Assembly: GCA_947053645.1 (NCBI GenBank) | Contig: CAMRTM010000006.1 | Location: 1 to 49,754 of the forward strand | Length of the DNA: 49,754 nucleotides | Reading direction: 5' to 3' | From: an uncultured Bacillota bacterium | Lineage (GTDB): Bacteria; Bacillota; Clostridia; Christensenellales; UBA1242 | Part shown: piece after piece, positions 1-49,754 of the stretch | How the letters are laid out: each line of letters opens with the position of its first letter | Position numbering within the stretch: position 1 is the stretch's first letter | The notes under the pieces: model-generated | Told to the model about the DNA's origin: nothing | Seen by the model: the letters and a program-made list of their open reading frames with translations, nothing else | The model's database searches: none | Made by a program: the position numbers and the translations under genes

Positions 1-147
1 ATAATATTACTTGAATTGCAAGAATATATTTCTTTCTTTTACTAATCTCTTTGCTACTTTCTCTATTACCTTTTCTTTCTTTGCAAATTTTCTGCAAAAT
101 CCCTTATTATTTATATAATAGAATTTGATAGAATAATATAATAAGCG

Positions 148-321
148 TCAACCTGCTTTCTTTTTAGGCTTATAAGCAGGACAGGCGATAGCAGTGATTT
201 TATAACTTTGTTTACACTCATTCTCACATGACTTGCATAACTCGTCATAGCAAACTCTATGCCTTTTACCTGTTTTGAGGTAAAAAATGTTCTCTTCTAT
301 GAATTTCTTACTTAATTTCAT
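148..321 (-). CDS. small cysteine-containing protein, probable start MKLSKKFIEEN
   Basis: ORF with several Cys residues (CYDELCKSCENECKQ); internal ATG at MKLSKK preceded by aggagg-like sequence; sits in the putative mobile element. Confidence 0.45.
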   Translation of the reverse strand: MKLSKKFIEENIFYLKTGKRHRVCYDELCKSCENECKQSYKITAIACPAYKPKKKAG

Positions 322-477
322 GCTTTCATTTCCTCCTTTAATTGATTCATGCTCTGTGGCTGCGTTAAATGACTTATAGCGAACAAAACTGCTGTTTTGC
401 GAGCAATTTATCAACTCAAATAATCGTTAACCTTAAAATTGAAAAAATCTTCAATTTTGCGACTTATTTTTTCAGGG

Positions 478-684
478 CTAATTCCCACTGAATAAATAGT
501 CAATGCTATTGTTCTCTTGAAACAAAGAAGCGATTTCTTTACACTCTGGCATTCTAAATGGAATTTTGCCATTTACTTTAAGCCTAGCAGTGTCAACTTT
601 GATATTCAAAAGACTTGCAATGTCTTTTATACTAATATCTTGCTTTATCATTTCTGCCTTTAAGTTTCTATACATAAGTTTCAC
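478..684 (-). CDS. small XRE/Cro-type HTH regulator
   Basis: 68-aa protein with HTH-like IKDIASLLNIKVDTARLKVNGKIPF; cacctcctt (RBS) upstream; divergent from the next repressor gene. Confidence 0.65.
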   Translation of the reverse strand: MKLMYRNLKAEMIKQDISIKDIASLLNIKVDTARLKVNGKIPFRMPECKEIASLFQENNSIDYLFSGN

Positions 685-698
685 CTCCTTTTAGTCAA

Positions 699-747
699 GT
701 ATACAAAACTATACTTTGACAATTATATTATATTTAGTTTTGTATAC
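699..747. promoter_or_regulatory. operator-like inverted repeat between divergent repressor genes
   Basis: Perfect 13-nt arms GTATACAAAACTA (699-711) and TAGTTTTGTATAC (735-747) flanking a TTGACA box (716-721). Confidence 0.6.
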
Positions 748-880
748 CATGTCAAGCAAAATTTGTATAGTTTTACATATTTTTTATAAATTTTTTTGCA
801 GAAATTTTATAGGTTTATTTATTTTCCTTTACACAACATTCCTTTTTGTGTATAATATAGGCATCAAAGTGAGGCTTAAT

Positions 881-1285
881 ATGACTATTATGGAAAGAAT
901 AAAAAAAATCATGGATGAGAAAAATCTCACCAAAGCAGACCTTGTTAGACTTTCGGGGTTAAAAAAACCTACCATTTATAGAATATTTGATGAAAGTATA
1001 GATGGCAGCAAAATTAGAATTGAAACTCTTGCACCTATTGCAAAGGCGCTTGATGTAGATTTAGATTATTTATTAGGGAAAGAACCAGTAAATGTTCCAC
1101 CTAGTTTTATGGAGATGACACAAAAGATTTATGAAGCAACAAAAGGGGCAAGAAAACAAGTCGAAGAAATCTCAAAGATTTTAGAGAAACTGCCTAAATT
1201 GTCAGAAGAGCAAATATACCAATTAAATTTATATATTAAACTTTTCCCTGACAAAGACAACAATAAAAAAGACACCGATGATTAG
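881..1285 (+). CDS. XRE-family HTH repressor (CI-like)
   Basis: MERIKKIMDEKNLTKADLVRLSGLKKPTIYRIFDES HTH; internal ATG at 881 is more likely than the ORF-track start at 716. Confidence 0.75.
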   Translation: MTIMERIKKIMDEKNLTKADLVRLSGLKKPTIYRIFDESIDGSKIRIETLAPIAKALDVDLDYLLGKEPVNVPPSFMEMTQKIYEATKGARKQVEEISKILEKLPKLSEEQIYQLNLYIKLFPDKDNNKKDTDD

Positions 1286-1298
1286 TCGGTGTCCTCTT

Positions 1299-1850
1299 TT
1301 AATCTTCTCCATATATGCTATACCAATCATTGATTATTATATATGGGTCAGTCTTCCAGAATAGCAAATATTTATCAATTACTAATTTATAATCGCCATC
1401 CTTTTCCTTTTCTGGAATTTCAAATACTATATAGTAATCTTTTGAAAAGCCTGCTCCTACAGATGCATTTTTCATTCTGTTATACATATAGATATAATCT
1501 TTTGCTTCATAAGTTTTACCACTCGGTGAGGTTAGAGTGAAATTACTTAAAAACAAATCTTTGCTTCTTTTTGAGTTGTTTGTAATTTTAATCTTGATAT
1601 ACATAAAATAATAATCTGTTTTTATAGTTCCACCTAAAGTGCTAGGTATAGTTTTTTGTATTGAAGCCTCATAAACTCGATAATATATATCGTCTTCTAT
1701 CAAATCTTCATACATATTGCAAAAATTTACTTCTTCCTTGTTATCCGAATCGTCTGGCTTATCATTTCCACAAGCACAAAGGCAAAAAACACTTATAACT
1801 ATAAAAAGTAGTAGAAATATTCTAGCAAAATCTTTTCTATAACGAACCAT
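1299..1850 (-). CDS. lipoprotein, DUF4352-like
   Basis: Signal peptide with lipobox (FCLCAC); YYFMYIKIKITNNSKRSKDL...LTSPSGKTY resembles DUF4352; RBS aaggagg. Confidence 0.6.
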   Translation of the reverse strand: MVRYRKDFARIFLLLFIVISVFCLCACGNDKPDDSDNKEEVNFCNMYEDLIEDDIYYRVYEASIQKTIPSTLGGTIKTDYYFMYIKIKITNNSKRSKDLFLSNFTLTSPSGKTYEAKDYIYMYNRMKNASVGAGFSKDYYIVFEIPEKEKDGDYKLVIDKYLLFWKTDPYIIINDWYSIYGED

Positions 1851-1994
1851 AATTCCTCCTTATACTAATTGATATTTGATAATATAAATTCATGCTTTAT
1901 ATTTTCTATTCTATCACAAAATATTAGATAGTGTCAATTAGTTAAAGCAAAAACATTTTGATTTATAATTATTCCTGTAATAAAGGAGGCTTTT

Positions 1995-2297
1995 ATGGAC
2001 TGGAATATTAAGAAAGTAATTGATAGAATTTCATATTTTAGAACCAAAAAGAATCTTTCTGCTCGTAAGTTATCTATGACAATAGGCAAGTCGGAACCAT
2101 ACATTCACTCATTAGAGAACGGCGGATTTGACCTTTCATTAAAAGTATTATTAGATATATTTGAGGTGCTTGAAATCTCGCCAACGGAGTTTTTTAGCGA
2201 AAATCCAGAGCAATACAAGAAAGATTTGAAACTTATTGAATACTTTTCTAAATTGAGTGAAAAGCAAAAGGATGCAATTCTTAACCTATACAATTAG
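1995..2297 (+). CDS. XRE-family HTH transcriptional regulator
   Basis: KKNLSARKLSMTIGKSEPYIHSLENGGFDLSLKVLLDIFEVLEISPTEFF; RBS aaaggagg. Confidence 0.85.
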   Translation: MDWNIKKVIDRISYFRTKKNLSARKLSMTIGKSEPYIHSLENGGFDLSLKVLLDIFEVLEISPTEFFSENPEQYKKDLKLIEYFSKLSEKQKDAILNLYN

Positions 2298-2305
2298 AGT
2301 AAATA

Positions 2306-2342
2306 CAAAAATTCACACTTTTCGGGTGTGAATTTCTTTTTG
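2306..2342 (+). terminator. intrinsic terminator
   Basis: AAATTCACAC-TTTTCGG-GTGTGAATTTCTTTTTG. Confidence 0.75.
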
Positions 2343-2563
2343 TTTTACAAGCGTTCTCATGTATCTATAATAAATATATGAGTAAAAAAAGTTTGGGCTT
2401 TTTCGTGAAAAGTATGTAATTTTTGGGTTTTATGGCATTGAAAAAAACACCTTAAATATATGTAGAAACGGGATTTTTGAGTAGTCGGCATATTCTATAT
2501 AATTATATATGCTGAAAATTGATTTGACAAGTTTTATAAAACGGCATAAAATATCCATGTTAA

Positions 2564-2620
2564 GACTTAAAATCCTGAGTTCGCAAGGACGTGTGGGTTC
2601 GACTCCCACCACCGGCACCA
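2564..2620 (+). repeat. 3' half of tRNA-Leu(TAA); putative att site (attR/attL) of an integrative element
   Basis: GACTTAAAATCCTGAGTTCGCAAGGACGTGTGGGTTCGACTCCCACCACCGGCACCA: anticodon loop, variable region, T-arm GTGGG/CCCAC, acceptor CACCGGC and CCA present; matching 5' half (GCCGGTG...) absent upstream. Confidence 0.75.
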
Positions 2621-2874
2621 CTCAAAAAACTGGCTAATTGGTTTCAACTTTTGAAGAATCAAAAGTCTACAACCTTAACGCCAGCTTTTTTCGTTTTGCG
2701 ACCAAACGAAATCGCAGCAACGCTTGGCGATTTGTCGCAACCTAATAATATGATTTTATATATCTTCTACCAATGTTACTATTTACTTTTAAGGGTTTTT
2801 ATTGCCTCCGTTAAAAAATTCAGTCTTGAAATGCGGTTTTTATTGTGATATAATTTCAATAAAGAGGTAAAAGC

Positions 2875-3528
2875 ATGAAACTTATCGATAATATTTTGGA
2901 GTATCAATTTCAACATAATTATGCTAAATATAAACTCGATGGAATAATCAAAAATTTCGACGAAAAATTTTATCATCAATTTGACGGAATGTATTTTCAG
3001 GGACTTCCTATTTATCATCATTTAAAAGAAAACTATTTGACACAAGGACGATGCTACGATGCCTCAGCCACCCTTGGCCTGGCATTTGGAAAAGAAGCAT
3101 TTATTTGCCGTGGAAAATTATTAAGCATGAGCAAGGCTTGGGGCAAAGGAAGGCTTGGACATGGTTGGGTGGAAAAAGGCGGATATTGTTATGACACTAC
3201 TTGGAAAATCGCTTGTCCTAGTAATATATATTACAAAGTATTTAAGCCGATAAAAATCAACAAGATAAGTTATGATAAATTCTTTGATGATTGTAAGTCG
3301 CTTAGAGATTGGACAATCCGTGACAAAGAATGGTATGAAAACAATTATTCTTCCGCTAATTTAATAATTATGGCATTGCGGTCTATTACCAAAAAAGAAT
3401 TGGAAGAATCAAATCTTACTAAAGAGCAAAGGGCATACCTAGAAAAACTTTTACTAGATTTGCCAGATGAATACAAGGCGGAAAGGCCTGAAACAATGAA
3501 GCATTTTATAAGAGAGGAACAACAATAA
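2875..3528 (+). CDS. uncharacterised protein, possible transglutaminase-like Cys/His/Asp fold
   Basis: 217 aa; RCYDAS ... GHGWVEKGGYCYDTTWK is compatible with a Cys-His-Asp arrangement; weak family call. Confidence 0.5.
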   Translation: MKLIDNILEYQFQHNYAKYKLDGIIKNFDEKFYHQFDGMYFQGLPIYHHLKENYLTQGRCYDASATLGLAFGKEAFICRGKLLSMSKAWGKGRLGHGWVEKGGYCYDTTWKIACPSNIYYKVFKPIKINKISYDKFFDDCKSLRDWTIRDKEWYENNYSSANLIIMALRSITKKELEESNLTKEQRAYLEKLLLDLPDEYKAERPETMKHFIREEQQ

Positions 3529-3589
3529 GCGAGTATAATTAATTTTTATTAATTTCTAACAATAATTTTTGCCAAAGAAGATTTAAAGA

Positions 3590-3627
3590 AAAAAGAAGGA
3601 GAAACTGAAAGTTAATCCTTCTTTTTA
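3590..3627. terminator. hairpin between convergent genes
   Basis: AAAAGAAGGA ... TCCTTCTTTTT. Confidence 0.5.
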
Positions 3628-4008
3628 TTTCATAAGTAGCCATGTGAAAAGTGTTGTACATATGGAAACAAGAACTGGCAGCATGAATGAAAACCAAAAA
3701 TTATTGAATAGTGATTTACGGTACTTTACATCATAGATAAGCCCCTCTTCCTTTAAAGTTATTCCACTTATCATAAGATTCTCATTCCCATTTTTATATG
3801 TTGATACATATTCATAATTCACTGGCTCTTTGACCAGCGTAATATAGCCACCTAATTCCAAACTTAAGAGCACCTTCGTTAGTTCTATATTATTTCCTAG
3901 TTCATAATACATAGCGTCAACAAACTTAAAGTTAAAGTTCTTGTCGCTTAACTCTGTATTTTTCTTTTGAAGATACTTTAAAACCTTTCGTTCACTAAAA
4001 TTTAACAT
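3625..4008 (-). CDS. small protein with C-terminal transmembrane helix, possibly winged-helix-like N-terminus
   Basis: MLNFSERKVLKYLQKK... and C-terminal FWFSFMLPVLVSICTTLFTWLLMK; start trimmed to MLNF just after the upstream gene ends at 4020. Confidence 0.55.
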   Translation of the reverse strand: MLNFSERKVLKYLQKKNTELSDKNFNFKFVDAMYYELGNNIELTKVLLSLELGGYITLVKEPVNYEYVSTYKNGNENLMISGITLKEEGLIYDVKYRKSLFNNFWFSFMLPVLVSICTTLFTWLLMK

Positions 4009-4019
4009 CCTTCTTCCTT

Positions 4020-5639
4020 TTATAATTCTTCTGACGCGTCCCTTATTGGCTTTAGCGTGAATGCTATCCAAAGATATAATAAAATCGTAAATCCACTTGT
4101 AATAGGAAGTGCTATCTTAGCACCTAAGGTTAATCCGCCAAAGAAGGAAAGTGCCAAGAGGTAAAGATTAAAAAGTCCTATGGCTGTATTTAATATTATT
4201 CCAAAAATAAATACAGAAACATTGACATATCGGCCACCATGTTGCAAGCATAGAAATACTATTTGTAATATCAACAAAAGCCCGCTTACAAACGCAACAT
4301 ATCGAAGAGTGGAATCTAAGAAAGATAATCCTATTGATGCACCAATCAAGACAACCATTAAGTATTGCGCAAGTACTGAAAACTTGTATGCCATAATCTT
4401 TCCCGGCTTCTGACCTTGTACGGTCTTCACTTTATGAAGCCCCTTTTCATCCTCTACATATACACTCTTGCGACGACTATTCACAATTGGAAGTGTACAT
4501 AAACCATAAATTGAAGTCAGGTAAATTGAAATATAAAAGAAAATTCCACCAACTGTAAAGTATTCAAACCCAGTAACTGACATAATAGCAACCGTATCTA
4601 CAAACAGCACTATACTCATTACCACCGCAAGCACATTGTTTGCTGTGTTCATTTTTCGTCTAGCAGAGCGAGGTAAAGCACAAGCAATTATCCAGTATAC
4701 AACATTAAACACAAGCACCAAAACACAAATTACACCTAATCCCACGCTGATAAAATTACCCTTCCACTCAAACAAGGCGTCAAACATTGAAGCATGAATC
4801 TGTTTTAGCCATACCACTCCATCGAATGCAATCACAAACATCAAACATAATGACAGCAAAGCAAAGATTGAAATACCGAGCATAAACCAATGTTTTGTTT
4901 CATAGCCACTTACATCAACCTCATGATAAGTGTATACTTCGTCGCGACTGAAATCGCCACCTTCAAGATTCATTGCAATAAGAAGTATTATTTGGGTTAC
5001 AACATTGGCTAGCAACATTATATAGGTTATAATACCCCCGACCGAAACTCTATCAGTAAACAAAAACATGATAATTATCGTTACAACAAGGCTTAATCCT
5101 GCAAACACACATAAAAATACATTATTTAATACCTTTAATCTTGCCCGAGCATAGTTACTTAGTGCAAGCAATACCGACCAATATATTATTTCAAAGCCAA
5201 GCACAACTAGGGACAATATACCAAGTGTTAAATAAAAGAAATTGTTGGTAGAAAAGAGTAGTTTCATAAGTGAGCCGACCCCGTTGCTTGCATTGAATCC
5301 CGGAACGAACATAAGACATAGTGCTATAAAAGCCATAACAGGTACGGCAATTACGCTCCACCCTTGTTTCATTCCATATCGATTATAGCCAACAAGTTGT
5401 TGGCGTTTTACCTTATATTCTTCAGTTATACAATCTTTTTTCTTCTGTTTAAGAAGTTTATCTATTGAAATTTTATAAAATTTTGAAATTGCAACAAGTT
5501 CATCGGCGGTAGGCTCTCTTTTACCTTCTTCAAGTTCTTTTAATTGTTCGCAGGAAAAAGACAAGAGTTTACTTGATACCTCTTGACTTAAATTTTGTTT
5601 CTCTCGTAGTTTAATTAGATTTTCTTGAAACAACTTCAT
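4020..5639 (-). CDS. XRE HTH domain fused to a polytopic membrane protein
   Basis: N-terminal HTH (LIKLREKQNLSQEVSSKLLSFSCEQLKELEEGKREPTADELVAISKFYKISIDKLL) followed by many hydrophobic segments. Confidence 0.8.
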   Translation of the reverse strand: MKLFQENLIKLREKQNLSQEVSSKLLSFSCEQLKELEEGKREPTADELVAISKFYKISIDKLLKQKKKDCITEEYKVKRQQLVGYNRYGMKQGWSVIAVPVMAFIALCLMFVPGFNASNGVGSLMKLLFSTNNFFYLTLGILSLVVLGFEIIYWSVLLALSNYARARLKVLNNVFLCVFAGLSLVVTIIIMFLFTDRVSVGGIITYIMLLANVVTQIILLIAMNLEGGDFSRDEVYTYHEVDVSGYETKHWFMLGISIFALLSLCLMFVIAFDGVVWLKQIHASMFDALFEWKGNFISVGLGVICVLVLVFNVVYWIIACALPRSARRKMNTANNVLAVVMSIVLFVDTVAIMSVTGFEYFTVGGIFFYISIYLTSIYGLCTLPIVNSRRKSVYVEDEKGLHKVKTVQGQKPGKIMAYKFSVLAQYLMVVLIGASIGLSFLDSTLRYVAFVSGLLLILQIVFLCLQHGGRYVNVSVFIFGIILNTAIGLFNLYLLALSFFGGLTLGAKIALPITSGFTILLYLWIAFTLKPIRDASEEL

Positions 5640-5648
5640 ATTAATTAA

Positions 5649-5678
5649 AGTATACCTACCTTATCTTATTCATGTCAA
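5649..5678 (-). promoter_or_regulatory. sigma70-type promoter for the HTH-membrane protein gene
   Basis: Minus strand TTGACA-18 nt-TATACT, with the -10 only 9 nt from the ATG. Confidence 0.6.
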
Positions 5679-5718
5679 CCTTAACTAAATCAAAACTTTA
5701 CGAAATGTGAAAATATTG

Positions 5719-7365
5719 TCAAATTTGGTTTTTCTTATGACAATACAAATAGAATATTTGATACCTTTTTGATAAATTATTAATAATTTTTTTCATTATT
5801 TCCAGTTTTTCATCATCAAGATTGACAAATGGGTCGTCTAATATCAGAATTGGAGCCTCTTTTTCATATATCTTTTCAAGCAGTGCGAATCTTTTACATA
5901 TCGAAACTATGTCTTGATAGCCCTGACTAAGGTATTCAAATTCTTTATCGCCGAGGTTAGTTCGCTCTATCGCTTCAAAATTTACATTTAATGATATGTT
6001 TTTGTCAGCAAGAGCAGAAAAATATCTATTAAAAGATTCTTGCATTGGCTGAATATATCTTTGGCTCACATTTCTTTCCGCCATTTTCATAAATTCTATG
6101 GTCTTTTCTAGCAATTTTATATTTTTTTGTGCATTAAGTGAAAGTTCTGTCTTTTTGTCAAGTTCCTCTTGCACATCATCAAGTCGCAGAGCAAGTTGCT
6201 CATATTCCCTATTAATGCTTTTTAGTTTCTCATTTTTTATCGACTCATCTTTATCAATAGTATGATACTGCATTTGAAGAGTCTGCAATCTTGCTTCTTC
6301 ATAAACCCTTTCTTGTAGATAATTTTTATATTCATTTTGCTTTAATTTAAGTAAGTTTTCTTTTTCTAAATCTGGCTTTCCCTTAACCGGGCGTTTTATG
6401 ATAAATAACATTCCTATCACATAACCAATGATAAGAACGAGCGCTATTGCAATGCAACCAGCAAGTTCAAACACATTTGTTACTCCTAAGGCTATGATTC
6501 CACCTAGCAAGAAAATCAGCAAAATTGAAAATCCGATAATAAGTCCTCTACTATTACGAGGTAAAGAGTTGGTGGTGGTAAGAGAGGATTGAAGCGAAAT
6601 TATCTCTCCTTCAAGCAAGTTTTTCTTTCTATTGTAGCCTTCAATTTCAGACTTTATTTTTAGTTCCTTATCTATTTTCTCCTTTATCTCACTAAGATTT
6701 GCATTTCCTTGCTTGACAAGAGTATTCTTCTCCTCCTCTAAAGCAAGCAGACTTTTTCGCAAATTTTCTTTTTTAAATGCCAAATCTTCAAGTTCTGATT
6801 TCGCCACAACTTCCCGTTTTAAAGCCCTCATTTTCTCCGCAATTCTTTTCTTGCCACTTTCAAGGTTTTGAAGGTCATATTCAAACTTATTTGCGCCAGT
6901 TAGATTTGCCCTTGCCTCGTCATTTATAGAGCCCTGCAAATTAAGTTGTGGAAAAAATGCGGTAATTTCAAAAGTTTCCCTACCAACTCCAAATAGTTCT
7001 TCTCCTAAATTTTTTGTAAATTTTTCGCTTACAAGAGCGGTTGATAAATCTGTAAGAGAAAAACTATCTCCCTCAGGTGTGTCTGCAAAGGTGCGTACCA
7101 CGCGGAATCTTCCATCATCACATTCAAAATCTAAACTTCCACCATATACTCCGCCATGCCACGGCTTACGCTTACTACGCACTGCAACATATGATTTATT
7201 ATTCCCCTTCTTGGGCATACCATATAACATTGCACCAATAAAGTCAGCAAGGGTACTTTTTCCCCAGCCGTTTTCCTTGTATATGCTTACAAGACTTTCG
7301 ATATTCTCTAATGTAAAATCATGGAGTTTACCAAAATTTTCAATATGTAATCTAATTATTTTCAT
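5719..7365 (-). CDS. YhaN/SbcC-like AAA ATPase with central membrane segments
   Basis: N-terminal MKIIRLHIENFGKL...ENGWGKSTLADF, C-terminal LSQGYQDIVSICKRFALLEKIY...PILILDDPFVNLD; two hydrophobic helices between coiled coils. Confidence 0.85.
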   Translation of the reverse strand: MKIIRLHIENFGKLHDFTLENIESLVSIYKENGWGKSTLADFIGAMLYGMPKKGNNKSYVAVRSKRKPWHGGVYGGSLDFECDDGRFRVVRTFADTPEGDSFSLTDLSTALVSEKFTKNLGEELFGVGRETFEITAFFPQLNLQGSINDEARANLTGANKFEYDLQNLESGKKRIAEKMRALKREVVAKSELEDLAFKKENLRKSLLALEEEKNTLVKQGNANLSEIKEKIDKELKIKSEIEGYNRKKNLLEGEIISLQSSLTTTNSLPRNSRGLIIGFSILLIFLLGGIIALGVTNVFELAGCIAIALVLIIGYVIGMLFIIKRPVKGKPDLEKENLLKLKQNEYKNYLQERVYEEARLQTLQMQYHTIDKDESIKNEKLKSINREYEQLALRLDDVQEELDKKTELSLNAQKNIKLLEKTIEFMKMAERNVSQRYIQPMQESFNRYFSALADKNISLNVNFEAIERTNLGDKEFEYLSQGYQDIVSICKRFALLEKIYEKEAPILILDDPFVNLDDEKLEIMKKIINNLSKRYQIFYLYCHKKNQI

Positions 7366-8375
7366 AATGACAAATCATCTCCTCTTAAAGCCTCTATGGA
7401 GATTTGGCTGATTTGCGTTTTTTCACTATCGCTTAGGGTGTCATCCTGCATGATAAGCGATAAAAGTTCTGCCTTGAAAGAAAGTTTCTCTGCCTTAAGT
7501 TTTTCAAAGTCAATCTTTATTTGACTTTCGTCCCTAAGTTCAAAACAAAAATATCTTGCTTTAAATTTCTCTTCAATTAGGTGAAGATATTTTTCACTGT
7601 TCTCTTCATAACTACCTTTAAGCACCACCCTTACAAGGTCATTCGTAGAAATATCATTTAAAGCGTACTCCACCTTTTGAACTATTTCATTGAACTTATT
7701 TTGTCCCGAAATATCAACATCTACAATTTTGTATCTTCTAAAGGCAAACGGAACAAAGTGATGTGACATAGTAATAGTATCGAGAACTACAAAACCTTTA
7801 TCTCCGCACTCATCAAAGCCATTACCTTGAAGGGTGCCACAGTACACAGCATTTCCCCTTCCAAAATCTCTTTCGCAGTATGAATGCAAATGTCCGAGTG
7901 CAAGATAATCTACAAAATCCCCCTTTAAGGATTTGATGTCAATATAATCATTCCCGCGAGAGAAGATGTCGCCGTGCATTACAACAATATTTTTATCTTC
8001 TTTTTGTAAGGTCTGCAAATTACTTCCGTCACTTATTACAACCCTGTCAAGACGAACAGAGCCTTTTAAAATTACAAAATTTTCAGGATAGGAAAAAATA
8101 GCCTTTTCTTCGTCATGATTACCAGAAATATATATAACGGGCTTTGAAAAATCTTGGACAGCGTTAAAAAACACCCTCTCTATTTTAGCAGAAATTTCGC
8201 TTGTATGAAAAAGGTCACCACATATTAGAAGGGCGTCAATACCATTATCTTTTGCATAAGAAAAAAGGTCAGAACATATTTTCAATTGCTCCGAAAGAAC
8301 CACCTTTCTTTGTGAGGCGTTAAGTTTCCTATTTATCGCACCAAGATGCAAGTCAGCGGTATGGAGTATTTTCAT
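7362..8375 (-). CDS. YhaO/SbcD-like DNA repair metallophosphoesterase
   Basis: MKILHTADLHLG, GDLFH, SGNHDE, VMHGD, GHLH motifs; 4-bp overlap with the ATPase gene. Confidence 0.88.
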   Translation of the reverse strand: MKILHTADLHLGAINRKLNASQRKVVLSEQLKICSDLFSYAKDNGIDALLICGDLFHTSEISAKIERVFFNAVQDFSKPVIYISGNHDEEKAIFSYPENFVILKGSVRLDRVVISDGSNLQTLQKEDKNIVVMHGDIFSRGNDYIDIKSLKGDFVDYLALGHLHSYCERDFGRGNAVYCGTLQGNGFDECGDKGFVVLDTITMSHHFVPFAFRRYKIVDVDISGQNKFNEIVQKVEYALNDISTNDLVRVVLKGSYEENSEKYLHLIEEKFKARYFCFELRDESQIKIDFEKLKAEKLSFKAELLSLIMQDDTLSDSEKTQISQISIEALRGDDLSL

Positions 8376-8430
8376 AGATTTATTATACCATAAGGAAAGT
8401 AAAACTGCAAAGTATTTTTAAAATTGGGTA

Positions 8431-8457
8431 TTGACAAATCCCTCCCCCGAGTATAAT
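8431..8457 (+). promoter_or_regulatory. promoter-like sequence
   Basis: TTGACA-15 nt-TATAAT. Confidence 0.5.
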
Positions 8458-8575
8458 GGAGGACAGGAGGGCGACCATTATGGAAATAGGTTAACTCTAA
8501 AAAAACACACCGAAGGTCTATAAGTTTTGAAACTAGCAAAAAATTGAACCCCATAAAACGAGGTTCAATTTTTTA
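8458..8575 (+). ncRNA. candidate short transcript (sRNA or leader with 4-codon ORF)
   Basis: Promoter-like sequence upstream, ATAATGG/CCATTAT inverted repeat around AGGACAGGAGGG, ATGGAAATAGGTTAA (MEIG*), intrinsic terminator at the end. Confidence 0.35.
8539..8575 (+). terminator. intrinsic terminator
   Basis: AAAAATTGAACC-CCATAAAACGA-GGTTCAATTTTTT. Confidence 0.8.
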
Positions 8576-8638
8576 TTTGGCAAATTAAATGATTTTTTAT
8601 AAAAATATGTTATAATGTTATCTATATAGAGGTTTTAT

Positions 8639-10894
8639 ATGGATTTTCGTATTATAGATAAATATTTTTCAAAAGAAGACAATTTATTTCACATCGTTAG
8701 AGAGAAGAAATATACTTTCGAAAGAGAAGAAAAAACATATACTTTGTTTGATAAATTTTATAAAGCGTTAGATAAAGACTTACAAGATGCAAACTTGTTA
8801 GATTATGATTTTGAAGGTGTTGACTTAAATAAATATGATTTGACTAAAGCTAAAATATCTTCGGCAATAATGATTAAGCTTGGCACTTATAAAGATAATC
8901 TTTTTAAGACAATAACAAAAGATAATCAATTAGCAAATATAACACCCTCCACCTCGTTAGATTTAGTCCCTAGCAGACAACTTGACATTGAATTGTTGGA
9001 AGAAAATAATTTTGTGCTTTGTTATATTAGTGATTTACACCTAAATCATAAACTATTAAATAAGTTTAAAAATAATGTAAATAAGTTTGAATTAGATTCT
9101 TATTTCAAAAAAGTTATAGATCAATTAAAAAGTAATTTACCAACTTTTACTTATAACTACAGCATTGTATTTATTGGAGATATTTCATACAACTTTGAAG
9201 TATTTAAATTATTTTTTAAGGCTTACAGAGAAGAAATGCCATACCAAACAACATTTGTAGTGCTTGGCAATCACGAGCTATGGGACATAAAATTAAACAA
9301 AAATTGTAAGACAATAGAGGAAATAGTTGAAAGTTATAGAAAATTTTTAAATTCTTTTGAATGCAAAATTTACTTGCTTGAAAATCAATTATTTTTACCA
9401 AATGATAAGCAACATATATACTCTCAAGAAGAAATTCTTTCTCTTGATAAAAATGTTTTAAGAAATAAATTTTTGTGTAATAGCTATGCAATATTCGGTG
9501 GTATAGGTTATGCCGGAATGAATGAAGATTTTAATTTTAACCAAGGAATATATAGAACGCAGTATATTACTAGAAAACAAGAAAAAGAAAGGTCTAATCA
9601 AGTTGATGCTTTACATAAAAAGCTAACAGAAGTTGCTTGCGATAAAAAAATATTTTTTATTACACATATGCCAAAAGAAGATTGGTCTAATGGCGAGTAT
9701 AATAAAAATTGGTTTTATATTTCAGGGCATACCCACAGAAATAATTATATTGAAAATGAAGAAATGAAACTTTATGCCGATAACCAAGTTGGCTACACGG
9801 GCGATTCATATGGTTTTAAATATTTAATGACATCAAAAGAATTTGATATTTTTCAAGATTATAACGATGGCATTTATGAGATTACTCGAGAACAATATAA
9901 ATTGTTCTATTATGGTATTGGCAATAGAATAGATTTTAATCGTGATTTTGAAAAATTATTTATGCTTAAAAGAAATGGAACATACTGCTTTTTGATAAAA
10001 CTTAATAATAGCAATGACTTAAAACTGCTAAATGGTGGAAGTTATAAAAATGTTGGCAAACACGATTTAAATTATTTTTATGAAAATTTAGTAAATTACT
10101 CTAATTCAGTTAAATTGTTTTTAGAATCTTATGAGAATTTTCAAAAGCAAATCTCAAATGAAATTAAAAAAATTGGTGGTAGTGGTTATATACACGGAAG
10201 TATAATTGATATTGATTTTTATAATCACTTATATATTAACCCACTCGATGCAACAATAACACCATATTTTGCTTATTCAATAGTAGATAAATATGTTTAT
10301 ACGAATTTGATAAGTTTACTAAAAGCACATAATAAAGAATTATATTATAATTATATTAAGTTATTAGGCTATGAGGGCAACAATAACAATTTGGTTGTTT
10401 TGAATAATAATTTAAAAGAGAGCAATAAGAAAACATTTGTTCCAGAAACTGATATGTATAGAATTTCAAGAATATTAAAAGGTTTTCAATATACTACAAA
10501 AAATAATATAGTTAGATTGTGGAATGATACTATTGCATCTAACAGCACAAAAGAAAGTGGCAGACTAATTGTAAGTGGTCTTATTAACCCTGAGGAAATG
10601 AAACAAATCAAGGCTGAACAAAGAAAGATTGAAAGACAACAACGAATGATTGAATATAAAAAAGAAAAACAAAAGCCAAAACCTTGTTTGACTGAAGAAG
10701 AAAAAAAGAAAATTTTATTTGATAAGTATTGTGATAAACTTTCAAATCTCAATAAAAATATAAAAGTAATTAGTTATAATGGAGCAAGAGAAAAAGCAGA
10801 ATATAAATGTTTAATATGCGGCTATAAATGGAGCTATAGACCTGACCATTTCTCTGATAGATATAAATGCAAATGTCCAAAATGTGAAAAATAA
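8639..10894 (+). CDS. metallophosphoesterase with uncharacterised middle region and C-terminal zinc-ribbon/treble-clef-like domain
   Basis: ISDLHLNH, FIGDISYN, VLGNHELWD, FITHMPK, YISGHTHRNN motifs; C-terminal YKCLICGYKWSYRPDHFSDRYKCKCPKCEK. Confidence 0.8.
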   Translation: MDFRIIDKYFSKEDNLFHIVREKKYTFEREEKTYTLFDKFYKALDKDLQDANLLDYDFEGVDLNKYDLTKAKISSAIMIKLGTYKDNLFKTITKDNQLANITPSTSLDLVPSRQLDIELLEENNFVLCYISDLHLNHKLLNKFKNNVNKFELDSYFKKVIDQLKSNLPTFTYNYSIVFIGDISYNFEVFKLFFKAYREEMPYQTTFVVLGNHELWDIKLNKNCKTIEEIVESYRKFLNSFECKIYLLENQLFLPNDKQHIYSQEEILSLDKNVLRNKFLCNSYAIFGGIGYAGMNEDFNFNQGIYRTQYITRKQEKERSNQVDALHKKLTEVACDKKIFFITHMPKEDWSNGEYNKNWFYISGHTHRNNYIENEEMKLYADNQVGYTGDSYGFKYLMTSKEFDIFQDYNDGIYEITREQYKLFYYGIGNRIDFNRDFEKLFMLKRNGTYCFLIKLNNSNDLKLLNGGSYKNVGKHDLNYFYENLVNYSNSVKLFLESYENFQKQISNEIKKIGGSGYIHGSIIDIDFYNHLYINPLDATITPYFAYSIVDKYVYTNLISLLKAHNKELYYNYIKLLGYEGNNNNLVVLNNNLKESNKKTFVPETDMYRISRILKGFQYTTKNNIVRLWNDTIASNSTKESGRLIVSGLINPEEMKQIKAEQRKIERQQRMIEYKKEKQKPKPCLTEEEKKKILFDKYCDKLSNLNKNIKVISYNGAREKAEYKCLICGYKWSYRPDHFSDRYKCKCPKCEK

Positions 10895-10909
10895 ATAAAC
10901 TTGGCATTT

Positions 10910-10969
10910 AGGCGTGTGCTTGTCTTATACGAGTGCCTTCGCTTCGCTCCAGCAGACAGGCACACGCCT
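10910..10969. repeat. long inverted repeat/hairpin
   Basis: AGGCGTGTGCTTGTC (10910-10924) pairs with GACAGGCACACGCCT (10955-10969), one G-U position. Confidence 0.75.
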
Positions 10970-10984
10970 TTAATTAACTTTGTT

Positions 10985-11037
10985 ACAAAAGAGCGGTTGC
11001 TGGCGGAGCATAACGCAATCCGCTCTTTTGTTTTTTG
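10985..11037 (+). terminator. strong hairpin followed by T-run
   Basis: ACAAAAGAGCGG...CCGCTCTTTTGTTTTTTG with additional inner TTGC/GCAA pairing. Confidence 0.7.
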
Positions 11038-11198
11038 TTTTCCTCTCTCTATTTTCTAGTGTAAGCGAGTATTCTTTGTTGTCAAGGTTAAAGTGCATGT
11101 CTAAGTCTTCTCAAGTGAATTATTCACACGACAACCTATGACAACGGCAGAATTATTCGCTTTTTGGCAGTTGAGAGAGAGCAAGCACAAAAAAAGAA

Positions 11199-11237
11199 AA
11201 CATAGGCAGTTGTTTTGTCTATGTTTTTCTTTAATTA
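11199..11237. terminator. terminator-like hairpin
   Basis: GAAAACATAG...CTATGTTTTTC. Confidence 0.5.
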
Positions 11238-11285
11238 TTCCGCTAGTTTCAAAAGTAAGAAACTAAGGGTGTGTTTTTTATTTTT

Positions 11286-11331
11286 AGATTTCTCCGCTAT
11301 GCGACCAAAGGTCGCGTCGGTCGAAATGACA
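11286..11331. repeat. REP-like repeat copy A
   Basis: AGATTTCTCCgctatGCGACCAAAGGTCGCgtCGGTCGAAATGACA with inner hairpin. Confidence 0.65.
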
Positions 11332-11373
11332 TTTTGGGGGGATAGTTTTCGGTCGGGATGATATATAGAGGGT

Positions 11374-11441
11374 AGATTTCTCCACTAGTTCACCCCAAAA
11401 ATGCTGTAGCATTTTGGGGTGCCCCGAACGGTCGAAATGAC
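11374..11441. repeat. REP-like repeat copy B with different internal hairpin
   Basis: AGATTTCTCCactagtt-CACCCCAAAAATGCTGTAGCATTTTGGGGTG-ccccgaaCGGTCGAAATGACA; ends match copy A. Confidence 0.65.
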
Positions 11442-11449
11442 AAAGTGAA

Positions 11450-12865
11450 TTAAATTAATTTTGCTGAGATATTGCCATTTGTGGAAACATCTATAAGTGT
11501 TTCATCCCCTGTATATCCATTTACAAGAAGAGGATTTGTTAGATTGTCTGTGACAAGGTCGATTGATATCTTACCACTTGTCTTTTCATAAAGTTCGCCT
11601 GCACTATTTTTCATAGTAAGTTTAAATTTATACCCACTCTTTACAAACAAGTTTACATTCCCTGATGAGGAAACCACATTTGTCCTTGAATTAGGTTCTT
11701 TTAAATAAGTGATTGTAATATCTCCACTTTCAGTAGCAAAGTTATGTTTAACAACAGTATTATCTAAAAGTTTTACATTAATTTTTCCATTTTTAGTTTT
11801 TATAAAACTTGTTTTCGACAGACCGGTGTTTTCGCCGCCGATAGTGATATTTCCACTAGTGGATTCTATATTCGCTTCTCCCCCCACATCATTTATTGTA
11901 AGGTTGCTGTCTTTAAGATATGGAAGGCTGATATTACCCTCCACCCTGCCAACATTAATCTTTGCACGATTGATTTTATCTTTCATGTTGTTTCCGATGA
12001 GGTCTTTTGAAATTGATTCTACATTCACTTCCGCATCTTTACAAACCAAAGAAAGGGAACCTTGAATAGTGTTGACATTTAACCTGCCATTACCAAGATT
12101 TGCTTCAATAACTCCGCCCGTCAAATGAGTAAGACCAGTAAAGTCAAATCTACCATTTTCTGTAGCAAGTTTTAATGACGAAAATTGAATATTTTCATGG
12201 TCTGTATAACATCTACCAGACTTAGTGGAAAGGAAAAGCGAATCAAAATTACTGTTCATAAATTGCGTAATTCTGATATTTCCAGACTGTGTATTTACTG
12301 ATAATTTTTTTAAATTAAGATAGGCATTTGTGCCATCTTTCGTTGAAGTGTTGCCTACTACAACAGAACCACTTTCAGTGGAAATTACAAACTCAGTGTT
12401 TTCAAAATTATATGTACTTGTTTGTGGCACTTGAAAAATTATTTGGGTATTTTGTGATAATTTCAAAAATCCTTGTGGCTCTGTAACATTGACTGTAAGT
12501 GTCCTATCTGAATATTTTATTTCATGTTTATATGCAACATTATCACTTCCAGTTGCAAAACCTGATGATTTATTCACAAAAACAATTCTTTCGCTATCTA
12601 CATCTGCTTTTTGTATAAGCACACTTGAAGCATTGGAATTGACAACTATCTTCCTTGTATTGAAGAAATTAAATGCGACTTTTGTATCTGTCGTCCTTTC
12701 CTCTTTCACTTCACTTGAATAAGTGTAGTATTGAAGTCCTAATATCACCCGTTGTGGTAAGAAGAACATTGCAATTACCCAAATTACAAACAAACAGCCA
12801 ACAAACAGCAAAAAGAGGAATAGATACATTCCAAAGCCTTTTTTCACCTTCTCTTTCTTTGCCAT
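11450..12865 (-). CDS. membrane-anchored DUF4097-like beta-repeat protein
   Basis: N-terminal TM then repeated SGNI/SGDITITY-type beta strands (NIESTSGNITIGG, FATESGDITITY, VVSSSGNVNLFV). Confidence 0.75.
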   Translation of the reverse strand: MAKKEKVKKGFGMYLFLFLLFVGCLFVIWVIAMFFLPQRVILGLQYYTYSSEVKEERTTDTKVAFNFFNTRKIVVNSNASSVLIQKADVDSERIVFVNKSSGFATGSDNVAYKHEIKYSDRTLTVNVTEPQGFLKLSQNTQIIFQVPQTSTYNFENTEFVISTESGSVVVGNTSTKDGTNAYLNLKKLSVNTQSGNIRITQFMNSNFDSLFLSTKSGRCYTDHENIQFSSLKLATENGRFDFTGLTHLTGGVIEANLGNGRLNVNTIQGSLSLVCKDAEVNVESISKDLIGNNMKDKINRAKINVGRVEGNISLPYLKDSNLTINDVGGEANIESTSGNITIGGENTGLSKTSFIKTKNGKINVKLLDNTVVKHNFATESGDITITYLKEPNSRTNVVSSSGNVNLFVKSGYKFKLTMKNSAGELYEKTSGKISIDLVTDNLTNPLLVNGYTGDETLIDVSTNGNISAKLI

Positions 12866-12907
12866 AAATACTCCTTAAAATGATTTTAACATATATCCTT
12901 CTTAAAA

Positions 12908-14728
12908 TCAATCCAAAATTGCTTTTATTCTTCTTATTCCACTTGATGATGACTCTTCTTTTATAATCTTAAAATGATGCAAGTCACTTGTGTTTTCAGC
13001 ATGAGGCCCCCCACAAATTTCTTTGCTTACATCGCCGATTGTATAGACTTTGACTTCATCGCCATATTTACTTGTGAAAATTCCAAGAGCGCCACTCTCT
13101 TTTGCTTTCTCTACCGTCATTACTTCCATTGTGACAGGAATAGCACGAGAGATAACCTCATTAACAAAATTTTCTAGAGTTTTAAGTTCCTCTTCTGTCA
13201 TTTTATGGTCAAGATTAAAATCAAATCTAAGTCTTTCAGGAGTGATATTTGACCCTCTTTGATATACACCATCGCCAAACATTTTTCGCAGGCCCGCAAG
13301 CATGATATGAGTCGCTGTATGAAGGTAGGCACTTTGTTTCGAACTATCTGCAAGCCCACCTTTAAACTGTCCAGCTGAAGCCTGACGAGATTTCTCTTGA
13401 TGCTCTTCAAATTTATCGGCAAAACCCTTTTCATCCACACTATAGCCCCGCTCTTTTGCAAGTTCACAGGTAAGTTCGATAGGAAAGCCAAAGGTATCAT
13501 AAAGTCTAAATGCCGCCTTGCCAGAAATAATATTTTCTACTATCTCTCCTTCTTTGGCAAATTCCTTATGGCGTTCAATCCCCTTTATTGTTTTTTCAAA
13601 CTCCCTATGTCCTTCCTCGAGTGCTTTTGAAAATCTTTCAACCTCTTTTATAAGTTCTTCTTGTATCTTCTGTCCATTCGCTTTGATATCATCATAATCT
13701 TGCCCATATTCTTCAACATAGATTTTTGCGATATCTGCGAAATATTTTGCGTCAAGCCCAATATTCCTTGCACAATTTACACTTCGGCGAATAAACCTTC
13801 GCAAAATATACCCCTGTCCAACATTGGATGGCAATACACCGCGTGCGTCACCTATGATAAAGGTGGAGGAACGAAGGTGGTCAGTAATTATGCGATAACT
13901 ACGCTTTGTGCTTTCACTTTCTTCATATTTATGTTGTGCTTTGCTTTCAATAAAGTCTATTACCCTTCTAAGACAGCCTGTGTCATATACACTCGTAGAA
14001 TTATTAAGCACAAGGACAGCGCGTTCAAGACCCATGCCAGTATCAATATTAGGGCGGGGAAGTTTTACTGCCTTCTCCCCTGCTTTCTCTACTTTATACT
14101 GCATGAAAACATCATTCCATACTTCAAGATACTTTCCACAGTCGCAGGCTGGAGAACAGGTGCCACAGCATTTTGGTTTTCCTGTATCTATAAACATTTC
14201 GCTGTCTGGCCCGCAAGGTCCAACTCCGCCGCCTAATGCCCACCAGTTATTATCCTTTGGCAGGAAGAAAATATTTTCCTTCTTTACTCCGCATTTTAGC
14301 CACGCATTTGCAGCAATATCATCCCTAGGTGCAACATCGTCACCAGCAAAAACGCTGACAGCAAGTTTATCTACTGGAATTCCAAGATAGTCCTTACTTG
14401 TCAGAAATTCAAATGAAAGTGCAATCATTTCCTCTTTTGGACAAGAACCTAAATACCAGTTTCCAAGCATTTCAAAAAAGGTAAGATGACTATTATCGCC
14501 GACCTGATCAATATCGTTTGTTCTGATACATCTTTGCACATCAAATATCTTATCGCCGGCTGGGTGCTTTTCGCCTAAGAGATATGGCACAAGTGGATGC
14601 ATACCGGCAGTGGTAAATAATACAGTAGGGTCATTCTCTGGAATGATAGAATAGCCCTGCACTTTTTTAAAGCCGTGTTTTTCAAAAAATTTAAACCATA
14701 ATTCTTTTAACTGTCTATCTGTTTTCAT
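12908..14728 (-). CDS. alaS: alanine--tRNA ligase, short form lacking C-terminal (C-Ala) region
   Basis: MKTDRQLKELWFKFFEKHGFKKVQGYSIIPENDPTVLFTTAGMHPL; editing-domain motifs HTATHIML and CGGPHAENT; ends at 606 aa. Confidence 0.93.
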   Translation of the reverse strand: MKTDRQLKELWFKFFEKHGFKKVQGYSIIPENDPTVLFTTAGMHPLVPYLLGEKHPAGDKIFDVQRCIRTNDIDQVGDNSHLTFFEMLGNWYLGSCPKEEMIALSFEFLTSKDYLGIPVDKLAVSVFAGDDVAPRDDIAANAWLKCGVKKENIFFLPKDNNWWALGGGVGPCGPDSEMFIDTGKPKCCGTCSPACDCGKYLEVWNDVFMQYKVEKAGEKAVKLPRPNIDTGMGLERAVLVLNNSTSVYDTGCLRRVIDFIESKAQHKYEESESTKRSYRIITDHLRSSTFIIGDARGVLPSNVGQGYILRRFIRRSVNCARNIGLDAKYFADIAKIYVEEYGQDYDDIKANGQKIQEELIKEVERFSKALEEGHREFEKTIKGIERHKEFAKEGEIVENIISGKAAFRLYDTFGFPIELTCELAKERGYSVDEKGFADKFEEHQEKSRQASAGQFKGGLADSSKQSAYLHTATHIMLAGLRKMFGDGVYQRGSNITPERLRFDFNLDHKMTEEELKTLENFVNEVISRAIPVTMEVMTVEKAKESGALGIFTSKYGDEVKVYTIGDVSKEICGGPHAENTSDLHHFKIIKEESSSSGIRRIKAILD

Positions 14729-14777
14729 AATTTCTCCGTCATTATTTTATCATATTAAACCATCTTAATCAAGTAGT

Positions 14778-15512
14778 TTAATACTTTGTCCACTTTAAAT
14801 ATAGTCCATTTGGTGGCATAGTCACCCCTGCTTTAGAGCGGTCTTGTGTATCTAATGCCTCTTTGGCACTTTTTTCGGTCAGTTTACATCTTCCTATATC
14901 TACAAGAGTGCCGACAAGAATTCTTACCATATTGTATAAAAACCCGCTGCCTTCCACTTCAAAGATTATCATTTCTCCCTTTTTTGATATTCGTATATCA
15001 TGGATTGTGCGGGAATAATCGCTGACCGTGGCAGCCGAAGCACAATATCCTTGAAAATTATGTTTTCCCAAAAACATTTTACCCGCCTTTATCATTTTAT
15101 CAATGTCAAGTGGATTTTTCACCCACGCCTGATAGCGTGATTTAAGAGCTTGTTTTCGGGTGCCTATATACACCTTATACTCATAACATTTTCTCTTTAT
15201 CGAAAACCGAGCATGAAAGTCATCCTCTACATATTTAGCTTTTTTTATTGATATATCATCTGGTAACAGGCTATTAAGTACATCCGCAAGTTTAGATATT
15301 GGCACTGGCACATTCAAATCAAAATGTGCTGTTTGCCCTAATGCATGCACCCCAGCATCGGTGCGACCACTTGCAAACACTTCACACTCTGTTCCAGTCA
15401 CTATTGCAAGAGCCTTTTCCACCTCGCCTTGTACTGTACGCATTCCATTTTGCTTTTGCCAACCGTAAAATCCACTTCCATCATATTCTATTGTTAGTAA
15501 CACTCTTTTCAT
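14778..15512 (-). CDS. truA: tRNA pseudouridine(38-40) synthase
   Basis: MKRVLLTIEYDGSGFYGWQKQ, ASGRTDAGVHALGQ, GSGFLYNMVRILVGTL; start trimmed to MKRV. Confidence 0.95.
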   Translation of the reverse strand: MKRVLLTIEYDGSGFYGWQKQNGMRTVQGEVEKALAIVTGTECEVFASGRTDAGVHALGQTAHFDLNVPVPISKLADVLNSLLPDDISIKKAKYVEDDFHARFSIKRKCYEYKVYIGTRKQALKSRYQAWVKNPLDIDKMIKAGKMFLGKHNFQGYCASAATVSDYSRTIHDIRISKKGEMIIFEVEGSGFLYNMVRILVGTLVDIGRCKLTEKSAKEALDTQDRSKAGVTMPPNGLYLKWTKY

Positions 15513-15577
15513 AGTTTTAAGTATATATAATATTAAGTAAAAAAACAAATAAATCTATATTAAACCTGCGATTTTCT

Positions 15578-15607
15578 TTGACTAATCAAGGTAAAAGGCG
15601 GTATACT
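15578..15607 (+). promoter_or_regulatory. sigma70-type promoter for the PFOR gene
   Basis: TTGACT-18 nt-TATACT, then taggag RBS and ATG at 15624. Confidence 0.6.
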
Positions 15608-15623
15608 TTCGGTAGGAGCAATT

Positions 15624-18600
15624 ATGAAAAAAATTATCGTAGACGGCAATACTGCCGTTTCTAAAATAGCTTACAAATGTAGTGAAGTTATTCCTATTTA
15701 CCCTATCACACCTTCTACACCTATGGCAGAGTATGCAAGTGCACTTAACGCAAAGGGCGAAAAAAATATCTTTGGCGAAGATGTGAAGATGATTGAAATG
15801 CAAAGTGAAGCTGGAGTTGCTGGTACATTACATGGTGCCCTTCTTTCTGGCGGACTTTCCACCACTTTTACTGCAAGCCAAGGTCTACTTCTTATGATAC
15901 CAAATCTATACAAAATTGTGGCAGAAGGATTACCTGCTGTCATTCATGTCGCTTCCCGCAGTGTTGCAAGTCATGCACTAAACATCTTTGGCGACCACAG
16001 CGATGTAATGGCAACCCGTATGACTGGAATTACTATGCTTGCTTCAAGCAATGTACAAGAAAGTCAAGATATGGCACTATGCGCACACCTTCTTGCTTTA
16101 AAATCTTCAAATCCTGTATTACATTTTTTTGACGGTTTTAGAATTAGCCACGAAATTCAAAAGATTGACGGCCTTGAAGATAACGAAATTTTAAAATTGT
16201 TTACAAAGAATTTAGTGACAAATTCAGCTTTTAAGCAAAATGCTCTCACGCCAGACAGCCCTTCCCAATTCGGTACGGCACAAAATCCTGATGTCTTTTT
16301 CCAAAATAGAGAAGCAAGTAGCCCTAAATTTAAATTCATTTCTAAACATTTAGAAGATATTTTTGCTGACTTTAAAAATCTTTCTGGAAGAGAATATCAT
16401 TCTTTTGAATACTTTGGCAATCCAAACTCCACCAAGGCAATAGTAACTATTGGAAGCAGTTTTAATGTAATAAAAGAATATTTAAAAAATTGCAATATTC
16501 AGGATACTGGAGTTATTAATGTAAGACTTTATCGTCCTTTTGACGAAAAAGCCTTTATTGCGGCATTACCAAAACGCTTAAAAAGAATATGTGTACTTGA
16601 CAGAACCAAAGAAGACGGAGCCATTGAGCCACTCGCACTTGATGTGACAAGCGTTATACTTAAATACAAATTGAATATTGAAATAATTAATGGTAGGTAC
16701 GGTCTTGGCGGTAAAGACTTTACCCCTGCTTGTGTGAAGGCAATTATCAATAATTTAAATCAAATCAATCCTAAAGACGATTTTACTGTTGGCATAAATG
16801 ATGACCTTAATAATTCATCACTTCTGCTTGAAAAAGTTCCCCTTAATTTAGGTGACAAAGAGATAAAAATTTACGGACTTGGAAGTGACGGTTCGGTGTC
16901 AGCAAGTAAATCTACTATAAAAATTTTAGGCGAAAGTTGCAATAAATATGTACAAGGATATTTTGAGTATGACTCTAAAAAATCTGGCAGTATGACTATC
17001 TCTCACCTTAGAATTAGCGATAATCCTATACTTAGTCACTATCTTCTATCGCAATGCGATGTAATTTCTATCGGCAATTTCTCTTTTATTCACAAATACG
17101 ATTGTTTAGAGGGACTTAAAAATAATGGTATAGTCATAATCAATTCAATATTTAATGAAAAGGAAATTGATAGAGTTTTGCCAGAGTCTTATGTCAATAC
17201 TTTTCAGGAAAAAAATGCAAGACTTTTCCTCATAAATGGCCACAGAATTGCAAATAAAAATGGACTTGGCGAAAAAATCAATATTATCATGCAGACAGCA
17301 CTCTTTTCGGCCACTCATCTCCTTGAAAAAGATGAGGCAGTGCGTATGATGAGTGAGCAAATCAAAAAAACCTTCGCAAGAAAGGGACAATCTGTAGTTG
17401 ACAAAAACCTTAATGCAATGGCTGATTCTCTTGATGCTCTTATTGAAGTCAATCCTTTCTCACTTAAAGGAGTCAAAAACAAACATATTGACACTGGTAG
17501 TGGAAAATTTTATGAAGACATTTTTAAACCTATCGCCAATCTTAACGGCAACAATATTCCAGTATCTAAATTTACAGCAAACGGCCGCGTACCCACTGGC
17601 ACATCGGCCTTTGAAAAACGAAATATTGCCGCTCGTCTTCCTAAATGGATTAAAGACAATTGTATTGAGTGCGGTCAATGCGTGCTTGCTTGCCCTCACT
17701 CTGCTTTGCGTGCCGTGCTTGTAAATGAAAATTCCTGCGAGGAAAAGGATATTTTTAAGTCTGCACTAGGAATTAAAGAAGCATTATACAAAATTCAACT
17801 CTCACCAGAAGACTGTACTGGTTGCGGAGTTTGTGCTAAAACCTGCCCTGCCATTAACAAAGCACTTCAAATGGTGGAAGCGGAAGATATACTTGAAGAG
17901 GAGCGAAAAAATTATCGCTTGACAGAAAATCTTCCTAAACTTAAGCAAACACTTTTCAGTGACAGTTTCCCTAAAGGATGCCAATTTAATGAGAGTTATT
18001 TTGAATTTCCTGATGCATGTGCAGGATGCGGAGAAACACCATATATAAAACTTGCGTCAATGCTATTTGGCGACAAAATGTTAATTGCAAATGCAACAGG
18101 CTGTTCTAGTATATACGCTGGCTCCTACCCATCCTGCCCTTTCAAAAAGAATAGCGAAGGAAAAGGACCTGCATGGGCAAACAGTCTTTTTGAAGACAAC
18201 GCAGAGTTTGGGCTTGGGCTTAAACTTGGAAGCAGATATCATAACGCTAGCGAAAAAAGTGTTTGGATTATTGGCGGTGATGGCTGGGCTTACGATATAG
18301 GTTTTGGAGGTCTTGACCATGTGCTGGCAAGTGGCGAAAATGTGAATATACTTGTTCTTGACAACGAAGCATATTCAAATACTGGCGGACAGAGCAGCAA
18401 AGCGACGCCTATGGGCGCGAGCGTGAAATTAAATGATGGCGGAAAAGGCACACAGAAAAAGAACTTAGGTCAAATTGCAATGAGTTATCCAAATGTTTAT
18501 GTAGCCGAGGTGGCTATCGGCGCTGATATGACGCAATGCATCCGTGCCTTTAAAGAAGCAGAGGCGCATAATGGCCCAAGTTTAATCCTCGCCTACTCTA

Positions 18601-18869
18601 CCTGCGTAAATCAAGGGTTTAATATGGAAAATAGTTTACAAGAAATGAAGAAGGCAGTAGAGTGCGGTTATTGGCCACTATACAGATTTAACCCTAATGA
18701 AAGTAAACTTTATCTTGAAAGTGAGATAAACCCCGACAAGTATTTTGATTTTCTTAGAGGTGAACGCAGATATGCTATTACAATGGAAAATGAAAGTAAA
18801 AAACATCTTCTTGAAGAAAATAAACATTTTGCGATTCAAAGATATGAGGAATTGAAAAAAGAGAGTTAA
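15624..18869 (+). CDS. nifJ: pyruvate:ferredoxin (flavodoxin) oxidoreductase
   Basis: YPITPSTPMAEYA; two ferredoxin motifs CIECGQCVLACP and CTGCGVCAKTCP; TPP domain CAGCGETPY, GGDGWAYDIGFGGLDH, DNEAYSNTGGQ. Confidence 0.95.
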   Translation: MKKIIVDGNTAVSKIAYKCSEVIPIYPITPSTPMAEYASALNAKGEKNIFGEDVKMIEMQSEAGVAGTLHGALLSGGLSTTFTASQGLLLMIPNLYKIVAEGLPAVIHVASRSVASHALNIFGDHSDVMATRMTGITMLASSNVQESQDMALCAHLLALKSSNPVLHFFDGFRISHEIQKIDGLEDNEILKLFTKNLVTNSAFKQNALTPDSPSQFGTAQNPDVFFQNREASSPKFKFISKHLEDIFADFKNLSGREYHSFEYFGNPNSTKAIVTIGSSFNVIKEYLKNCNIQDTGVINVRLYRPFDEKAFIAALPKRLKRICVLDRTKEDGAIEPLALDVTSVILKYKLNIEIINGRYGLGGKDFTPACVKAIINNLNQINPKDDFTVGINDDLNNSSLLLEKVPLNLGDKEIKIYGLGSDGSVSASKSTIKILGESCNKYVQGYFEYDSKKSGSMTISHLRISDNPILSHYLLSQCDVISIGNFSFIHKYDCLEGLKNNGIVIINSIFNEKEIDRVLPESYVNTFQEKNARLFLINGHRIANKNGLGEKINIIMQTALFSATHLLEKDEAVRMMSEQIKKTFARKGQSVVDKNLNAMADSLDALIEVNPFSLKGVKNKHIDTGSGKFYEDIFKPIANLNGNNIPVSKFTANGRVPTGTSAFEKRNIAARLPKWIKDNCIECGQCVLACPHSALRAVLVNENSCEEKDIFKSALGIKEALYKIQLSPEDCTGCGVCAKTCPAINKALQMVEAEDILEEERKNYRLTENLPKLKQTLFSDSFPKGCQFNESYFEFPDACAGCGETPYIKLASMLFGDKMLIANATGCSSIYAGSYPSCPFKKNSEGKGPAWANSLFEDNAEFGLGLKLGSRYHNASEKSVWIIGGDGWAYDIGFGGLDHVLASGENVNILVLDNEAYSNTGGQSSKATPMGASVKLNDGGKGTQKKNLGQIAMSYPNVYVAEVAIGADMTQCIRAFKEAEAHNGPSLILAYSTCVNQGFNMENSLQEMKKAVECGYWPLYRFNPNESKLYLESEINPDKYFDFLRGERRYAITMENESKKHLLEENKHFAIQRYEELKKES

Positions 18870-18890
18870 TCTCTCTTTTTTTTTGCTTAA
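18856..18890. terminator. bidirectional terminator
   Basis: AAAAAAGAGAG-TTAAT-CTCTCTTTTTTTTT overlapping the PFOR stop codon. Confidence 0.75.
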
Positions 18891-18897
18891 AAATTTT

Positions 18898-21386
18898 TTA
18901 ATTTAATAATTTAAAACCTTGACCTGTGAGATAGTCATAAATTTCTTGTGAAGGTGTAAAGCCACCGATATGATTTAACCCACCTTGAATTGGGAGCCCA
19001 CCGTTCACGCCCTCTACAAGTGACCAGTTGCCCCATGCGGTTGCGTCGCCATACATGACCTTTGTAGCAGTACCATTGACTGTTCCTGAGCCGTAAGATG
19101 ATATGTTGGTTCCATTGGAACATATTCCAGCTTCACTTGTACCTGTAACCGTAACATCAATTGCATTGCTATTACTTACAGCATATCCTCTTGCTATACC
19201 ATATGCACTTTCTCCTATTATCGTGCTTTCCTTAACTGTACAATTTATTACGCTTTCTCGATCTGTATAGCCTATTATTCCTCCTACAAACGCCCCCTCA
19301 ATAGTAACGCCTTCTACTACACATTTTTCGATTGTCGTATTGTTCCCATATCCTACTACTCCACCACAACTCCCGACAGCTTTTATTTTCCCTGTTTGTA
19401 TATGTATGTTGTTTATTTTTCCATTCAATACATATCCAAACAATCCCCCATCAGGAAGTGATGTATCAACTCTTATATTATTAATCTTATATAGATTTCC
19501 ATTATACGCCCCTTCAAAAAGGTAACTTTGAGTTGTTCCAATAGGCTCCCATAGGTGTGCTTTGATATCTATATCAGCAGTCTGTTTATAGTATGCCTGT
19601 CTATCATATCTACCACTTGTGGTTTGTATATTATTATTTGTTGCATATGCAACTCGGGCTAGGTGTGCCGCAGTTGAGATTATATATGGGTCACTTTGTG
19701 TTCCATTTCCTCCGCCATAACTGTTTGCATAATACCCTTCTGTCCATGTCTTTTCTTGCCAATGGGCGTAGAGAGTTGAGTTTGATGCTTTATTCCACGC
19801 TCTTGCACTGGCTCCTGTGTTTGTGTAATACTGTGTACCACCTGTCTGTGCGTCATAGTATCCTAGGAATTTCCAGCCAGAGCGACTAGGTGGGGTTATA
19901 GCTGGCATTGCATTGTCATAGGTTGCTGTTGTGCTTGTACTGCCGCCACTGCCTCCGTTTGGATTGAGGGTAATGGTGTAAGTATTTGGTGTCCAGCGTG
20001 CATAGAGTGTCGTTGCACTTGCTTTATTCCACACCCTAGCACTGGCACCTGTGGAAGTATAGTATTGAGTGCCGCCTGTAGTGGCAGAGGTATCATAAAA
20101 ACCTTGAAAGGTATAGCCCACACGAGTCGGCATTGTTACCCCAGATGTTGGCATATTGCTACCATATGTGGCAGTTACACTTGAGGTTCCTGCGGTTGGT
20201 GTTGTCGAGCCACTACCCTTATTCGTATTTAAAGTGACCGTATAGGTATTGGCTGTCCAATTAGCAGTGAGAGTTACTGTCCCACCGTTTGTGGTAGTTA
20301 GGTTTTTAAAGTATTGTGAAGTCACTTTTGTGGAAGTGCTTGTCCATGAACTTGTGGTAGAAGATGTTGAACCATATTTTGCATAACTGGTATTTCCATT
20401 GAATGTCCAACCGGCAAAGGTGTAACCGCTACGAGTTGGATTTGAAAGTTGGAATGCAGTGTCATAGGTAGCAGTCGTAGGATGGTAGGTGCCATGAGTG
20501 CCGTTGTTTAAAACATAACTTAAGTTATATGTATTTGCCAATCTTGTTGCTGAAGCACCGATTGTATAGGTGTTGCCTGCTGTAATAGTTAAACTTTTTG
20601 GAGAGCCGGTTCCACTTAAACTTCCACTCCAACTTGAAAATGTGTATGTATAACCGGTGGCGGACGAAAGCACATATCTAAAATAATAGGTGCCCGCAGT
20701 AAGACTTATTCCACTTGTGGAAGAAAGTAGCGTGGTCTGGGAAGATGAACTTGTGCCATAATAGATTGAGGACACATTTGTAAGTGTGCCGCGTTTTATT
20801 GTCGCAGTGGCAGGATTGACTGTAACTGTTGTAGAAAGAGATGCATTTTTGTCATATCCACCTGTGCCCATGGGTGTTGTCCAATAATCCACATGAAACC
20901 GCACTGTGACACTTATAGTCTGACTACCAGTAAGCCCTGTAGTTGAAAGGGTTGCATTTTCTGTAACAGTAGACATGTCGCCACCATCCATGCTTACGAT
21001 TGAATTAGAAACCGAAATTGAATACGTTTTTCCGCCAAAAGCAACTGACACGTCTGCCGTATAAGCCATTACAAACTCGTTATCATACTCATTGAGTTCA
21101 GACTGTGAAAGTATACCCTGCGTTAAATATGAAGAAAACGTAAGGACAATATTTGCGCCAGTAGTTACCGTTGTTGCATTAGTAGAAATAGAACAATATA
21201 TCCTTGCATCCGTAGTATGTCCTAAGTATACACCTGTATTAGTAGCAGCTTCAGTTGGAGAGTCGATATTAATTTCGCCAGTATAATCTAAAACTCCCCC
21301 CCCGCGTAAGTGCCAAGCAAAAGCGCCCCTGAGAGGAAGGAGAACAAACAAACTATCATTAAACTAAGTTTTGTAAACTTTTTCAT
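18898..21386 (-). CDS. secreted surface protein with InlB B-type (Flg_new) repeats and GLUG-like C-terminal region; reading frame interrupted at a poly-G tract (21294-21301)
   Basis: Repeats such as YNLSYVLNNGTHGTYHPTTATYDTAFQLSNPTRSGYTFAGW and NTYTITLNPNGGSGGSTSTTATYDNAMPAITPPSRSGWKFLGYY; signal peptide MKKFTKLSLMIVCLFSFLSGALLLGTYA starts at 21386 in a different frame from the 817-aa ORF. Confidence 0.8.
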
Positions 21387-21394
21387 CTAATATT

Positions 21395-21400
21395 ATTATA
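21395..21400 (-). promoter_or_regulatory. -10 box 8 nt from the surface-protein ATG
   Basis: TATAAT followed by AATATTAG then ATG; no Shine-Dalgarno visible. Confidence 0.4.
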
Positions 21401-21459
21401 TACACTTTTCGACAAAAAACAAAATGTTTTATAGACAAGTATTTTTATTTGAAAAAGCT

Positions 21460-21591
21460 TTAAATCGTCTCTTTTTTATCTAATTTTTCCTGTTTTTTCT
21501 TTATTTTTATTCTTTTTGCAATAATTACACCTAAAAGTACCAAATTTGCCGCTGCCAACAGCACCAAAATTATTAATGCAACAATCTTCAT
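21460..21591 (-). CDS. 43-aa single-pass membrane protein (absent from ORF track)
   Basis: MKIVALIILVLLAAANLVLLGVIIAKRIKIKKKQEKLDKKETI; begins 4 nt after the stop of the upstream gene. Confidence 0.55.
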   Translation of the reverse strand: MKIVALIILVLLAAANLVLLGVIIAKRIKIKKKQEKLDKKETI

Positions 21592-21594
21592 CTT

Positions 21595-22503
21595 CTACTC
21601 CACTATCGCTTTTATACTTTCGCCACTTTCAGCATCTTGGTAGGTTAGCCAGTAACCAAAACCTTCTTCATTCCCCTTATCAAGCGGAAACCATACAGGA
21701 TATCCTGATAGTTGTTTTGGAGGTGTCTTTTGGAATATGCCTGGAACGCCATAGCATATATACTTTAATTTATCGTCTTCATACAATAATCCCAAAACAT
21801 AATAATCACCACCTTTATCAAATTCTACCTTTACCCATTTTGAATTTGGTATCAACTGTTGAAGGTATTGTTCTGTTGGACTAGAAGAAAATAAATTATC
21901 TATTTGACCTTTTATCTCCTCGTAAAAAGTAGGTTTTTCTTCAGGAGAAGCCTCTTCCTGTATCCTTGTATTTGAGAGCGTCTGTGGCGGATTATGTTTA
22001 AAGAAATATTCCCTATATTTACATTTCGCACATGAATTTTTTTCAAATTCATCTTCAATTGCCTTATCGATTTCTTCCTTTAACTCATCATCATATTCAA
22101 TTCCATTTTCATCAAGCGTTTTTTCAACCTCAGACATTTTAGTGGCACCCTGCAACGCTTCTATCACCGCACCATATACCTCTTCCTGATCCCCTACTCC
22201 GTCACTGTTGCCATACAAAATAGGTTCACTCTCCCCACCTGCAAAATTTATCACAGCACATGAAAAGTCCTTGGGCATAGACAGCGTAAGTGATTTAAAT
22301 GTGTAAAGCATACTTGATGTGCGTGTTAACCCTGCTTTTGTCACCTTACCATCAACATATATTCCAAGGCTTATTATTCCTTGAGGCTCATTTGGAAAAT
22401 TGTATAATCTCAGCCTTCCGCTTAAACTTCCACCCTCTTCTTCAAGTGCAAGCACCGCTTTTTGATTACTATTTCCTGAAAGCACCAAACTTTTTTTAGT
22501 CAT
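21595..22503 (-). CDS. uncharacterised protein
   Basis: 302-aa ORF (MTKKSLVLSGNSNQKAVLALEEEGGSLSGRLRLYNF...) with CAKCKYREYFFKH; no recognised family. Confidence 0.7.
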   Translation of the reverse strand: MTKKSLVLSGNSNQKAVLALEEEGGSLSGRLRLYNFPNEPQGIISLGIYVDGKVTKAGLTRTSSMLYTFKSLTLSMPKDFSCAVINFAGGESEPILYGNSDGVGDQEEVYGAVIEALQGATKMSEVEKTLDENGIEYDDELKEEIDKAIEDEFEKNSCAKCKYREYFFKHNPPQTLSNTRIQEEASPEEKPTFYEEIKGQIDNLFSSSPTEQYLQQLIPNSKWVKVEFDKGGDYYVLGLLYEDDKLKYICYGVPGIFQKTPPKQLSGYPVWFPLDKGNEEGFGYWLTYQDAESGESIKAIVE

Positions 22504-22616
22504 TTTATTTTATCTCCTATTATATAGTATACAGTCAGATTTTTAATAATGCCCCAATAATTTTGTGGAAAGGCGGTGCTATTTATCAAAATTTGTCGAA
22601 AGCCAATTATAAATAT

Positions 22617-22652
22617 AAAAAACTTCAAACTTTATGTTTGAAGTTTTTTGTT
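22617..22652. terminator. intrinsic terminator (transketolase)
   Basis: AAAAAACTTCAAAC-TTTAT-GTTTGAAGTTTTTT. Confidence 0.8.
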
Positions 22653-24614
22653 TTATTTTTCAAGTGCTTTATTTATCTTTTTGACTATTTCTTTTACGGT
22701 GAAACCTGCTTTTGCATAAACCTCTTCGCCCCTGCCACTCTTAGCATACTCTTCTACGCCAATGAATAGTCCATCCTCTCCAATATACTTATACCAAGTT
22801 TTATCATTGGACGCTTCAATCGCAACCCTAAGGTGTGCAGATCTTTGAAGTACTTTATTTTTGTAACTAGGAGATTGTTTTTCAAACTGCTCCATACATG
22901 GCATTGATACAACACTTACATCCTTACCTTTAAGTTCATTTGCCACCTCTAGAGCAAGTGGAACTTCGCTACCGCTGGCGAAGATAACTATTTGTGCTTC
23001 CTTCTGTGCAGGTTTTAATATATATCCGCCTTGAATAGCATCTTTATAACTTGTGCCAGAAACTGGAGCAACCCTTTGTTTTGTTAAAGCAAAAGCACAT
23101 GGTCCGCTCTTTGAAAGTGCTAAGCCATAGCCTGCAATAAGTTCGTTTGTGTCACATGGTCTATACACATTAAGTCCTATAATATTCCTTAGTTGTGGGA
23201 GTTGTTCTATTGCTTGATGAGTAACACCATCTTCACCAACAAGAATGCTATCATGAGTAAAGAAATATAGCACATCAAGTTTCATAATTGCCGACATTCT
23301 TATACTTGGAAGCATATAATTTGAAAATGCCATATATGTTGAACAGAATGGAATAAAGTCATCATAAAGTGCTATACCATTACAAATAGCCGCCATAGCA
23401 TGTTCACGCACTCCAAAATGTATGTTTCTTCCCCTCTTATTGCCCGCAAGAAAATTCCCACCATTTTCGATAAATACTCCAGTAGATGATACGACATCAG
23501 CCGTCCCCCCAACAACTTGTGGCAATCTTTCACATAGTTCGTTAAGAATTAACTTGTTGATTTCCTTAGTGCTTTCCCCTGCCCACTTGTATTCATTTTT
23601 AACAAATTTTTGTGGTTCAAATTTCTTCCTATCAAAGAATTGCAAAAATTGTTTAAAGAGTTCTGGATTGGAATTGCTATAAACTGCGAGTTCCTGATTC
23701 CATGTTTCATGGTTAAGTCTTCCACGCCTTGCACTTGCCATGCAAAAATCGCGTACATCATTTGGCACATAGAAACTTTCCTTTACGCCGAGTTTTTCAT
23801 TGAAAACTTTTATTTCTTCGCTATTCAAAACTGCACCATGTACTGCAGATGTTCCCTCTTTATCGGTGCCTATACCTATCGTTGTTTTAAATATTATTAA
23901 AGTTGGTTTATTCAGTTTTTTAGCAAAAGCTATTGCGCGCGAACATGCTTTGTAGTTATTTCCTTTTTTAACTCTAATTACCGCCCAGCCCATTGCTTTA
24001 AACTTTTTGGCGATATTTTCTCTATTTGATAAATTTAAATTTCCATCTATTGTAACATCATTACTATCATATAAAAGAATTAAATTCTTTAAATTTAAAT
24101 TTCCAGCAAGGCTACATGCCTCCATTGCTACACCTTCCATTAGGCATCCATCACCAGCAAGGCAATAAGTGTAGTTGTTTATAATTGGAAACCCAACAGA
24201 ATTAAATCGTTCTGCCATAATGCTTGATGCAATCGCAAGACCTACCGCATTTGCCACTCCTTGACCAAGAGCCCCTGTCGTAACTTCCACACCACTTGTC
24301 TGACCATATTCTGGATGTCCCGGAGTGCGAGATCCATATTTTCGCAGTTCTTTTAAATCTTGTATGCTTACATCAAAACCAAACATAGAAAGTAGTGTGT
24401 AATATAATGGAGAAACATGTCCTGAAGAGAGTACAAATCTATCTCTATTTATGAAATCAGTATCAGCAACATCAAAATTATAGTGGTCTTTAAATAGTGC
24501 AAGCATTATTGAAGATGCGCCAAGTGCTGAGCCAGTATGCCCACTGCCAGCATTCGATATTGACTGCGCTGTTATAGATTTTAGATAATTTAATGTTTTT
24601 TCTGCTATTTTCAT
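22653..24614 (-). CDS. tkt: transketolase
   Basis: GSGHTGSALGASSIM, SGHVSPLYYTLL, GDGCLMEGVAMEA, GGTADVVSST, GVREHAMAAICNGIAL. Confidence 0.95.
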   Translation of the reverse strand: MKIAEKTLNYLKSITAQSISNAGSGHTGSALGASSIMLALFKDHYNFDVADTDFINRDRFVLSSGHVSPLYYTLLSMFGFDVSIQDLKELRKYGSRTPGHPEYGQTSGVEVTTGALGQGVANAVGLAIASSIMAERFNSVGFPIINNYTYCLAGDGCLMEGVAMEACSLAGNLNLKNLILLYDSNDVTIDGNLNLSNRENIAKKFKAMGWAVIRVKKGNNYKACSRAIAFAKKLNKPTLIIFKTTIGIGTDKEGTSAVHGAVLNSEEIKVFNEKLGVKESFYVPNDVRDFCMASARRGRLNHETWNQELAVYSNSNPELFKQFLQFFDRKKFEPQKFVKNEYKWAGESTKEINKLILNELCERLPQVVGGTADVVSSTGVFIENGGNFLAGNKRGRNIHFGVREHAMAAICNGIALYDDFIPFCSTYMAFSNYMLPSIRMSAIMKLDVLYFFTHDSILVGEDGVTHQAIEQLPQLRNIIGLNVYRPCDTNELIAGYGLALSKSGPCAFALTKQRVAPVSGTSYKDAIQGGYILKPAQKEAQIVIFASGSEVPLALEVANELKGKDVSVVSMPCMEQFEKQSPSYKNKVLQRSAHLRVAIEASNDKTWYKYIGEDGLFIGVEEYAKSGRGEEVYAKAGFTVKEIVKKINKALEK

Positions 24615-25069
24615 TTAATTTCTCCTTTAATTTTCTGCACTGCCACTTTATCATCAAGGCTATCCAGTCTTATAACCTTAGTTGCATAATTTTTTAGATA
24701 TTCATCCCTTGTTGTAAAGGAAACAGAACTTATTACATCCTTTTCACTTAGATATCTTTTATCTAATCTTAAATAAATTATTGTTTGTCCATTAAAAAGC
24801 AGTTTATTGCGTCTATATAGGTCATATGGTAAAAACAATACCGCATTTTTTCTTTCTATGCAATTTGCAAGCACAGATTCTTCCCTATTCTCTAAATCTG
24901 CCATAGTAAAATGTGAAAGTAAAATTTTATTATTTGCTATATCTTCCGCAAGTTCATCTCTACAGTTGATAAAGTTCATAGAAAATTGCTCGGCAAAAAG
25001 ATTTGAAACTATTTTTCCAAAATTCTCATTTAAACTTACTAATATTATATTTGCTTGCACATTGTTCAT
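24611..25069 (-). CDS. small protein distantly resembling shikimate kinase but without a P-loop
   Basis: 152 aa; IILVSLNENFGKIVSNLFAEQFSMNFINCRDEL and IIYLRLD recall shikimate kinase layout; GKIVSN replaces GKS/T; overlaps tkt start by 4 bp. Confidence 0.45.
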   Translation of the reverse strand: MNNVQANIILVSLNENFGKIVSNLFAEQFSMNFINCRDELAEDIANNKILLSHFTMADLENREESVLANCIERKNAVLFLPYDLYRRNKLLFNGQTIIYLRLDKRYLSEKDVISSVSFTTRDEYLKNYATKVIRLDSLDDKVAVQKIKGEIK

Positions 25070-25110
25070 GCTATTATATTACCATAAATTTTATATTTAT
25101 CAAATTATAT

Positions 25111-26190
25111 TTACGACTTTTTTTCTTTCTTTTTAACTTTGACTCCCCACACTATTATTAGTCCCATAGAAATACTAACTACAAGAACTGGAACATCTAT
25201 CTTAACAAGATTTTCTTCTTCAGCAAATATGATTTCACCTTTAGCGTCTACACTCATGACTATACTGCCAAGTTTCGCTGTTGTCATGATACTTGCGCCT
25301 ACCGTTTCTAACCGTGCAATAACATCCGATTTTGGAAAATTAAATTTATTATCCTTGCTTACACTTATTATTGCATATTTTGGACTTACATACTCTAAAA
25401 ACTTTGCACTTGTTGAAGTACTAGAACCGTGATGTCCTACTTTAAGTACATCGGCCTTTAATTTCAAAGCATCATTGCGTATTACTTCGTTTTCAGCAAC
25501 GGATTGTGCATCCCCTGTAAGAAGAAATGTCTTGGAATTATATGTAACAAGCATTATTGGGCTATAATTATTGAAAGCAGAATACTTGTCTTCTGCTGGC
25601 GACAAAAATTCTACACTATAGTCACTGGCAAAGATTTTTATTCCTCTTTCACTGTAATGAATTTCACAGTTTGGTTCATTATACACCGCGGTAATCACAT
25701 CATTATAGGTTTTCGTGGTGGACACCTCATACCCCATGGGATTACCGACCTTGATTTCTTCATTACTACTTAGTATCTTTGGCCGATAGACACAATTTAC
25801 TTGAAAACTATTGAGTATTTCAGGTGCCATACCAACATGGTCTTCATCTTGATGAGTAAGCACTAAATAATCAATGGCCGAAATTTTCTCATAAGTGAAC
25901 AACCCTGTCAAATAACTTACAACTTTATTGTTCTCATCATTTGGCCCACAGTCCACTAGCATTGTTTTATTATCAGGGAACCTCATGAAGATGCTATCGC
26001 CAAGCCCCACATCAATAAAGTGTATTTCAAAAGGTAGACGAGAAAAACTTTTGATTGTAGATAAACCTTGACAAAAACTTATTCCACCACCTAGAAAAAA
26101 TGTTAACAAAAAGATTGCTAACAAAACTCCTGTTAGCACTAGCCTTATCTGCCAAAACCCTGTTTCTGATATCTTTCTTTTGCGTGACAA
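25111..26190 (-). CDS. ComEC-type MBL-fold hydrolase with terminal TM segments
   Basis: IDVGLGDSIFMRFPDNKTMLVDCG, LTHQDEDHVG, LLTGDAQ, LKVGHHGSSTS. Confidence 0.88.
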   Translation of the reverse strand: MSRKRKISETGFWQIRLVLTGVLLAIFLLTFFLGGGISFCQGLSTIKSFSRLPFEIHFIDVGLGDSIFMRFPDNKTMLVDCGPNDENNKVVSYLTGLFTYEKISAIDYLVLTHQDEDHVGMAPEILNSFQVNCVYRPKILSSNEEIKVGNPMGYEVSTTKTYNDVITAVYNEPNCEIHYSERGIKIFASDYSVEFLSPAEDKYSAFNNYSPIMLVTYNSKTFLLTGDAQSVAENEVIRNDALKLKADVLKVGHHGSSTSTSAKFLEYVSPKYAIISVSKDNKFNFPKSDVIARLETVGASIMTTAKLGSIVMSVDAKGEIIFAEEENLVKIDVPVLVVSISMGLIIVWGVKVKKKEKKS

Positions 26191-26195
26191 TCTTT

Positions 26196-27026
26196 TTACC
26201 TTATTACTTTTATATCCTTTGGAATATTTTTAAATTTTCTATGCTTTTTCTTCTTGAATAATTGTATTATTTGTGGCATTACATCTATCGTAGCCTTATA
26301 GCCCTCTTCAATCATTTCTTCCATCCCCTCAGTACGGGTGGATTTAAACCTCTTTGTTTCAGGTTCTATCATAATGTCCGCATTCATATACCCACGCACA
26401 GCATTACTCTTCATAAGTATTCTTATCGAACACATAATAACATCAAACATTTTAGTGGAATCAGTGCCGTAAAGTCTAGACTTGTTTACATCTACGGCAA
26501 CTACATAATCACATCCCATCATAAGTGGTATGTCTGCAGGTATGGTATTTTGAAGTCCACCATCACATAATAGCATGCCCTCAAAGTCTACCGGCTGAAA
26601 CACTGCTGGCACTGCACAACTGCCTTGCACCGCCTTTGCAAGATTTCCTTTACATATTGCCACCTCTTTAGTAGAAATGATATCTACAGCCACCGCAGCA
26701 AATGGCAATTTCAAATCTTCAATATTGATATCACCAAGATTGTTTCTAACTATATCTCCTATTCCGTCTGTTTTGGATGGAGAAAACGGAATAATATTTG
26801 TCCTAATATCTTTTTCTCTTATCTTCTTTGCCGCCTCATACATCTCTTTATATGAATAACAGGCAGCATAGAAGGCTCCCATTATACTACCCGCACTTGT
26901 GCCAGCAACCATATCAAATTTTATTCCAAACTCTTCAAAGGCTTTGATTGCACCAAGATGTGTGAAACCTCTTGCTCCACCCCCGCCAAATGCAATTCCT
27001 ATCTTCACTTTACCATTTCCAAACAT
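26196..27026 (-). CDS. patatin-like phospholipase (RssA-like)
   Basis: IAFGGGGARGFTHLGAIKAFEE, GTSAGSIMGAFYA, DGGLQNTIPADIP; start trimmed to MFGNGKVKIG. Confidence 0.9.
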   Translation of the reverse strand: MFGNGKVKIGIAFGGGGARGFTHLGAIKAFEEFGIKFDMVAGTSAGSIMGAFYAACYSYKEMYEAAKKIREKDIRTNIIPFSPSKTDGIGDIVRNNLGDINIEDLKLPFAAVAVDIISTKEVAICKGNLAKAVQGSCAVPAVFQPVDFEGMLLCDGGLQNTIPADIPLMMGCDYVVAVDVNKSRLYGTDSTKMFDVIMCSIRILMKSNAVRGYMNADIMIEPETKRFKSTRTEGMEEMIEEGYKATIDVMPQIIQLFKKKKHRKFKNIPKDIKVIR

Positions 27027-27122
27027 AATAACCTCTAATAAAGTATAACAAATATAACACGAAAACAAAAAATAAAAAGCAATAAATTTGACTTATTTTT
27101 GAAAATTTGGTATTGTTTAAAT

Positions 27123-27668
27123 ATGAAATTTTATCATGGCTCGCGTAATCCAAACTTAAAAGAATTAAATCTGGAGCATTATTCTGGCAAAATTTACTTA
27201 ACAGACAAATATGAACTTGCCTTTATGTATGCGGCTTCGCCTCTTCGTTTTTGGAATTTTGACAGGGAAATAGATATGGTAACTTTCAGAGAAATTGCAA
27301 AAAACGGATTTAAAACTCAGTTTCAAGGTAAAAAAGCATATATTTACACCTGTGAAATCGAAGAATTTGAAAAGGATGAGAAGAATATTTCAGGACATAA
27401 TTACAAAGTATACAAACCAGTTAAGTTACAAGGCAGCCCAGAGATAATAGATGATTGTTATGAAAAGCTTATTTCCCTAGAAAAACAGGGCAGGGTTTGT
27501 TTAGAGAGGTGGGAAGATAAAACAGATGATGAACAAAAAGAGTGTCAACGAAAAATAATTGAAGCTTTTTCACCTTTTATGGAAAAGGATAGAATTGAAC
27601 ATCCAGAAGAATATAAATTGATTATATCACTACTACCGGAATTAGAAATAAAGGAGGAAAAAACATGA
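27123..27668 (+). CDS. uncharacterised protein, possibly ADP-ribosyltransferase-fold (DUF3990-like)
   Basis: MKFYHGSRNPNLKELNLEHYSGKIYLTDKYELAFMYAAS resembles YHGS...VYLT...A.YA ART-fold N-termini. Confidence 0.45.
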   Translation: MKFYHGSRNPNLKELNLEHYSGKIYLTDKYELAFMYAASPLRFWNFDREIDMVTFREIAKNGFKTQFQGKKAYIYTCEIEEFEKDEKNISGHNYKVYKPVKLQGSPEIIDDCYEKLISLEKQGRVCLERWEDKTDDEQKECQRKIIEAFSPFMEKDRIEHPEEYKLIISLLPELEIKEEKT

Positions 27669-28960
27669 ACACAAAAGTAATCAAACTAAACGGGGGCGGA
27701 ATTTTACTTCTTACAAGAGTTAAGGACGTAAACGGCGTTGATGTGGAGTTTAGATTTAACGGCGGCGCAATAAATGACCCCAAAAATAAACTTGGAGTAG
27801 CACATTTTGCTGAACACGCTTTGTGTGAGTTTACCACAAGTCGCTACACCGTGGAAGAAAGACTGAAATTACGAAGAAAATTTACTATGATAAATGGTGG
27901 AACATCATATTACATGATGAGTCTAGTATGTGCCGCCAACAAAAATATGCTTGATGAGGCTTTTGATTTTGTACTTTCCCCTATCAGCGAAATAGTGTAC
28001 AATCAAAAAGACTTTGAATGGCAATATGATATAATCAAAAGTGAAATTATAACTCTTAAACAATTTAATAGCTGGGAGGCTGATAGAGTTTACCAAACAA
28101 ATATAATTGCTGACAAACGAACTAAGCACTTAACCTCCTCACCTGCTGGAAGTGTCGAGAGTTTGGAGCGAATTAAATTAAAAGATATAGAAAATTATAT
28201 TAAAAATTATGTCACTCTTAACAACTTAACCATATCGATTTGCGGTGATGTTTCCAAAAGTAGAGCAAAAGAACTTATAAATAAATATGTGTATAAATAT
28301 ATTTCAACATCAAATATTCAAGGCATTACTTATAAAGATTTGGAAGGTTTAACAAAACCGAACTACTATTTTAGACCCTCTGTGGAAAAAGACCAAGCAC
28401 ATGTCCATTTTTGCTTTAACATTAAACCATATCGTGACTTTGATTTTAAATTGGACGCAGCAAGGGCTGTGCTAACCAAAATGTTACAAACCATGGCTTT
28501 TAATTATTTTAGAGGAGAAAAATCACTCTGCTATCGTTGTCAAGCATGGCTTGAACGCGAAGCAAAGATGTTTCAAAATACTTTGGTATTTGATGTAGAA
28601 GAAAATAATGTGGAAAAAATACTAGAAGAAATGCCTACATTTATTTCTAAAAATCCAGAACTTGATAGAGAACTTTTTAATACTATCAAAAACACAATTA
28701 TAAATACCTTTGATTTTGATCGTGACCCTATAAATTATCTAAATAGGCAAGCGATGGGAAGATATTTAGATGACAACCTTGTATATGGCGACAAATTAAA
28801 GAAGAAAATTAGAAAACATTTACACGCTGTCAAATTTGAAGATGTTAACAACCTTTACAAACAGTGCTTTAATGGCAATCCTTACATAATTATAGTTTCT
28901 AATGATGAAAAATGGAAGGACTTTGATTACAAAACTTATTGCAAAAAATTTAAGAAATAA
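27665..28960 (+). CDS. M16-family zinc metallopeptidase
   Basis: HFAEH (HxxEH) in GVAHFAEHALCEF, downstream Glu-rich helix (FEWQYDIIKSEI); 4-bp overlap with upstream gene. Confidence 0.85.
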   Translation: MNTKVIKLNGGGILLLTRVKDVNGVDVEFRFNGGAINDPKNKLGVAHFAEHALCEFTTSRYTVEERLKLRRKFTMINGGTSYYMMSLVCAANKNMLDEAFDFVLSPISEIVYNQKDFEWQYDIIKSEIITLKQFNSWEADRVYQTNIIADKRTKHLTSSPAGSVESLERIKLKDIENYIKNYVTLNNLTISICGDVSKSRAKELINKYVYKYISTSNIQGITYKDLEGLTKPNYYFRPSVEKDQAHVHFCFNIKPYRDFDFKLDAARAVLTKMLQTMAFNYFRGEKSLCYRCQAWLEREAKMFQNTLVFDVEENNVEKILEEMPTFISKNPELDRELFNTIKNTIINTFDFDRDPINYLNRQAMGRYLDDNLVYGDKLKKKIRKHLHAVKFEDVNNLYKQCFNGNPYIIIVSNDEKWKDFDYKTYCKKFKK

Positions 28961-28983
28961 AAAACACCTTTCGGTGTTTTTTT
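28958..28983 (+). terminator. intrinsic terminator
   Basis: AAAAAACACC-TTTC-GGTGTTTTTTT. Confidence 0.8.
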
Positions 28984-29003
28984 GGTACCCTCTAGGGGAA
29001 TCG
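28983..29003 (-). repeat. partial duplicate of tRNA-Glu 3' end
   Basis: TGGTACCCTCTAGGGGAATCG is 20/21 identical to 29178-29198 in tRNA-Glu. Confidence 0.6.
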
Positions 29004-29140
29004 CTCCGCTTAGGAAGCCTAGTCCTTAAAGCCGTGCGCTATCACGCCGAGGTGGGCGGACGCAATACTATTGCCTTCGCTTATCCACCTGTTCGACTCC
29101 CCTTCGCCTTGCTCATATTGCTAACGCAATAAAAGAGACC

Positions 29141-29176
29141 ACCAAATAAAAAAGACACCTAATGGTGTCATTTTTA
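29141..29176 (-). terminator. terminator of tRNA-Glu
   Basis: AAAAAGACACC-TAAT-GGTGTCATTTTT. Confidence 0.75.
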
Positions 29177-29177
29177 T

Positions 29178-29252
29178 TGGTAGCCTCTAGGGGAATCGAA
29201 CCCCTGATTCAGCCGTGAGAGGGCTGCGTCTTAGCCGCTTGACCAAGAGGCC
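29178..29252 (-). tRNA. tRNA-Glu (anticodon CTC), CCA encoded
   Basis: Minus strand GGCCTCTTGGTCAAGCGGCTAAGACGCAGCCCTCTCACGGCTGAATCAGGGGTTCGATTCCCCTAGAGGCTACCA folds as a cloverleaf. Confidence 0.93.
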
Positions 29253-29323
29253 ATAATTTATGTGCAATAATATAATAGCAAAACTGCACATAAAAATCAA
29301 GGATTTTTTGCGTTTTTATTAAA

Positions 29324-29352
29324 AAAAGATAGCAATGTTGCTATCTTTTTTA
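29324..29352 (-). terminator. rpoC terminator
   Basis: AAAAAAGATAGCAA-TG-TTGCTATCTTTTTT. Confidence 0.8.
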
Positions 29353-32300
29353 TTATCCAACTACTACATCATCAGTTTCTTCTTTGAGTAGTACTGGCAT
29401 TACATTGCGATATTCGCGTACGCCTGTACCCGCTGGAATGAGTTTACCAATGATGACATTCTCTTTAAGTCCCATAAGGTGATCCACTTTACCTTTAACT
29501 GCTGCATCAGTAAGAGTTCTTGAAGTCTCTTGGAAGGATGCGGCTGAAAGGAAGGATTCAGTAGAAAGAGATGCTTTTGTAATACCAAGAAGAATTCTCT
29601 TAACAGTGGCAGGTACTCCGCCTTCTTGCAAGATTCTTTCATTCTCTTCATCACATTTATAAACATCAACAACTTCGCCTGGGAGAAGGTTTGTATCTCC
29701 ACTAGATTCAACCTTAACCTTCTTAAGCATTTGTCTAACAATAATTTCGACATGCTTATCATTAACCTTAACCTCTTGTCCGCGGTATGTTGCGATAACT
29801 TGAGTAAGAAGGTAATCTTGAAGCCCTTTAACACCCTTCATTCTAAGAAGGTCAGCAGGATTGATTGCACCGGCTGTGAGTTGGCTTCCTGGCTCTACAG
29901 TGTCGCCATTCTTAACAGCAAGTACGGCTGGCTTTTTAGCCTCATATACTATATCGCCTTCACGAGATGCAACTGTAATGTAATAGTATTTAGCATCTTG
30001 TTTGATGGACACCTTTCCAGCAACTTCACTTAATAGACACTCACCTTTAGGTCTTCTTGCTTCAAAGATTTCTTCGACACGAGGAAGACCTTGTGTAATA
30101 TCAAGAGCGGCAGCAATACCACCGGTATGGAAGGTTCTCATTGTAAGCTGAGTACCTGGCTCACCAATACTCTGTGCAGCAACAGTACCAACTGCTTCAC
30201 CAATTGTAACCATGTTTTTGCCAGCAAGGTCACGGCCATAGCATTTTGCACATACTCCATGTTTGCAACGGCAGGTAAGAATACTTCTGATTTGAACCTT
30301 TGTTATACCTGCTTTAACAACTGCAAATGATTGTTCTTCACTTATCATAGTATTTGCTGGAACTATAACTTCACCAGTTGTAGGATTTACAATATCATCA
30401 ACTGCAACACGGCCATAGATACGCTCTTGAAGTGTTTCTTGTACTGTGCCGTCTGTGATAAGGTCACTTACCCAAACGCCTTTGACATTTTCACCTGCGT
30501 CTGCAAAGCAGTCTTCTGTGGTCACTACGACATCTTGTGAGATATCTACAAGACGGCGTGTAAGGTATCCTGAGTCCGCTGTCTTAAGTGCGGTATCAGT
30601 AAGACCTTTTCTTGCACCACGGGCGGTAAGGAAATATTCAATTGGAGAAAGACCCTTTCTAAAACTTGCCTTAATAGGTGTATCAATAATTTCACCAGAA
30701 GCCGCTGTTTTAATACCAATCATTCCGCAGACATTGGTTAACTGGTCTTCACTACCACGGGCTTTTGATGTTACCATGATTCTGAATGGGTTAAATTCTT
30801 CAAAGGTGCCAAGAAGGAGTTTCTTGATTTGTCCTCTGGCTTCGTTCCAAACATCACGATTGTTTCTAAGTTTTTCATCAAGAGTAATAAGACCACGGCG
30901 GAGAAGTTTTTCATTTTCAAGTGCTTTAGCCTCAGCCTCTTTAACAATACCCTCTTTTGCTTCTGGCTCTTCAATATCAAAGATATTAACGGTAAGTGCA
31001 GCCAAAGTAGAATATTTATATCCTGTTTCCTTAATTCTATCAACAAGTTTAGCACACTCGGTTGTTCCAAGTCTATTATACGCTCTACCGATAATTTCTT
31101 TAAGGTCATTTTTAACTACTGCTTTATTAATTTCAAGTTCGCAGATATTTTCCTCTTTACTTCTATCTACATAGCCAAGATTTTGTGGAATAGCATCATT
31201 AAATAATAATCTTCCAACTGAGGTCTTAACATTCTTTGTATAGGTTTTCCCTTCATAATCTTTTGTGAGTCTTACGGTAACCTCTGCTTGAAGTGCAAGG
31301 TTGTTTGTTTGGAAAGCATAGATGGCTTCATCTTTAGAAGAATAAATACTGCCCTCACCTTTTGCACCCTTTCTAATCATTGTCATATAAGCACAGCCAA
31401 GTACGATATCTTGATCTGGAGTAACAATTGGGTTACCATCTGAAAGTTTGAGAAGGTTGTTTGACGCAAGCATAAGTGTTCTTGCTTCTGTCCTTGCATC
31501 AATGGATAGTGGAACATGGACTGACATTTGGTCACCATCGAAGTCCGCATTGAAGGCAGGACATACTGATGGGTGAAGTTTAATTGCTCTTCCTTCCACA
31601 AGCACTGGTTCAAACGCTTGAACTGAAAGTCTGTGAAGTGTTGGAGCACGGTTTAAGAATACTGGGTGGTCTTTAATAACCTCTGCCAAGATATCCCAAA
31701 CAACTGGTTTCTCTTTATCTATCATACGCTTAGCGGCTTTGATATTATGAGATTTATTAAGGTCTACAAGACGATTGATAATGAATGGCTTGAAAAGTTC
31801 AAGTGCCATTTCTTTTGGAAGTCCGCATTGATACATTTTAAGTTCTGGGCCAACAACGATAACTGAACGGCCGGAATAGTCAACACGCTTACCAAGAAGG
31901 TTAAGACGGAAGCGTCCCTGTTTACCACCGAGCATTGCTGTGAGTGATTTAAGGTCGCGTTGTTTAGAAGATTGTACCGCCTTACCGCGTTTACCATTAT
32001 CAATAAGGTTGTCTACTGACTCTTGAAGCATACGCTTTTCGTTACGGATAATAACATCAGGTGCTCCAAGTTCAATAAGTTTTTTAAGTCTATTATTTCT
32101 ATTGATTACGCGTCTATAAAGATCATTAAGATCGCTTGTTGCGTATCTTCCTCCATCCAGTGGAACCATTGGACGAAGTTCTGGTGGAAGCACTGGAATT
32201 ACATCAAGCACCATCCAAGTTGGGTTGTTTTTAGATTTTATAAAGGACTCTACTACATCAAGTTTTTTCATCGCCTTGATTTTCTTTTGTCCTTTCATAG

Positions 32301-32892
32301 TAGGAAGTTGTTCTTTAAGTGTACGAGATTCTTTTTCAAGGTCTACTTCGCTTAAGAGGCGTTTAATTGCCTCAGCACCCATGCCTGCTTCAAAAGAATT
32401 TGCACCAAATTTCTCTACTGCCTCGCGGTATTCTTTATCAGTAATTACCTGTTTATACATGAAATCAGTGTTCTTAGGGTCAAGTACAGTATAGCAAACA
32501 TAATAAACAACTTGTTCAAGTGCCTTTGGAGTCATTTCAAGAAGAGTACCAATCTTTGATGGTACATTTCTGAAGAACCAAATATGAGTACATGGTGCAG
32601 CAAGCTCGATGTGTCCCATTCTTTCACGACGCACCTTTGCTCTTGTTACCTCTACTCCGCACTTATCGCAGACAACACCTTTATAGCGTACTCTCTTATA
32701 TTTTCCGCAGTGGCATTCCCAGTCCTTTCTAGGTCCAAAAATTTTCTCGCAGAAAAGACCGTCTTTTTCCGGCTTTTGAGTACGATAATTTATTGTTTCT
32801 GGTTTTGTTACCTCACCATGTGACCATTCTCTAATCTTCTCTGGCGAAGCAATACCAATTTTAATAGAATCAAAGTTGTTTAATTCAAACAT
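29353..32892 (-). CDS. rpoC: DNA-directed RNA polymerase subunit beta'
   Basis: Zinc finger [23 protein letters not shown]; active site NADFDGDQM; second Cys cluster [13 protein letters not shown]. Confidence 0.98.
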
Positions 32893-32940
32893 AACTTTCC
32901 CCTTTAGTCATTGTAATACGATTATTTATTTCTACTGCTT

Positions 32941-33016
32941 AAAAGCGTTTGTAGGGGTTTGGGGAGAATCGCAACTCCCCAACCGCTTTTGCATACTTTT
33001 CACGCTGAAAAGTATG
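32941..33016. repeat. two strong hairpins in the rpoB-rpoC spacer
   Basis: AAAAGCG..GTTTGGGGAG-AATCGCAA-CTCCCCAACCGCTTTT (32941-32990) and CATACTTTTCA-CGC-TGAAAAGTATG (32992-33016). Confidence 0.75.
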
Positions 33017-33018
33017 GT

Positions 33019-36000
33019 TTACTCATCAAAATCCCCAAAATCATCAAACATATCAATGTTTTCAAGATCATTTTTTGTGCTTTCTTCAAACACTTCTTGG
33101 AGTTCTTTATCAGTGTTGTCTTCTTGTGGCAACATTTCATCAAAGTCAAGAGTGATATCTTTAAGGTCATTTTCTGTATCAGTAGCAAGCGTAACTTGGT
33201 CTTGTTCATCTTGGCTAAGTTCGGCAAGAGAAATTTCTCTTTCGCCATCAGTAAGAATCTTAATGTCAAGTCCAAGTGCTTGGAGTTCTTTAACAAGTAC
33301 CTTGAAAGATTCCGGTATTCCTGGCTCTGCAATTGGAAGACCTTTGATGATAGACTCGTAAGTCTTAATTCTTCCGTTAAGGTCATCGGATTTGACGGTA
33401 AGCATTTCTTGCAAGATGTGAGATGCACCGTATGCTTCAAGTGCCCAGACCTCCATTTCACCAAATCTTTGTCCACCGAACAATGATTTTCCACCAAGAG
33501 GTTGTTGTGTAATAAGAGCGTAAGGTCCAATTGAACGAGCATGGATTTTAGAGTCTACCATGTGTTCAAGTTTAAGCATATATTTCATTCCGATTGTTGT
33601 AAGGTTTTCAAATGGCTCTCCTGTTCTACCATCGTAAAGTTGTACTTTACCATCTGGACGATAGTTGTTCTCTACAAGAAGTTCACGAATGTCTGTAGCA
33701 GTTGCACCATCAAAAGCAGGAGTTGCAACCTTCCAGCCAAGGCTCTTAGCAACAAGACCAAGGTGTACCTCCAAAACCTGACCGATATTCATACGAGATG
33801 GAATACCCAGTGGGCTTAGTACGATATCAAGTGGCTGGCCGTTTGCCATGAATGGCATATCTGCCTCTGGAAGAACGATAGAAACGCAACCTTTGTTTCC
33901 GTGGCGTCCTGCCATCTTATCGCCGACTGAAATTTTACGCTTTTGAGCAACAGTAACCTTAACCATCATAGTTACGCCTGGTTCAAGGTCGTCCTTATTC
34001 TTCTTAGAGAATACTTGAACATCTACGACTACACCGCCCTTTCCATGTTGTACACGAAGGGAGGTATCTCTTACCTCTCTAGCCTTATCGCCAAAGATAG
34101 CACGAAGAAGTCTTTCTTCTGGTGTAAGTTCAGTTTCTCCCTTTGGAGTAACCTTACCAACAAGAATGTCATTTGGATGAACTTCAGCACCAATTCTGAT
34201 GATACCATTTTCATCGAGGTCTTTAAGTGCCTCTTCTCCAAGGTTTGGAATATCTCTTGTAATCTGCTCGTCACCAAGTTTTGTGGTACGGCATTTAATT
34301 TCTTGGTCATAAAGTGTAATTGATGTATAAACATCATCTTTTACAAGACGCTCATTAATAAGGATAGCATCTTCATAGTTTTGTCCTTCCCAGTTCATAT
34401 AACCGATAAGCACATTGCGTCCTACGGCTAGTTCACCATTTTCAGTAGAGTATCCGTCTGTAAGAATATCTCCTGCCTTAACCTTCTCACCCTTCTTGAC
34501 ACATGGGCGTTGGTTAAAGCATACATCGTCATTTGCTTTTGCAAATTTTGTGAGTTCGTAAATATCTACTCTTCCATCTGGGCAAGAAACTCTTATTTCA
34601 TCTGCTGAAACATAACTTACAACACCGTCATGTTTTGCAAGATGATTGCAACCGCAATCGCGTGCTGCCTTTGCTTCCATTCCAGTACCTACAATAGGTG
34701 CCTCTGGACGAAGAAGTGGGACTGCCTGACGCTGCATGTTTGCACCCATAAGGGCACGGTTTGCCTCATCGCTGTTTACAAATGGAATAAGAGAAGTCGC
34801 AACTGATACACATTGACGAGGTGAAACATCCATATAATCTACTTGATGAGCAGGAACCTCTGTCACTGTGGAGCCGTGACGGCAGATAACACGTTTATTT
34901 ACAAAGTGACCTTCGCTATCAAGAGGCTCAATAGCCTGAGCGATAAAACTTTCATTCTCGACATCTGCCATTTTGTAAACAATTTCCTTTGTTACGATTC
35001 CCTTTTCCTTATCTACTACTCTATAAGGAGTTTCAAGGAAACCATAATCATTTACTTTTACATAGGCAGCAAGTGTATTTAATAGACCGATTGACTGTCC
35101 TTCTGGTGTTTCAATAACACAAATTCTGCCGTAGTGAGTATAGTGAATATCACGAATTTCAGGATCTGCACGCTCCTTTTTAATACCTCCTGGACCTACC
35201 GCTGAAATACGGCGTTTCTGAGTTATACCAGAAAGCGGATTCTTCTGATCCATGATTTGTGACAGTTGTGATTGAGAGAAGAAATCTCTAAGTGATTTAT
35301 TTACCGCTTTAGGATTCATAATTTGTGAAGGTGTAACCTCTACAAACTCGCGGCCTTGAAGAGTTTCTTTAACATTTGTAGAAAGTTTTGTAACGCCTGC
35401 TCTAAATGCGTTGCAAGCAAGTTCGCCCACTGTAGCAACACGCTTATTTGAAAGGTGTTCAATTTTGTCAGTGCCTGCAATTCCTTCAAGTACATCAAGG
35501 TAGCAACTTATACTAGCAAGAATATCATCCATTGTGAGAGTGGTGATGATAAGGTCTTTCACGCTGGCTTTAATTGCTTCAATGCGTTTTTCCTTAGTTT
35601 TATTTTCTTTAAGAATTTGTTGAAGTTTTGGATAATAAACATCTTCCTTAATTCCAAGGTCTTCTTGATTGCAAGGGAATACTTCACTAAGTGTTACACG
35701 ATTATTACCACGCATTAAATGTTTTTTGTTTTGAAGTTGTACCCACACCTCATTTATACCTGCGTTTTGTACTCTGTTTGCACTTTCCTTTGTGAATACC
35801 TCACCTGCTTTTACAAGTACTTCATCGCCATCAGCAAGATTTTCAGCACTAACAAGACCTACAAGTCTGTCACGAAGTGCAAGTTTTTTATTAAATTTAT
35901 ATCTACCTACAATTGAGAGATTGTAATAAGCGTCTGTGAAGAAGGATACATTTAAGAAACTTCTAGTTGTTTCTGCTGATGCAACATCGGCAGGACGAGT

Positions 36001-36720
36001 TTTTCTAGAAAATTCGATAAGTGCCTCTTCCTGTGTTGTTTGAGGCTCACGGTCAAGCACATTCTTAATATAGCGATTGTTTCCAAATACCTTTAATATT
36101 TCTTCGTTTGTAAAACCAAAGCATTTAAGGAAAAGTCCTAGACTGATTTTATTTTTTCTTTCAAGTACAATTTTTAATGCTTCGTTTGCACCCTGCATAA
36201 TTTCAATCCAAGTTCCATGTACAGGAATCATCTGAGCGATGAGGGTTGCATTATTTTCCTTTTCTCTTTTAAGATATACGCTTGGAGCACGAACAATTTG
36301 GCTGATTACTACCCTTTCAATACCATTGTAAATGAAAGAGCCTTGTTCAGTCATCATAGGCACATCGCCCATAAATACTTCCTGCTCTACCGCTTGTCCT
36401 GTTTCCTCTACAACAAAGCGCGCTTTTACTTTTAGTGGAGCAGAGTATGTTGCACCACGGCGTTTGCACTCTTTGATAGAATATTTAGGTTCGCCAAATG
36501 GGAGAATTTCTGTAATATATAATTTTGCTTTTCCACTATAATCTGTGAGTGGGAAAAACTCATCAAGTACAGCCTTGATTCCGTTTGTAAGGAAATTGTT
36601 ATATGAATTCTTCTGAATTTCAAGAAGTGGTGGAACTTCTACAAGTTCTTCCGTCTTTGCGAAAGTATATCTTTCTGACTTGCCATTTTTGATTTTTTTA
36701 ACATTAACGGTCATTAGCAT
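33019..36720 (-). CDS. rpoB: DNA-directed RNA polymerase subunit beta
   Basis: SQLSQIMDQKNPLSGITQKRRISAVGPGG, GRICVIETPEGQSIGLLNTLA, GDKMAGRHGNKGCVS. Confidence 0.98.
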   Translation of the reverse strand: MLMTVNVKKIKNGKSERYTFAKTEELVEVPPLLEIQKNSYNNFLTNGIKAVLDEFFPLTDYSGKAKLYITEILPFGEPKYSIKECKRRGATYSAPLKVKARFVVEETGQAVEQEVFMGDVPMMTEQGSFIYNGIERVVISQIVRAPSVYLKREKENNATLIAQMIPVHGTWIEIMQGANEALKIVLERKNKISLGLFLKCFGFTNEEILKVFGNNRYIKNVLDREPQTTQEEALIEFSRKTRPADVASAETTRSFLNVSFFTDAYYNLSIVGRYKFNKKLALRDRLVGLVSAENLADGDEVLVKAGEVFTKESANRVQNAGINEVWVQLQNKKHLMRGNNRVTLSEVFPCNQEDLGIKEDVYYPKLQQILKENKTKEKRIEAIKASVKDLIITTLTMDDILASISCYLDVLEGIAGTDKIEHLSNKRVATVGELACNAFRAGVTKLSTNVKETLQGREFVEVTPSQIMNPKAVNKSLRDFFSQSQLSQIMDQKNPLSGITQKRRISAVGPGGIKKERADPEIRDIHYTHYGRICVIETPEGQSIGLLNTLAAYVKVNDYGFLETPYRVVDKEKGIVTKEIVYKMADVENESFIAQAIEPLDSEGHFVNKRVICRHGSTVTEVPAHQVDYMDVSPRQCVSVATSLIPFVNSDEANRALMGANMQRQAVPLLRPEAPIVGTGMEAKAARDCGCNHLAKHDGVVSYVSADEIRVSCPDGRVDIYELTKFAKANDDVCFNQRPCVKKGEKVKAGDILTDGYSTENGELAVGRNVLIGYMNWEGQNYEDAILINERLVKDDVYTSITLYDQEIKCRTTKLGDEQITRDIPNLGEEALKDLDENGIIRIGAEVHPNDILVGKVTPKGETELTPEERLLRAIFGDKAREVRDTSLRVQHGKGGVVVDVQVFSKKNKDDLEPGVTMMVKVTVAQKRKISVGDKMAGRHGNKGCVSIVLPEADMPFMANGQPLDIVLSPLGIPSRMNIGQVLEVHLGLVAKSLGWKVATPAFDGATATDIRELLVENNYRPDGKVQLYDGRTGEPFENLTTIGMKYMLKLEHMVDSKIHARSIGPYALITQQPLGGKSLFGGQRFGEMEVWALEAYGASHILQEMLTVKSDDLNGRIKTYESIIKGLPIAEPGIPESFKVLVKELQALGLDIKILTDGEREISLAELSQDEQDQVTLATDTENDLKDITLDFDEMLPQEDNTDKELQEVFEESTKNDLENIDMFDDFGDFDE

Positions 36721-36726
36721 TCTCCT

Positions 36727-36786
36727 TCATTTAAGTGGTTGCGAAAAAATAGCAAAAAAAGGACAATATAGCCTTAAAAAGACCAT
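36727..36786 (-). CDS. possible leader peptide MVFLRLYCPFFAIFSQPLK upstream of rpoB
   Basis: ATG with AAGGGG RBS 7 nt upstream; TGA lies just before the rpoB RBS. Confidence 0.25.
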   Translation of the reverse strand: MVFLRLYCPFFAIFSQPLK

Positions 36787-36863
36787 AATTATCCCCTTAT
36801 TTTTCAGTTATTTAACATTAAAAACCTTCAATTCTCTCACAATCGCCATTTATAGTTCGTTTA

Positions 36864-36892
36864 ATTATAACAAACTTACCTCCCCTTGTCAA
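36864..36892 (-). promoter_or_regulatory. rpoBC promoter
   Basis: Minus strand TTGACA-17 nt-TATAAT. Confidence 0.75.
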
Positions 36893-36923
36893 CCTTTTTA
36901 TTAAAAAAATTTTAAAACATATT

Positions 36924-36955
36924 AAAAAAATGGCGACATTTTTCGCCATTTTTTA
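36924..36955 (-). terminator. terminator after giant lipoprotein gene
   Basis: AAAAAATGGCGA...TCGCCATTTTTT. Confidence 0.75.
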
Positions 36956-39900
36956 TCTAAGCCATGTGAAAGCATCTTCAAATTCAAGATAAATTTCAGT
37001 TTCATCATCATTAAGTATCCATGCAGTCCATTGCTTTTTATCCTCTGTCTTATCTGCATCTGCCTTCTTCATTTCAATCATCCATGTTATGACATAGGAT
37101 TTATCTGTGACATTTGTTGCGCCAGCATTAGCCCCAAGTTGAACGCTTGGCTTTCCGAGAGAATTAACCTTTAGAGCAACCTTATTATTCAATCTCTTTC
37201 CTGCAAAAGATATGAAAAGGTCAGATATATTTTCTGTTTGTTCGCTTCCAAAATATATCACATTATTATATTCATTCTTTTGTATATTGAATTCATACCC
37301 ATTGCCCGATGTGGTTATTATCTCTATTCCGCCGACTTGCGTTTTATCTTGCAAGTTGGCTGTAATCTTGGCAGTGGTAAAACATCTTTGCATAATGCTT
37401 GGAACTCCACTTCCAACAAAACCACCGATATTTGCTGTAATATCTGTATTACTTACATGGGTCGCTACTTCAATGTCTGCAAGTGCATAAGCGTCTTCTA
37501 TTATCATAGAGTCCGTGCCGCTACCAACGAGCCCACCTACTGAAACATTTCTTACCCTGCCAGAGGCGGCAAGCCTATCTGCTTTCATAGCAATTCTAGA
37601 AAGTCTAAGACCTCTTCCAGCGCTTCCTACAATTCCCCCTAGGTTTATTGTCACAGCTTCAATATTTCCGCTTACAAGGCTATCATTTATTTCTGCCTCA
37701 CCATACGCAACTAAACCCGCTATTCCGCCTACACTTGCCACTTCATAGGTCCTTCCGTCAATATTTTTGTTTGGCACTTTAAGAAAAACATCACTGTAGG
37801 CATTTGTAATTTTACCGCCTGCTAGCAGTCCTGTAATTCCCCCTACGGCAGTTGGCACTTCAGGTGAAAGTGAGAAATATTCTCCACCATTTCCTTTGAT
37901 TTGCACCTTGTCTAGATTTCCCTTGACTTCACCGATTGCAAGTCCTCCATATGTGAACGCTTTAATTCTAAGCGAATCTAAAAGTTCAACATGTAGATAT
38001 TCAACCTTGACATTTTTATCAATTCCACCTATAGCAATACCAACGCGATCGCCCATGATATTAACTATATCTTTGGTGAAGATTTTCTGTATATTACCAT
38101 CGCCACCTGCAAAACCAACAACACCTCCTGCGTAGGAGTATCTTGATATGTCCATTGAGTTTTGAGTATAAGAATTTGTATCAACGGTGGTGCTTGTTAC
38201 ATCTTCTGGAGTATAATAAGCAACAGCTGAAACCGAGCTTGTAACATTCTTCATATCATAGGAATTAATTGCCCTTCCAATTACGCCTCCTACAAAGTTA
38301 CTGCCTAGTACATTTAGACTCTCTTCTGTGTATACTTCTACATTATATATATTTCCATATGACAGAGTACCTGCAAGAGCACCTACACAATTTGTACTTG
38401 TGAAAGCAATCTCTTTTGGCTGAAGAGTAAGATTCATTACCGTACCTTGGTGAGATGAATCTTTACCTATCTGGCCAAACAGCCCTGCATTAGTAAGAGT
38501 ATCGTTTGAATAAAGTCTATTTTGAGATATAGTCATACCATTGCCTTCAAAAGTACCAAAGTAAATAAGTTTATAGGTCTGTGACGATTGAGAAATATTA
38601 CTATAATTTATATCTGCTATTAAACGATAGTTATTATTGTTAAAGCCCGACTGAGTCATAGGTGCAAGCATCTGTTTTTCAAATAACTCTGCACTTTCTA
38701 TAATGTATGGATTTTTCAAACTTCCAAGCGGAGCGCTATCTTTTGAATATATATATTCATAAACAACATCACCTGATGTATCTTCATAACTTCTATTCAA
38801 AATCTTTTGGCTTTTTGCTATAACATTAGGTGCAACAAGTTCAAGCCTATTAGAGCCAAACTGAACTTCGTCAAATATAGACGAGGTGTTGCCACTGCTA
38901 AAGAACCATACGCTATTTACCGATGTTGTTTTCGCATAAGAATAATCAGAGAAAAGACCTTCTAAATTTGCAAAGTCACTTTCCTGCAACCTTGATGTTC
39001 CTTTGAATTTTTTATCATTTATAGAAGAGTTTATAGGTTCTTGATCTGTTCCAGATGGACGATATAGATAATAGCAATTTTCAAAATTACCAACAACGCC
39101 TTCTACCGTGTTTTCCATAGCAAAACCAGCGGAAGTATTAACCTCATCTACAAGTTTACTTAAACTGAAGCAGTTTTTGATGCTTCCAGCATTCTCATGA
39201 ACAAATCCTGCAATTGTTGAAGTACCCTGCATATTAATATTAGTATAACAATCCGAGATTTTTCCGTTGTTTGTAAAAGCAAGTCCTGCCGTTGGCTGAG
39301 ATGATTTGATATAGTGGTCAGTATCATTGGTGTATACAATACCCTTCTCTGGCTGACCAGACACATAGGATGTCATTATCACTGCAACATTTCTATCTTC
39401 TTCTGATGTTGCGGAGGTGCCATTTTCTACAACAAGTCCACCTATTTTATGTCCATACTGACTGTTACATTCGAGCTTTCCATTTTTATAGTAACTGCTT
39501 GCTATCTTTCTTGTGTTTACTCCCGCAATACCTGCAATATTAAAATTACTTGTAATATTTAAACTGCTACGACAATTTGTAATATTTCCGTTATTTCTTC
39601 CGACAATACCAGCCACATAGCATGAAGCATTATCTTGGCTTGGACAGAATGCTGAGAAGGTGTATTCCTCTAAGGTAAAAGCATTTCTGCCACTATGAAC
39701 ATAACAGTTTGTAATATTTCCACTATTCTCACCTGCAAGCAAACCTGCATTGAAAGAGGAGGCATCAGTTCTAAAATTAGTATCTCCTTTAAGTGCTATT
39801 GTAACATTTTTAATAACAGCGTCAGTGCCAATTCTACGGAATAAACCTAAATTTTCTCCGCTTAAAGAGTAATCTCCATTGAAATAAATTGTATGACCAT

Positions 39901-42900
39901 TTCCGTCTAAAGAAGCAACTTCATTTTCTATAGGTGAGAAAGTTTTATCTGATAGTTCAATGTCTTCAAGCAAGATATAATGAGAGTTCGCTTGCATAGA
40001 CATAAGTTGCTTTTCATTATATATAGGAATAGGATTTTCGCTTGAACTTGACTGATAGACATTAAATCTAAATTCTGTATAGAGTTCTGCTCCTTCCGTA
40101 GCGGCAGAATATATACCAGAACGACTTTCAATTTTATAGCTATTTCTAAATGAGAAAATATAATAAGAATTAACAAAGTTGTGTGTTACGACTGGAGTAA
40201 TGTTAAGTCCATTCGCAACAAAATATGCATTATCAAATGTATTCGCTGGATTAATATCAAAAAAGGTCTGGAATTTCTTCGTTGTAACACTTCCCATTAC
40301 CGCCACATCTGATTCGTTAAGATTTGTAAACGCTTTCCATGTAGCCGACTGCGTCATTGAATCTATAAAAGTATTAACTTTTGTAACAACACTATCATTT
40401 GTCGTGTCATATTCCAAGATTGAAGTTAGGTCTACTTTCAGCGATTGAATATTACCTATTTGAACATGTATAACGCCATTATCCATGCCTTCAACTATAT
40501 CGCGTAAAGCATCCCCTTCTGTATACTGATAATTTATCACATATTCAAGAATATTGACTGGCATATCAAAGGAGGCTTTTCTTTCAATTTCTCCTTCCTT
40601 ATGTAAAGCATTTGTCGAAACTATAATTGGATAGCCAAATTCATATTCAGCATAATTTATAGCATCCGATTTTATATTTAAATAATAACTTCCATTTTCC
40701 TCTGTTACATATGCAACATTGCTTATTGTTGTTTTGTTGTAAACGCCATTCGTCATTCCTTCATAAGCATATACCTTTGGCATTTCAATGTCACTAAATG
40801 TAAAGCCATGGTAATCAAGATTTAATTTATACTTCAACCCACGAGCAACATTATAAGACATATCTGCATTTTGTGTTTTTCCGTCTATTGTGATTATTAC
40901 TTTATTTTCTAGATGGACATCAAGGCGGATTGTATTGTTTTTTACAGGATTGCCTTTATTAAATACTGTCACTTTAAATTCTGCTTTGGCTCCGTCTACA
41001 ACATTATTTGTTCCAACCATATATTTAATATAAATTACACCATGGTATTTTTCAACATTTTCGCCAGTATAGAACCTATTAATATCTTCCCAGTATATTC
41101 TTAAACCATTTGGTATTGGCGAGCCAACTACGGAGTTTTCTACAAACAATTCGCTACTGTTTCCGCCATCCGATTTCAAGTTTCTTCCTACTAAACTGAA
41201 AGATCCTTTTCCGTTACCAGCAACAGATGCGAGTTCAGTATTTACAATTTCAATATAGTCATAATCTGCATCGTCTGGAGTGATATTGACAACAAGTAAT
41301 CCACTATTTCCCGCCTCCGCTTTAAGTGACGAGGTTGAGAAATCTTTTGTACTTTCCACTTCAGTAATTTTTGGATAATTATCAATTGAAATATCAGTAA
41401 CTGTCATGCTTAAGAGTTTGAATGGAATATCACATGCAACCTCGAAATTAGAAGCTGCGTACACCCTTATATAATAATTTTGATAAATATCTAGGCTATG
41501 ACGAGCCTCGTAATATGGCGAACCTCTATTTACAGATATATTCATTACGAAATCTTGCCATCCAGTTTTATCACTTACATTTGGGTTGAAGTCAACTACA
41601 AAAAGATTTGCGTTTCCTTCACTTTCAAATTTATAAGCATGTCCCAATCCCTCATCACCTTGAAGCGGATTTCCGTCTTTATCAAAAATTGCGTAGAGCG
41701 GTTTATCTTCCTTGCTTTGTGAGTTCACACTTATCACATTTTCAGATTGCTTATAAGTATATACTGGAACAGATTCATATCTTACCCGTATTTCTTCCGC
41801 ACCTTTAGTGTAAACCACATTAGTCTGTGTTATCTCTTTATTTACATAACACTTATAACCTTCATTAGACACGAGTTTTGTCTTGATTTTAAAGTTATAT
41901 ATTCCTTCTTCACTTTGCAGACTGCGGTTTATTACTACACTCTGCCCATCAATCATGATATTTAAATCAGGTTTATTTGAAGATATAGTACCATCAAGGT
42001 TTGCGAAATTCATAATTTCAAGTTCTGGCACAATTTCGGTATTAGGTGCAAGTACTATGCCTATTCCATCTATATTACCTTGACCATTGCTATTAAATAT
42101 TTCTATGTCAGATTTATCTTTTAGTGTATAGTCCGGCTTAACATAAAGTGATACCGAGTTGTTACCCTTGATTTCGAATCTACTTTCATCAATTGGACGA
42201 TTGCCTTTTGTAGATGAATCATATACAATAGACAATTTTTCATCAGAATTAAAGTAATTTACCGCTTTAATACGAATTTTCCTACTTTTATTTTCATTGG
42301 TGTTTAAAACATTTTTAACTTCAACGATTGTTTCCCCTACACCTTTTATCGTCATCTGTCCGTTTTCATCTATAAAGAGTTTATTGCTGTTTTGCGAATT
42401 TAAAAGCAGCCCATTTACAGAAGACGAGATTGGATAAAATACAGAGTTAGACGACAATGTGTTATAGTGCTGATTTAAAATATTTTGTGCCTTTAAAAGA
42501 CTATCAGGAGTTACCTTATCTCCGCCAAATGCTTCAAAGTAATATGCATAGAAAACATTCCCGTTAAAACTATTAAAGCCTTCGTTTGCTTTAATGCTCC
42601 AAGGCGAACTATCTAAATCAAAGAAGTGTTGTTTTTTAATTGTAGTGATTCCCCAGTCCTCGCCTGCTGGAAGAACCTCGATATAATCACCATAATACTC
42701 ATCTAGAGAATTGTTGATATTAGTTATGCCTGCCGAATCAGCCTCGATATTTATTCTATTACGGTCTACATAAGTTTTGATGTTATCGCCTGTCATTACT
42801 GTAAGTCCGCCCTTCGCACCAAAGGCTATAGTGTCTAAATTAAATGAAGTCGTTTCACTATCTTTAGTCCAATAGCGAATAATCATGCTACTTTCTACGC

Positions 42901-45900
42901 CAACGCGACCATCATCAACCGCTTGAACATAATAATCTCCTACATCCATTGGAGCCGCAGCCAAATTTCCACTTATTGCACCAATCGCTCCACTATAACC
43001 TCTTACAAAAGCACGAGCTGTAATACCTTTAAGAGTAGTACCGGCAAAGTTTCCTACAATACCGCCGACATAAGAGATGCCTTCAATTTTACCACCCACC
43101 AAAATTCCATCGCCGGCTTTGAAAATTTCATTACTTCCATCAATTACGCTTCCTTCAACGCTTTGACCAGCAACACCGCCAACATAATCTGTTATATTGT
43201 GGTTATTCCTTGTTACAGTTATATTTACATAACTAAGATAACTTGTATAGCCAGCAAGTATTAAACTTTCGTTATCAATTTTTGATATACTTTCATTGTT
43301 TAATCCCACTACACCGCCGACATTGACATTTCCATTTGCTGTAATATTTAATGAAATATTATTTGCCATATAAGCAAGTATATGAGGGCTTAAAATATCT
43401 CCTTGTTTATACTTAGTGTAGTCTTGTGTAATAGTGCCGTTGTTTATTCCTGCAACCAAGCCTATATTTGCAGTACCCTGTGTAATCACAGAACTATTTG
43501 CAGTAATTTTTACGCCAATATTTGTAAGTGTTCCATTATTTATTGCAGTAACTAATCCGATATTAGCGTTATCTTCAGCATTATTAATATTTATACTACC
43601 TTCAAATTGTACATTTTCTATTTTTCCACTAACACTTGTGAAAAGTCCATAATAATTTTCAAGTTTAGTGTTTTCAGTTATATTTAACCCAGAAATACAA
43701 GAATAATTAGTATCGCCTATAATAATTCCTGAAAATTCCCCAAGAGGGAGAGATTTGTTATCTTCTTCACTAAGTTTTATGGTTGTAGAAATAGAATAGT
43801 TAGCATTTAATGCATTTCTTATTTGAAGCACATCTTCAGTTGTTTCAAGTTTAAAAGGATTATTAGAAGTTCCATTATTGAAATTTACTGTTATATTAAT
43901 CACGCGGCTCATATAACTTTGTTTTATATTTCCATTTTGATCAAGCCAATCTGTTGCAACTATCATTAGTTGTCCAGAAAGTGATTCTTTGGACTTTGAA
44001 AGATCACTGTTAATAAAAGTTTCTGAAACATCTAAAGTTACAAGATAACTTCCGTCATCTTGTTTTATTTTTTGAATCCCCTCATAAGAATCATATTTAC
44101 CGTCTTGAATTCGTTCGCCTAAAATGTATGCAAATTGTGTAGTCTCATTTATTGCTACAGAAGCAGGGTTAAAGATAACTCGAATATCTGGGTTGGTTGC
44201 GTTTTCCGTTGTATTGTACACGATAAGGTCTTTATGACGACTTGACGGACGATTTTGCGAAGAAAAATTAATTTCTGTTTGGCTGTTTGCAAGTGTTAAC
44301 TCTGTAACTTCTTGATAAATAGAAGAACTTATTGTTATTGAATAAGAATATGTGGTGTTTAATTGTCTGATATTTGCCACCAGAATCAAACTAAATTCAC
44401 CCGCAGAAGAATTAGCCGTAAAAGTCATAGAGTATGGATTGAATGTGCCGAACTCACCAATAGAATATTCTTTATACCTATTATTAGGATCACAAGTTAT
44501 AGGCGCTATGTTTTCATATGTCCAATAGATTTTTTCAATATTAAAAGTTTCATTTTTATATTCATTACTTCTTTGATCATAGAAATAATAACCTTCCTTT
44601 CTTGGCACTACATTGAATACGGCTTTGCGTACGCTTTCATTGTCGGTACCAACATATACTTCAGCAAAAGATGCACTTGTATTTTTAGGATATTCGTTCT
44701 TTCCGTCCTGTAGTTTATAGACATTCATTCTTTCAATTAAACTGTAAGACACAACTTCCAATTTAAATTTTCGATTCACTCTTTCAATTTTAAAATCATC
44801 AGAAACTGTAATCAAACTAAGGTCAATAATTATATATCCATTTCCATTACCAGTGGTAGTGATGGTAAACATTTTGTCTATTGCACGATAGTTATATATG
44901 AATCCTTCACCATACCTATTGCTTGGGTTTACATATTGAATTACTGTAGAATTATCATTATCATTTGCTACAAGCTTTACACTTGCATTAGTTTTTTCTT
45001 CTTTATTTAATATGAAAAGTCTAACTCCACCAAGGCTATCTTCTTCGGTACTACTTATGCTTTCGGTTTTGGTTATTGCACCATTTGCATTTTCATATTT
45101 TATTCCTAGCCTTCCGTCAAACGAGTCGCTGACTTCAAATCGAATATCTTCACTCGTTCCATTATCAAGAGAAAGTGTATATACTCCGCTTCCAAGCACA
45201 CCACGAGTGCGTAGATAAATAACTATAGGATAGCCTTCTTTGTCGCCCTCTCTGAAATATTTTCCGCAACTAGCCTCGCCTTCCATTCTGATAACATCTT
45301 GACTATCTTCCCCAGCCTTAAATCTTAATGTTGCATATTTGAAAGGAGCGTTTGCATAAAAGCCCTGAAATATAATACTATCACTGTTTTGCACTGGCAG
45401 ATAAACGCCGGTATTTTTATAGTAATCGTCTACCGGTAAAATCCTGCTTGCACCCTTATTAACAGTGTAAAAAATTGTTTTTTCTATTGTTTTAGATTCA
45501 CCTAGAATATCGTATGACACTTCAAGCGTTATCTCGCCGTTTCCTATCTCTTTACCACCTCTTACAAGAAGGGGCTGAGATAAATCGCGAATTTCAAATT
45601 CGCTTTGGGATTGTTCCACCCCATTATATTTGATAGCGACTGTATCTGGGTCATATTTTATTTTCATTGAATTAAAGATGCTATCTTTTGGGCTTACCGA
45701 CAGATTGAGATATTGCCAGCCAAAATCTCCGGAATAGTTGTCATAAAATTCAAGTTTGTCTGGGTCTTTTTTATTATTTACATATATGTCTGTTGGCTGG
45801 TATGTAATTTTTACCGGTATTTCTAAATTATAATTTACACTTTCATCATCTGAATCCTTTAATCCTTCAAAATAAAATTGTAAATGTAATTTTGTATCTA

Positions 45901-47020
45901 GCGTTGTGGAGGCTTTATTTTCTATTCTGAAAACATAGGTATTTTCGTCTTCCTGTGCAAACATTTCACTCACACTCAGATGATTGGTGCCAAAATAATA
46001 GTCGTTTCTAACAAGACTACTCTTTGAAGGAAGAGTTACAACAAGTTTTACACCTTTATAATCATACTTTTCATTTTCATCATTAAGATTAGGTATTAAA
46101 ACAATTTCTTCGCTTATCTCTTCTTTATCTTCCCCTTGTCCTCGCAAAATTTCATAATAGAATTTATATTCTGCTTTTCCAATATCGCCCAGTATATAAA
46201 AATCACTTTGGACAAATGGATCATCCAAATTCGCATATTTTGCAATAAAAGTATATTTCTCACCTAATTTTATAGGTTTAGCATCCCCTACATTATAAGT
46301 TACGCCATCTTCAGAAAGAGAAACCTCTTTAAATCTGATTTTTTGTTTTTGGGTAAAATCATAGTTGCCATTTTCTAGTGTGAAAAGTTTATCTTGACTG
46401 TTTTTAAAAATTAAGTAGTTTTCTCCACCTTGTTTAATAAGTTTTACTGAAGTAAACTCATTGATGTATTCATTTTCATCTTTTATATCTTCAAGTGTAA
46501 GTGGAGCCCAATCCTCTGGCACCATTCCATAGAAATAATAAGAAAGGTCACGAGCGTTGCCATTGAAAACAAAGTCGTTTGCAGTTGGGATGAACTCACT
46601 TTTATATGTAACATATAAATTTTTATCTTTTTTAGTTATGGTATCGGCATATTGTCTTACCGTGACTGTGATTGTGCAATCCTTATTTCCATCCACGGTA
46701 ACCGCCCTTATATGTGCCGTTCCCCCCTTAAGCCCTTTAAGTCTTAGGGTTGTCACTCCACCATTTGGTAGGGATTTTTCATAACTTACCACTGTTGGAT
46801 CATCATTGTGAATATTAAGTTCGCCACTCGTTCCACCAATATAGTTTTGAATGGTGAAATTGATTTCAAGTTCCTGTTCAATATCCAATGTCACATTTGT
46901 TTCTTCACATATCAAAGTGACATTGGAATAATCAACATCTCCACAACTAACGAAAAAGATGCCTGCAAATGCAAGCAGTATGCTTAATACTAACAGGTTA
47001 ATCTTTTTCACTTTAGCCAT
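36953..47020 (-). CDS. giant (3355 aa) lipoprotein with GLUG-type repeats
   Basis: Lipoprotein signal MAKVKKINLLVLSILLAFAGIFFVSC; GLUG-like modules (GLFTSVSGKIENVQFEGSININN..NIGLVTAINNGTL; GGVVGFAGGDGNI; GGLVGSGTDSMIIEDAYALADI); N-terminal bacterial Ig-like beta region. Confidence 0.85.
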   Translation of the reverse strand: MAKVKKINLLVLSILLAFAGIFFVSCGDVDYSNVTLICEETNVTLDIEQELEINFTIQNYIGGTSGELNIHNDDPTVVSYEKSLPNGGVTTLRLKGLKGGTAHIRAVTVDGNKDCTITVTVRQYADTITKKDKNLYVTYKSEFIPTANDFVFNGNARDLSYYFYGMVPEDWAPLTLEDIKDENEYINEFTSVKLIKQGGENYLIFKNSQDKLFTLENGNYDFTQKQKIRFKEVSLSEDGVTYNVGDAKPIKLGEKYTFIAKYANLDDPFVQSDFYILGDIGKAEYKFYYEILRGQGEDKEEISEEIVLIPNLNDENEKYDYKGVKLVVTLPSKSSLVRNDYYFGTNHLSVSEMFAQEDENTYVFRIENKASTTLDTKLHLQFYFEGLKDSDDESVNYNLEIPVKITYQPTDIYVNNKKDPDKLEFYDNYSGDFGWQYLNLSVSPKDSIFNSMKIKYDPDTVAIKYNGVEQSQSEFEIRDLSQPLLVRGGKEIGNGEITLEVSYDILGESKTIEKTIFYTVNKGASRILPVDDYYKNTGVYLPVQNSDSIIFQGFYANAPFKYATLRFKAGEDSQDVIRMEGEASCGKYFREGDKEGYPIVIYLRTRGVLGSGVYTLSLDNGTSEDIRFEVSDSFDGRLGIKYENANGAITKTESISSTEEDSLGGVRLFILNKEEKTNASVKLVANDNDNSTVIQYVNPSNRYGEGFIYNYRAIDKMFTITTTGNGNGYIIIDLSLITVSDDFKIERVNRKFKLEVVSYSLIERMNVYKLQDGKNEYPKNTSASFAEVYVGTDNESVRKAVFNVVPRKEGYYFYDQRSNEYKNETFNIEKIYWTYENIAPITCDPNNRYKEYSIGEFGTFNPYSMTFTANSSAGEFSLILVANIRQLNTTYSYSITISSSIYQEVTELTLANSQTEINFSSQNRPSSRHKDLIVYNTTENATNPDIRVIFNPASVAINETTQFAYILGERIQDGKYDSYEGIQKIKQDDGSYLVTLDVSETFINSDLSKSKESLSGQLMIVATDWLDQNGNIKQSYMSRVINITVNFNNGTSNNPFKLETTEDVLQIRNALNANYSISTTIKLSEEDNKSLPLGEFSGIIIGDTNYSCISGLNITENTKLENYYGLFTSVSGKIENVQFEGSININNAEDNANIGLVTAINNGTLTNIGVKITANSSVITQGTANIGLVAGINNGTITQDYTKYKQGDILSPHILAYMANNISLNITANGNVNVGGVVGLNNESISKIDNESLILAGYTSYLSYVNITVTRNNHNITDYVGGVAGQSVEGSVIDGSNEIFKAGDGILVGGKIEGISYVGGIVGNFAGTTLKGITARAFVRGYSGAIGAISGNLAAAPMDVGDYYVQAVDDGRVGVESSMIIRYWTKDSETTSFNLDTIAFGAKGGLTVMTGDNIKTYVDRNRINIEADSAGITNINNSLDEYYGDYIEVLPAGEDWGITTIKKQHFFDLDSSPWSIKANEGFNSFNGNVFYAYYFEAFGGDKVTPDSLLKAQNILNQHYNTLSSNSVFYPISSSVNGLLLNSQNSNKLFIDENGQMTIKGVGETIVEVKNVLNTNENKSRKIRIKAVNYFNSDEKLSIVYDSSTKGNRPIDESRFEIKGNNSVSLYVKPDYTLKDKSDIEIFNSNGQGNIDGIGIVLAPNTEIVPELEIMNFANLDGTISSNKPDLNIMIDGQSVVINRSLQSEEGIYNFKIKTKLVSNEGYKCYVNKEITQTNVVYTKGAEEIRVRYESVPVYTYKQSENVISVNSQSKEDKPLYAIFDKDGNPLQGDEGLGHAYKFESEGNANLFVVDFNPNVSDKTGWQDFVMNISVNRGSPYYEARHSLDIYQNYYIRVYAASNFEVACDIPFKLLSMTVTDISIDNYPKITEVESTKDFSTSSLKAEAGNSGLLVVNITPDDADYDYIEIVNTELASVAGNGKGSFSLVGRNLKSDGGNSSELFVENSVVGSPIPNGLRIYWEDINRFYTGENVEKYHGVIYIKYMVGTNNVVDGAKAEFKVTVFNKGNPVKNNTIRLDVHLENKVIITIDGKTQNADMSYNVARGLKYKLNLDYHGFTFSDIEMPKVYAYEGMTNGVYNKTTISNVAYVTEENGSYYLNIKSDAINYAEYEFGYPIIVSTNALHKEGEIERKASFDMPVNILEYVINYQYTEGDALRDIVEGMDNGVIHVQIGNIQSLKVDLTSILEYDTTNDSVVTKVNTFIDSMTQSATWKAFTNLNESDVAVMGSVTTKKFQTFFDINPANTFDNAYFVANGLNITPVVTHNFVNSYYIFSFRNSYKIESRSGIYSAATEGAELYTEFRFNVYQSSSSENPIPIYNEKQLMSMQANSHYILLEDIELSDKTFSPIENEVASLDGNGHTIYFNGDYSLSGENLGLFRRIGTDAVIKNVTIALKGDTNFRTDASSFNAGLLAGENSGNITNCYVHSGRNAFTLEEYTFSAFCPSQDNASCYVAGIVGRNNGNITNCRSSLNITSNFNIAGIAGVNTRKIASSYYKNGKLECNSQYGHKIGGLVVENGTSATSEEDRNVAVIMTSYVSGQPEKGIVYTNDTDHYIKSSQPTAGLAFTNNGKISDCYTNINMQGTSTIAGFVHENAGSIKNCFSLSKLVDEVNTSAGFAMENTVEGVVGNFENCYYLYRPSGTDQEPINSSINDKKFKGTSRLQESDFANLEGLFSDYSYAKTTSVNSVWFFSSGNTSSIFDEVQFGSNRLELVAPNVIAKSQKILNRSYEDTSGDVVYEYIYSKDSAPLGSLKNPYIIESAELFEKQMLAPMTQSGFNNNNYRLIADINYSNISQSSQTYKLIYFGTFEGNGMTISQNRLYSNDTLTNAGLFGQIGKDSSHQGTVMNLTLQPKEIAFTSTNCVGALAGTLSYGNIYNVEVYTEESLNVLGSNFVGGVIGRAINSYDMKNVTSSVSAVAYYTPEDVTSTTVDTNSYTQNSMDISRYSYAGGVVGFAGGDGNIQKIFTKDIVNIMGDRVGIAIGGIDKNVKVEYLHVELLDSLRIKAFTYGGLAIGEVKGNLDKVQIKGNGGEYFSLSPEVPTAVGGITGLLAGGKITNAYSDVFLKVPNKNIDGRTYEVASVGGIAGLVAYGEAEINDSLVSGNIEAVTINLGGIVGSAGRGLRLSRIAMKADRLAASGRVRNVSVGGLVGSGTDSMIIEDAYALADIEVATHVSNTDITANIGGFVGSGVPSIMQRCFTTAKITANLQDKTQVGGIEIITTSGNGYEFNIQKNEYNNVIYFGSEQTENISDLFISFAGKRLNNKVALKVNSLGKPSVQLGANAGATNVTDKSYVITWMIEMKKADADKTEDKKQWTAWILNDDETEIYLEFEDAFTWLR

Positions 47021-47028
47021 TTTACTCC

Positions 47029-49704
47029 TTATTCTTGTTTATCTTTGAAGATTGATACTACATAATCAAGTGGATTAATTTGTACCATTGTTCTTGCCGT
47101 TGGAGCAGTAATTACGAAAGCTTGACCAACAGGCGCTGTAACAATTGCATTTTGCTCCTCACTATTAATTCCACCAGAATTTTTGTATAAGTCGATAAGA
47201 CTATTTACATCGTTTGGTGAAAGCGAGAAAATCATAGAATATTGACAGGCATTAATAATTGCAGTGGACTGCCTTTTAATTTCTTCAGAGCCGACAAAGT
47301 CATTGATGTTCTGAGTAATAACCACCTGCATACCGCCATACTTACGAATTCTCTTTGCCATTGCAGTCATGAAGTTTAACGCAATTGGATATTTAGGATT
47401 GATGAAGGTATGCGCCTCATCCACGACAATAATAATGTGTCTATTTGACTTATGTAACTTATTGTAATCCTTATTGTTAATAATTTCGTTTTCTAGATAC
47501 TTAAATACAAGAAGCATTTGCGCGTTTGTAATTGTATCGTTATTTCCAGCAATTAAAGATTGGAAGTTGAATGTTACAAAGTTCTCATTTGTTTCAATAG
47601 AAGTTGGTCCATTCCAAAGGTTAGAGTTTCGCCCACCTTTTGCGAATTTCTTAATATACGCTTCCACAATACGAAGGTTTTTGGCAAGGAATTCATCCTT
47701 AACGCCCTTTTGTTTTCTTAAAATCAGATCATATAGGTTATCAAATATAGGATAATCCTCAGGTTTTAGAGTTTTAAGATCGGTGTTTTCATCTATCTTA
47801 AACTCGCTATATAAATCTTGGACAAGTGAGTTCAATACTTCAAAGGCATCGCTTGGTATTCCTTCAAGCACCGTTCTAAAAAACTGTTCAAGGAACTGGA
47901 GGTGCTGATTGAAGGAGTCGTCCTGCTTTTTAACTTCAAAGTAGTTTTTCTTTCCGTCATCATCATCTTTATCAAGAGCGCGAATAACATGGAATGGATT
48001 TAAAATACCTTGTAGTGATGATCCGACATCAATCATCTTTCCTTTTAGGTTAAAGGTAAGTTTATCATATTCTTTCTCTGGGTCAAGAATGAATATCTTA
48101 CTATTGTCCGCAGCAAAGTTGGCAAGAAGCATTTTGGTAGCAAAGGATTTACCAGAACCAGATTTACCGATAACCATCATGTTTGAGTTTACACGAGATG
48201 GATCAGTTTTTGTTTCTTGCTTGAAGAAGTCAATGAACACTGGATATTCATTATCACCAATGTAAAAGCCACGCTCATCTTGCAGTTCACTGGAAATGAA
48301 TGGGAATACCCCTGCAAGCGAGTCTGTTGGAATTCCACGACTAAATTGTTTGATATAATCTCTTTGTGATACATTAGTACTGATGAAAGCGTCTATTTGA
48401 CGAGCAAACATTTCGCTATATCTAAATCCGCCCTGTCTTAATACCGCTTTAATGTCTTTACGAGCAGAATCTTCACAGGTAATAAAGGTATTCACATCAT
48501 ATAGGTTTTGATTGTTGTTTTTAAGTTGCGCCAAAAGATCGCGCAGTGTTTCAAGGTGGGTTTGAAGTTCAATCTGTGTACTTGTCTTACCCGTCTTATA
48601 CAACTTTGTTTCCATATCCATTATGGCTTTATCAATTTTCTTCTCTGCTTCAAATTTAGGAGATTGCTTAAACTTCATTACAACCTTTGTTCGATCAAGA
48701 AGGAAGAAGGATGTTCCCCATGCATTTCCTACTTGAAGTGGATACTCAGTTAAAGCAAAGGTACGATAGTTCTTTCCATCAATATTGTATTTCGCTGAAC
48801 TAAACTTAATCTTATTTGGAGTCGCCCAGTCTTTATACTCACTGAAAGGAATGCCTTCAAGTTCTCTCTCATCAAACTCACGATTATAGTTTGCACGAAG
48901 AAATACTGCAAGTTCCTGTCCATAAAGTCTTTTTGTTCCCACCGGCGTCAAAGCAGATGCAAGTGAACTTGCCATACCATTAACTGTATTTTCAAGGGCT
49001 TCAATATCTTTATCGAAAACTACAAGATAGAAGAAATCTTTATAAATTTTATTCTTCCTATTTTTATCTTCAAGGAAAGAAACCCTCTCTTCAAAAATTG
49101 GTGCTCTAGCATCGACTTCTGCTTGGGACATCTGTCCATCATACATCATGTCAAGAAGGTTATCATATTTTTTGTTTTCATTGTATGTAAAGTTGTCAAG
49201 CACAACCGCTTTGTTAATTTTTACGATTTCACATGTTTGGCTTTCTGTTAAACGGCGAAGTGCATTAGCAAAACTGTTGATTACATTGTCTTGATTAAAT
49301 TCATTCAAAAGCCCAAATAGAATTGGTTTTACTTCCAACACTTGTGCATAGTAACTTCCAAAAGAAATAAATCTATCTTGATAAATCCCTTCAAATGGAA
49401 TAATCTGTTGTATGTTTGGTTTCCCCTTTTTCGACACTTTTACATAGGTCTTTTTTTGCATTGAAAATCTTACGAGATATGAGATTGTAACATACATACG
49501 CTCACTATCACTGATTTTAAAAAATAGTGAGATTGCAAATATCGCCCAAACAATACCCAGCCAGTATGAACCATCAAAAAAGTTTGCGCCGACAAGTAAT
49601 CCAAATACCACTGCGGCAATAATCGCTATGATAAGGTCTATCCCTGTAATTCCACGGATAAACTCAAGTTTTATTTTTGTTCTTCTAGGTATAACTCTAA
49701 CCAC
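47029..49704 (-). CDS. VirB4/TraE-type T4SS ATPase with N-terminal PrgI-like membrane region
   Basis: Two N-terminal hydrophobic helices, Walker A VIGKSGSGKSFATKMLL, Walker B IIIVVDEAHTFINP, ILDPEKEYDKL, VVITQNINDF typical of VirB4. Confidence 0.85.
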   Translation of the reverse strand: MVRVIPRRTKIKLEFIRGITGIDLIIAIIAAVVFGLLVGANFFDGSYWLGIVWAIFAISLFFKISDSERMYVTISYLVRFSMQKKTYVKVSKKGKPNIQQIIPFEGIYQDRFISFGSYYAQVLEVKPILFGLLNEFNQDNVINSFANALRRLTESQTCEIVKINKAVVLDNFTYNENKKYDNLLDMMYDGQMSQAEVDARAPIFEERVSFLEDKNRKNKIYKDFFYLVVFDKDIEALENTVNGMASSLASALTPVGTKRLYGQELAVFLRANYNREFDERELEGIPFSEYKDWATPNKIKFSSAKYNIDGKNYRTFALTEYPLQVGNAWGTSFFLLDRTKVVMKFKQSPKFEAEKKIDKAIMDMETKLYKTGKTSTQIELQTHLETLRDLLAQLKNNNQNLYDVNTFITCEDSARKDIKAVLRQGGFRYSEMFARQIDAFISTNVSQRDYIKQFSRGIPTDSLAGVFPFISSELQDERGFYIGDNEYPVFIDFFKQETKTDPSRVNSNMMVIGKSGSGKSFATKMLLANFAADNSKIFILDPEKEYDKLTFNLKGKMIDVGSSLQGILNPFHVIRALDKDDDDGKKNYFEVKKQDDSFNQHLQFLEQFFRTVLEGIPSDAFEVLNSLVQDLYSEFKIDENTDLKTLKPEDYPIFDNLYDLILRKQKGVKDEFLAKNLRIVEAYIKKFAKGGRNSNLWNGPTSIETNENFVTFNFQSLIAGNNDTITNAQMLLVFKYLENEIINNKDYNKLHKSNRHIIIVVDEAHTFINPKYPIALNFMTAMAKRIRKYGGMQVVITQNINDFVGSEEIKRQSTAIINACQYSMIFSLSPNDVNSLIDLYKNSGGINSEEQNAIVTAPVGQAFVITAPTARTMVQINPLDYVVSIFKDKQE

Positions 49705-49721
49705 ATTTACCTCACGATTTT

Positions 49722-49751
49722 ATTGTACTACAATTATCGCTAAAAATACAA
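49722..49751 (-). promoter_or_regulatory. promoter-like sequence upstream of the VirB4-like gene
   Basis: Minus strand TTGTAT-18 nt-TACAAT. Confidence 0.4.
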
Positions 49752-49754
49752 ATG

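Follow-up and report, generated by a model that had tools for sequence, protein, structure and literature searches.

Homopolymeric tracts in described phase-variable systems

The closest described systems differ in where the homopolymer sits. In Campylobacter jejuni NCTC11168, 29 phase-variable poly-G/C loci with seven repeats or more have been reported (PMC4965091). A tract may also act from within a promoter, as found for Neisseria meningitidis porA, in which poly-G lies between the −35 and −10 boxes and variants of 9G, 10G and 11G change expression (PMC3639595). In Listeria monocytogenes, a poly(A) tract near the 5′ end of inlA puts the gene out of frame and leaves a product of a few residues (PMC2831843). 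Gardnerella carries a median of 20 G/C tracts of at least eight bases per genome, most of them upstream of ORFs and some of them variable (PMC11287997). Whether genomes with many phase-variable loci are restricted to pathogens was considered an open question in a 2025 review (PMC11868660).

The locus discussed here is a run of eight Gs (G8) found at the junction between the signal peptide and the body of a surface protein. It lies in the window, that is, the whole stretch of DNA that was analysed (49,754 nucleotides, G+C ~35%), which is contig 6 of a draft genome of 874 kb in 19 contigs (the source genome, G000). As in inlA, the homopolymer comes early in the gene of a surface protein and shifts its frame; however, the inlA tract is poly(A), affects a single gene with no paralogous family, and is not located at the signal-peptide cleavage site. 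The window tract is best read as a slipped-strand (simple-sequence) contingency locus that would be OFF, at G8, in the assembled consensus, and we give this reading roughly three chances in four.

The tract and its two reading frames

The features involved are the following, by position in the window:
21296..21303, minus strand: proposed hypermutable switch, a G8 homopolymer placed where the signal peptide meets the mature protein
21288..21386, minus strand: signal-peptide reading frame of 32 aa, from the ATG at 21386 to a stop just past the tract (OFF product)
18898..21294, minus strand: surface-protein body of 798 codons plus stop, in another frame than the signal peptide, with List_Bact_rpt (PF09479) repeats
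21395..21400, minus strand: TATAAT, a −10-like box 8 nt 5′ of the ATG
27692..27700, plus strand: GGG GGC GGA, an interrupted stretch in an M16-like peptidase gene (27665-28960), used as a comparison point

Both the eight Gs and the ATG at 21386 were found exactly as originally predicted, and the 32-residue product read from this ATG is MKKFTKLSLMIVCLFSFLSGALLLGTYAGGEF*, as had been stated. It comprises the signal peptide MKKFTKLSLMIVCLFSFLSGALLLGTYA, followed by G8 and then by the stop. Judged by inspection only, this peptide and those of the related genes described below present the basic start, hydrophobic core and small cleavage-site residue of a Sec signal peptide. Past the tract, the frame named beforehand stays open through the 798 codons of the body. 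The frame arithmetic also held, in that a tract length of 0 mod 3 fuses both frames, and L018:4471, a paralogue in G000 whose tract has nine Gs, is in frame. Regarding the repeat domains, announced as InlB-type and GLUG repeats, Pfam recovered List_Bact_rpt (PF09479), whereas GLUG was below threshold in the window protein; a GLUG domain was found by Pfam in the paralogue L101.

It had been argued that the start given by the ORF track, a TTG at 21351, yields no convincing signal peptide, and indeed no signal peptide was present in that frame. This TTG was rejected as the natural start, the conserved −10-like box favouring the ATG at 21386. From the TATAAT at 21400-21395, 8 nt before this ATG, the window gene probably produces a leaderless transcript. 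No promoter boxes were found round the window tract, which does not lie in a promoter spacer of the porA/opc type.

In the mechanism proposed, the poly-G would code for a short glycine linker right after the signal-peptidase site, and replication slippage would make the run one base longer or shorter. Whenever the run is a multiple of three, the signal peptide would be fused to the repeat protein, leading to export of the latter, and any other length would give a 32-residue product ending a few codons past the signal peptide. We infer frequent and reversible slippage within the population, with expression depending on tract length.

A gene family broken at the same point

The same arrangement of a signal peptide, G8-G10 and a long body, the latter mostly made of List_Bact repeats, was observed in at least 12 genes from four species (G000, G499, G086 and G002), each represented by one genome; the counts are those of draft assemblies. 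Two of the 12 members are in frame, and the other ten are out of frame, in every case broken at the tract:
In frame (ON): L018 and L102, both G9
Out of frame (OFF): the window gene and L097, G8; L093, L101 and L118, G9; L088, G10
Out of frame (OFF), G002: four genes, all G9

A DNA motif designed for the signal-peptide junction was too specific and matched only in G000 and G499. A box resembling TATATA(C/A)TAA was found a few bases 5′ of the ATG in the window (21387-21403) and in L018, L088, L093, L097, L101, L102, L118 and L165. Since most members share this −10-like box just before the ATG, leaderless mRNA is suggested, and the transcripts of this surface-protein family are probably leaderless.

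The recurrence of the tract in at least 12 genes of four species, ten of them broken at it, indicated that the window tract is neither an isolated curiosity nor a sequencing artefact, in line with the original prediction, which had named a homopolymer error as its main alternative. Such an error, in which the true length would be nine and the gene ON, draws on the draft state of the genome, with its 19 contigs. However, 17 other tracts were called as nine in the same assembly, and no single miscall suffices, because out-of-frame members recur across several species at lengths 8, 9 and 10; we regard this explanation as highly improbable.

Nine of the ten out-of-frame members require the same shift, and the orthologues L093 and L118 have the same out-of-frame arrangement, which would suit an event at the RNA level. 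Poly-G is slippery in principle, and through a programmed −1 frameshift of the ribosome, or through slippage during transcription, the run could release some full-length protein from DNA of fixed length. Programmed frameshifting would, however, call for a fixed out-of-frame state in all members, and the family presents mixed frames and lengths of 8, 9 and 10. The tract is in frame in L018 and L102, and also in a separate lipoprotein family (L022/L099/L113, DUF5722), in which the lipobox cysteine is immediately followed by G9 in each of three species, always in frame; in these genes slippage would be harmful. Moreover, orthologues differ in length at the DNA level, and the promoter-spacer tracts described below are incapable of acting by frameshifting. 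A mechanism acting on RNA is accordingly considered quite improbable for the window gene.

Tract number and length

Genome-level tract counts were based on pattern searches and fetched stretches. In G000, 21 G/C runs of at least eight bases were found, being 17 of nine and four of eight, with none of ten or more and a single run of seven. A dinucleotide model predicted ~3.5 G/C runs of at least eight and 0.6 of exactly nine. Given this excess and the single run of seven, the tracts form a separate peak instead of the tail of a compositional distribution. A tally over 25 genomes of the genus gave 60 tracts of G8, 148 of G9 and 25 of G10, with a very sharp modal length, mostly of nine and with little spread.

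As expected for contingency loci, these homopolymers are longer than composition predicts, and a one-base change would affect expression at their positions, between the differently framed signal peptide and body at the window locus and in promoter spacers at 13 others. Mismatch-repair loss was ruled out as a cause of high slippage, since MutS is present in the genome.

One-base differences and tract purity between orthologues

Differences in tract length accompanied by a change of frame were observed at three other loci and in the paralogous family, the orthologues of the window locus being interrupted instead. An isochorismatase-like gene is broken at G8 in G499 and in frame at G9 in G086, with flanks 97% identical. 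The gene of a PemK/MazF-domain protein has G9 in frame in G000 (L021:2645-4075) and G8 out of frame in G086 (L108), and a surface-protein gene is ON with G9 in G000 (L018) and OFF with G10 in G499 (L088). A promoter tract also differs by one base, being G10 in G086 against G9 in both G000 and G499. When viral contigs were scanned for near-identical copies differing in tract length, one match was obtained, which was uninformative.

Among the species of the G000/G499/G086 set, fourfold sites are ~41% identical and GGG codons were kept in 3 of 32 aligned cases. Orthologous tracts are nonetheless pure, as in L022/L099/L113, although those of the window locus are not, and orthologues without a tract are under-counted in this comparison because the stretches fetched outside the window neighbourhood were tract-bearing only. 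In the M16-like peptidase gene, Gly-Gly-Gly is written GGG GGC GGA in the window (27692-27700) and as a pure G9 in G499 and G086; the same three glycines can thus be coded with or without a pure tract.

At the window locus, the syntenic orthologues carry the interrupted stretches GGGAGGGGG (G499) and GGGAGGGAG (G086), and in both the signal peptide and the body share one frame. Orthologues lacking the G run and encoding the signal peptide contiguously were what the original prediction had set against itself, and this is literally what the two genomes present. The loss of one A from GGGAGGGGG yields G8, and the G8 of the window could have arisen in this way, since a tree of the three species (G000, G499 and G086) yielded neither their branching order nor a polarity for the interrupted and pure states. 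These observations would fit a fixed frameshift or early pseudogene, in which a possibly ancestral, interrupted in-frame glycine stretch lost one base, leaving an accidental pure G8 and a dead gene. Nevertheless, the body of 798 codons presents no further lesion, the window junction, GC-Gn-AGTTTTAGAT, is closer to that of the same-genome paralogue L018 than to those of the orthologues, and at least 11 other family members have a pure tract in mixed frames, so that a dead gene seems unlikely. Given that tracts elsewhere in the family are mostly pure, and that the window junction resembles that of L018, we read the interrupted stretches of G499 and G086 as tracts that would have been frozen ON by interruption.

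The phase-variation reading of the window tract is thus partly sustained, by the family, the mixed frames, and the one-G differences and tract purity of orthologues at other loci, and it is weakened by the interrupted and contiguous orthologues of the locus itself. Besides these in-frame orthologues, the sharp modal length, the shift common to most out-of-frame members and the presence of MutS count against a contingency locus.

Tracts were also noticed in other contexts. In G499 (L091, L092 and L097), G9 occurs inside histidine phosphatase, peptide-deformylase-like, NUDIX and short-chain dehydrogenase genes, and enzymes may be phase variable besides surface proteins. At L016:4001-4009, a G9 abuts the ATG of a gene for a UvrD-like helicase (701 aa), on its 5′ side, and may vary the spacing of the ribosome-binding site.

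Poly-C tracts in promoter spacers

Thirteen of the 21 tracts of G000 are found between −35 and −10 boxes, the other eight being located inside reading frames or where these begin. Twelve of these promoter tracts have nine bases and one has eight (L009-L024, e.g., L010:4009-, L019:4009- and L023:4001+). An exact TTGACA is present in twelve and an exact TATAAT in most, and one, on the other strand, is weaker. The typical element is TTGACA-aatCCCCCCCCCgag-TATAAT, i.e., TTGACA-aatC9gag-TATAAT. An ORF follows each promoter tract, in nearly all cases equipped with a purine-rich ribosome-binding site, and the products of these genes include lipoproteins (L009:4628, L017 and L019:6108), small membrane proteins and others of unknown function. 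The promoter tracts are retained upstream of orthologous genes.

The promoter pattern gave 78 matches in 32 of 81 genomes of the genus, in which the reversed pattern, searched as a control, gave 0 matches; in ~383 other Clostridia outside the genus the pattern had no match. Most spacers in the genus matches measure 15-16, and most tracts have nine bases. The usual optimal spacer between −35 and −10 boxes is 17, and the modal spacer is one or two bases below it. Each slip would shift the spacer by one base and in this way tune transcription, and the 13 tracts are probable cases of promoter-type phase variation. The original slipped-strand reading, centred on the window tract, did not include this larger genome-wide poly-C pattern.

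A tighter version of the pattern retrieved 51 stretches from GTDB, mostly from uncultured Clostridia/Christensenella MAGs and some from Mucispirillum/Deferribacterales. In the latter MAGs (L028, L030, L041, L047 and L055), an unrelated gut lineage, the TTGACA-C9-TATAAT architecture is identical and, at the loci with a listed gene, precedes a gene for a lipoprotein or a secreted protein, which suggests convergent evolution. Single matches were located 5′ of a porin-like gene in Histophilus somni (L052) and 5′ of lipoprotein-like genes in Bipolaricaulota and WOR-3 (L027 and L065). In G048 (L127-L144), ~20 copies of TTGACAAAAAATGC-G7/8-TARAATAGG (TTGACA-G7/8-TARAAT), mostly followed by a variable hairpin, look like a repeated promoter plus stem-loop, and in G072 promoters contain G10.

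Implications and comparison with known systems

These results suggest that a whole genus switches many genes through the gain or loss of a single G/C. On balance, we lean towards a programme of genome-wide stochastic expression in this genus of small-genome gut Clostridia, composed of the poly-C cassette (TTGACA-C9-TATAAT) and the leaderless poly-G family. The cassette would act 5′ of a dozen unrelated surface or membrane genes, and the poly-G family would add surface proteins that are either ON or OFF, so that, if this programme exists, every cell shows its own random surface combination. If the switching is real, many genes look broken in the consensus genomes of these organisms without being so, and chance switching partly determines what an uncultured gut lineage displays on its surface. 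The members of the genus identified by title are uncultured metagenome-assembled genomes, and with 20-30 tracts in ~1 Mb in some of them and more than 100 species in the set searched, the question of switching is directly testable in existing faecal metagenomes.

A literature search on simple-sequence phase variation in this clade returned nothing relevant. The mechanism is already known, and a genus-wide set of switches in uncultured gut Clostridia appears to be undescribed in the literature searched.

The genus resembles C. jejuni in having G/C homopolymers of ~8-11 bases in reading frames, many loci in a small genome, and putative ON/OFF states based on frame. In contrast, reversible switching was measured in C. 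jejuni, whereas the present tracts are candidate switches in unrelated Clostridia with MutS; they are also concentrated in promoters and signal-peptide junctions, unlike those of C. jejuni. A porA-like homopolymer in the promoter spacer of a surface gene corresponds to the 13 other tracts of G000 and not to the window locus. Unlike porA, a dozen or so promoters in one genome carry nearly the same TTGACA-C9-TATAAT element, with a putative effect on expression. The likeness to Gardnerella includes host association, the number of tracts and a link to surface proteins, although Gardnerella belongs to the Actinomycetota, is cultured, and had its variation observed (PMC11287997). The family of signal-peptide/poly-G genes is a feature of the present genus, and none is described for Gardnerella in the accessible part of that study; Gardnerella is a precedent outside Proteobacteria (PMC11287997).
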